From positions 1-37,046 of the forward strand of contig JAPLGS010000141.1 in the NCBI GenBank assembly GCA_026390015.1: a DNA stretch of 37,046 nucleotides, given 5' to 3'. Shown here one piece after another: positions 1 through 37,046 of this stretch (position 1 is the first letter of the stretch; every line of letters starts with the position of its first letter). Source of the stretch: Chloroflexota bacterium. GTDB taxonomy: Bacteria; Chloroflexota; Anaerolineae; Anaerolineales; Villigracilaceae. Under the pieces are notes generated by a model. That model was given only the letters and a program-made list of their open reading frames with translations. It was not told the DNA's origin and searched no databases. A program made the translations under genes and the position numbers.

Positions 1-1
1 G

Positions 2-484
2 GATGAGGTTGAACTTGGCAGGGCGCAAAGACGATGGGACAAAGACAAAACTCCCAAACGCCGCAAGGTCATTGCTCACATCCATCAGCGCATTGCCAAT
101 CGACGAAAAGACTTTGCCCATAAATTGAGCAGGGAACTTGTGAACACTTACGGCGTATTGATATTCGAGGATCTCACCATTAAGAACATGCTCCAAAATC
201 ATAATCTCGCTAAAAGCATTTCGGATGCTTCGTGGCGTCAGTTGATCATGTATTGCACGTACAAGGCAGAATGGGCTGGTCGTGCAGTCGTATTGGTTGA
301 TCCGCGCGGTACTTCGCAACGATGCTCTGGCTGTGGTTGGGTTGTTCACAAAGATTTGTCAGTTCGTGTCCATGATTGTCCTTCGTGCGGTTTGGTTCTT
401 GATCGTGATTTGAACGCTTCGCTAAACATAGAAGCTCTCGGACTAGAGAGCCTGGGCTTTGCCCTAGAAGCCCCCCGCCTTTAG
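2..484 (+). CDS. tnpB: IS200/IS605-family TnpB (RNA-guided nuclease), C-terminal part, 5' cut by window edge
   Basis: The frame is open from base 2 to the TAG at 482-484, so the gene enters from outside the window; about 160 residues are seen, against roughly 370-400 in full-length TnpB. Visible hallmarks are the helical stretch IHQRIANRRKDFAHKLS, the RuvC glutamate in IFEDLTIKNM, a four-cysteine zinc ribbon (CSGCG ... CPSCG) and the last RuvC aspartate in DRDLNASLNI. TnpB proteins are RuvC nucleases guided by an omega-RNA made from the 3' end of the element. No stop or frameshift appears in the visible part and the catalytic Glu and Asp are kept, so this end is intact; whether the whole gene is intact and whether a tnpA lies upstream cannot be seen. 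The TTG at 125 is an internal codon, not a start. Confidence 0.93.
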   Translation, partial: DEVELGRAQRRWDKDKTPKRRKVIAHIHQRIANRRKDFAHKLSRELVNTYGVLIFEDLTIKNMLQNHNLAKSISDASWRQLIMYCTYKAEWAGRAVVLVDPRGTSQRCSGCGWVVHKDLSVRVHDCPSCGLVLDRDLNASLNIEALGLESLGFALEAPRL

Positions 485-501
485 GCGTGGGGAGTAGTCA
501 C
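471..501 (+). other. Right-end hairpin of the IS200/IS605 element and probable omega-RNA 3' scaffold
   Basis: A stem-loop overlaps the tnpB stop codon: CCCC (471-474), C476 and GCC (477-479) pair with GGC (484-486), G487 and GGGG (489-492). There is one C/T mismatch (475/488) and the loop is TTTA. It is followed by GAGTAGTCAC-type sequence ending about 501. GC-rich hairpins of this kind at the end of tnpB are the transposon right end and also the 3' scaffold of the omega-RNA. The exact element border at 501 is an estimate. Confidence 0.55.
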
Positions 502-560
502 CAGCAATGGTTTGCGATGCGTAACCCATTGGGCGGGAATATGGATGTTTGCATGGCTTT

Positions 561-2207
561 CTAATTCGGAAATTTTAAGATTATTCCACCGTAACCGGTT
601 AATTCAACTTTGTTGTTTTTTATCTCATCTTTTTCTGTAATTCTAAAAATACAATCCCCTTTTTCTGTTTCAAAATCCGTGTCCTTCATACCAAAATTTA
701 ATAACACAACAAGTTCATTTGACCCCGATTTTCGTTTGTAGCCAAGCACGTCTTTTGGCAGATTGCCAATCAAATCCAAAGAACCCTCGCGTAGGGCGGA
801 CTCTTCGGTGCGTATCTTCAACAGCTTTCGGATCGTGTTCAGCAGGGAGTTCGCATCTTTGGTTTCTGTTTCGATATTGACCGCTTTAAAGTTTTCATGC
901 ACAGGCAGCCATGTTTTTTGCGCGGATGAAAAGCCGGAGTTCCTGCTCTCATCCCATTGCATCGGCGTGCGGACTTCATCGCGGTTGATCGTCAAGCCGA
1001 TTGAGTCAAGTAAGACGCGCGGTACCCATTTGAATTTATGCGGAATCGGGTCAAGGGCAGAGCTGAATGGAAATTTGCTGTCTGTCATGCCAATCTCTTC
1101 ACCGTAGTACATGGCGGGTACGCCGCGCACGGTCAACTGCAGCAAGTGGAGCAACTTTGCCTTGCGGAAATCTTCGCCAATTCTGTGGATGCTTCTGCGT
1201 CTGTCATGATTGCTAAAGACGTAGACTGGCATGAAGGGATCGGGGAAGTCCCTCTCGATTTTATTGATTAGCTCACGGAAATAGTCTGCGTTGAATTTGA
1301 AATTCAGCATTTCGAAGTTGAATACCAAACCCAGTCCATCCCCTTTTTTGGTCATGTACTTCTTGATGATTTCCGTGTTTCCTGTTATTTCACCAAGAAG
1401 AATTTTTTCTCCGAATTCATTGCAGACATTCCTCAATTCCTTGGCGAAGGAAAAACTCTCAGGTTGATTCATGGTGTATTTTGCTTCCTGAAAAAAGCCT
1501 GAGGGATCTTCTTCGGTTGGGATAAGTTTAGGGGAAAATGGATTGTTTCGATATTCCGCATCTTTGTAAATAACATTGAAAATATCCAGCCGAAATCCAT
1601 CTACGCCTTTCCTCAACCAAAAGCGGACTATCTCGAAAATGGCTTTTTTTACTTCAGGATTGCGATAGTTCAAGTCAGGTTGAAAGGGGAGGAAGCTGGA
1701 CCAATAATATTCATCACGTTCTTTTGCGTAATGCCAACCGTTTCCGCCTGTCATACTTTTCCAGTTGTTGGGTGGAACCTTCAGTCCTAACTTCTCTCTC
1801 AAAAACGGGAGCGGAGAATTTTGCCAGAGATACCAATCCGCTTTGGAATTATCGCGTGAGGAGCGGGATTCTTTGAACCATTCATGTTCAATGGAGGTAT
1901 GGTTCATGACCATGTCAAAAACGATCTTCATTCCGCGCTTGTGGACTTCATCAATTAATTGCAGGGCATCATCCATGGAGCCATATTCTGGAGCGATGTC
2001 AGTGTAGTTGCAGATGTCGTAACCAAAGTCAGTCTGAGGCGAGGAAAAGAACGGGGAGATCCAAAGTGTCTCGAATCCCAATTCATGCAGATAATTCAAT
2101 TTTGAGAGAATGCCTTTTATCTCCCCGATCCCGTCCTGGTTGCTGTCGTAAAACGAGCGCGGATAAATTTGATAAATGGTGGTTTTGTGATACCAGGGAA
2201 TTTTCAT
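561..2207 (-). CDS. GH13 alpha-glucosidase (oligo-1,6-glucosidase / maltase type)
   Basis: A 548-residue cytoplasmic enzyme of glycoside hydrolase family 13; there is no signal peptide. It opens with the typical WYHKTTIYQIYPRSFYDSN block. The four conserved regions are seen: DMVMNH (Asp98-His103), GVDGFRLDIF with the nucleophile Asp208, LLGEITGN with the acid/base Glu273, and FSNHD with Asp335. RTPMQWD near residue 410 and a C-terminal beta domain complete the fold. The length is normal for oligo-1,6-glucosidase or alpha-glucosidase, which release glucose from the non-reducing end of short alpha-glucans. Sucrose, trehalose or isomaltulose specificity cannot be excluded from motifs alone. The start lies 2 nt after the stop of the upstream oxidase gene, so the two are almost surely co-translated. 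It is the last gene of the minus-strand cluster. Confidence 0.93.
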   Translation of the reverse strand: MKIPWYHKTTIYQIYPRSFYDSNQDGIGEIKGILSKLNYLHELGFETLWISPFFSSPQTDFGYDICNYTDIAPEYGSMDDALQLIDEVHKRGMKIVFDMVMNHTSIEHEWFKESRSSRDNSKADWYLWQNSPLPFLREKLGLKVPPNNWKSMTGGNGWHYAKERDEYYWSSFLPFQPDLNYRNPEVKKAIFEIVRFWLRKGVDGFRLDIFNVIYKDAEYRNNPFSPKLIPTEEDPSGFFQEAKYTMNQPESFSFAKELRNVCNEFGEKILLGEITGNTEIIKKYMTKKGDGLGLVFNFEMLNFKFNADYFRELINKIERDFPDPFMPVYVFSNHDRRRSIHRIGEDFRKAKLLHLLQLTVRGVPAMYYGEEIGMTDSKFPFSSALDPIPHKFKWVPRVLLDSIGLTINRDEVRTPMQWDESRNSGFSSAQKTWLPVHENFKAVNIETETKDANSLLNTIRKLLKIRTEESALREGSLDLIGNLPKDVLGYKRKSGSNELVVLLNFGMKDTDFETEKGDCIFRITEKDEIKNNKVELTGYGGIILKFPN

Positions 2208-2209
2208 TT

Positions 2210-3499
2210 TTATCCAAGCATATCCAAAAAACGAAACCAGATTTTACCGATATTCACGAACCAGGCGTTTCCCTGGTAAGTAGGCGCAAAGGGAATGTTC
2301 AGATTTTCGAATGGATTGTTGCTCGCTTTTCCAAGTATGCCATTTGCCATTTGTTGTCCAAGGTATGTTGCGAGGGTTACGCCATGACCCACATAGCACA
2401 TTGAATACCACATGCCGTCAATCTGACCGGCGTGCGCGTTTTCATCGAAGGTGATTCCAAGTGTGCCTTGCCAAAAATAATCAATGTTGAATTTTGATAA
2501 CTCTGGAAAAATATTGAGCATTCCATTTCTTAATGTGTTGATATTTATTTTTGGACTGACGCCTGCGAAGGTCAGTTCGCCGCCCCAGACCATACGGTTA
2601 TCGGCGGAGATACGATAGTAGGCGAGTGTTTTTCTCGTGTCGTAAACAACGCGGCTGTTGGGGATCAATCGCCGCACGAGTTCCTTTGGCAAGGTTTCCG
2701 TGGCGATCACAAAACTTTCTGCAGGGAACACGCGTTGACGGAATTGTGGAACGATGCTACCGATCCAGGCGTTGGCGGCCAGGATAATTTCTTTCGTCGC
2801 GATGTCTCCACGGTCGGTTTTGACGATGAAGCGGATTCCGTTATTCGTTGGGGAAACGCCAACCTTTTCAATCGCGAGGACACGCGAACCTTCATGAATG
2901 TCCACGCCGGCTCGGTCTGCGGCGAGCGCCATACCCTGCACAAATTTAGCGGGTTGCAGCGAACCGCTGCGCGGGTTGATCATCAAGCCGTGATAAGAAT
3001 CAGTTCCAAGTTCAGATGCGATTTCTTTCTTTGACAGGATTTTAACTTCATAGTTTGCAACATCATACAGAATTTTCTGTTCCCGTTTTAGCGCGTCAAA
3101 ATGCGAAGGCTTGAATGCAGCTTCGATATTTCCACAGCGGACATAATCGCAATCAATTTTTTCGTCCATGACAATTTGCTTGACAGTATCTGCGGCACGA
3201 GTTGCTGCGAGGAACATTTCTTTTGCGCGTTCCTGTCCATGCTCCTTGATCGCATCGGCGAGTGTGTGATGCAGACACGAAAGTGCCTGCCCTCCGTTGC
3301 GGGAACTCGCCCCCCAGCCGATGGTTTGCGCTTCAAGCAATGTGACATGTGCGCCACCCTTCGCAAGTTGCAGGCTTGCGGAGGTGCCTGTGTAACCGCC
3401 TCCGATCACCACCACATCTGTTTTGGATGGGAGCGGTTTGTTCAAGTAGGATTTTGGCTCAGGCGCTGTGACTGACCATAAAACGGCATGTTGAGTCAT
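2210..3499 (-). CDS. FAD-dependent amine/amino-acid oxidase of the DAO family (DadA/PuuB-like)
   Basis: A 429-residue flavoprotein. VVVIGGGYTGTSASLQLAK near residues 29-47 is the Rossmann dinucleotide-binding site, followed by the ribose-binding glutamate in LLEAQTIGWGASSRNGGQ, the signature of gamma-glutamylputrescine oxidase and D-amino-acid dehydrogenase relatives. LAANAWIG and the C-terminal GHGVTLATYLGQ, which closes the FAD site, are also present. Members oxidise an amine or amino acid to an imine with FAD. The substrate is not evident; the neighbouring peptide/amine-type transporter and amidohydrolase suggest breakdown of an imported nitrogen compound (inference). It lies downstream of the binding-protein gene, beyond a strong stem-loop, and runs directly into the glucosidase gene with a 2-nt gap. 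The ribosome binding site is weak. Confidence 0.88.
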   Translation of the reverse strand: MTQHAVLWSVTAPEPKSYLNKPLPSKTDVVVIGGGYTGTSASLQLAKGGAHVTLLEAQTIGWGASSRNGGQALSCLHHTLADAIKEHGQERAKEMFLAATRAADTVKQIVMDEKIDCDYVRCGNIEAAFKPSHFDALKREQKILYDVANYEVKILSKKEIASELGTDSYHGLMINPRSGSLQPAKFVQGMALAADRAGVDIHEGSRVLAIEKVGVSPTNNGIRFIVKTDRGDIATKEIILAANAWIGSIVPQFRQRVFPAESFVIATETLPKELVRRLIPNSRVVYDTRKTLAYYRISADNRMVWGGELTFAGVSPKININTLRNGMLNIFPELSKFNIDYFWQGTLGITFDENAHAGQIDGMWYSMCYVGHGVTLATYLGQQMANGILGKASNNPFENLNIPFAPTYQGNAWFVNIGKIWFRFLDMLG

Positions 3500-3535
3500 A
3501 GTTGATTTTCCCGGGGCTTTGAGGATAGAAAATCA

Positions 3536-3577
3536 AATTCAAAATACACTGCTTGTTAGAGCAGCGTATTTTGAATT
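3536..3577 (-). terminator. Strong stem-loop after the binding-protein gene (terminator or mRNA-processing hairpin)
   Basis: The arms 3536-3547 and 3566-3577 are perfect complements; after one A/C mismatch, CTGCT (3549-3553) pairs with AGCAG (3560-3564) around a 6-nt loop. In the minus-strand direction the stem is followed by a TTGATTTTC-like T-rich run. It sits between the binding-protein stop (3594) and the oxidase start (3499), so it should end or reduce transcription before the last two genes. Confidence 0.75.
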
Positions 3578-3593
3578 GTTTGCTAGTTTAGTT

Positions 3594-5201
3594 TTACTTG
3601 TACTTCCAATTCTGCGCGCCCCAACTCATGGAGCCCCATGTGCTGAGAACATAACCATCCAGATTATCTGCAACGCCATAGTTATCCTGGAAGAGATACA
3701 GATACACCTGAGGCAGATCATCAATGATAGCCTGACCAATTTTGCAATAGGCATCTTTGCGGGCTTGTGTGTCGAAGCTGCTACCGGCTGTGACTAAAGC
3801 TGAATCCACTTGCGGGTTGACCCAGCGGAAATAATTTCCGCCCGTGGGATTTTCAAGCATGTCATAGTCGCCGATGGCGCGCGGCGAGTTATCTTCAAAT
3901 GTGCCGAAGATGATCGAGAAATCATAGTTTTGAATCCGCGCTTCCACGCCGACGGCTTTCAGGTTTTCGACGATGAATTCCTCAGTGAGTTGCAGTGGAT
4001 CGAAAGCGGTATATCCTTGCAGTTCCAGCGAAAGGCGAGTTCCATCTTTTGCATACAGCGCGCCTTTTGCCACGCGGATTCCGTCAGTGCCCATCACCCA
4101 GCCAGCTTCATCCAATAATTGATTTGCTTTTGCAGCGTCGAATCCAAATTTGCGCGGAAGGTCACATTGATACCAGCCATACGCGAAGGGATTCGTCGAA
4201 TCGCTGACGCTGCCTTTCAACACATCCTGCTGCAGGGATTGATAATTAATTGCGCTGGCAATTGCCTGACGTACACGAATATCGCCGAGGATCGGGTGCG
4301 GCGTTGCGGCGGTCGGGTCACCATCGAAAGGTGCGCTCAAATTAAAATCAATTGCCATGTTCCAGATTCCGGGGATCAGATGCTGAGTGGCTTTGCCTTT
4401 TAGCAATGCATCATAATCAACTTTGAATTCGCCCGGCCACAATTGGAATTGCGCCTCGCTGTTTAACATCATGGCGGTTTGCGCGGCGGGTTCAGGCACG
4501 ATAACGAAGACGAGCGAATCCAGATATGGTTTTCCCGCTTCGTAATAATTCGGATTGCGCGTCAGCGTAAGGCTCTCTCCTGATGCCCAACTGCTTAACA
4601 CAAATGGACCCGCGCCAACGGGGTTGCGATTCCATTCCCAGTTTGCCATGTCAGCTGGTTCGCCGCTGGCGTGACGTGGGAGTAAGCCATACGCAAATTG
4701 ATTGAGATAACCGGGGTATGGTTCAGTATAGGTCAGCACGGCTGTTAGGTTATCAGGGGTCTCAATAGATGAAATGAGATCGAATCCACTTGTGCCAGAA
4801 AGCGCACCTGAATCAGGATTTGATAAGACTTCAACAGTGAATTTGATATCGTCGGAAGTGATGGATTTGCCATCAGACCATTTGAGTCCTTTGCGAAGTT
4901 TCCATGTTACGGTTTTAAAGTCGGCGGATAATCCGCTGTTATCAAGTGTGGGTAATTCCTGCGCGAGAGTGGCAGCATACTCGCCTTTTTCATTGATCGT
5001 CGCAAGCCCGGTCATTGAAATTGCATCAGCAACCTGGCGGACAATCGCCGCATCAGACATGAAGTAATTGAGTGTGGTTGGTTCTTCGGGGATGATCAGG
5101 GTGACGGTTCCGCCGCTACCCGCGTTCCCTTCAACCCCACCACCACATGCGCTGAGGACGAGTCCGAGGATCACGAACAGGGTCAAAAATTTTAGTTTCA
5201 T
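3594..5201 (-). CDS. Peptide/nickel-type ABC transporter substrate-binding lipoprotein (SBP_bac_5)
   Basis: The start is taken at the ATG at 5201 because an AAGGAGAAGAG ribosome binding site precedes it and it begins a clean lipoprotein signal (LVLSAC, lipidated Cys19 followed by glycines); an upstream in-frame start at 5234 would spoil the signal. The 535-residue product has the family 5 layout, including NPVGAGPFVL and the WKLRKGLKWSDGK block. It captures an oligopeptide or similar ligand outside the membrane and hands it to the permease pair encoded just upstream. The gene comes last in the transporter set, which is unusual since it normally comes first, and is followed by a strong stem-loop. 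The ligand cannot be read from sequence. Confidence 0.93.
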   Translation of the reverse strand: MKLKFLTLFVILGLVLSACGGGVEGNAGSGGTVTLIIPEEPTTLNYFMSDAAIVRQVADAISMTGLATINEKGEYAATLAQELPTLDNSGLSADFKTVTWKLRKGLKWSDGKSITSDDIKFTVEVLSNPDSGALSGTSGFDLISSIETPDNLTAVLTYTEPYPGYLNQFAYGLLPRHASGEPADMANWEWNRNPVGAGPFVLSSWASGESLTLTRNPNYYEAGKPYLDSLVFVIVPEPAAQTAMMLNSEAQFQLWPGEFKVDYDALLKGKATQHLIPGIWNMAIDFNLSAPFDGDPTAATPHPILGDIRVRQAIASAINYQSLQQDVLKGSVSDSTNPFAYGWYQCDLPRKFGFDAAKANQLLDEAGWVMGTDGIRVAKGALYAKDGTRLSLELQGYTAFDPLQLTEEFIVENLKAVGVEARIQNYDFSIIFGTFEDNSPRAIGDYDMLENPTGGNYFRWVNPQVDSALVTAGSSFDTQARKDAYCKIGQAIIDDLPQVYLYLFQDNYGVADNLDGYVLSTWGSMSWGAQNWKYK

Positions 5202-5254
5202 CTCTTCTCCTTTGTTGATATTTCTGGAGTTCATCAGATTGCTGGTGAACTTAT

Positions 5255-6148
5255 TTATTTTTCGATATGGATCACATATGGATCAAACGCATCGCGCAGC
5301 CCATCGCCGATGTAGTTGATCGCCATGACGGTGATGAAGATCATCAAGCCGGGGTAGAACGCGATCCAGGGTGCGCGGAATACTTGATTCTGTGCGGTGG
5401 CTAAAATGCTGCCCCAGGTGGGGGTGGGGGGCTGTACGCCAAACCCCAAATAACTTAATCCTGATTCGGTGATGATGGCGGATGCCATTTGAAGAGTTCC
5501 ACTGACCACGATGGGACCAATGCAATTTGGAAGAACGTGTTGAATGATGATATGTGAGCTGCTTCCGCCAAGCGCTCGGGATGCTGTCACAAAATCTCGT
5601 TCACGCAATACCAGGAAGAGTCCACGCACGAGGCGGGCGGGCCACATCCAAGAAAGCGCGGCGATGATGATGATGACGATCAGCACGCTATTCTTCAACC
5701 AGGGCACTTGCTGTTCACGCAGGAATGCTCCGAGGATGATCAGCACGAAAATAGTGGGGAAAGTTAGGAAGGCGTCGGTGATGCGCATGAGAATAGAATC
5801 TATCCCGCCGCCGAAGTATCCGCTGAGAGCGCCGATCAGAACACCCAAAGCGATGGAAAGGAAAGTTGATAACAGACCAACTGTCAGTGAAACTCGACCG
5901 CCGTACAAAATCCGCGTGAAGACGTCGCGCCCTAATTCGTCTGTCCCAAAGAAATGATCCATGTTTGATTTCTGAAAACTGTTCGTCGGTTCCTGGTCGG
6001 TGGGGCTGTATGGAGTTGTGAATGCGAAAGCGGATGCGAATACGAGAAAAACCAAAACAGCAATGGCGATGCCCGCGAGTTTATGTTTGAAGAAGCGTCG
6101 CAGGATGACGCGCGCCATGCTTTGTTCCTGAATGACCACTTCATTCAT
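5255..6148 (-). CDS. dppC: ABC transporter permease, DppC/OppC type
   Basis: A 297-residue membrane protein with the OppC_N-type start (about 25 residues of cytoplasm, then a first transmembrane helix) and FFGTDELGRDVFTRILYGGR, the standard DppC lead-in to the permease domain. The EAA loop that docks on the ATPase is visible as the TASRALGGSSSHIIIQHVLP region. The C-terminus GDGLRDAFDP is typical. It overlaps the dppB gene by 8 nt (6141-6148), giving translational coupling. It forms the heteromeric channel with DppB. Confidence 0.94.
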   Translation of the reverse strand: MNEVVIQEQSMARVILRRFFKHKLAGIAIAVLVFLVFASAFAFTTPYSPTDQEPTNSFQKSNMDHFFGTDELGRDVFTRILYGGRVSLTVGLLSTFLSIALGVLIGALSGYFGGGIDSILMRITDAFLTFPTIFVLIILGAFLREQQVPWLKNSVLIVIIIIAALSWMWPARLVRGLFLVLRERDFVTASRALGGSSSHIIIQHVLPNCIGPIVVSGTLQMASAIITESGLSYLGFGVQPPTPTWGSILATAQNQVFRAPWIAFYPGLMIFITVMAINYIGDGLRDAFDPYVIHIEK

Positions 6149-7115
6149 ACTTCACCCGTGGATCGAGCCAGCCGTACGCGAGGTCTGCGAGGATGTTGCA
6201 AAAAATAATTAACACAGCCGTGATCATGACCACGCCGAGCAGTACTGGGTAATCTCGCCCTTTGGCGGCATCCCAAAAGAGACGTCCCATGCCGGGCCAT
6301 GAGAAGATCGTTTCGACAAAAAGCGCACCTGCGAAGAGACTCGGCAGATCGAGGGCCACAAGTGTTATGAGCGGTAGGATCGCGTTTTGAAGCGCATGTT
6401 TGTAATATACGGTGTTGGAACTTGCGCCCTTTGCCCTGGCCGTGCGTACGTAATCTTCATGCAGAATATCCATCATGCTGGAGCGCAGGAAACGTGAATA
6501 CCACGCGATCCAGCCGAGGCTTAATGCAGTGACGGGTAACACCAAATGCCAGAGTGTGTCGAGCAGTTCACCTTCCTTGCCGCGCGTGTTCATTCCGCCG
6601 ACGGGAAAGAAAGGCAATCCTGTAAATGGATTTTTTAGGATCACATAAAAAATAACGATCAAACCCAATCCAAGCCAATATACGGGAATGGACTGGCCGA
6701 TAAATGTGATCGTGGTCATTACATAATCAAACAAAGAATAAGGTTTGCGGGCTGACAATATTCCAATTGGGACGGCGAGAAGCAGCGTGAGAAAAAATGA
6801 AGCCCCCACTAGCGTCAGCGTATTTGGAATTCTCTCCGCGATCATATCGTTGACGGGACGGTGAAATTTGATCGATTGGCCTAAATTGCCTTTGAGCATA
6901 TCCCCGATCCATCGGCCGTATTGCACAGGCAGCGGATCATTCAGCCCAAGTTTTTCTTCCATGGCTTGAATCTGTTCCTTGGTGACGTTTGGATTGCGTC
7001 GTGCTGAGGTCAACGGGCCGCCCGGCGCAGAGCGCACAAGGAAGAACAACAATATGCTGATTATGAACAGAATCGGAAAAGTCTGCAGGATACGTCTTAT
7101 GGCGTATGTGGTCAT
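6141..7115 (-). CDS. dppB: ABC transporter permease, DppB/OppB type
   Basis: A 324-residue integral membrane protein. It starts with the DppB pattern of one N-terminal helix (residues about 9-27, ending in FFLVRSAPGGP), then KEQIQAMEEKLGLNDPLPVQY, the usual periplasmic linker, and the permease domain with the EAA loop VRTARAKGASSNTVYYKHAL. It ends in GWLDPRVKYE, the common C-terminus. An AAGGA ribosome binding site precedes the ATG. Neither dppD nor dppF is found anywhere in the cluster, so the ATPases must be supplied from elsewhere. Confidence 0.94.
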   Translation of the reverse strand: MTTYAIRRILQTFPILFIISILLFFLVRSAPGGPLTSARRNPNVTKEQIQAMEEKLGLNDPLPVQYGRWIGDMLKGNLGQSIKFHRPVNDMIAERIPNTLTLVGASFFLTLLLAVPIGILSARKPYSLFDYVMTTITFIGQSIPVYWLGLGLIVIFYVILKNPFTGLPFFPVGGMNTRGKEGELLDTLWHLVLPVTALSLGWIAWYSRFLRSSMMDILHEDYVRTARAKGASSNTVYYKHALQNAILPLITLVALDLPSLFAGALFVETIFSWPGMGRLFWDAAKGRDYPVLLGVVMITAVLIIFCNILADLAYGWLDPRVKYE

Positions 7116-7170
7116 GCGTGTTCCTTGAATGTCGCTGTGAGGTGGTGCTTTTTCGCCGAAGCAATCCTCA

Positions 7171-7190
7171 ATAAGCAGGAGGTTGCTTAT
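7171..7190 (-). other. Small palindrome at the amidohydrolase stop codon
   Basis: A 7-bp perfect stem (7171-7177 with 7184-7190) and a 6-nt loop overlap the stop codon at 7187-7189. No T run follows, so it is probably not a terminator on its own; it may stabilise the upstream message. Confidence 0.35.
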
Positions 7191-8776
7191 GCCTCAAATA
7201 CAATTTTTCCATCGACCATGGTCATTATAGCTTTGGCAGTCAAAATATCTTCCCGCGCTATTGCGAATAGATCATGTGAGAATAACACCAGATCTGCGAG
7301 ATAGTTTTCTTTGATCTGTCCTTTTTCATTTTCCTTGAATTCTGCATAAGCCGCTTCGCATGTGTAACCGAGAATACATTCTTCCAAAGTTAAGCGTTGA
7401 TCCGGGTCAGTGGGCGACCATAGTTCACGGTTGAGAGCAACGTGTAAATTGATCATCGGGTCGAAGGGCGCAACGGTCCAGTCGCTACCCAACGTGAGAT
7501 GCGCGCCTGCGTTTAGGATATCACGCCACGCGAACGAAAGCGGCCAGCGTTCTTTACCAACGCGAGTCGGCCAGACATCGCCTTCGGCAATGCTGAATGG
7601 CGCGTGGCTGGTTTGCATGGACGCGATTACATCAAGTTCCTTGAAGCGCGGCAGATCGTCAGGATGGATGACTTCGATATGTTCCACGCGATGACGACTA
7701 TCCCGTTTCCCATTTAACTGTTGAACTGCTTCGTAACCGTCGAGAGTTCGCCTCACTGCGCCATCGCCGCAGCAATGGACGAATATCTGCAATCCCAATT
7801 TATCGCATGCCGCTGCCATGCGGGTGAAATGTTCGGCCGAGAAAATTCCATCTGGCTTTGCTTCGAGATCATCTGCGTACGGATCAATGGTTAGCGCGGA
7901 ATATGATTCCCAGACGCCGTCCATAAAAAATTTCACCGCGCCGCCGCGCGCGTAGTCGCCTTGAATTTTTGCCATCTCAACGGCTTCTTTCAGATCTTGT
8001 TCCGAGGTTTCCGGCTTGATGTGATACGGAGTGTAGACACGCAAGGTCATTTCACCATTATCTTCCAGCGCGGCAAAGACCATCAATTCATTTAGATCAC
8101 CGTTCATGTTATGGACGCTGGTCACGCCGGTCGCGTTAATCTTCTTGATCGCCATCTTGAGCAGTTCGCGCTTACGAGCTTCGCTTGCCTCGGGGATCAA
8201 GCCTGAAACCAATCCCATGGCTGTTTCACGCAACTCGCCGGTGGCCAGTCCATTTTCATCGCGGACAATTACTCCGACGCCTGTGGCTTCCTTACCGGGT
8301 TGTAGAATACCGGCCATTTCGAGCGCTTTGGTGTTTACCCATGATGTATGTCCATCATACGCGTTGATATAGATCGGGCGGTCTGAAACGATTTCATCCA
8401 GTTCTTTTCTTGACGGGATAATTCCATATCGAATGCCGCGTCCATCAACCCATTCACTGGTTTTATTTTGTTCAGCAAAAGTTTGCAGCCTTTCGCGAAC
8501 ATCGTCCATATTCTTTGCATCATATAATTGAGCGCTTCCCATCCAAATGGATCCCCACAATAAATGGAAATGTGAATCGATGAACCCAGGCGTAACCGTA
8601 CAACCCTTTCCGTCAATGACCCGCGTTGAGCTGCCTTCAAAATCTTTCGCGCCTTCGTTTGTCCCTGTATAAATAATTCGATTGCCCTGTATGGCAACTG
8701 CTTCAGTGTGTGGATTGCTTTTGTCACTCGTAAAAATTTGTGCGTTATTAATGATGATATCTGCCCTGGTTGGCAT
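7187..8776 (-). CDS. Metal-dependent amidohydrolase, YtcJ-like (Amidohydro_3)
   Basis: The start is set at 8776, where GAGGAG lies 6 nt upstream and the protein begins MPTRADIIINNAQIFT; a longer in-frame start at 8830 has no such support. The 529-residue protein shows the TIM-barrel amidohydrolase signs: PGFIDSHFH (metal ligands His69 and His71), FVHCCGDGA, HRVEHIEV and LGSDWTVAP. YtcJ-like enzymes hydrolyse amides or formamides at a metal centre; the true substrate is mostly unknown. As first gene of a cluster with a peptide-type importer and a FAD amine oxidase it probably attacks the imported compound or a derivative (inference). No signal peptide is seen. Confidence 0.9.
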   Translation of the reverse strand: MPTRADIIINNAQIFTSDKSNPHTEAVAIQGNRIIYTGTNEGAKDFEGSSTRVIDGKGCTVTPGFIDSHFHLLWGSIWMGSAQLYDAKNMDDVRERLQTFAEQNKTSEWVDGRGIRYGIIPSRKELDEIVSDRPIYINAYDGHTSWVNTKALEMAGILQPGKEATGVGVIVRDENGLATGELRETAMGLVSGLIPEASEARKRELLKMAIKKINATGVTSVHNMNGDLNELMVFAALEDNGEMTLRVYTPYHIKPETSEQDLKEAVEMAKIQGDYARGGAVKFFMDGVWESYSALTIDPYADDLEAKPDGIFSAEHFTRMAAACDKLGLQIFVHCCGDGAVRRTLDGYEAVQQLNGKRDSRHRVEHIEVIHPDDLPRFKELDVIASMQTSHAPFSIAEGDVWPTRVGKERWPLSFAWRDILNAGAHLTLGSDWTVAPFDPMINLHVALNRELWSPTDPDQRLTLEECILGYTCEAAYAEFKENEKGQIKENYLADLVLFSHDLFAIAREDILTAKAIMTMVDGKIVFEA

Positions 8777-8804
8777 GTTGTTCTCCTCGGTATGATTTAA
8801 CCCG

Positions 8805-8852
8805 AAAAGTCTTTTATAGATATTAAGCAACTACCTCAAATAAAAGACTTTT
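8805..8852. promoter_or_regulatory. Pair of AAAAG-N-CTTTT palindromes in the leader of the amidohydrolase cluster
   Basis: AAAAGTCTTTT (8805-8815) and AAAAGACTTTT (8842-8852) are each palindromes with one central base, centred 37 bp apart. Together with flanking bases they form a perfect 13-bp inverted repeat (8805-8817 and 8840-8852) with a 22-nt spacer. They lie between the predicted transcription start (about 8864) and the ribosome binding site. They could be a double operator for a repressor or a leader stem-loop; sequence cannot decide. Confidence 0.6.
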
Positions 8853-8870
8853 AGAATTTTGAATTGACAT

Positions 8871-8899
8871 AATATACATAATAAAGAGATGCAGGTCAA
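8871..8899 (-). promoter_or_regulatory. Sigma-70-type promoter of the amidohydrolase-transporter cluster
   Basis: On the minus strand TTGACC (8899-8894) and TATATT (8876-8871) are separated by exactly 17 nt. Transcription should start near 8864, giving a leader of about 88 nt before the ATG at 8776. Both boxes match the consensus in 5 of 6 positions. Confidence 0.7.
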
Positions 8900-8991
8900 G
8901 AGAAGATTTATCCGCCATTGCGAGGATGGTATATTTTCGACGGAAGAAAAATATTTGCATTCAGGAGTTTAGATAATTATGCAACGGGCAG

Positions 8992-8997
8992 TATAAT
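8992..8997 (+). promoter_or_regulatory. -10 box of a probably leaderless mnmA transcript
   Basis: A perfect TATAAT lies 9 nt before the mnmA ATG (9007). With the usual 6-8 nt to the start point, transcription begins at about 9003-9007, leaving no room for a ribosome binding site, and none is visible. No good -35 box is found 16-18 nt upstream. Confidence 0.6.
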
Positions 8998-9006
8998 TAC
9001 TGAATT

Positions 9007-10074
9007 ATGGGCAAACAAAAAATTGTTGTTGCCATGTCTGGCGGTGTGGATTCATCTGTCGCGGCCGCTCTGCTCAAACAGCAGGGCTATGACGTTGCCG
9101 GTATGATGCTGCGCCTTTGGTCTGAGCCAGGCAAGGAGGAATCCAACCGCTGTTGCACGCCCGATGCCATGGCGCAGGCGCGCCGTGTGGCTGGCATTCT
9201 CGACATTCCATTTTATGTGATCGATGCGAAGGAAGTTTTCCGCGAAACTGTCGTGCAATATTTTTTGGATGGATACGCGCGCGGCGAAACACCAAATCCG
9301 TGCCTGGTGTGCAATCGTCAGATCCGCTGGACCTTTCTATTGAATCATGCGCTCGCTCTCGGCGCGGAGTTTATGGCAACCGGGCACTACGTACAAAGGA
9401 TGAAGGCTGAAAACGGAAAGATAAAATTATTGCGCGCGGTGGATCATTCAAAAGATCAATCTTATGTACTGCATGTCTTGAAACAGGATCAACTTGCTCA
9501 CGCACTTTTTCCTGTGGGTGAGTTTCCCAAACCCGAAATAAGACGCATCGCCGCTGACTTTGGCCTCCCGACTGCTTCGAGAGCAGATTCTCAGGATCTG
9601 TGTTTTCTCGCCGGCGAAGATTATCGCGGATTCCTCCGGCGCAACGCATCTGAAATATTAGTGCCTGGTGAGATCGTAACCACCATGGGCAAGTCAATTG
9701 GCAAACATGATGGACTCGCAAATTACACCATCGGTCAACGCAAAGGGTTGAATGTTGTATCGCCTGTGCCGTTGTATGTGATTACGAAAAACGCGGTTGG
9801 AAATACTTTGGTTGTTGGTACACATGATGAACTTGGCTTTACCGAATTAACCGCGCACGATGTTAATTGGACTTCTGGCGAAACACCGCGTGAACCGTTC
9901 CACGCACTGGTCAAGATCCGCTATACGGCGAAGGAATCCGAAGCGCTGGTCAGCCCGTTGGAAGGGGAGCAGGTATCAGTTAAGTTTGATGCGCCTGTTC
10001 GGGATGTGACCGCTGGTCAGGCGGCAGTATTCTATCAAGGTGAAGAAATGCTCGGCGGCGGAATCATCAACTAA
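9007..10074 (+). CDS. mnmA: tRNA-specific 2-thiouridylase MnmA
   Basis: A 355-residue enzyme that makes 2-thiouridine at wobble position 34 of tRNA-Lys, -Glu and -Gln, taking sulfur from a persulfide relay and activating the uridine with ATP. The PP-loop SGGVDSS (residues 11-17) binds ATP. The two catalytic cysteines are present at positions 102 (PCLVCNRQIRW) and 199 (DSQDLCF), the same numbers as in the E. coli enzyme. YTIGQRKGL opens the C-terminal tRNA-binding part. Length is normal. The ATG lies 9 nt after a TATAAT box, and no Shine-Dalgarno sequence is seen. It is divergent from the amidohydrolase cluster. Confidence 0.97.
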   Translation: MGKQKIVVAMSGGVDSSVAAALLKQQGYDVAGMMLRLWSEPGKEESNRCCTPDAMAQARRVAGILDIPFYVIDAKEVFRETVVQYFLDGYARGETPNPCLVCNRQIRWTFLLNHALALGAEFMATGHYVQRMKAENGKIKLLRAVDHSKDQSYVLHVLKQDQLAHALFPVGEFPKPEIRRIAADFGLPTASRADSQDLCFLAGEDYRGFLRRNASEILVPGEIVTTMGKSIGKHDGLANYTIGQRKGLNVVSPVPLYVITKNAVGNTLVVGTHDELGFTELTAHDVNWTSGETPREPFHALVKIRYTAKESEALVSPLEGEQVSVKFDAPVRDVTAGQAAVFYQGEEMLGGGIIN

Positions 10075-10084
10075 AAAAAGGAGT

Positions 10085-10131
10085 GCGGACTTTAGTCTGC
10101 ATATTACTATAAACCGCAGACCGAAGTCTGC
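10085..10131. repeat. Two small palindromes (REP/BIME-like) between mnmA and the S9 peptidase
   Basis: Unit 1 (10085-10100) has 6-bp arms with one G-T pair and the loop TTTA; unit 2 (10116-10131) has 6-bp perfect arms and the loop CGAA. They are 15 nt apart. Each unit resembles the reverse complement of the other (13 of 16 positions), so a single long hairpin is also possible. This head-to-head layout is that of bacterial interspersed REP-type elements. There is no T run, so a terminator role is less likely. Confidence 0.6.
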
Positions 10132-10157
10132 AATCCATAAACAAGGAGAATATCCCC

Positions 10158-12068
10158 ATGAACTATCGTGTTGAATCTCTAATGTCGGCTCGTTTATTTG
10201 TTGTCCCTCAGTTCGCAGATGAACGAATATTTTTCCTAAGCAATCTCTCTGGACATTTAAGTTTGTACGCAATGCATTATGGCGGCAGTGTCCCTGAACC
10301 GCTTTTGCCTCCGCACATTTCGCTGCAGAATCCGCACTTGATCGACGGACATTCATTCTTTGCCTTCCCCAAACTCGAAGAGATCCTGGTGATGATAGAT
10401 CAGGATGGCGATGAAAATTATCAGCCCATGCTGATTCCCCTGGAGGGCGGATTCCCTGAACCTGCCTTCAATAATTATTTTAAAAAATATCGCGTTCATC
10501 TTGGTGAATGTGACGGCGAAAAATCCATCGTCTATTTATTAGCAGAACGCCGTGATAAACCGTTGATAGAAACCTATCGCGGAAATCTCAAAACAGGCAA
10601 GCTGACAAAGATCGCAGAAAGTCCCTGGGGACTTGGCGTGTCGGGTCACAACCATGACCATAGCAAACTTTTGCTTGGGACTGGATATTCAGTGGGTGAT
10701 GGCGTGCTTTATTTATGGTCGAAGGGCAAACAAACAGTTCTTTATGGCAAACCTCTCGAAGACCGCCAGGAGGCTGAAGAAGTTCTGTTGAATGGACTTG
10801 GCAGCGCTGTGTTTTCTCCGAGCTGGCAGGGTGCAATTGTTTTGAGCGCTGTGTTTGAAGATACGTACAGCCTCGGTTATATGGATCTAAAAAAGCCCGG
10901 CAAGCTGGAGCGGATTAAATTAAAAGGCATGGCACATAAAGGCGTTGGCGAAATGGAAAATATCAGCCATCTCAAAGACGATCATTATCTGGTGCAATTC
11001 AACATCGACGGCTGCTCCTGGGCGTATGAAGGGATCTTCGACGAGCAAAGGCTTGTCATGAATCTCAAATACGCGTTGGTGGGACCCGAACCTTTTGATA
11101 ATGGCACATTGGAACACATTAGCTACGATTCGATCGAAGATATATTCACGTTGTCATTCTCCACTGCCATCTCACCGACTCAGATCTGTACCATCGAAGG
11201 CGATAGCCGAACCGATCTTGCCATTCATACCGCCGAAAAAATTCTCGGCGTTGAAGATGCCTATCTTTCAAAGGGTGAAGACGCATCCTACATTTCTCAT
11301 GATGGGTTGCGTGTCTCGGCGCGGATGTATCTGCCTGCCAAAGCGTTGGGATTTAAGGGGCCGCGTCCGCTGGTATATTATGTCCACGGCGGCCCACAGG
11401 GACAGGAACGCCCGGATTTCGCGTGGTTCTCGATGCCGCTCATTCAATTTCTCACCCTGCGCGGATTCGCCGTCTTCGTTCCGAATGTGCGCGGCTCGAC
11501 TGGTTACGGTCTTTCCTACACCAAGCATGTTGACCGCGATTGGGGCGGACAGGATCGCCTCGATCACGTCCACGCGATGACAAAGATTCTGCCCAAAGAC
11601 AAACGGGTGGATGTCAAACGCGCGGCTGTGGTTGGACGTTCCTACGGCGGCTACATGACCTTGATACAGGCGGGGTTACATCCAAAATTATGGAAGGCTT
11701 CCTGCGATATGTTCGGCCCATATGATCTGCTGACTTTCTCCGAGCGTATTCCTGAAACATGGAAACCATATTTCAAGATCGCTCTCGGCGACGCCTCCAT
11801 CCCTGAAGAAAAAGCATTTCTAATTGACCGTTCACCGAAGACCCATCTCTCAAATATGAAAGCGCCGATGCTCGTCATTCAAGGCCGCAACGATCCGCGC
11901 GTGGTCGCGGCAGAGTCACAAGATTTGGTCAAGCAGTTGAAAGCCCAGGGCAAAAATATCGAGTTGCTGTTATTTGAAGATGAAGGCCACGATGTGCTGA
12001 AATATGAAAACCGCGTAATCTGTTACAACGCCATCACTGATTTCTTCACAAAATATCTCAAACCTTGA
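10158..12068 (+). CDS. S9 family peptidase (prolyl oligopeptidase / acylaminoacyl-peptidase-like)
   Basis: A 636-residue protein with a beta-propeller-like N-terminal part (about residues 20-350) and a C-terminal alpha/beta hydrolase. The catalytic triad is readable: Ser495 in GRSYGGYM, Asp579 in VIQGRNDPRV and His611 in DEGHDV. YYVHGGPQGQ is the oxyanion-hole region. S9 enzymes cleave short peptides (after proline or N-acylated residues) and the propeller keeps out folded proteins. No signal peptide is seen, so it should be cytoplasmic. AAGGAG precedes the ATG at 8-nt spacing. The gene follows mnmA after a repeat element and is 3 nt from the next small gene. Confidence 0.93.
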   Translation: MNYRVESLMSARLFVVPQFADERIFFLSNLSGHLSLYAMHYGGSVPEPLLPPHISLQNPHLIDGHSFFAFPKLEEILVMIDQDGDENYQPMLIPLEGGFPEPAFNNYFKKYRVHLGECDGEKSIVYLLAERRDKPLIETYRGNLKTGKLTKIAESPWGLGVSGHNHDHSKLLLGTGYSVGDGVLYLWSKGKQTVLYGKPLEDRQEAEEVLLNGLGSAVFSPSWQGAIVLSAVFEDTYSLGYMDLKKPGKLERIKLKGMAHKGVGEMENISHLKDDHYLVQFNIDGCSWAYEGIFDEQRLVMNLKYALVGPEPFDNGTLEHISYDSIEDIFTLSFSTAISPTQICTIEGDSRTDLAIHTAEKILGVEDAYLSKGEDASYISHDGLRVSARMYLPAKALGFKGPRPLVYYVHGGPQGQERPDFAWFSMPLIQFLTLRGFAVFVPNVRGSTGYGLSYTKHVDRDWGGQDRLDHVHAMTKILPKDKRVDVKRAAVVGRSYGGYMTLIQAGLHPKLWKASCDMFGPYDLLTFSERIPETWKPYFKIALGDASIPEEKAFLIDRSPKTHLSNMKAPMLVIQGRNDPRVVAAESQDLVKQLKAQGKNIELLLFEDEGHDVLKYENRVICYNAITDFFTKYLKP

Positions 12069-12071
12069 TCC

Positions 12072-12332
12072 ATGACTATTCCATCCCTGCTTCTGGCGTT
12101 GACCATTGCTTTATTGTTCGGCGTTTTATATTACTTGATCCGCGGTGGAAGTGGATGGTGGTTTCTTTTATCCATTGGCTTGAGCGTGGTGGGATTTGCC
12201 CTTGGAGAATTAATAGGAATGTGGCGCGGTTGGACTTTCTTTGCGCTTGGTTCGATAAACATTGGCATGGGAATTCTTGGCAGCGCCATACTCCTCGGCA
12301 TTGGCGACTGGCTCGGTCGCGTATCAAAATGA
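12072..12332 (+). CDS. Small membrane protein of unknown function (86 aa)
   Basis: The ATG lies 3 nt after the stop of the S9 peptidase gene, implying translational coupling. The product is very hydrophobic, with about three predicted transmembrane segments (roughly residues 3-21, 27-48 and 55-76) and short charged ends; glycine-rich faces (GMGILGSAILLGIG) suggest tight helix packing. I do not recognise the family. A longer overlapping start at 12065 in another frame gives a less hydrophobic, tryptophan- and arginine-rich product and is not preferred. Confidence 0.7.
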   Translation: MTIPSLLLALTIALLFGVLYYLIRGGSGWWFLLSIGLSVVGFALGELIGMWRGWTFFALGSINIGMGILGSAILLGIGDWLGRVSK

Positions 12333-12341
12333 TTTGAGAAA

Positions 12342-12357
12342 GCGGAGTATAATCCGC
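12342..12357 (+). promoter_or_regulatory. -10 box inside a small palindrome upstream of the DedA gene
   Basis: TATAAT (12348-12353) lies within the palindrome GCGGA-GTATAA-TCCGC (12342-12357). The transcript would start near 12360, 42 nt before the ATG at 12402, leaving space for the AAGGAA ribosome binding site. No clear -35 box is present, so an activator or weak promoter is likely. Confidence 0.4.
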
Positions 12358-12401
12358 GCCCGTTGGATAAAACTCACTAAATTTTGAAAAGGAAATTAAA
12401 C

Positions 12402-13034
12402 ATGGCGTTTGTAAAGCAATTGATAGATTTATTTCTTCATTTAGATCAATACCTCGAAACGATTATTCATCAATTTGGCGGCTGGACTTATGCCATTTTG
12501 TTCGCGGTGATCTTCGTGGAGACAGGCCTGGTAATTATGCCGTTCCTGCCCGGCGATTCATTGTTGTTCGCGGCGGGTACGTTCGCGGCACTTGGCTCGC
12601 TGAACGTGTGGTATATCGCAGGATTGTTGATGATCGCGGCAGTACTGGGCGATACGGTCAACTATTCCATCGGGCATTATCTTGGTGACCGCGCCTATAA
12701 CATCAAATGGATCAAGAAGGAATATCTCGACAAGACCCACGCCTTCTTTGAAAAACATGGCGGTAAGGCGATCTTTCTTGCGCGCTTTGTTCCGATCGTG
12801 CGCACGTTTGCGCCCTTCGTGGCAGGCATCGGCAAAATGTCCTACAGTTATTTCATCACCTATAATTTTGTGGGCGGCATTGTCTGGGTGGCACTCTTCA
12901 CTTTCGCGGGATATTTCTTTGGAACCATTCCGTTCGTTCGAGATAATTTTGAGCTGGTGATCATCGCCATCATTTTTATATCCATTCTGCCAATGGTCTA
13001 TGAATGGTGGAAGTCTCGCCGCGAAGCTAAATAA
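12402..13034 (+). CDS. DedA family membrane protein
   Basis: The start is the ATG at 12402 with AAGGAA 8 nt upstream; the TTG at 12384 lies before that site. The 210-residue product has the SNARE-associated/DedA pattern: FVETGLVIMPFLPGDSLLF in the first half and FLARFVPIVRTFAPFVAGIGKM in the second, with five or so hydrophobic segments. The conserved acidic (Glu in FVETG, Asp in PGDS) and arginine residues (ARFVPIVRT) seen in half-transporter members are kept. DedA proteins are linked to proton-motive-force maintenance and to flipping of undecaprenyl phosphate or phospholipids across the membrane; which applies here is unknown. It is followed by an intrinsic terminator. Confidence 0.94.
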   Translation: MAFVKQLIDLFLHLDQYLETIIHQFGGWTYAILFAVIFVETGLVIMPFLPGDSLLFAAGTFAALGSLNVWYIAGLLMIAAVLGDTVNYSIGHYLGDRAYNIKWIKKEYLDKTHAFFEKHGGKAIFLARFVPIVRTFAPFVAGIGKMSYSYFITYNFVGGIVWVALFTFAGYFFGTIPFVRDNFELVIIAIIFISILPMVYEWWKSRREAK

Positions 13035-13038
13035 TTTT

Positions 13039-13069
13039 CTGGTCACGCTAAAATCGTGACCAGTTTTTT
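13039..13069 (+). terminator. Intrinsic terminator after the DedA gene, touching the VanZ-like start
   Basis: A perfect 9-bp stem (13039-13047 with 13055-13063) with a 7-nt loop is followed by six T (13064-13069). The next base is the A of the downstream ATG (13070). Confidence 0.88.
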
Positions 13070-13447
13070 ATGATGAAATACATCGCCATCCTTTTTCTTG
13101 CATTTATCATCGGCCTTGTGATCCTTGCCGACACAGACTTGCTCCCCGCTTATGTTCATGCATTCTATGATTTTCCGAAGGGAGATAAGCTCGGACACTT
13201 CATCCTCTTTGGCCTGTTGACATTTTTTATCACCCGGGCATTTCTCTCCGCGCTTCCTGCCCGCCCCCGCGGCTGGGTGACTCTTTCAGTGGGATTGACT
13301 CTCGCTTTTGTTGTCGCGCTCGAAGAATTCTCACAGAAGTTCTTCGTCACGCGCACTTTTAGTTATCTGGATTTACTCGCCAGTTTTCTGGGATTATTCG
13401 TTGGCGGATGGACGGCATTTAAAACAAACGTCCCGAAGGATAAATAA
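13070..13447 (+). CDS. VanZ-like family membrane protein
   Basis: A 125-residue protein with about four transmembrane helices. GDKLGHFILFGLL is the VanZ family core (conserved K/H pair), and the loop ALEEFSQKFFVTRTFSYLDLLASFLG matches the family's E-x-x-Q and D-x-x-x-N-type region, with some loss (D-x-x-A here). VanZ confers low teicoplanin resistance in enterococci; most relatives have no known role. The ATG follows directly on the T run of the DedA terminator, so no ribosome binding site exists; the second ATG (13073) is equally unsupported. Expression must come from readthrough or from a start further in. Confidence 0.8.
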   Translation: MMKYIAILFLAFIIGLVILADTDLLPAYVHAFYDFPKGDKLGHFILFGLLTFFITRAFLSALPARPRGWVTLSVGLTLAFVVALEEFSQKFFVTRTFSYLDLLASFLGLFVGGWTAFKTNVPKDK

Positions 13448-13459
13448 ACCTTCGGGACG
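13429..13459. terminator. Convergent hairpin between the VanZ-like and penicillin-acylase genes
   Basis: The arms 13429-13439 and 13449-13459 pair perfectly over 11 bp with a 9-nt loop that holds the VanZ stop codon. In the minus direction it is followed by TTTGTTTT, so it works best for the acylase gene; in the plus direction the T run is absent. Confidence 0.75.
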
Positions 13460-13477
13460 ACTGACTTTCAACAGTTC

Positions 13478-16048
13478 TTACGGCACTAATTTCAAATATC
13501 CTTCACTATCTTTAATCACTGACGTTTGCTCCCACCACATGGGGGCATATCCGATCTTTGTCCACATGAGTGCCATGTCATCATAATGTGGATTGAAAGC
13601 ATGACCCGATTGACCAGTTGTATGACCGGCCAGAGAATTATCAAAGTTGCTGAAATCCACGATCTCACGCTCCGAGGGAAGAGTTGCGACTTCAAAGGAT
13701 TTGCCCACGACCCAACCTGTCGCGTTGACAACGCTCTTGCCGCCACCCGTCACGAACGGTCCGCGATTGAATAAATTCTCGATCGGGCCGATTCCTGATT
13801 TGCCCAGCGTCGCGTTTCGGAATGTGGAGGTGTGTAAATTTCCCCAGGCTGGCCACTCAGTGGTGTCCATTCCGTAGGTATCCTGGAATTGTTTGATGGC
13901 TTCCCCAAAGGCTCGGGCGAAAATATCGTCACGAGTCTCAATCACATCGGTGGTGGCTTTATCATCCCACCACGGGCTGTTGGGTTGTTGCACAAGATTC
14001 CGCATGACAACGTACCAGCGGCCACCGCCTTCGGGGAGATAATCCTGGGGAAGATCATCCTTGAAGGTGCTCATGAGCGTGTCCCACCAGAACCATTCAA
14101 AAATGGATGCTGCTTGTGAGTCGGCGGTTTCTTGATAATTCCAGGAGCCAAGGAACTGATCTCGGACGGAAGCCAGCTCCGGTTCCAGTTTGACCGAGAG
14201 CAGGATGGGAACGAGCGTTTCGGCGTTGAGATTCTTCGAGTCGCCGTGCATATTCTGAATGTAGGCAATATCAATCTTGCCGGGGGCGTTCTTGATCATG
14301 TCTACAATGCGGGCGGCGCGTTGACCGTAATCCCATTCTGTTGTGATAAGGTATGGATAATCGCGTGGGCTGGCTTGGTTGTTGGCCGTGGCGATAAATC
14401 CACTCTGCGGGTTGAAGGCATAAGGCAATTCGTCGAAGGGGATGTAGCCAGTCCAATCGTACTCGCTCGTCCAGCCGGGCACGGGCAGGGTGCCATCGCC
14501 TTTCTTGCGGATGGGGATGTTGCCAGGCGTTTGGTAGCCGATGTTGCCATCCACATCGGCGTATGCCAGGTTTTGGGCTGGTACCGACCATGTGCGGGCC
14601 GCATTTCGGAAATCATCCCAGTTTTGAGCTTTGTCGAATCCCCAAATAGCTTCGAAGGGAGAGTTGGGAGTCAGCGCCGTCCAAGCCAGTGCGATCACAT
14701 AATTGTCGGGAAGAGCGACGCCTGATCTATCCTTGAAGGCTTGAGCAGTGGGCGTGACAGTATCATTGAGTGAACCGTAAGTATCAGAAATGACAGGTCC
14801 ATGGCGCGAGATTCGAACCGTGAGTTGCACCGGATCACCGCCGCCGACCTTAATTGTTTCCTGCCGAATTTCAAAGTTTACCCATTTGCCTTCCACCTCG
14901 TATTGGTTGGAGTTATCAGGATTTACTTTTTCGATGAAAAGATCCTGCACGTCCGGGCCAAGGTTGGTGAGTCCCCAGGCGATGCGATCATTGTGACCTG
15001 CAACAACGCCCGGTACTCCGGGGAAGGAAAAGCCGGTCACGTCGAATGGACAAGCATTGTTTTTGGGCAGGCAATGCAGGGAGTTCTGATACCAAATGGA
15101 TGGCATCTGAATGGCTAAATGCATATCATTGGCGAGCAGGGGTTTGCCGGTAGTTGTCAGTGCACCAGAGACAACCCAACTGTTTGAGCCGATGTCCGAA
15201 CCGGTGTTACCAAGAGTGCTTTCCATCAAGACAAGTTTATCGGCAATACCTTGAAGGTTTAAGGTTGAAAGTTGAAAGTTGGAAGCGGCAACATTCGATC
15301 CTTCTTCGGCATTGCTGACATTCTCCCCGATGGTGGGCACGATGACGGGATAATCTGCCGGGTAGGCGGGATATAAATCGCTTATTTGTTCAGGGCTGAG
15401 AGTCTTAAGCAGGATCGCCCGCTGGATTTCTCCATCCATGTTGTCGCCCAGATCCCATGCCATGGCTTTGCCCCAGGTTAGCGTGTTGACGGGAGTCCAT
15501 GGTTCGATCTTGTACGAGCGATTGAGCACTCCAGTCAGGATCAAATATTCCAGGCTGAGTTCGACGGGTCCGCGTTCCTGAATATATGCGTTGACTCCCT
15601 CAGAGTACGAATCTAGAAGGGCTTTTGATTCGGGACTCAGCATTGCATATTCCTGCTCCGCCACTTGTTTCCATCCAAGTGTGCGCAGGAATGAATCCGT
15701 ATCCACCTGACCTTTGCCGAACATTTCGGATAAACGACCCGAACCAACGTGCCTTGAAAAATCCATTTGCCAGAAGCGATCCTGCGCGTGAACATATCCC
15801 TGCGCGAAGAACAGATCGTGCGTGTTGGCTGCATAAATGTGAGGGATGCCCATTTTGTCGCGGTAGACATCGACTGCGCCATCGAGCCCCGCCACTTTTA
15901 TTTCGCCGTTAATTTGGGGAAAGGATTTTGGCGCGACGGTGTTTGGGATGTAGCGTTTGAAATAGAATGTTCCGCCCGCGCCGACGATTAACGCGAGTAT
16001 GACGATGCCGATCAAAATGCGACCGATGACCCTGCCAGCTTTTTTCAT
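13478..16048 (-). CDS. Penicillin acylase family (S45, Ntn-hydrolase) membrane-anchored amidase
   Basis: The start is set at 16048, where GGAGGAGTT precedes the ATG; the 16111 start would put 21 odd residues before the anchor. The 856-residue precursor has one N-terminal transmembrane helix (about residues 6-28), then the alpha chain with the family block VYRDKMGIPHIYA and GYVHAQDRFWQMD, a spacer, and the beta chain starting at Ser288 in GSNSWVVSG. That serine becomes the N-terminal nucleophile after self-cleavage. Family members hydrolyse amides of acyl side chains, including penicillins and acyl-homoserine lactones; the substrate here is not predictable. A heptad DNA repeat is embedded in the spacer. 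It is monocistronic between two hairpins. Confidence 0.94.
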   Translation of the reverse strand: MKKAGRVIGRILIGIVILALIVGAGGTFYFKRYIPNTVAPKSFPQINGEIKVAGLDGAVDVYRDKMGIPHIYAANTHDLFFAQGYVHAQDRFWQMDFSRHVGSGRLSEMFGKGQVDTDSFLRTLGWKQVAEQEYAMLSPESKALLDSYSEGVNAYIQERGPVELSLEYLILTGVLNRSYKIEPWTPVNTLTWGKAMAWDLGDNMDGEIQRAILLKTLSPEQISDLYPAYPADYPVIVPTIGENVSNAEEGSNVAASNFQLSTLNLQGIADKLVLMESTLGNTGSDIGSNSWVVSGALTTTGKPLLANDMHLAIQMPSIWYQNSLHCLPKNNACPFDVTGFSFPGVPGVVAGHNDRIAWGLTNLGPDVQDLFIEKVNPDNSNQYEVEGKWVNFEIRQETIKVGGGDPVQLTVRISRHGPVISDTYGSLNDTVTPTAQAFKDRSGVALPDNYVIALAWTALTPNSPFEAIWGFDKAQNWDDFRNAARTWSVPAQNLAYADVDGNIGYQTPGNIPIRKKGDGTLPVPGWTSEYDWTGYIPFDELPYAFNPQSGFIATANNQASPRDYPYLITTEWDYGQRAARIVDMIKNAPGKIDIAYIQNMHGDSKNLNAETLVPILLSVKLEPELASVRDQFLGSWNYQETADSQAASIFEWFWWDTLMSTFKDDLPQDYLPEGGGRWYVVMRNLVQQPNSPWWDDKATTDVIETRDDIFARAFGEAIKQFQDTYGMDTTEWPAWGNLHTSTFRNATLGKSGIGPIENLFNRGPFVTGGGKSVVNATGWVVGKSFEVATLPSEREIVDFSNFDNSLAGHTTGQSGHAFNPHYDDMALMWTKIGYAPMWWEQTSVIKDSEGYLKLVP
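15249..15283. repeat. Degenerate 7-bp tandem repeat inside the acylase gene
   Basis: Five consecutive heptamers are seen: CCTTGAA, GGTTTAA, GGTTGAA, AGTTGAA, AGTTGGA. On the coding strand they encode about residues 256-267 of the acylase (SNFQLSTLNLQG), in the spacer just before the self-cleavage site. The period of 7 is not a multiple of 3, so the repeat is a DNA-level feature, not a protein repeat. Confidence 0.7.
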
Positions 16049-16145
16049 AACTCCTCCATTTGGAAATATATTGGTTGACTTTGGCGAAAAAGAAATAATT
16101 GCGCATCCCATTCAGAGAGACTTGAGGTAAAACACATTGCTTCTT

Positions 16146-16176
16146 AAAAAGAAACGCTTTGAAGGCGTTTCTTTTT
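16146..16176. terminator. Bidirectional intrinsic terminator after the tat/lipoprotein operon
   Basis: A perfect 12-bp stem (16146-16157 with 16165-16176) with a 7-nt loop. Its outer arms are A5 and T5, so it has U-tract character in both directions. It lies about 50 nt after the lipoprotein stop (16228) and upstream of the acylase start (16048), separating the two minus-strand units. The rest of 16049-16227 holds a weak TATATT box near 16070 and nothing else I can identify. Confidence 0.88.
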
Positions 16177-16227
16177 GAATCGTAATCGTCAATGTTTCCA
16201 GAAATTGGAGACAGGATGGGACGGATA

Positions 16228-18726
16228 TTATTTCACAACACCTGTCAAACGTGGATACCAATACCACAAGATATCTGCGGCGGGTTTACTGTGAATGGAT
16301 GTCGACAAATCCTGCAATGCGGCTGGAAGATAATATCCGCGGCTGACAAAGCCTGAGATCCAGCTGCGCGAGTTTACCGCGATAAGCATGGCTTCGTAAA
16401 TATCAGCTTGAGTTTGCAGGCTTAGACTTTCAGAGAGGGTGTTGGTATACGGCTGGTTTAATGAAGCCCAATCATGACAACCGTCAAGTCCATCTGAAAT
16501 ACACCCGTTGGCGGCTGAGGTGGTGGATGGATATTCCACTGCCAGAATGAGAGGTTTACCCAACACGGCTGCCAACGGCGCAACTTCATTATCCAATAAG
16601 CGACCGGCTTCATTTGAAAAATCTGTCTTTGTGGCATCCGGGTTTGAGGACAGGGAAGCTGACCATAATAAATAGATGCCATCCACATCCTGAAGAAAAT
16701 TCAAAGGTGTTTCAAGATTGGACTTCGTGTAGGGCAATGCCCATAAGATCTGACCTTTGAAATGCGTGCGGACATCAGCGATGACAGATTTCCATTGAAT
16801 GTCGATGTCTGCGAGAGCGTTGGATGGGTTCCCGTCCGGTAGTTTTCCATTGGGTAGGGCGGGCGAAACCCAGTCACCGCCGAGGATGAGGGTTTGGGCG
16901 CCTGTTTGAGCGGCGAGGTCTGCGTAGTTGATCGCGAATGCGCGGTAGTGGGTGAACCACGTCAGCCACCACTGTGCATCTCGTGGCGCATTCATCCAAA
17001 AGGTTGAAGATGAGACGGCGAATTTCGGGGTGGGGAAGATCGAAACGTTTAATCCCAAAGCCCGGGCTTGTGAGATCATGATCGCTGAGTCTATCCATAA
17101 TGGGTCTTGCCCGGGAACGGGTGCAAATTGTAACGGCGAGCTGCTTGTATACGTCCAGCTTGGAGTGAGAACTGCATTATTCGCGCCGAGCGCTTGCGTG
17201 TTTGCAAACGCCTGCGGTGCATAATAAGACCAGTTTGGACGATAGCTGGATTGGAATTCGACGCCTGTCAAAAAACCGCCTGGACGAGGTGTGATGGCGG
17301 TGCCTACCAATGTGACAGGCTCGGGGTTTTCAAACCATTTCCATGTATTGACTGTATCTTGAATATCCTGGCCGAGAATGCTGGTGCCGGCTTGTCGTCC
17401 ACTCGGTGCTGAGCCGGCGGTATCGCCATCGTCGGCGCTGCCACATTGACCGTTGCGGCAATAGCGGTACGAAAAAGAGCCAAGGATATTGAGCGGGCTG
17501 TAAAGTTTATAGGCCCAGCGATTGTTGCCGAGCGGCCACATGGGGATCGGTTCCATCCAGCCGAATGTATTGAGTTGAATATAAATAATATCGCCTGGTG
17601 GAGTGACGGGTGGAACGGTCACTTCAAAGAGAATAGGCGATGTATCACCCGCCGCCCATGAGACAACATTATCCTGGATCGTAATTTCCTGCGCTGACAC
17701 AACGAATTCACGTAAGTTCCATTGGCCATTTGCGCCATATTCTGCGTTCCAAAACCCGTCGCCTAATGTGTATTTATATTGGATGTGCGCACCGACTGGC
17801 AACCCGAGCGTGGTGGCGTAACGGCCGTCAGCCTGCAGACTCATAATTGGCATCCGGTCAGCGATCGTGCTTACGCCGCCCTGCAGGTCTGCGAAGGTAT
17901 TTCCAAGCTGTAGTAAATTTCCCGCAATACGAACTGGCACGCCGGGCACTGTCGTGGGCGGCACCGAAACCATAAATGTGACGTTTGTCAGCTGAGATGG
18001 TTTAACGCGCAAGTCAACGGGGGTTGTACTGCCTGCGGCGATGGACGCGCCCTGTTGAAAGGTTTGATACATCCCATCCAGGCTGTATGCTAGCAGGTTT
18101 TGCGTGCCGGTGGGTAATCCTTCCAATTCAAAGCGTCCGGTGGAATCTGTGAGGGTCTGTACACCGCCGGCGGTTACAAGTATGTTTGGCAGTGCTGAGC
18201 CGGTATCCGCATTGAATACATGTCCCTCGATCTTTCCCGTTGGACGCGCATATGATTTATCACCCCAATCCGCGATGATATCCTGTACGTCACTCGGTCC
18301 CGCCACATACTGCATGCGATAGCGAATAGCTGCGCCGGAATTGGTATCTTCCAATACTTGTGAGGCGCTGTGACGAACGTAGCGATATTTCACAACCGAG
18401 TTATACGGCAGCGGCAACACCGCAGTGTATGTGATCGTATCTCTCGGGTTCATTGGATATTGCGAGGCGTTCAATGAAAGCCCGGTCACTTCATCCATCA
18501 CGGCAATTGCCAGCGTTTCATTTGGTTGAAGCGGCTCTGGCAATGTAACCATAAAGTTGGTTTGTGCCATGACTTGCGGCGTAGGCGACGCAATTACATC
18601 CGGTGCAATTGGCGTGGATCCGCCGGGGTTGAGCGGGTTGTCGAATAATGAAATTGTGCAAGCCTGTAAAATAAAGGTAAACAAAATCACCGTAGTTAAC
18701 ATACGATGTGTTGATAGCTTGTTCAT
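16228..18726 (-). CDS. Large lipoprotein with sugar-binding-like beta modules and a GH113-like TIM barrel
   Basis: The start at 18726 has GAGGAG upstream and a lipobox (LQAC, Cys23). The 832-residue product shows, in order: a beta-sandwich module (about 55-150), a carboxypeptidase-regulatory-like module (163-243, GKIEGHVFNADTGSALPNIL), a CBM20-like module (248-358, PVRIAGNLLQLGN ... YKYTLGDGFW), a third similar module (365-465) and a C-terminal barrel-like domain (480-830). The last resembles GH113/GTA-type barrels: IMISQARALGLNVSIF, ADLAAQTGAQTLILGGDW, DIQWKSVIADVRTHFKGQI and LILAVEYPS. The glutamate of the last block (Glu731) matches a nucleophile position, but the place of the usual acid/base Glu holds GGDW (Asp618). 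Function is probably binding or trimming of a surface polysaccharide (inference). It is the last gene after tatC, 44 nt away. Confidence 0.72.
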   Translation of the reverse strand: MNKLSTHRMLTTVILFTFILQACTISLFDNPLNPGGSTPIAPDVIASPTPQVMAQTNFMVTLPEPLQPNETLAIAVMDEVTGLSLNASQYPMNPRDTITYTAVLPLPYNSVVKYRYVRHSASQVLEDTNSGAAIRYRMQYVAGPSDVQDIIADWGDKSYARPTGKIEGHVFNADTGSALPNILVTAGGVQTLTDSTGRFELEGLPTGTQNLLAYSLDGMYQTFQQGASIAAGSTTPVDLRVKPSQLTNVTFMVSVPPTTVPGVPVRIAGNLLQLGNTFADLQGGVSTIADRMPIMSLQADGRYATTLGLPVGAHIQYKYTLGDGFWNAEYGANGQWNLREFVVSAQEITIQDNVVSWAAGDTSPILFEVTVPPVTPPGDIIYIQLNTFGWMEPIPMWPLGNNRWAYKLYSPLNILGSFSYRYCRNGQCGSADDGDTAGSAPSGRQAGTSILGQDIQDTVNTWKWFENPEPVTLVGTAITPRPGGFLTGVEFQSSYRPNWSYYAPQAFANTQALGANNAVLTPSWTYTSSSPLQFAPVPGQDPLWIDSAIMISQARALGLNVSIFPTPKFAVSSSTFWMNAPRDAQWWLTWFTHYRAFAINYADLAAQTGAQTLILGGDWVSPALPNGKLPDGNPSNALADIDIQWKSVIADVRTHFKGQILWALPYTKSNLETPLNFLQDVDGIYLLWSASLSSNPDATKTDFSNEAGRLLDNEVAPLAAVLGKPLILAVEYPSTTSAANGCISDGLDGCHDWASLNQPYTNTLSESLSLQTQADIYEAMLIAVNSRSWISGFVSRGYYLPAALQDLSTSIHSKPAADILWYWYPRLTGVVK

Positions 18727-18770
18727 GCTCTCTCCTCGGATACTCAAAGCGGAGCGCTTCGCGCCACACC

Positions 18771-19694
18771 CTAGCCTGATTCTTCCTCGTCGGCTTTTTT
18801 CTGATCTTCAGCGATATTCCGCTTTCGCCCGGCGTAGGCGATGTAGCTGAGACCAATACTAATAAAATATAACAGGATCATCGGCGCCATCACCAGTCCC
18901 TGATTGATCGGGTCAACGGTGGGCGTTATGGCGGCGGCAACAATTGCGATGATCACAATGGCCAGGCGCCATTGCTGGGCGAGTATTTGCGGCTTGATCA
19001 ACCCGATCGCAGATAAAACATAGATCACCAGTGGAAATTCAAAAGATAGTCCCAGCCAAAACATCAACCCGGTTACAAATGAGAAGTAAGACGATGGCCG
19101 CAGTTCTGTCTTGATCCCAAGAATATCTTTCAGGAACAATAACGCAGAGGGCAGCATTACATAAAACGTAAAAGCCGCACCTGCCAAAAAGAAGAAGGTT
19201 GCCAGAGGAATTCCAAACAGTCCCATTTTTCGTTCACGGGGTTTTAGTCCCGGCGCGGCGAACAACCAGAGTTCAAATGCAATATAGGGTATCGCCAGCG
19301 CGATGCCGCAGAACAAGGCAACCTTCATAAATACACCGATCGTCTCGGTGACTTCGATCGCTTTTAAGCTTTGAACTCCGCCAATTGGCAGCGCGAGGTA
19401 GTTGATCACTTGTTGTGTAAAAAAGAAAGAGATGCTTACTGTCAACACAAGCGACAGGATTGCGCGCAGAAGATGCATGCGGAACGCTTCCACCTGATCC
19501 CACAGCATTTGGCGTGTATCTTTGTTGGTAGTTAACTCAACAAAAACCTCGGTCAGAGGATGCTCATCAGGTTCGGTATTCAGAAATTTGCGAAAGCGAG
19601 CGATGGCCCGAAATGGGAACGCGAGAACTGTATAGATAAGGCGAAAGGGAGCAGTAATGATCCGCCACACGCCACGGAAAAATTTACGAAGCAT
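18771..19694 (-). CDS. tatC: Sec-independent protein translocase TatC with N-terminal extension
   Basis: A 307-residue membrane protein with six hydrophobic segments; the core of the twin-arginine translocase that recognises RR signal peptides. Family marks include the helix start DQVEAFRMHLLRAIL (the place of the usual HLxELRxR), LKPRERKMGLFGIPLATFFFLAG and the loop QWRLAIVIIAIVAAAITPT. A standard TatC is about 240-260 residues; this one carries about 65 extra N-terminal residues with an amphipathic, arginine- and phenylalanine-rich start (MLRKFFRGVWRII) that may lie on the membrane. It overlaps the tatA gene by 11 nt. Confidence 0.95.
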   Translation of the reverse strand: MLRKFFRGVWRIITAPFRLIYTVLAFPFRAIARFRKFLNTEPDEHPLTEVFVELTTNKDTRQMLWDQVEAFRMHLLRAILSLVLTVSISFFFTQQVINYLALPIGGVQSLKAIEVTETIGVFMKVALFCGIALAIPYIAFELWLFAAPGLKPRERKMGLFGIPLATFFFLAGAAFTFYVMLPSALLFLKDILGIKTELRPSSYFSFVTGLMFWLGLSFEFPLVIYVLSAIGLIKPQILAQQWRLAIVIIAIVAAAITPTVDPINQGLVMAPMILLYFISIGLSYIAYAGRKRNIAEDQKKADEEESG

Positions 19695-20073
19695 TGGGTT
19701 GTTCGCTTTCGTTTGGGGTTGATTCTATTTCGGAGGGTACATTAATACTCTCAGGTGGATTTTCCGGTGTGGGAGAGATCGGCGTGGAGCGTGACGGTAT
19801 GTTCGGGTTGTTCATCCAGCTTGAGGTTGAGTTATTTAATTCATTCCCGATCTTGTTTACTTCATCGTTTGCTTCGCGCATGAGGCGGTTGGGCAATGTC
19901 TTCAGTTCACGTGAAGTTTTCTGGAACATTGACCAGGCGTCAGATGTGATAATTTCGCGCATCCATTTACCGATGGTCTTGCCGGCTTTTTGCATATCCT
20001 TTGGGCCGAGGATGATCAACGCAATGATAACGATAAAGATTAATTCAGATGGTCCGATGCCAAGAATTTCCAT
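19684..20073 (-). CDS. tatA: Twin-arginine translocase TatA/TatB family protein
   Basis: A 129-residue protein with the TatA/B layout: GIGPSELIFIVIIALIILG (one short transmembrane helix with Glu10 just before it), the hinge GPKDMQKAGKTIGKWMREI, an amphipathic helix, and a proline-rich acidic tail (NPNIPSRSTPISPTPENPPE). The glutamate near the membrane edge and the length are closer to TatB than TatA; with only one such gene here it may serve both roles. The start is 5 nt after the nusB stop and the end overlaps tatC by 11 nt. Confidence 0.9.
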   Translation of the reverse strand: MEILGIGPSELIFIVIIALIILGPKDMQKAGKTIGKWMREIITSDAWSMFQKTSRELKTLPNRLMREANDEVNKIGNELNNSTSSWMNNPNIPSRSTPISPTPENPPESINVPSEIESTPNESEQPNAS

Positions 20074-20078
20074 AGTAG

Positions 20079-20540
20079 TTAAGTTTCCAATTTTGTGTCT
20101 AATGTAATTCTATTCTTAATAATTTGATGGATCTCGTTTTCGTGTTCTACAAGTGTGCCGAGCACTCCGTTTACAAACCGCGGAGCGGAATCTGATCCGT
20201 ATAGTTTTGCCAGTTCCACCGCTTCGTTGATTGCAACTTTTACGGGAGTTTCTCGTGATACAGCAAATTCCCAGAATGCGATCCGTAAAATGTTGCGGTC
20301 AATTGCCGCGATCTGATCGAGCGGCCATTCGGGCGCGTACTTCGCGATCATTTGGTCAAGATCTTGTGTGAGGGGCAGCACGCCAAAGATGATCTGTCTT
20401 GCAAATTCGGCAAGATCATCGGCGAGCGGAATCTCTTCCAGGCGCATTTTCAACACGTCGCCGGGAAGGTGATTGTTTGCTATATCAGTTTCGTAAAGTA
20501 CTTGCAGAGCAATGCCGCGTGCTCTGGTTCGGGGTTTCAT
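20079..20540 (-). CDS. nusB: Transcription antitermination factor NusB
   Basis: A 153-residue all-helical protein. The family start TRARGIALQVLYETDIA, the central APEWPLDQIAAIDRNILRIAFWEF and the end FVNGVLGTL are all present. NusB with NusE (ribosomal protein S10) binds boxA RNA and prevents early termination of rRNA transcripts. The start is 4 nt downstream of the Asp23-family stop, giving tight coupling. The length is normal. Confidence 0.96.
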   Translation of the reverse strand: MKPRTRARGIALQVLYETDIANNHLPGDVLKMRLEEIPLADDLAEFARQIIFGVLPLTQDLDQMIAKYAPEWPLDQIAAIDRNILRIAFWEFAVSRETPVKVAINEAVELAKLYGSDSAPRFVNGVLGTLVEHENEIHQIIKNRITLDTKLET

Positions 20541-20544
20541 GCTT

Positions 20545-20892
20545 TCAAGCCTCGCTATCAGCGTAATCTATATCTTCAATATGAATGTTGACATGTCCAA
20601 CTTCCATGCCGACCATTTCCTGAATGGCGCGCGCAACATTTTGCTGGACGTTTCGGCTGACTTCGCGGATATTGACATTTTCCTGAAAGATGAGATGCAA
20701 GTCTGCGTAAACTGTATTGTCTTCTATTTCGATGCGAACCCCGTCACCTGCGCCTCGTTTAAGCAGTCGATTGACGCCCCCAGAAACAGGAGCAAGTTTA
20801 CTCACGCCGGGTACGCTCAACGCAGAGAGGCGCGCAATGGTTGTAAGAACATCTGGTGAAACGGTTGTTTTGCTTTGTGCGTTTTCAGTCAT
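20545..20892 (-). CDS. Asp23/Gls24 (YloU-like) family envelope stress protein
   Basis: A 115-residue protein with the Asp23 pattern: VLTTIARLSALSVPGV, a basic glycine-rich middle (GVNRLLKRGAGDGVRIEIE) and VSRNVQQNVARAIQEMVGMEVGHVNIHIEDI. In Gram-positive bacteria such proteins sit at the membrane and are tied to cell-envelope stress; a nearby nusB is common in Firmicutes (asp23/yqhY-nusB), and the same pairing is seen here. AAGGAG precedes the ATG. It lies between fabG and nusB. Confidence 0.9.
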   Translation of the reverse strand: MTENAQSKTTVSPDVLTTIARLSALSVPGVSKLAPVSGGVNRLLKRGAGDGVRIEIEDNTVYADLHLIFQENVNIREVSRNVQQNVARAIQEMVGMEVGHVNIHIEDIDYADSEA

Positions 20893-20903
20893 GGAAACTC
20901 CTT

Positions 20904-21656
20904 TTACATCATTGCCATGCCGCCATCTATGCCCAAGACTTGACCGGTGACATACGCGGCTTCGTCTGAGGCGAGAAACGCGGCGGCGTATGCGATCTCT
21001 TCCGGCTTTCCTTTGCGGCCAAGTGGAATCATTTTGAGCGCGGCTTCAAGCATTTCAGGCGTCATGCCGTCAAGGATCTCAGTGTCTACAAATCCCGGAG
21101 CGATGGCGTTGACGGTGATGTTGCGTGTCGCGACTTCACGCGCGAGGGCTTTGGTGAAAGCGATCTGCCCGCCTTTAGATGCGGAATAATTCGTCTGCCC
21201 CGGGTTGCCCATTTGACCGGCGACCGAGGCGATGTTGATAATTCGTCCAACGCGTTTACGCATCATGTGTTTGACTGCGGCTTTCGAGCAACTGAACGTG
21301 CTCTTTAAGTTGGTATTGATGACCGCGTCCCAATCCGCCTCGGGCATCAGCATAATTAATTGATCGCGGGTAATGCCTGCGTTGTTGACGAGGATGCTCA
21401 GGTCACCAAAAGTTTCCACGGCAAATTTCACCAGGGCTTCCGCCTGCTTGAAATCAGAAACGTCGGCTTGAAATGCGGCGGCTTTTCCGCCAGCGGATTG
21501 AATCTGCTTGACCACTTCTTCAGCCGCTTCAGGCGACTTGTTGTAATTGACCACCACCGCCGCGCCGCGTATAGCGAATTCCAATGCGATCGCGCGTCCA
21601 ATTCCACGTGAGCCGCCGGTAACGAGTGCTACTTTTTTATCTAATGATAAGGTCAT
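20904..21656 (-). CDS. fabG: 3-oxoacyl-[acyl-carrier-protein] reductase FabG
   Basis: A 250-residue short-chain dehydrogenase of the fatty acid elongation cycle, reducing 3-oxoacyl-ACP with NADPH. Seen are the cofactor loop TGGSRGIG (residues 13-20), NNAG (91-94), the catalytic Ser144, Tyr157 and Lys161 (NYSASKGGQ) and the C-terminal VTGQVLGIDGGMAMM. The high similarity to classical FabG favours this role, though other SDR substrates are possible, since no other fab gene is in view. GAAGGAAA lies upstream of the ATG. It is the first gene of the fabG-asp23-nusB-tatA-tatC-lipoprotein unit. Confidence 0.92.
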   Translation of the reverse strand: MTLSLDKKVALVTGGSRGIGRAIALEFAIRGAAVVVNYNKSPEAAEEVVKQIQSAGGKAAAFQADVSDFKQAEALVKFAVETFGDLSILVNNAGITRDQLIMLMPEADWDAVINTNLKSTFSCSKAAVKHMMRKRVGRIINIASVAGQMGNPGQTNYSASKGGQIAFTKALAREVATRNITVNAIAPGFVDTEILDGMTPEMLEAALKMIPLGRKGKPEEIAYAAAFLASDEAAYVTGQVLGIDGGMAMM

Positions 21657-21715
21657 GTATTATTTCCTTCAGGTAAACTGCAGCGCCAATGATTGCTATG
21701 CTTATTTTTATTTGA

Positions 21716-21721
21716 ATTATA
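21716..21721 (-). promoter_or_regulatory. -10 box for the fabG-nusB-tat operon
   Basis: A perfect TATAAT on the minus strand straddles the end of the DUF1461 gene (stop at 21717). The transcript would start near 21709 with a leader of about 53 nt that contains the fabG ribosome binding site. No convincing -35 box is present. Confidence 0.4.
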
Positions 21722-22385
21722 CACGCTGTTTTATTCCAAACGCGATTCCAGCCCCGCCCCCCAATGTCAGCACCGCAGCCCACAGAAAGGCATCCTCCCA
21801 GAAGCGCATCGGAAATAGGCGAATCAAGGTATCTGAAAATTCAAAGAGCCACGAATCTCCTTTGAAAAAAAGTGAATGAAAAAAAATAAAGAATTGTTCG
21901 AACACATTTGGATTGGCGAGGATGCCGAGCCCTGCGATGAGACCCAGGGTAATAGCGAATCCGATCATCCAGATTCCACCGCGGCGCAGGGCGAAAAGAT
22001 ATTCGAAGCCCCAGTCTCCACGATACGCGACGGAGCCGAAGAATAATAAAATGGCAAGGGAGATATACCAAACTTGCAAAGCGCCGCCCACTACCTTTTT
22101 CACATCAGACATGTGACTGAGTTCACGCTCGTTATAAAGCGGGTCCTCATTTTCAAATTGCAGATCACCGAGATAGGAAATTCCTGCGTTATTGACGAGA
22201 TAATCTATAGCGAAAGGCGCCCAATGTAAACGGTCTTTTTGCGTGAAACCATATTCGTCAGCGGGGAAATACGGCATGCGATATTCGATGTTGAAGAATA
22301 TTGGCGAGAGCAGGATCCGCAAGGCTGTGCCGATCAGGGCGAGCGGGACAAGGAAAGAGATGAGATAGGAGAGAATAGTTTTCAT
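21717..22385 (-). CDS. DUF1461 (TIGR01906-like) integral membrane protein
   Basis: A 222-residue protein with an N-terminal helix, an extracytoplasmic domain and three or four further hydrophobic segments (about 100-120, 134-155 and 195-220). The block YNERELSHMSDVKKVVGGAL is the conserved core of the DUF1461 family, found in many Gram-positive bacteria and Chloroflexota; its role is unknown. It lies 69 nt downstream of the membrane spermidine-synthase-like gene on the same strand and may be co-transcribed. No Shine-Dalgarno sequence is visible before the ATG. Confidence 0.82.
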   Translation of the reverse strand: MKTILSYLISFLVPLALIGTALRILLSPIFFNIEYRMPYFPADEYGFTQKDRLHWAPFAIDYLVNNAGISYLGDLQFENEDPLYNERELSHMSDVKKVVGGALQVWYISLAILLFFGSVAYRGDWGFEYLFALRRGGIWMIGFAITLGLIAGLGILANPNVFEQFFIFFHSLFFKGDSWLFEFSDTLIRLFPMRFWEDAFLWAAVLTLGGGAGIAFGIKQRV

Positions 22386-22454
22386 GTTATAAGGGTTTTG
22401 ACTCGAAAGTTTCCAGACGGTTGATGGGATAGCTCCAAGGATGGGAGAAGCACA

Positions 22455-24005
22455 TTACTGTAAAAAATTCAGCCCGCCTTGCAGGACGAAGCTGACGACC
22501 ATATCATTGACGATCCATTCGATGGGCGCGAGATCATCCGTGAAGACGGTGGTCGTTGTGTATCCATCTTTGAAGTTTGTAAACGTGGATGACATGGCCG
22601 CGATCAGCAATGGATGAATGTTTGGGTCTGCGGCCAACGCGACCAGGTTTGTGGAAAAGTTTTCGCGGGCTGTTGGTTGTTTGGTTGCGAAGATCATCGT
22701 ATTGAGCGTTCCGGGAATATCCATAATATATATGGATGGGAAGACAGTGCCGATCGTTGTGGCGAGTCCGTCAATTAGGCGCCGGTCGCCGGGGACTGAA
22801 CCAACATTGATGGTCAACACTCCGCTGTCAGTTAAGTGCGAAGCGATGATCGTAAAAAATTCCTGCGTGGTCATGTGCGGTGGAATATATGGCGGGCGGT
22901 AGGCGTCCACTGCGATAATGTCATATTGATATGGACTGCGTTCAAGGTTTAATCGTCCGTCACCGATGTGGACTGTGAGGTTCGGCAGGTTCAACCCAAA
23001 ATATTTTTCACCAACCTCCACAATTTTTTCATCAAGCTCAAAACCGTCGATGGCAATGTCGCCATAAACCGCCGCGGCCTGACGCGCGGCGGTACCCGCG
23101 GCGAGGCCGATGATCGCCATGCGTTTTATATCCTGCGGTTTACGGTTCGCATAAAAAAACGGGCCGACTAAAAATTGTTCCCACGGACCACCATAATTCA
23201 AAGTGTCGGGATGATAAATGGAGTGAATGCCTTGACCGTCGTTGAGCTTCAAGAGTGTAAAGCCGTTCGACTCTTGCACCTGAATATAATTATATGCTGA
23301 CTCGGCTTCGTAGACCTGCCCCGCGGAATGCTTGAGCGCCTGCCCTGCGGAAAGCGCGGCGACAAGCGCGAGCACGACCGGCATCCACATGAACTTAAAC
23401 ATCTCACGCTGACTTGAAAATTTTCCCAAACCCGCCAATGCAACAAATAGTAAAAATAATCCGAAGACAAAGAATGTTAATTTTGTGCCAATGGTTGGGA
23501 TGGTGACAAGCGTGGGGATGAATGTCCCAATGAATGACCCAAGCGTTGAGATGGCGTAGATCTGCCCCGAAACTTGCCCCGCCTTTGAAGTATCGTCCAC
23601 TAATAAACGAATCGCAAAAGGGGAAATCGCGCCCAGTAAAGTGATAGGGACACTGAACAGAATCAGCACGGCGACGAATGATCCTGCCATGATACCGACA
23701 CTCAACGCTTCGAATGCAGTCGCCGCGGATCTGAGAACTGGCCCGGCGATATAAGGCACGAGACCAATTGTGAAAGCGCCCCACGCCAGAATGCGATACA
23801 TCGCTCCAGGGGTTGGGTTGGCATCCGCCCATTTACCGCCGAGGAAATATCCCAGTGTCAGATAGATCAAGATCAGCCCGATAATGCTCGCCCAAACTAA
23901 ATTGCTTGTTCCAAAAACATTCCCGATGAGTCTCCCAGCGGCAAGCTCCGCCGCGAGCGTGGTCATACCAGATACGAAAACTGTAAAAAGCAAGTAGCGT
24001 TTCAT
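22455..24005 (-). CDS. Membrane-embedded spermidine-synthase-like protein (fused-MFS/SpeE-like)
   Basis: The start is set at 24005 (MKRYLLFTVFVSGM), 9 nt after a TATAAT box; the 24041 start is upstream of that box. The 516-residue product has about six or seven transmembrane helices in residues 1-225 and then a class I methyltransferase-type fold with MAIIGLAAGTAARQAA, an acidic motif end DGFELDEKIVEV, HIGDGRLNLE and AVDAYRPPYIPPHMTTQEFF. This layout is that of membrane spermidine-synthase-like proteins. The soluble family transfers an aminopropyl group from decarboxylated SAM to putrescine; for the membrane form the product is not known. No polyamine genes are nearby. Confidence 0.88.
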   Translation of the reverse strand: MKRYLLFTVFVSGMTTLAAELAAGRLIGNVFGTSNLVWASIIGLILIYLTLGYFLGGKWADANPTPGAMYRILAWGAFTIGLVPYIAGPVLRSAATAFEALSVGIMAGSFVAVLILFSVPITLLGAISPFAIRLLVDDTSKAGQVSGQIYAISTLGSFIGTFIPTLVTIPTIGTKLTFFVFGLFLLFVALAGLGKFSSQREMFKFMWMPVVLALVAALSAGQALKHSAGQVYEAESAYNYIQVQESNGFTLLKLNDGQGIHSIYHPDTLNYGGPWEQFLVGPFFYANRKPQDIKRMAIIGLAAGTAARQAAAVYGDIAIDGFELDEKIVEVGEKYFGLNLPNLTVHIGDGRLNLERSPYQYDIIAVDAYRPPYIPPHMTTQEFFTIIASHLTDSGVLTINVGSVPGDRRLIDGLATTIGTVFPSIYIMDIPGTLNTMIFATKQPTARENFSTNLVALAADPNIHPLLIAAMSSTFTNFKDGYTTTTVFTDDLAPIEWIVNDMVVSFVLQGGLNFLQ

Positions 24006-24014
24006 TATTGTCCC

Positions 24015-24020
24015 ATTATA
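24015..24020 (-). promoter_or_regulatory. -10 box of a probably leaderless transcript for the SpeE-like gene
   Basis: On the minus strand TATAAT (24020-24015) lies exactly 9 nt before the ATG at 24005, the same spacing as at mnmA. No ribosome binding site is visible. A second TATAAT at 24038-24033 would give a leader of about 20 nt. Confidence 0.55.
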
Positions 24021-24176
24021 TAAGATGCGCAGATTATACACGGAAGGAAGCAGGCGAATATGTCGAGACTCTCTTCCTCTTTCTGGAGAAGGCTTGGGGT
24101 TGAGGAAGAATTCTGATTACTCTGAATTTCTAATTTCCATAAAGTAAAATAAAACAAAAAAAATGAGGTTCAAACC

Positions 24177-24797
24177 ATGTACATTCCCAAACTTTATCGT
24201 GAAGAAGATCGAGAGAAAATTCTGGAATTCTTGCAGAAAAACAATTTCCCTGCATTAGTAACCCATGATGGAGAAAAACCGCTCGCGACTCACTTGCCTG
24301 TGGAGGTGATCGAAAGCGAAGATGGCGCGTTGACTGTTTTGGGGCACATGTCCCGCGCCAACCCGCAGTGGAAGAGTTTTGGTGATGGGGAGGTTTTGCT
24401 TATTTTTCAAGGAGCGCATACTTATATCTCACCGCGTTGGTATGGCCATGTCAACGTGCCGACTTGGAATTATTTGATGGTGCATCTATATGGGAAAGTC
24501 CGCTTGCTCGAGGGGGAGGCATTGTATTCCATGCTCAGCCGTTTGGTGAAAAATCATGAAGAACCAACTTCGTATAGTTTGGAAAGTCTGCCGCAGGATC
24601 TTGTGCAGAAAGAAATGAACGGTATAGTCGGTTTTGCAGTGGATGTGACTCGCGTTGACGCGGGATACAAGCTAAGCCAGAATCGAAATGATGAGGATCA
24701 TGACAATATTATCCGCCAGTTGGATGGGCGGGGAGATGAAAATTCTTCCCTGGTGGCGAAGGCAATGAGAAGTGGACGATTAAAATCGAAGGATTGA
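24177..24797 (+). CDS. PaiB-like FMN-binding protein
   Basis: A 206-residue split-barrel protein of the FMN-binding negative transcriptional regulator (PaiB) family: MYIPKLYREEDREKILEFL at the start, THLPVEV, LGHMSRANPQWKSF, YISPRWYGHVNVPTWNY and, near the end, GFAVDVTRVDAGYKLSQNR, all family marks. In Bacillus subtilis PaiB is linked to repression of protease and sporulation genes, but the fold is that of a flavin-binding barrel and many relatives may be enzymes; the regulator role here is unproven. GAGGTT lies 8 nt before the ATG. It is divergent from the SpeE-like gene. Confidence 0.92.
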   Translation: MYIPKLYREEDREKILEFLQKNNFPALVTHDGEKPLATHLPVEVIESEDGALTVLGHMSRANPQWKSFGDGEVLLIFQGAHTYISPRWYGHVNVPTWNYLMVHLYGKVRLLEGEALYSMLSRLVKNHEEPTSYSLESLPQDLVQKEMNGIVGFAVDVTRVDAGYKLSQNRNDEDHDNIIRQLDGRGDENSSLVAKAMRSGRLKSKD

Positions 24798-24798
24798 C

Positions 24799-24827
24799 TT
24801 GACGAATCATCTCCCCGCGTATACAAT
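24799..24827 (+). promoter_or_regulatory. Sigma-70-type promoter for the 31-codon ORF and bL25 gene
   Basis: TTGACG (24799-24804) and TACAAT (24822-24827) are separated by exactly 17 nt. Transcription should start near 24834. The -35 box overlaps the end of the PaiB gene (stop 24795-24797) only by position, lying just after it. Confidence 0.7.
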
Positions 24828-24846
24828 GCAGTTCGTTATCCGACCA

Positions 24847-24871
24847 GCGTCTCCGCGAGGAGACGCGTTTT
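24847..24871 (+). promoter_or_regulatory. Leader hairpin with T run (possible attenuator) upstream of the 31-codon ORF
   Basis: A perfect 8-bp stem (24847-24854 with 24859-24866) closed by a GCGA tetraloop of the GNRA type is followed by GTTTT. It lies 13 nt after the predicted transcription start, too early for a normal gene terminator of the new transcript, but it could also end PaiB messages. Confidence 0.6.
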
Positions 24872-24886
24872 CTGCCAAGAGTACCC

Positions 24887-24982
24887 ATGGCTGAACAAAT
24901 TGACACACGCGGCACGTTGATCGCAGGTTTGGTCGCGGGCGTCATGCTCTTGTTGGGACGAATGCTGTTCGGTAAAAAATAG
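24887..24982 (+). CDS. 31-residue single-span membrane peptide (hypothetical)
   Basis: ATG at 24887 to TAG at 24980-24982. The product begins MAEQIDTRGTLIAGLVAG and has one hydrophobic segment (about residues 11-25) followed by a short basic end (LFGKK). Such a charge-membrane-charge pattern with alanine and glycine is what real small membrane proteins show, and the ORF is placed between a promoter with leader hairpin and the bL25 gene. The Shine-Dalgarno sequence is weak (AAGAG). I do not recognise a family. Confidence 0.5.
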   Translation: MAEQIDTRGTLIAGLVAGVMLLLGRMLFGKK

Positions 24983-24991
24983 CGAATGTTC

Positions 24992-25010
24992 AGCGGCGCG
25001 GGCCGCTTTT
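24992..25010 (+). other. Hairpin between the 31-codon ORF and the bL25 gene
   Basis: A perfect 6-bp stem (24992-24997 with 25002-25007) with a GCGG loop runs into TTTT (25007-25010). It is short for a terminator and may cause partial termination before the bL25 gene. Confidence 0.45.
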
Positions 25011-25075
25011 CAGAAATTCATTTTATATGGCGAAGGTAATCGCGCGATCGCGGTGAGAGGCGCCGAGGAGTAATA

Positions 25076-25741
25076 ATGGAAAAAGTTGTACTGAAAGCTA
25101 GCAAACGAGAAGTAACCGGCAAGCAGGTTAGAGCCTTGCGCCGCACTGGTCAATTGCCAGCCGTGATCTACGGACGTCATGTTGAACAACCGATCTCGAT
25201 CTCACTGGATGCGCGTGTCGTTGAGCAGGTATTTGCCAAATTGACATCATCCACACTAGTGACGATCGAAGTGGACGGCGAGGAATTTACTGCCATTGTG
25301 CGTGAGAAACAACGCAATTATATAAAAGGCATTATCACACACATTGATTTTCTTGCGCTCGATCTAACTGAAAAGATCCGCACGAAAGTGCGCCTCACCT
25401 TCGTGGGTGTCTCCTCTGCTGTGAAGGATTTCAGCGCGGTGCTTGTGCATCGCATGGAAGCTCTCGAAGTGGAGTGTCTGCCCACCGACCTGCCCGAACG
25501 TATTACAGTTGATGTATCCTCCCTTAAAGAAATTGGCAACAATATTCACGTGCGCGATATTTCCCTCCCTGCGAACATCGTTGTGTTGGATGACGCTGAT
25601 GATGTCGTGATCGTCGCCACTCTCGTCAAGGAAGAAGCCGCTGATGTTGTGGCTGTTGTTCCTGGCGCTGAAGTTGCCGCTCCTGATATCAGTGTTGAGC
25701 GTGGTAAGAAGGAAGAAGAAGGCGCTCCTGCCAAGAAGTAA
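25076..25741 (+). CDS. rplY: 50S ribosomal protein bL25, long (TL5/CTC) form
   Basis: A 221-residue protein: N-terminal 5S-rRNA-binding L25 domain (about 1-92; KASKREVTGKQVRALRRTGQLPAVIYG and FTAIVREKQRNYIKGIITHIDFLAL) and a C-terminal TL5 beta domain (about 95-185; the LVHRMEALEVECLPTDLPE and VRDISLPANIVVLDDADDVV stretches). The tail is charged (GKKEEEGAPAKK). The long form is called CTC, a general stress protein, in Gram-positive bacteria. GAGGAG lies 7 nt before the ATG. A strong terminator follows. Confidence 0.96.
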   Translation: MEKVVLKASKREVTGKQVRALRRTGQLPAVIYGRHVEQPISISLDARVVEQVFAKLTSSTLVTIEVDGEEFTAIVREKQRNYIKGIITHIDFLALDLTEKIRTKVRLTFVGVSSAVKDFSAVLVHRMEALEVECLPTDLPERITVDVSSLKEIGNNIHVRDISLPANIVVLDDADDVVIVATLVKEEAADVVAVVPGAEVAAPDISVERGKKEEEGAPAKK

Positions 25742-25753
25742 GTTCTGCGAAAT

Positions 25754-25791
25754 AAAAAAAACCGTCATCATTTCGATGGCGGTTTTTTTTT
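25754..25791. terminator. Bidirectional terminator between the bL25 and Nudix genes
   Basis: The stem 25761-25769 with 25775-25783 has nine pairs including one G-T and a 5-nt loop; it is flanked by A8 on the left and T9 on the right, so it acts in both directions. The Nudix stop codon (25790-25792) starts in the T run. Confidence 0.92.
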
Positions 25792-26386
25792 ATTTCAAGA
25801 GTTCAAGGATGTTTAGAAAATTCACCGTCATTCTTGCCGTGGCTCCCCATAACAGTTCGCCGTCATATGGATGATACGCGATCAATGATCGTTCTGATTC
25901 ATGCATTGAAAATTCCCAGTAATTATTTTTATTTGCCAGCCACAATAATGGGATCGTGAACACACGCTCCACTTCGAACCCTTCAACTTTAAACGCATAG
26001 GGATATGGAATCACGCCCACGATCGGACTCACCCGAAAACTGCTGATGGTTATCAATTTGGTGAGAGTCCCGAGGATCTGAACATCTGCGGGCTTCATCC
26101 CGATCTCTTCCTCGGCCTCGCGTAACGCGGTCTGTTCGGGCGTTTCGCCGCCCTCCGATGCGCCGCCGGGAAATGAGACCTGTCCCTTGTGAGATTCAAC
26201 GCGCTCTGTGCGGCGTGTAAAAAGCAGGTGCCATTCATCCATCACATAAGTCAATGGAACAAGCACCGCCGCATTCTTCAAGCGTGTGTCTGGTTTTATA
26301 GGGATCTCAGCATAGCCATCCGAATCAGGCGCGTTTTGTTGTGATTCGAAAAGTTTTTGGATGATATAGTCTTTAGTTGGATTCAT
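25790..26386 (-). CDS. Nudix hydrolase, coenzyme-A pyrophosphatase type (NudL/YeaB-like)
   Basis: A 198-residue protein. The Nudix box GGASEGGETPEQTALREAEE-IG carries the REAEEE metal-binding core. Directly before it, LLFTRRTERVESHKGQVSFP matches the extra motif of CoA-specific Nudix enzymes (LLTxRxxxxxxHxGqvaFPGG). These split CoA into 4'-phosphopantetheine and 3',5'-ADP, with Mg or Mn. The start lies 5 nt after the TrmI stop. It is the last gene of the five-gene minus-strand unit. Confidence 0.9.
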   Translation of the reverse strand: MNPTKDYIIQKLFESQQNAPDSDGYAEIPIKPDTRLKNAAVLVPLTYVMDEWHLLFTRRTERVESHKGQVSFPGGASEGGETPEQTALREAEEEIGMKPADVQILGTLTKLITISSFRVSPIVGVIPYPYAFKVEGFEVERVFTIPLLWLANKNNYWEFSMHESERSLIAYHPYDGELLWGATARMTVNFLNILELLK

Positions 26387-26391
26387 GCTTA

Positions 26392-27222
26392 TTATGATTC
26401 AATGTTAACTTCATTCATCAGCTCCAATCCGCGCGGATCTGTGGACGGCTCGATCTTTCTTGCAAAAATTAAATAGCCAGTGTGCGCCACCATACGATCG
26501 GTTGGGCGGATGCGGAGTGGATCTGATTTGTAATGACGAAGCATGATCTCGCAGACTTCTACAAATGAGAAATTATGTTTCTTCAATGCGTGCAAAGTTT
26601 TTTCCACTTGATTGAAAGTGGGAAGCAATGTCCCGAAGAATCCGCCGGGCTTAAGCGCGGCGCGTACTTGTGAAATGTAATCGAATGAATTTTGCACATC
26701 GAGGAAGAACGCGTCAGCGTCAGTTTCGTCGAATCCCTGCAGGATGTCACGCAGTTTCAAGTCTACCCGCGCAGCGAGACCGACTCGCTCCAGGTTTTTT
26801 CTCGCCAGATTTTGCGTATCCAGTTTTTGCTCGTAGGAAATTACTCGTCCATCCGCGCCGATGGCTGTTGCCAGCGCGATGGTCATGGAGCCGGAACCGG
26901 TACCGGCTTCCAATACAAGTTGGCCGGGCGCGATGCCCATCATAATAAGCAGGTAGCCAATATCCTTCGGGTACAAAATTTGCGTGGTGCGCGGCAGATC
27001 ATTGAGAATATCCGCGATGGATGGTTGTAATAAAAAGAAAGGCGCACCCATGTGGCTGAAAACCTGTGAACCCCACGGCAGGCCGATCAAGTCATCATGC
27101 TTGAGCACGCCGCGATGACTCTGAATGTCGCCGCCACCTTTGAGGGAAAAAATGAAGTGTTTATGCGTGAGCCCGACCAATTGTGCGATATCGCCTTCAC
27201 GCGCGGTGGATGAATAGATCAT
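26392..27222 (-). CDS. trmI: tRNA (adenine(58)-N1)-methyltransferase TrmI
   Basis: A 276-residue SAM-dependent enzyme. PRTTQILYPKDIGYLLIMM and the SAM site VLEAGTGSGSMTIALA are hallmark TrmI blocks, followed by DAFFLDVQNSFDYI. TrmI forms m1A58 in the T-loop of tRNAs as a tetramer; it is common in Gram-positive bacteria, thermophiles and archaea. The N-terminal part (about 1-70) is the small beta domain. The gene starts 5 nt downstream of the PrsW stop; no good ribosome binding site, so coupling is likely. Confidence 0.94.
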   Translation of the reverse strand: MIYSSTAREGDIAQLVGLTHKHFIFSLKGGGDIQSHRGVLKHDDLIGLPWGSQVFSHMGAPFFLLQPSIADILNDLPRTTQILYPKDIGYLLIMMGIAPGQLVLEAGTGSGSMTIALATAIGADGRVISYEQKLDTQNLARKNLERVGLAARVDLKLRDILQGFDETDADAFFLDVQNSFDYISQVRAALKPGGFFGTLLPTFNQVEKTLHALKKHNFSFVEVCEIMLRHYKSDPLRIRPTDRMVAHTGYLIFARKIEPSTDPRGLELMNEVNIES

Positions 27223-27227
27223 AAGTT

Positions 27228-28475
27228 TTATTTTACTTCCTCATTATTTTTCTCTTCGACGGGCATATCTGGCAGGGTGATGGCTGTGCGGTTCAATTTG
27301 CGATTTGCGCTGATCAATAAAGCGAACATCCCGATCCCCAACACAGACATACCGCAGATCGCTGCGGGAATGATATTGAAAAGCCATTCGGGTTTGCCGA
27401 TGAATTCGCCGATCACGGAGATGCCTGCCCCGATGGCGCAGGCGTTCCAAATCCCATGAATGGCCACTGCTGAAAAATAGGCGGCAAAGAATCGACGGGC
27501 GCGCTTCTCGCGAAAAGCCGAGGCAATTCCCCAACCGACCAGACCGGATGCGGTCATGTGCAAAAGGCTGGTGCCCGCGCGGATACTTACGATCACCGGC
27601 CAGTTTGTGCTGCCATCTCCGCTTGCGTTAAGGCTTTCAAGCAGGGCGAATGCCGCACCGCTAAATATTCCCATCGCAAAGCCTTGCGCAGGTGATTCCA
27701 TGTTTTTTGCAAAGATCCAAACTGCGAGAGGTTTAAGAAGTTCTTCGATCAGGGGAACTAAGACTGCAATGTATCCGAGTAGAGCTGCGATCACTGCGGG
27801 AGTGGCGATGTAAGGAGCGATCAGAGTCAATATCCGTTCAGGGTCTGCACCTGTTTGCAGCTGCTGACCAAGGTGTAGCAACTCCTGAAATAGATCAGGA
27901 TTCTGAATTGCGATAATCGCTATTCCAGCAAAAATGACCGCCAGCAAAACGATCATCTCCAAGATGATCATGATCAATGGACTGATTGACATGCTCAGTC
28001 CAATTATGCTAAAGACACGCCAGCGCGGACCAAGCTCGAGCCCATGTGTGCCTATGCCGATCAGCATCCAAAGCGGCGGTACGATCACAAGGATGGTTAA
28101 GAGCGGCAGTACGATCCAGTTGAGCCAAATGATCTCTGTGAAAGCAGTAATTCCTCCGAGTGTCGCTGAAAAAACAACGATCCCTATCACTGCAGGAATC
28201 TGCCAGCCCGCAAATGGAAACTTGAATGGGCGCTCAGCCGGTTCGCGTCCCATGCTTTTTTGCAGAACGGCCCATGAACACAACAAAAGAATAATAAACT
28301 CAAAGCCGAATGCAAATGAGCTGATCATTCCCCCGGCAGGGTCGCTGCCATTTGTGAAGAGTTTGACGATCGAGGATACTCCTAATCCAAATGAAATTAA
28401 AAAGACGAAGGCTGTGCTAATTCCAAGAACGATCAGGATCACGATCGAAGGCCAGTGCGTTTTATTTGTTTGCAT
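27228..28475 (-). CDS. PrsW-like intramembrane metalloprotease (CAAX protease relative)
   Basis: A 415-residue protein with about ten hydrophobic segments. The PrsW motifs are complete: PLIEELLKPLAVW (Glu244, Glu245), GFAMGIFSGAAFALLESL (Glu280), LLHMTASGLVGWG (His306) and HGIWNA (His340). In Bacillus subtilis PrsW makes the first cut in an anti-sigma factor after envelope stress; other members have no known target. About 200 residues precede the catalytic core, an N-terminal extension of several helices beyond the usual 200-250-residue PrsW. The start overlaps the stop of the upstream fusion gene (TAATG), so translation is coupled. Confidence 0.88.
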   Translation of the reverse strand: MQTNKTHWPSIVILIVLGISTAFVFLISFGLGVSSIVKLFTNGSDPAGGMISSFAFGFEFIILLLCSWAVLQKSMGREPAERPFKFPFAGWQIPAVIGIVVFSATLGGITAFTEIIWLNWIVLPLLTILVIVPPLWMLIGIGTHGLELGPRWRVFSIIGLSMSISPLIMIILEMIVLLAVIFAGIAIIAIQNPDLFQELLHLGQQLQTGADPERILTLIAPYIATPAVIAALLGYIAVLVPLIEELLKPLAVWIFAKNMESPAQGFAMGIFSGAAFALLESLNASGDGSTNWPVIVSIRAGTSLLHMTASGLVGWGIASAFREKRARRFFAAYFSAVAIHGIWNACAIGAGISVIGEFIGKPEWLFNIIPAAICGMSVLGIGMFALLISANRKLNRTAITLPDMPVEEKNNEEVK

Positions 28476-29716
28476 TATTTCACATCCACATCCACGCTTA
28501 ATATTTTGTCACCCGCTGGCAAGGCCGCGCCTTGTGAAGGGTCACGCGGAGTTAATTTCTCCGCCACTTCCAGCCCGCTGATGACCTGTCCAAAAATTGT
28601 ATAGCCGTTGTCGAGATGAGGGGCGGGAGCAAAGGTGATAAAGAACTGGCTTCCGTTCGTGTCGGCCCCGGAGTTAGCCATACCGACCAAGCCGGGCTTG
28701 TCAAATTTCAAATCGCTGTGCTCGGTGTTAAAGAAATATCCAGGGTTGCCTTTACCAGTTCCACTTGGATCGCCGGCCTGCGCCGCAAATCCGGGAATCA
28801 CCCGATGAAAAGTTACACCATTAAACCAGTTATTTTGCGCAAGGAATACAAATGAATTAACAGCCAAAGGCGCCTTGTCTGGGAACAGCTGCATTACAAT
28901 GTCGCCTTTTTCTGTGTGGATCGTGGCGATGTATTGTTTAGCCGGATCAATATTAAAAACAGGGCATGTGGTAAATTGTTTTTTGCCGAGTGCGATCAAG
29001 CCGACGGTGTCGCTTATGTTTTGGAAATCAAGAACATAGGATGGCTGAATTGCGCCATTGATGAGAACCAGCGGAATCGCTGGAATATTTATTCTCTTCG
29101 CCGTCTCATACATTGATCTCATTGTGCTTGTAGCCTTTTCGGAAATGAACGCCGCTTTGAATTGATCCCCGTCTATGCCAGCTTTGACAGCCTCTCTAAC
29201 CACCCAGGCATTGAATTGGTCTGGCTTCAAATTTGTCCATTCATTGTATCTTGCGAACAACAGATCATACATCACCCAGAATTTATCCTGCTCATCCGCC
29301 GCGAGCGCGGCCAGCACAGCCTTATCTGATTTATCCGCGATGCCGATCAATGGCAAGGGACGGAATACAAATCGTACATTATTCTGTTCCTTCATCAACC
29401 GTCCAATGACCGTTGACATTGTGGCGCATCCTTCGGCTTGAAAATCACAATACTCGATGAGAGTCACGGGCGCATCGGCAGGGCCGATAGAAAAATCAGC
29501 GCCACTGACTGGAGGAAAGAGCGAGGTGGAAGCGGGTGCCGGCGTTGGTTCAGTGAAGATTGCAGAACAACTGATCTCAGTAGTGGGCGTGTCGATGATG
29601 ATTGGATTTTCAACGAAAGCCGGAGAGCTTGGTGGAATTTCAGTTTTTGAGGAGCAGGCATTCAGGATGAAAATTGAAGTGATAGCCAAGATCAATGGAA
29701 ATAAAAATTGTTTCAT
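28475..29716 (-). CDS. DsbA-like thioredoxin-fold / cyclophilin fusion lipoprotein
   Basis: A 413-residue secreted lipoprotein (lipobox LNAC, Cys21, after a hydrophobic signal). After a serine/proline-rich linker, residues about 72-245 form a DsbA-like (Thioredoxin_4) domain: DFSIGPADAPVTLIEYCDFQ, an inserted helical part, and the cis-proline site AIPLVLINGA (Pro215). The CXXC site reads AEGC: only Cys97 is kept, with a second cysteine shifted to Cys90. Residues about 260-413 are a complete cyclophilin peptidyl-prolyl isomerase: FHRVIPGFAAQAGD (Arg305), GSQFFIT and YTIFGQV. It should act on exported proteins outside the membrane. It is the second gene of the five-gene unit; the upstream stop and this start are adjacent (TAAATG). 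Confidence 0.92.
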   Translation of the reverse strand: MKQFLFPLILAITSIFILNACSSKTEIPPSSPAFVENPIIIDTPTTEISCSAIFTEPTPAPASTSLFPPVSGADFSIGPADAPVTLIEYCDFQAEGCATMSTVIGRLMKEQNNVRFVFRPLPLIGIADKSDKAVLAALAADEQDKFWVMYDLLFARYNEWTNLKPDQFNAWVVREAVKAGIDGDQFKAAFISEKATSTMRSMYETAKRINIPAIPLVLINGAIQPSYVLDFQNISDTVGLIALGKKQFTTCPVFNIDPAKQYIATIHTEKGDIVMQLFPDKAPLAVNSFVFLAQNNWFNGVTFHRVIPGFAAQAGDPSGTGKGNPGYFFNTEHSDLKFDKPGLVGMANSGADTNGSQFFITFAPAPHLDNGYTIFGQVISGLEVAEKLTPRDPSQGAALPAGDKILSVDVDVK

Positions 29717-30991
29717 TTATTGGTTTACTGCTTTCTGTAATTGCTCAAAGCTGGTCATCAAAGCAATTGTGTTTACAAAATCTGCGAGGGAAGCGCTTTG
29801 TTCACGCAAGGCGCGCACAGCCGGGCCGACGGGATCTTCTCCGGCTGCGCCACCGGGTGAGCTTGCGTAGGCGCCGTGAAATGCAAAATATGCCTGATTG
29901 ATCTTGCGGAATAAATAACCGTTTTCAAGAAAGACAAGGCGGCGTTTTTCCATATAAGATTCTGCTTCTTCAATTTTTCCTTCAGCAAGCAGGGCGTCGG
30001 CTGTGACGCGCGTTATGTTCATTTCTGCGCGGAAATCAAAGGGCGCAGGGGCAAATGATTCAGATTGAGAATTGCCATTTGACGTAGATATCAGGCTAAG
30101 GGTTGGATGCGAAGCGGTATTTAATTCAGGATAAAAACGTTTTACGACAAGCGCTCCAATTTCTTCTCCTGTGATGGAGGCGGTCGTCTCGTTCATGGTG
30201 CGAAGTTCGGGTGATTCTCCATATAAAAATCCAAGCGGCCGTAGTGTGAGATAGTTGTGAGTCCATTCGTGCGCCACGACGCTGAGCAGCCATTTCAGGT
30301 CGGTGGTTCGCATGACCATGGTTGGATAAACACCCACGCCTCCAATGCCAACTACCAGCGAAGATGTATTGAGTCCTTTATCCACGCGGCTTTCGAGTGC
30401 GGCTTGTTCGTCCAGCGGCAGGTCGGTATCCACTGAAATATTTGCGATCTGTTCAATATGGTCGCGTGGAGAAACGATGAGCGCCATGGGCAATGCTGTT
30501 GAGTGATACCAGACATTCGGCACAGTCTGACCGATTGCGGTGAGTCCATTTTCTGCGAGAACTTGACTCACTTGATCTTGTATTATTGCTTCTGCGAGCG
30601 GGGCTAATTTTGTTTGTCTGGAATAAAGCGCCGCAAGTTCTTCCCGCACGGTTATGGAACCGAGTTCTTTGTCTGTGATATTCACGTCTGCGTAGATGGT
30701 TTCAAGCAAATATTCTTTTTCAAGTATTGATTGCGTGGTGCGAAGATATTCCGTAACGATCTGTTTTTGCGAGGAGTTGTTAAATGTATAAGGCGCTCCA
30801 ATGGAGGCGGTTCGCAATTTGATCATTGCGGCATTTCCCATCCAGGTCAAGTAATTGAATTCGATCTGGCGTGTGTAGGTTCGCACTTTTTCGATTTCAT
30901 TGATGAGCGAGGGGTTGCTGTAGCCGGTGATCAGGGCTAGGGTCAGCAGGGTAATTGTTATTTCAAATCCACGTATGATGCGTTGGAACAT
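29717..30991 (-). CDS. Membrane-anchored HEXXH metallopeptidase-like protein, family not recognised
   Basis: A 424-residue protein with one N-terminal transmembrane segment (about 9-25) and the rest outside. VVAHEWTHNYL (His241, Glu242, His245) is a zinc-peptidase motif, and 23 residues further NETTASITGEEIG supplies candidate third-ligand glutamates (Glu268, Glu276, Glu277), as in gluzincin-type enzymes. The first 235 residues are helical with no known domain I can name; the C-terminal part has a helix-rich region and the stretch FHGAYASSPGGAAGEDPVGP. Activity is inferred from the motif. It is first in the unit and begins 7 nt after a TATAAT box. Confidence 0.78.
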   Translation of the reverse strand: MFQRIIRGFEITITLLTLALITGYSNPSLINEIEKVRTYTRQIEFNYLTWMGNAAMIKLRTASIGAPYTFNNSSQKQIVTEYLRTTQSILEKEYLLETIYADVNITDKELGSITVREELAALYSRQTKLAPLAEAIIQDQVSQVLAENGLTAIGQTVPNVWYHSTALPMALIVSPRDHIEQIANISVDTDLPLDEQAALESRVDKGLNTSSLVVGIGGVGVYPTMVMRTTDLKWLLSVVAHEWTHNYLTLRPLGFLYGESPELRTMNETTASITGEEIGALVVKRFYPELNTASHPTLSLISTSNGNSQSESFAPAPFDFRAEMNITRVTADALLAEGKIEEAESYMEKRRLVFLENGYLFRKINQAYFAFHGAYASSPGGAAGEDPVGPAVRALREQSASLADFVNTIALMTSFEQLQKAVNQ

Positions 30992-30998
30992 GCGTTGG

Positions 30999-31004
30999 AT
31001 TATA
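30999..31004 (-). promoter_or_regulatory. -10 box of a probably leaderless transcript for the metallopeptidase unit
   Basis: On the minus strand TATAAT (31004-30999) lies 7 nt before the ATG at 30991, so the message should start at or next to the A of the ATG. No ribosome binding site is seen. The stem-loop at 31013-31043 covers the place where a -35 box would be. Confidence 0.6.
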
Positions 31005-31012
31005 ACAAACGT

Positions 31013-31043
31013 GTAGGGCGAGATTTGAAAAATCCCGCCCTAC
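31013..31043. other. Strong stem-loop between the GltD-like gene and the metallopeptidase unit
   Basis: GTAGGGCG (31013-31020) pairs with CGCCCTAC (31036-31043); after one A/C mismatch five more pairs (31022-31026 with 31030-31034) close a GAA loop. It lies 28 nt past the GltD-like stop (31071) and just upstream of the next promoter. A T run is nearly absent, so it may be a weak terminator or a dispersed palindromic repeat. Confidence 0.6.
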
Positions 31044-31070
31044 TATTTACACCCTGCCCTCTACAACAGG

Positions 31071-32513
31071 TTATTTTTTGTTTTGTAAATATACATCAAT
31101 TGCGAGCGCGGCTTTTCTTCCAGCCACCATTGCGGTGACCACCAGATCTGGCCCGGTGACACAGTCACCGCCAGAGAAGACGCCTTCGCGTGAGGTGCTG
31201 CCTTTGGATTTATCCTTGACGATGATCTCGTCCCATTTTGATACTTCAAGACCGGGTGTGGTTTTACCAATAATTGGATCAGCTGAGTAGCCCAGCGCGA
31301 GGACGGCTGTATCTGTAGCAACGCTGAAATTGGAGTTCTCGACCGGAACCGGTGCGCGGCGTCCTTTTGCATCGGGTTCGCCGAGTTTCATTTCGATACA
31401 TTCAACAGCCGCGAGTTTTCCGTCAGCGCCGGCAATGAATTTTACAGGCTGGGTCAGGAAACGATATTTTGCGCCTTCTTCACGTGCCATTTTGCGGTCT
31501 TTCTTTCCGCCAGGCATTTCTTTTTCAGTGCGTCGATAAAGACAGGTGACTTCTTCAGAGCCGAGTCGCAGCGCGGTCCGCAGGCAGTCTGAGGCAGTGT
31601 CACCGCCGCCGATGACAACTACACGTTTGCCAACTTCAAGCGGTTGACGCATATTTTCAGGGAGTTGATCGGCATCTACATTACCGCGGATCAAGAAGTC
31701 GGTAGCTTCATAAACGCCGGGCAGGTCGGTGCCGGGTGTGTCTTTCATCTTTGAGTCAATTTCAGCGCCAACGCCAATGAAGACAGCTTCGAAACCTTCT
31801 TCAAATAAACTGTCAATTGTTTTATCTTTACCAATGTAGGTGTTTGGAACAAACTTCACGCCGGCGCGTTCGTACTCTTCCCATTTTTCACCCCAGACAT
31901 CTTTGGGGAGTTTGAAATTTGGAATACCGTAAACAAGCAATCCACCGGGTGCAGGTTTGGATTCGAAAATGGTTACCTCGTAGCCTTTTTGAACCAATAG
32001 GTCAGCACATCCCAACCCGGCCGGGCCTGCGCCAATAATGGCGATTTTTCTATCTTTGGGTATGCCAACGGGAATGATATATCCTTCAGTACGGCGTTCG
32101 TAATCAACTGTAAATGATTCCAATTCGCCGCACAGAACTGGTTGATGGTGTTTATTTAAAACGCAAGATCCCTGGCACAAAGCCTCGTGCGGGCAGACGC
32201 GCCCACATACTTCGGGAAGGGAACTGGTTTTATGATAAATACCCGCCGCATCTACAAAACGTCCCTGCTCGATCAACCACATGGCTGATGGAATATCGTT
32301 TAATGTTGGGCAGGCCAGCATACACGGTGCTGGGTCAGGGCAATGAATACAACGCGCCGCTTCAGACATTGCGCGTTCAGGATCAAATTCGATGACGACA
32401 TCTTCGAAGTCGCAAGTACGCACTTCAGGTGCGCGCAAGTCAAGATCGAAAAAAGGACGATTAGCGCGTTCTTTTCGGTCAATCGCTAAAAATTCACTCG
32501 GAACAGCCTGCAT
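31071..32513 (-). CDS. GltD-like NAD(P)H oxidoreductase (glutamate synthase small-subunit family)
   Basis: A 480-residue iron-sulfur flavoprotein. The N-terminal Fer4_20 domain has eight cysteines in two sets: Cys55, 58, 64 and 68 (RCIHCPDPAPCMLACP) and Cys103, 107, 113 and 117 (EVCGRVCPHEALCQGSC). The FAD site is IIGAGPAGLGCADLL; the NADPH site VVIGGGDTASDCLRTALRLG. It feeds electrons to GltB in classical glutamate synthase, but no gltB lies on either side. It may belong to a standalone relative such as NfnB or sulfide dehydrogenase subunits. GGAGG lies before the ATG. Confidence 0.9.
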   Translation of the reverse strand: MQAVPSEFLAIDRKERANRPFFDLDLRAPEVRTCDFEDVVIEFDPERAMSEAARCIHCPDPAPCMLACPTLNDIPSAMWLIEQGRFVDAAGIYHKTSSLPEVCGRVCPHEALCQGSCVLNKHHQPVLCGELESFTVDYERRTEGYIIPVGIPKDRKIAIIGAGPAGLGCADLLVQKGYEVTIFESKPAPGGLLVYGIPNFKLPKDVWGEKWEEYERAGVKFVPNTYIGKDKTIDSLFEEGFEAVFIGVGAEIDSKMKDTPGTDLPGVYEATDFLIRGNVDADQLPENMRQPLEVGKRVVVIGGGDTASDCLRTALRLGSEEVTCLYRRTEKEMPGGKKDRKMAREEGAKYRFLTQPVKFIAGADGKLAAVECIEMKLGEPDAKGRRAPVPVENSNFSVATDTAVLALGYSADPIIGKTTPGLEVSKWDEIIVKDKSKGSTSREGVFSGGDCVTGPDLVVTAMVAGRKAALAIDVYLQNKK

Positions 32514-32817
32514 AATGCCTCCGCATTAAGGGGTAACTATTACATCTAATGTCTTTTCTGCTTTACCCTGTGATGATACCCAATCTAATTGCTCATCCAT
32601 AGGCGTAAATGTCACCAAAGCGGACGACAATCGTCACAATTTTAGCATTAGACATTTATTAATTTTGACGTAGAAAGACGATGGGTTTCCGATTACTGAA
32701 TTAGAATAAATAGTAATTTACTAACCCACACAATTTATACATAATGAGTGGATATACTTGAATAAAGTCGCGTAAGATTTCCTGAACGCAGACTGACTGT
32801 ACTTTCGGAGGAATCAC
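32514..32817. other. 304-nt intergenic region between two divergent genes
   Basis: AT-rich. It holds one small palindrome (GACGA-CAA-TCGTC, 32623-32635) and a moderate plus-strand promoter (32717-32745). I see no ORF with a ribosome binding site and no RNA gene. A promoter for the GltD-like gene must lie here, but no box pair stands out. Confidence 0.5.
32717..32745 (+). promoter_or_regulatory. Moderate promoter for the MacAB-like operon
   Basis: TTTACT (32717-32722) and CATAAT (32740-32745) are 17 nt apart, giving a start near 32752 and a leader of about 66 nt. Each box has four or five consensus matches, in AT-rich surroundings where chance matches are common. Confidence 0.35.
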
Positions 32818-34074
32818 ATGAAACATTTTTTTGCAAAATTTTCCCGCACAACATGGATCATTATTGGAGTGATCATAGCAGGCCTAGCTGCATTTATTTT
32901 TACCAGATCGCGCGGAGGAACTGAAACGATCTATCAAACAACACCAGTAACACGTGGCAATCTGGTAGCATCGATCGGCGCTACTGGCAGTGTTCGAGCG
33001 CGACAAAGCGCCGTATTGACCTGGCAGACGAGCGGAATCGTGGATGTGGTCAATGTGGATGTAGGCGCACACGTCATACATGATGATGTGCTGGCCAGTC
33101 TCGATAAGACTTCTCTTAACCAGAGCATTATTCTCGCAGAATCAGATCTTGCCAGCGCCAGGAGAACTCTCGAAGACCTGCTCAATTCAGATACGGCGCG
33201 CGCGCAAGCTCTTGTCGCGGTGGGTAAAGCGGAGAAAGCGTATGAGAGAGCCTACAACTGGCGCCTTGAACTAAACGGTAAAATTGATATCACTGATACT
33301 TATTTAGAATTTGGAATTCCCAAGGTGCGGAAGTACAAAGGTTATGCCAGTGAACAAACAATCGCAGATGCCGATGAAAACCTGGCGTTGACCGAGGCTC
33401 AATTAAAGGATGCCCGCCGTACTTATGAGCGCCTGAAAAATGGCGCCGACTCGACTGAGATTGCTGCTGCAGAAGCGCGAGTGGCCGCTGCACAATCAAC
33501 TTTAAATCTTGTTTTTATTTCAACTCCTTTTGATGGGACGGTAACACAAGCGAACCCTTCCGTTGGCGATCAGATATCAGCCGGCTCTGTTGCTTTTAGA
33601 GTGGATGATCTTTCCCATTTACTTTTAGACCTGCAGGTTTCAGAAGTGGATATCAACAGCGTGTTTGTTGGTCAGAACGCAACGCTAACGTTTGATGCGA
33701 TCCTCGGAAAACAATATGCTGGCAAGATAGTGGAAGTCGGTCAGTCAGGTGATACCGTGCAGGGAGTTGTCAGTTTTACTGTCACGGTGGAGTTGACTGA
33801 CGCGGATGAACTCGTCAAACCCGGAATGACCGCCGCTGTGACTGTTGTCGTGGAAGAGGTCAACGATGTTGTGTTGATCCCAAATCGCGCTGTTCGTTTA
33901 GTAGATGGTGACCGAGTGGTGTATAAGCTGGTTGATGGTCAGCCGGTTGAGGTCAAGATAAAACTCGGTTCTTCATCCGATACGTCAAGTGTGCTGGCAA
34001 GTGGAGATCTCAAAGAAGGCGATCTGATCATTTTGAATCCACCATCTCGAAATGGCGGGCCGTTCGGAGGCTAA
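32818..34074 (+). CDS. MacA/HlyD-type periplasmic-adaptor-like protein of an ABC exporter
   Basis: A 418-residue membrane-fusion-family protein: one N-terminal transmembrane helix (about 12-30), a barrel/lipoyl start ([21 protein letters not shown]), an alpha-helical hairpin (about 95-230; two-part coiled coil with [21 protein letters not shown]-like heptads), the second lipoyl half ([21 protein letters not shown]) and the C-terminal barrel ([20 protein letters not shown]). It partners the MacB-like ATPase and permease just downstream. GGAGGAATC lies before the ATG. In a single-membrane organism it would reach into the wall, not to TolC (inference). Confidence 0.93.
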
Positions 34075-34075
34075 T

Positions 34076-34777
34076 ATGGATTGGGTGATCGAAGCTCGTG
34101 ATCTGGTAAAAACTTATAAAATGGGTGATTTTGATGTGCAGGCACTGCGCGGTGTTTCATTCAAGATCAGACGCGGCGAAGTACTTTCCATTATGGGACC
34201 TTCTGGTTCGGGTAAATCCACCATGATGAACACACTTGGCTGTTTGGATAGACCGACATCAGGTGAATATATTCTTGATGGAGAATCAGTTGGCGAAATG
34301 ACCGATGACCAACTCGCCAGTGTGCGCAACCGAAAAGTTGGATTCGTTTTCCAAAGCTTTAATTTACTCTCGCGGTTAACTGCCTTGGGCAATGTTGAGC
34401 TTCCATTGCGTTATGCCGGACTGGTCGATGGACGCCGTGAGCGCGCCCGAGCCGCGCTGGAAGCAGTGGGCTTGAGCGATCGTATGACGCACCGTCCTTA
34501 TGAGCTTTCAGGCGGTCAGCAGCAGCGCGTGGCGGTTGCACGCGCCATCGTCAATGATCCCGCTATGATCATGGCTGATGAACCGACCGGCAATCTGGAT
34601 TCAAAAGTTGGGAAGGAGATCATGAATCTTTTGCTTAACCTCAATAAGGAACGCGGGACAACATTGATCATTATCACTCACGATGCGGCGATCGCAGAAC
34701 AAACCCAGCGTGTGATCCGCTTGCGTGATGGCGAACTCGAATCTTCCGGCGAAGAAAATATTGGGAAGGCAAAATGA
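34076..34777 (+). CDS. MacB/LolD-type ABC transporter ATPase
   Basis: The start at 34076 (GGAGG 6 nt upstream) follows the adaptor stop by 1 nt; the longer frame to 34052 would overlap it. The 233-residue product has Walker [10 protein letters not shown] (41-49), Q-loop [12 protein letters not shown], signature LSGGQQQR, Walker [13 protein letters not shown] and the H-loop IIITHD. It belongs to the MacB/LolD/FtsE branch that powers non-transporting mechanotransmission. The gene ends in an ATGA overlap with the permease gene. Confidence 0.96.
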
Positions 34778-36030
34778 CATTTACACAAGCTCTCCTCGAA
34801 GCCATTGAAAGTTTAAATGGCAATAAAATGCGTTCCGGGCTGACAGTGCTTGGCATTGTTATCGGCGTCGCGGCTGTGATCGCCATGCTTGCCGTGGGGA
34901 ATGGGGCGCAAGCTTCCATCACAGGTTCCATCAGCAGTATTGGAACCAACTTATTATTTGTTTTTAGCGGCGTTGCGGATGGCCCTCCAGGAGGACCAGG
35001 CAGAGGAAGAAGCGGAAATAACAACCGTCCGCTTACCCTTGCAGACGCCGACGCGATTTCAGATCCTTTTGCGGCACCCTCAGTCGAGTTGGTTGCCCCT
35101 GCGATTCAAGGTAATGCAACTTTAACTTTTGGCGGTGAAAAATCAACTTCCACGATTTCAGGAGTGACTCCTGCTTATGCTTCAGTGCGAAATTTAGAAC
35201 TTGCTGATGGCGAGTTTTTGAATGAAGAGCAAATGCTTGGAAGAATGTCTGTAGTTGTGCTGGGGCCTGAAGTAGCGGTGGCAATTTTTGGTCACGCTGA
35301 TGGAATTGTCGGTGAAACGATTCGAATTGAAGGCCAGCCGTTTCGTGTGATCGGGGTCTTGGTTGCAAAGGGCGGTGGCGCTTTTGGCAGCGAAGATAAC
35401 AGCGCCTACATTCCGTTTACAACGGCGCAGGCGCGCTTGATTAAACGGAATTCGCGGGATGAGATCGATGTGCTTTTTGTCCAAGCTACCACCGCCGAAT
35501 CCGTCGGCCTGGCCTCTGATGAAATCTCAAATATTCTTCGGCAAAGGCACCGTACTCCGATCGGGGTCGACGATTTTACAGTGTTCACCCAACAGGATTT
35601 TCTCAAAACCTTTGCCACCATCACTGGCGTGTTAACGATCTTCCTCGGCGGAATTGCGGGAATTTCTCTGCTGGTAGGCGGTATTGGAATTATGAATATC
35701 ATGCTTGTATCAGTCACGGAACGTACCCGTGAGATCGGGTTACGCAAGGCGCTTGGAGCACGCAAGAAGGATATTCTGCTTCAATTCCTAACTGAATCAT
35801 CCTTGCTTAGTTTGATCGGAGGTATCATCGGCATCATGTTCGGCTGGCTGATCGCTTTTGTCGTGGGGCAGGTTGCCACTGCGACAGGAAATAATTTCAC
35901 GCCGATTGTTGGCACCGATGCGATCATCCTTTCAACAAGCTTCTCTGCGATCATCGGATTGTTCTTTGGTATTTATCCCGCGAGTCGCGCCGCCAATCTG
36001 GAGCCGGTGGAAGCGTTGCGTTATGAGTAG
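34774..36030 (+). CDS. MacB-type FtsX-domain permease
   Basis: A 418-residue protein with the MacB layout: one N-terminal helix (about 18-40), a large extracytoplasmic MacB_PCD domain (about 45-280), then three helices ([20 protein letters not shown]; the second in the [15 protein letters not shown] area; the third near [14 protein letters not shown]). [15 protein letters not shown] is the FtsX coupling block. The start of the outside domain has an unusual glycine/proline/asparagine stretch ([16 protein letters not shown]). Start and ATPase stop overlap by 4 nt. Cargo is unknown. Confidence 0.95.
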
Positions 36031-36036
36031 GCTTGA

Positions 36037-36741
36037 ATGATCAAGCAGTTTCCTGCGCGTCGAAATATACTGATCGTTTTCCTGTTAGTTTTCTTGACTC
36101 ACGGATGTACGCGGCCTGGCTTGAATGCGCCTAAAGCATCGCCGACCGCTCTGGATATTCAACCCATAATGACTGGAGTTCGAGTTGAGCCGTCTATCAC
36201 GCCGACCTTGCTGGTTGTGACTCCCACTCCAGCCCCAACCGAGACCTCCATGCCCAAAGTCACAATTAGCGCTGAAAAGGGAAATCTATATATCAGGCGC
36301 GGGCCAGGCATGGCCTATGATCGGATCAGCGTGTTGTACATGGATACGAGCACAGAGGTACTTGCGCGCGATGTGCTCTCCAAATGGGTGCAGGTTGTCA
36401 TCCCAGACTCTGATAAAACCGGCTGGGTGTCGCTTCAAACTGATTATTCAAAATTGAATGGCGAGTTGAGTTCATTGCCTGACTATACGTTTACAGAATG
36501 GCCTGTTCCTGCATATTTATATAATTGCACCGAACATGATATGTATATCATGCCCGGCGAGATCACAGTCACATCGTATTTCACACACCCAAATAATCAA
36601 GTATGGCTTAACCCCGGCAGATATATCGTATATGACGACACGTTCTCCAAAAGACCGATCGTGAAAGAGATTGATATCCGCGAAGGCGAGAATATAGCTA
36701 TCCTTTATGATGGAGCCGGCAACCACCATAAATGTCCGTAG
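36037..36741 (+). CDS. Putative lipoprotein with bacterial SH3 domain
   Basis: A 234-residue exported protein: hydrophobic signal (ILIVFLLVFL) followed by THGC, a weak lipobox (Cys24), a proline/threonine-rich linker (about 28-70, LLVVTPTPAPTETSMP), then a bacterial SH3 domain (about 72-130, GNLYIRRGPGMAYDRIS and TGWVSLQTDY), and a C-terminal beta domain without known family. SH3b domains often bind cell-wall peptides. The ATG lies 6 nt after the permease stop, so it is probably the fourth gene of the exporter operon. No clear Shine-Dalgarno sequence. Confidence 0.82.
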   Translation: MIKQFPARRNILIVFLLVFLTHGCTRPGLNAPKASPTALDIQPIMTGVRVEPSITPTLLVVTPTPAPTETSMPKVTISAEKGNLYIRRGPGMAYDRISVLYMDTSTEVLARDVLSKWVQVVIPDSDKTGWVSLQTDYSKLNGELSSLPDYTFTEWPVPAYLYNCTEHDMYIMPGEITVTSYFTHPNNQVWLNPGRYIVYDDTFSKRPIVKEIDIREGENIAILYDGAGNHHKCP

Positions 36742-36768
36742 CTATGGGATAAAATATAAAAAGCTTAC

Positions 36769-36793
36769 ACGGCGTTGGATGATCCAGCGCCGT
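36769..36793 (+). terminator. Stem-loop after the exporter/SH3 operon
   Basis: An 11-bp stem (36769-36779 with 36783-36793, one G-T pair) closes a TGA loop. It is followed by TAAAC, so the U-tract is poor, but it sits 27 nt after the SH3 stop and before the M32 gene. Confidence 0.6.
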
Positions 36794-36813
36794 TAAACTC
36801 AACAGTGCACCCG

Positions 36814-36834
36814 TATATTTATTTGATATCAAAT
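36814..36834 (+). promoter_or_regulatory. -10 box and 14-bp palindromic operator-like site of the M32 carboxypeptidase gene
   Basis: TATATT (36814-36819) is followed at 36821-36834 by ATTTGATATCAAAT, a perfect 14-bp palindrome that covers the predicted transcription start (about 36826). AGGAG begins 3 nt after it (36837) and serves the ATG at 36849. Confidence 0.5.
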
Positions 36835-36848
36835 TCAGGAGATGAATC

Positions 36849-37046
36849 ATGTCTGAAAAATTAAACCAGCTAAAAGAAATCCTTGGGGAAGTGTCCGACT
36901 TGAATCACGCCGCCAGTGTCTTGGGTTGGGATCAGCAAGTAAATATGCCCCCCGGCGGCGGAGAGGCGCGCGGTCAACATTTAGCCACGCTAGGCAAGCT
37001 CTCCCATCAAAAATCCACTTCCGATGAAGTTGGAAAATTACTGGAG
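36849..37046 (+). CDS. M32 carboxypeptidase (Taq-type), N-terminal part cut by the window edge
   Basis: 66 codons are seen, open to the last base. The start has AGGAG upstream and reads MSEKLNQLKEILGEVSDLNH, then LGWDQQVNMPPGGGEARGQH and LATLGKLSHQK, the typical opening of thermostable metallocarboxypeptidases (family M32; the DQ-x-x-x-MPpGG block). These zinc enzymes remove C-terminal residues from peptides in the cytoplasm; the HEXXH active site would lie outside the window. Full-length proteins have about 500 residues. Confidence 0.93.
   Translation, partial: MSEKLNQLKEILGEVSDLNHAASVLGWDQQVNMPPGGGEARGQHLATLGKLSHQKSTSDEVGKLLE

Follow-up and report, generated by a model that had tools for sequence, protein, structure and literature searches.

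DsbA-like oxidoreductases carry a CXXC active site, and this motif is treated as a hallmark of the fold on which annotation, trapping mutants and selenoprotein searches all lean. Section 9 of a published fold atlas distinguishes CxxC, Cxxc, cxxC and CxxxC sites and names CxxxC for SCO1-type proteins only, and the available excerpt of that source lists 22% of sequences as lacking such motifs or being too unusual to class (PMC2757866); because this share is left unclassed, a C-x6-C site could hide in it. DsbA-like selenoproteins have been described before (PMC1794560, in the portion available). The joining of a DsbA-like domain to a prolyl-isomerase-related one also has a precedent, as the accessible part of the description of FipB from Francisella tularensis presents a lipoprotein with a DsbA_Com1-like domain, a normal CXXC and an FKBP-N/Mip part, whose AXXC form did not restore intracellular survival (PMC3169626).

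The fusion described here is encoded in a stretch of 37,046 nucleotides (the window) from a Chloroflexota contig (JAPLGS010000141.1), and it shares with FipB its lipoprotein nature and its pairing of domains, whereas it has AEGC instead of CXXC and a cyclophilin instead of FKBP-N/Mip (Table 1). It exceeds the Pfam cut-offs of two DsbA-like models (PF13462, 64 bits against 23.2; PF01323, 35.4 bits against 25.6) and of the cyclophilin model PF00160 (143.4 bits against 21.7). The lipobox cysteine, Cys21, was found in 49 of the 51 rows of the same genus, the remaining 2 rows having gaps there. Arg305, Phe310 and Gln313 of the cyclophilin domain, which we take to be the catalytic Arg, Phe and Gln of a cyclophilin PPIase, are invariant in 31 sequences. 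Judged from these features, the protein could well be a membrane-anchored extracytoplasmic foldase in which a DsbA-like domain is joined to a cyclophilin, an assignment that we make tentatively.

Table 1. Coordinates of the fusion gene, its features and its two flanking genes within the window
Feature	Position	Strand	Basis or remark
HEWTH (HExxH) protein, conserved upstream neighbour	29717..30991	-	No Pfam or NCBIfam match; adjoins the fusion in 61/63 loci
DsbA-like/cyclophilin fusion lipoprotein, 413 aa	28475..29716	-	ORF and translation; Pfam PF13462, PF01323 and PF00160 over cut-off
Signal peptide and lipobox, residues 1-21 (..LNAC, Cys21)	29654..29716	-	Sequence
Cys50, in the arm after the lipobox; probable partner of Cys251 by co-conservation	29567..29569	-	Co-occurrence across loci
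DsbA-like (Thioredoxin_4) domain, residues 73-223	29048..29500	-	Pfam, AF2, Foldseek
Cys90, relocated cysteine; final residue of strand 84-90 in the model	29447..29449 (TGT)	-	
Ala94, position of the first CXXC cysteine (Cys/Sec in relatives)	29435..29437 (GCC)	-	
Cys97, at the second cysteine position of CXXC; modelled in the first turn of helix 95-110	29426..29428 (TGC)	-	
Pro120; His at the same position in 74/83 CXXC/UXXC relatives	29357..29359	-	
Ile214-Pro215, cis-Pro loop; Thr-Pro in 60/83 CXXC/UXXC relatives	29072..29077	-	
Cys251, in the linker	28964..28966	-	Co-occurrence with Cys50
Cyclophilin domain, residues 265-408	28493..28924	-	PF00160, E 9.1e-42
PrsW-like protein, one base shared with the end of the fusion gene	27228..28475	-	Present in 51/63 loci

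The AF2 model gave the thioredoxin fold with a helical insertion, with pLDDT values of 81-96 by blocks over residues 71-220; elsewhere the model was poor (mean pLDDT of 64.5, with a large part of the cyclophilin under 50). Foldseek returned DsbA-like proteins, with 3gyk_A as the best match (E 6.6e-10, target TM 0.79) and the structures of BdbD, ScsC and Wolbachia alpha-DsbA1 among the others. The window domain thus has the fold, the cis-Pro loop and the second CXXC cysteine in common with DsbA-like oxidoreductases (Thioredoxin_4/DSBA; 3gyk_A is the closest solved chain), but it lacks their first cysteine and has a new one four residues upstream. In the three alignments viewed out of 64 matched PDB sequences, position 94 is occupied by Cys and position 90 by F, G or S.

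The motif itself reads EYCDFQAEGC, with Y89-C97 at 29426-29452 of the minus strand. The first-pass annotation had described a DsbA-like domain with Cys97 kept, alanine at the first CXXC position and a cysteine at position 90, and the codons bear this out; all 51 loci of the genus share Cys90 and Cys97 with a non-Cys residue at 94. Its placing of the new cysteine seven residues upstream holds with respect to Cys97; counted from the lost Cys94, the distance is only four. It was also right that Pro215 is retained, as this residue aligns with the conserved cis-Pro of the family, the cis geometry being taken from the alignment. An error of sequencing or assembly, or decay of the gene, has a negligible probability as the origin of the site and is refuted by several observations: an orthologue from another genome (L002, 94% identical) has identical codons at 90, 94 and 97, contig CAIWRB010000138.1 (L087) has the motif as in the window, the CXXC or UXXC site is absent from 51/51 genus loci, the neighbouring genes are conserved, and the DsbA-like domain is under purifying selection (dN/dS 0.11-0.17 in three comparisons). 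Two records titled Herpetosiphon sp. and Brevefilum fermentans (L091, L094) carry the fusion and the neighbours of the window lineage, and their names may be wrong.

Relatives were collected by several searches. The first covered 101 relatives' genomes, 100 of which matched, some through the cyclophilin part only, and yielded 80 loci; the 57 genomes of the same genus searched there included 6 without a match over the DsbA-like region, and 51 loci of the genus were read; the second covered 400 genomes of the order, with 80 loci chosen from the best-scoring matches listed. In total, 160 loci were classed by their residues at 90, 94 and 97. Cys90 and Cys97 with a non-Cys residue at 94 (hereafter C-x6-C) occur in 69/160, spread over the genus (51/51), further genera of its family (9), family f14 (8) and family f11 (1), and 50/160 carry CXXC, 33/160 UXXC (TGA at 94) and 8/160 none of the three cysteines. 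Residue 94 of the C-x6-C loci is Ala, Ser or Thr in 68/69 (Ser/Thr in 45, Ala in 23) and Glu in 1/69. All four states were found among full-length fusions (77 rows, 76 of them of at least 330 residues), and CXXC, UXXC and C-x6-C are therefore alternative states of one fusion family. Inside the genus every copy read has lost the first CXXC cysteine and has a cysteine four residues upstream in its place, so sites without the first cysteine are general there, and an expectation that all orthologues would carry CXXC fails; many CXXC and UXXC orthologues were found outside the genus, including those of other Anaerolineales, which suggests that the change went towards C-x6-C.

The strongest signal is the way in which the three cysteines are combined. 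Cys/Sec94 with Cys97 and without Cys90 was found in 83/160 loci, Cys90 together with Cys/Sec94 in 0/160, and Cys97 was present in 152/152 loci with a partner and in 0/8 without one. A further 31 distinct loci (of 35 read), several from outside the order and with DsbA-like proteins counted regardless of a cyclophilin fusion, comprised 26 with Cys/Sec94 and Cys97, 5 with none and 0 with Cys90. When the fusion and the DsbA-like proteins nearest to it are taken together (191 distinct loci), there are 69 with Cys90 and Cys97, 109 with Cys/Sec94 and Cys97 and 13 with none; these loci are related and the counts do not represent independent events, and what gives the pattern its force is that no exception was met although the cysteines were gained and lost several times. 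A three-cysteine intermediate with both Cys90 and Cys94 did not occur in the 191 loci, nor did Cys90 without Cys97, in line with the co-variation that had been proposed as a check. Since a cysteine at 90 is never combined with one at 94 and Cys97 always has a partner, the first cysteine has moved four residues upstream. Among the options that had been put forward for the window protein, a C-x6-C pair is thus strongly supported; a single-cysteine isomerase, or any other single-cysteine enzyme, is rejected, because none of the 13 loci without Cys90 and without Cys/Sec94 has retained Cys97.

The loci without any of the three cysteines (L071, L073, L078, L147, L153-L155, L157, L270-L272, L275 and L280) kept the cis-Pro in 8/8 examined and have Asp94 in 5/8 of the 160-locus set and in 9/13 overall; they are probably redox-dead DsbA-like domains, to judge from their residues. 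A search with the C-x6-C motif itself as query gave at least 34 C-x6-C loci, from which no frequency can be estimated because the query was the motif. The DNA pattern [YF]C[DE]-aromatic-Q-xxx-C gave 22 matches in 400 genomes of the phylum (363 outside the order), a sample that holds no genomes of the two other C-x6-C clades and a pattern that misses variants such as CDFHSGGC (G039); 14 of the matches, from the window's family without exception, are this fusion, and the remaining 8 fall in short frames; one of these, L322, reached 7.5 bits (E 0.0033), most of it bias.

The UXXC relatives have an in-frame TGA at the first CXXC position in 33 loci (including L052, L058, L059, L135, L145, L159 and L161-L164). 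A hairpin about 19-39 nt after the start of the TGA, with 6-7 of 7 pairs and the loop CGTGNT, was found in 33/33 UXXC loci versus 3/50 CXXC loci, and because this hairpin is SECIS-like these relatives are very likely selenoproteins. The evidence is the fixed hairpin and not the folding energy, which differs little after codon 94 (mean -14.2 in Sec loci, -12.1 in Cys loci). Three loci from outside the order (L283-L285) also show an in-frame TGA at this position, and one CXXC (TGC) relative, L053 (G078), has a SECIS-like hairpin with 7/7 pairs, as if it had recently changed from Sec to Cys. The selenium machinery is widespread: selB was over cut-off in 51/59 genomes tested and in 15/17 Sec-type genomes, the two without a match (G098 and G090) being 86% and 83% complete. 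In G070, the only C-x6-C genome of family f11, no selB was over cut-off. The window genome has both selB and tRNA-Sec over cut-off, and a loss of selenium machinery was rejected as the cause of the cysteine move there. Two thioredoxin-family matches in the window genome (G000:C65:21850-22140 and G000:C150:52460-52717) have one in-frame TGA each; with selB and tRNA-Sec present, both may be selenoproteins.

How often C-x6-C arose was addressed with two trees. The domain-only tree, built from 124/160 rows (36 of the 51 genus rows left out) with the active-site columns removed, placed C-x6-C in three clades, two changes being forced by well-supported branches; its AU test against one clade gave p = 0.129 and did not reject a single clade. 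The full-length tree (73/77 rows, with L071, L075, L078 and L247 left out; 391 columns, with columns 120 and 214 removed as well) again placed C-x6-C in three clades, with 3 label changes needed and 3 forced by well-supported branches, one-change trees in 0% of 200 bootstrap trees and an AU test that rejected one clade (p = 0.0285). The C-x6-C clade of family f14 (g28/g72) is nested among Sec forms, the f11 sequence (g15) is sister to CXXC forms, and the window's clade lies, with weak branch support, among the CXXC, Sec and none forms of its family. Separate origins of C-x6-C are thereby favoured over a single one.

Given the evolutionary pattern of the cysteines, a Cys90-Cys97 disulfide is very likely, and it is probable that this bond, linking within the domain the last residue of the first strand to the initial turn of the helix, replaces the CXXC disulfide; a bond between two chains is a conceivable alternative. 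The other cysteines of the protein appear to be engaged elsewhere. Any Cys lying 11-32 residues ahead of the domain start was counted as Cys50. Of the 151 loci with at least 30 residues upstream (9 of the 160 rows, with too little upstream sequence, being dropped), 143 have Cys50 as well as Cys251 and 6 have neither, and 2 do not cover Cys251. Because they co-occur whatever the state of the active site, Cys50 and Cys251 are probably a pair of their own with a structural role. In L072, a C-x6-C locus of another family, Cys90 and Cys97 are the sole cysteines in the fragment read. A bond of Cys90 to Cys50 or to Cys251 is therefore unlikely, and Cys90 is the best in-chain candidate for a partner of Cys97.

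The annotation held that a classical thiol exchange is impossible with AEGC, which stands for CXXC chemistry but not for exchange in general, as the shifted pair may still react: Cys97, and not the lost Cys94, would act as the nucleophile and Cys90 as the resolving cysteine, and a small Ala, Ser or Thr at 94 would keep the sulfur accessible next to the cis-Pro loop. We give these steps, taken jointly, a tentative credence that stops a little short of balanced. The pair could be kept oxidised by the VKOR and the at least three other DsbA-like proteins with CXXC (CPFC, CPFC, CPAC) found in the window genome, whose presence also means that general disulfide formation need not depend on the fusion. 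The cyclophilin domain would act on clients shared with the DsbA-like domain, and a chaperone use, as the annotation had suggested from the fusion, is plausible in view of the cyclophilin and the kept cis-Pro.

Alternatively, the loss of Cys94 or Sec94 could have turned Cys97 into an orphan thiol exposed to oxidising surroundings, after which some lineages lost Cys97 and others gained Cys90; the buried disulfide would only stabilise, and the domain would be a redox-dead client-binding module of the prolyl isomerase. This is possible, though rather doubtful. It agrees with the lack of all three cysteines in 13/13 none-type loci, with scaffold residues and cis-Pro kept in every type, and with Cys90 and Cys97 being as invariant in the genus as Cys50 and Cys251. 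It also agrees with the fate of His120, present in 74/83 CXXC/UXXC loci versus 2/69 C-x6-C loci and lost in 7/8 none-type loci, a change that fits loss of catalysis and would count against continued exchange. The residue before the cis-Pro, Thr in 60/83 CXXC/UXXC loci, is Val or Ile in most C-x6-C loci (53/60, 8/8 and 1/1 in the three clades), which would likewise count against exchange; paired tests for both positions had three pairs only, one for each separate gain, and significance was unreachable. Tyr89, Gln93 and the cis-Pro are kept around the site, and are no sign of redox activity because none-type loci keep them as well. However, a purely stabilising bond explains less readily why each clade acquired its partner cysteine at the identical position, when none-type lineages persist without a disulfide there, and why residue 94 is small and non-acidic in 68/69 C-x6-C loci. 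We lean slightly, and tentatively, towards continued exchange by the shifted pair, and the two explanations remain close. The wider proposal, that a working dithiol site was rebuilt more than once by moving the catalytic (seleno)cysteine four residues back, is possible if somewhat doubtful.

Two other uses of the pair were weighed. Cys97 in its [S/T/A]xxC setting could be a peroxidatic cysteine resolved by Cys90, making the domain a peroxide-handling thiol enzyme or sensor instead of a protein disulfide enzyme; a cxxC site with Thr or Ser first is the peroxiredoxin pattern in the excerpt of the fold atlas (PMC2757866), and Ser or Thr94 occurs in 45/69 C-x6-C loci, yet Ala94 stands in the window protein (AxxC and not TxxC) and in 23/69 of these loci, no peroxiredoxin match was obtained with Pfam (E 0.001) or NCBIfam (E 0.01), and the domain matches DsbA-like structures, all of which leaves this improbable. 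Still less probable is that Cys90 and Cys97 bind a metal or cofactor. The analogy here is to SCO1, whose CxxxC binds copper; against it, His120 is lost and not kept.

The genes around the fusion are conserved as well. The 63 loci behind the neighbour counts of Table 1 come from two sets whose organisms are partly shared, and the 2 loci without the HExxH gene start at a contig end; the HEWTH protein is a possible uncharacterised metallopeptidase, judging by its motif. Genes for a tRNA methyltransferase and a NUDIX protein usually come next where the sequence reaches far enough. In three distant relatives a second cyclophilin match adjoins the fusion on the same strand (G062:C626:1597-2112, G083:C7:11752-12240 and G070:C267:18117-18629).

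Among described families, a close one is the Rcas_1661 family thioredoxin-like (seleno)lipoprotein NF041057, likewise a lipoprotein with a DsbA-like domain. The window protein matches its model over residues 12-223 (E 1.1e-21) with 77.5 bits, below the cut-off of 190; the match to this model of 247 positions stops before the cyclophilin, and the window protein has no Cys or Sec at 94. This (seleno)lipoprotein family, the selenoprotein forms of DsbA and the FipB type of fusion are already known, whereas the relocation of the cysteine, the exclusion pattern and the likely recurrence are new as far as the literature was searched, no C-x6-C DsbA being named in its titles and abstract openings. Annotation based on motifs would call C-x6-C proteins dead, though it may be that their dithiol has simply shifted. 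This one gene family occurs with Cys, with Sec, with a shifted Cys or without any cysteine in relatives near enough to each other for comparison. These states form a natural series in which to ask where the partner of Cys97 can be placed, whether the chemistry survives the move and what becomes of an orphan thiol, and the likely repeated swap serves as a natural experiment on the rebuilding of such active sites. The available excerpt of the fold atlas provides partial parallels: in SCO1, another thioredoxin-fold protein with a disulfide, the N-terminal active-site cysteine is shifted upstream, and in peroxiredoxins with a cxxC site the second cysteine is the nucleophile (PMC2757866), examples which show the fold to be compatible with each element of the exchange proposed here. 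The SCO1 shift is of one residue within the loop, whereas in the window fusion the cysteine has moved by four and lies at the strand end, giving C-x6-C and not CxxxC. If exchange by the shifted pair is true, a C-x6-C pair that reaches from the strand end to the first turn of the helix would serve the thioredoxin fold as a functional active site, of a kind that the atlas, in the part available, does not name.
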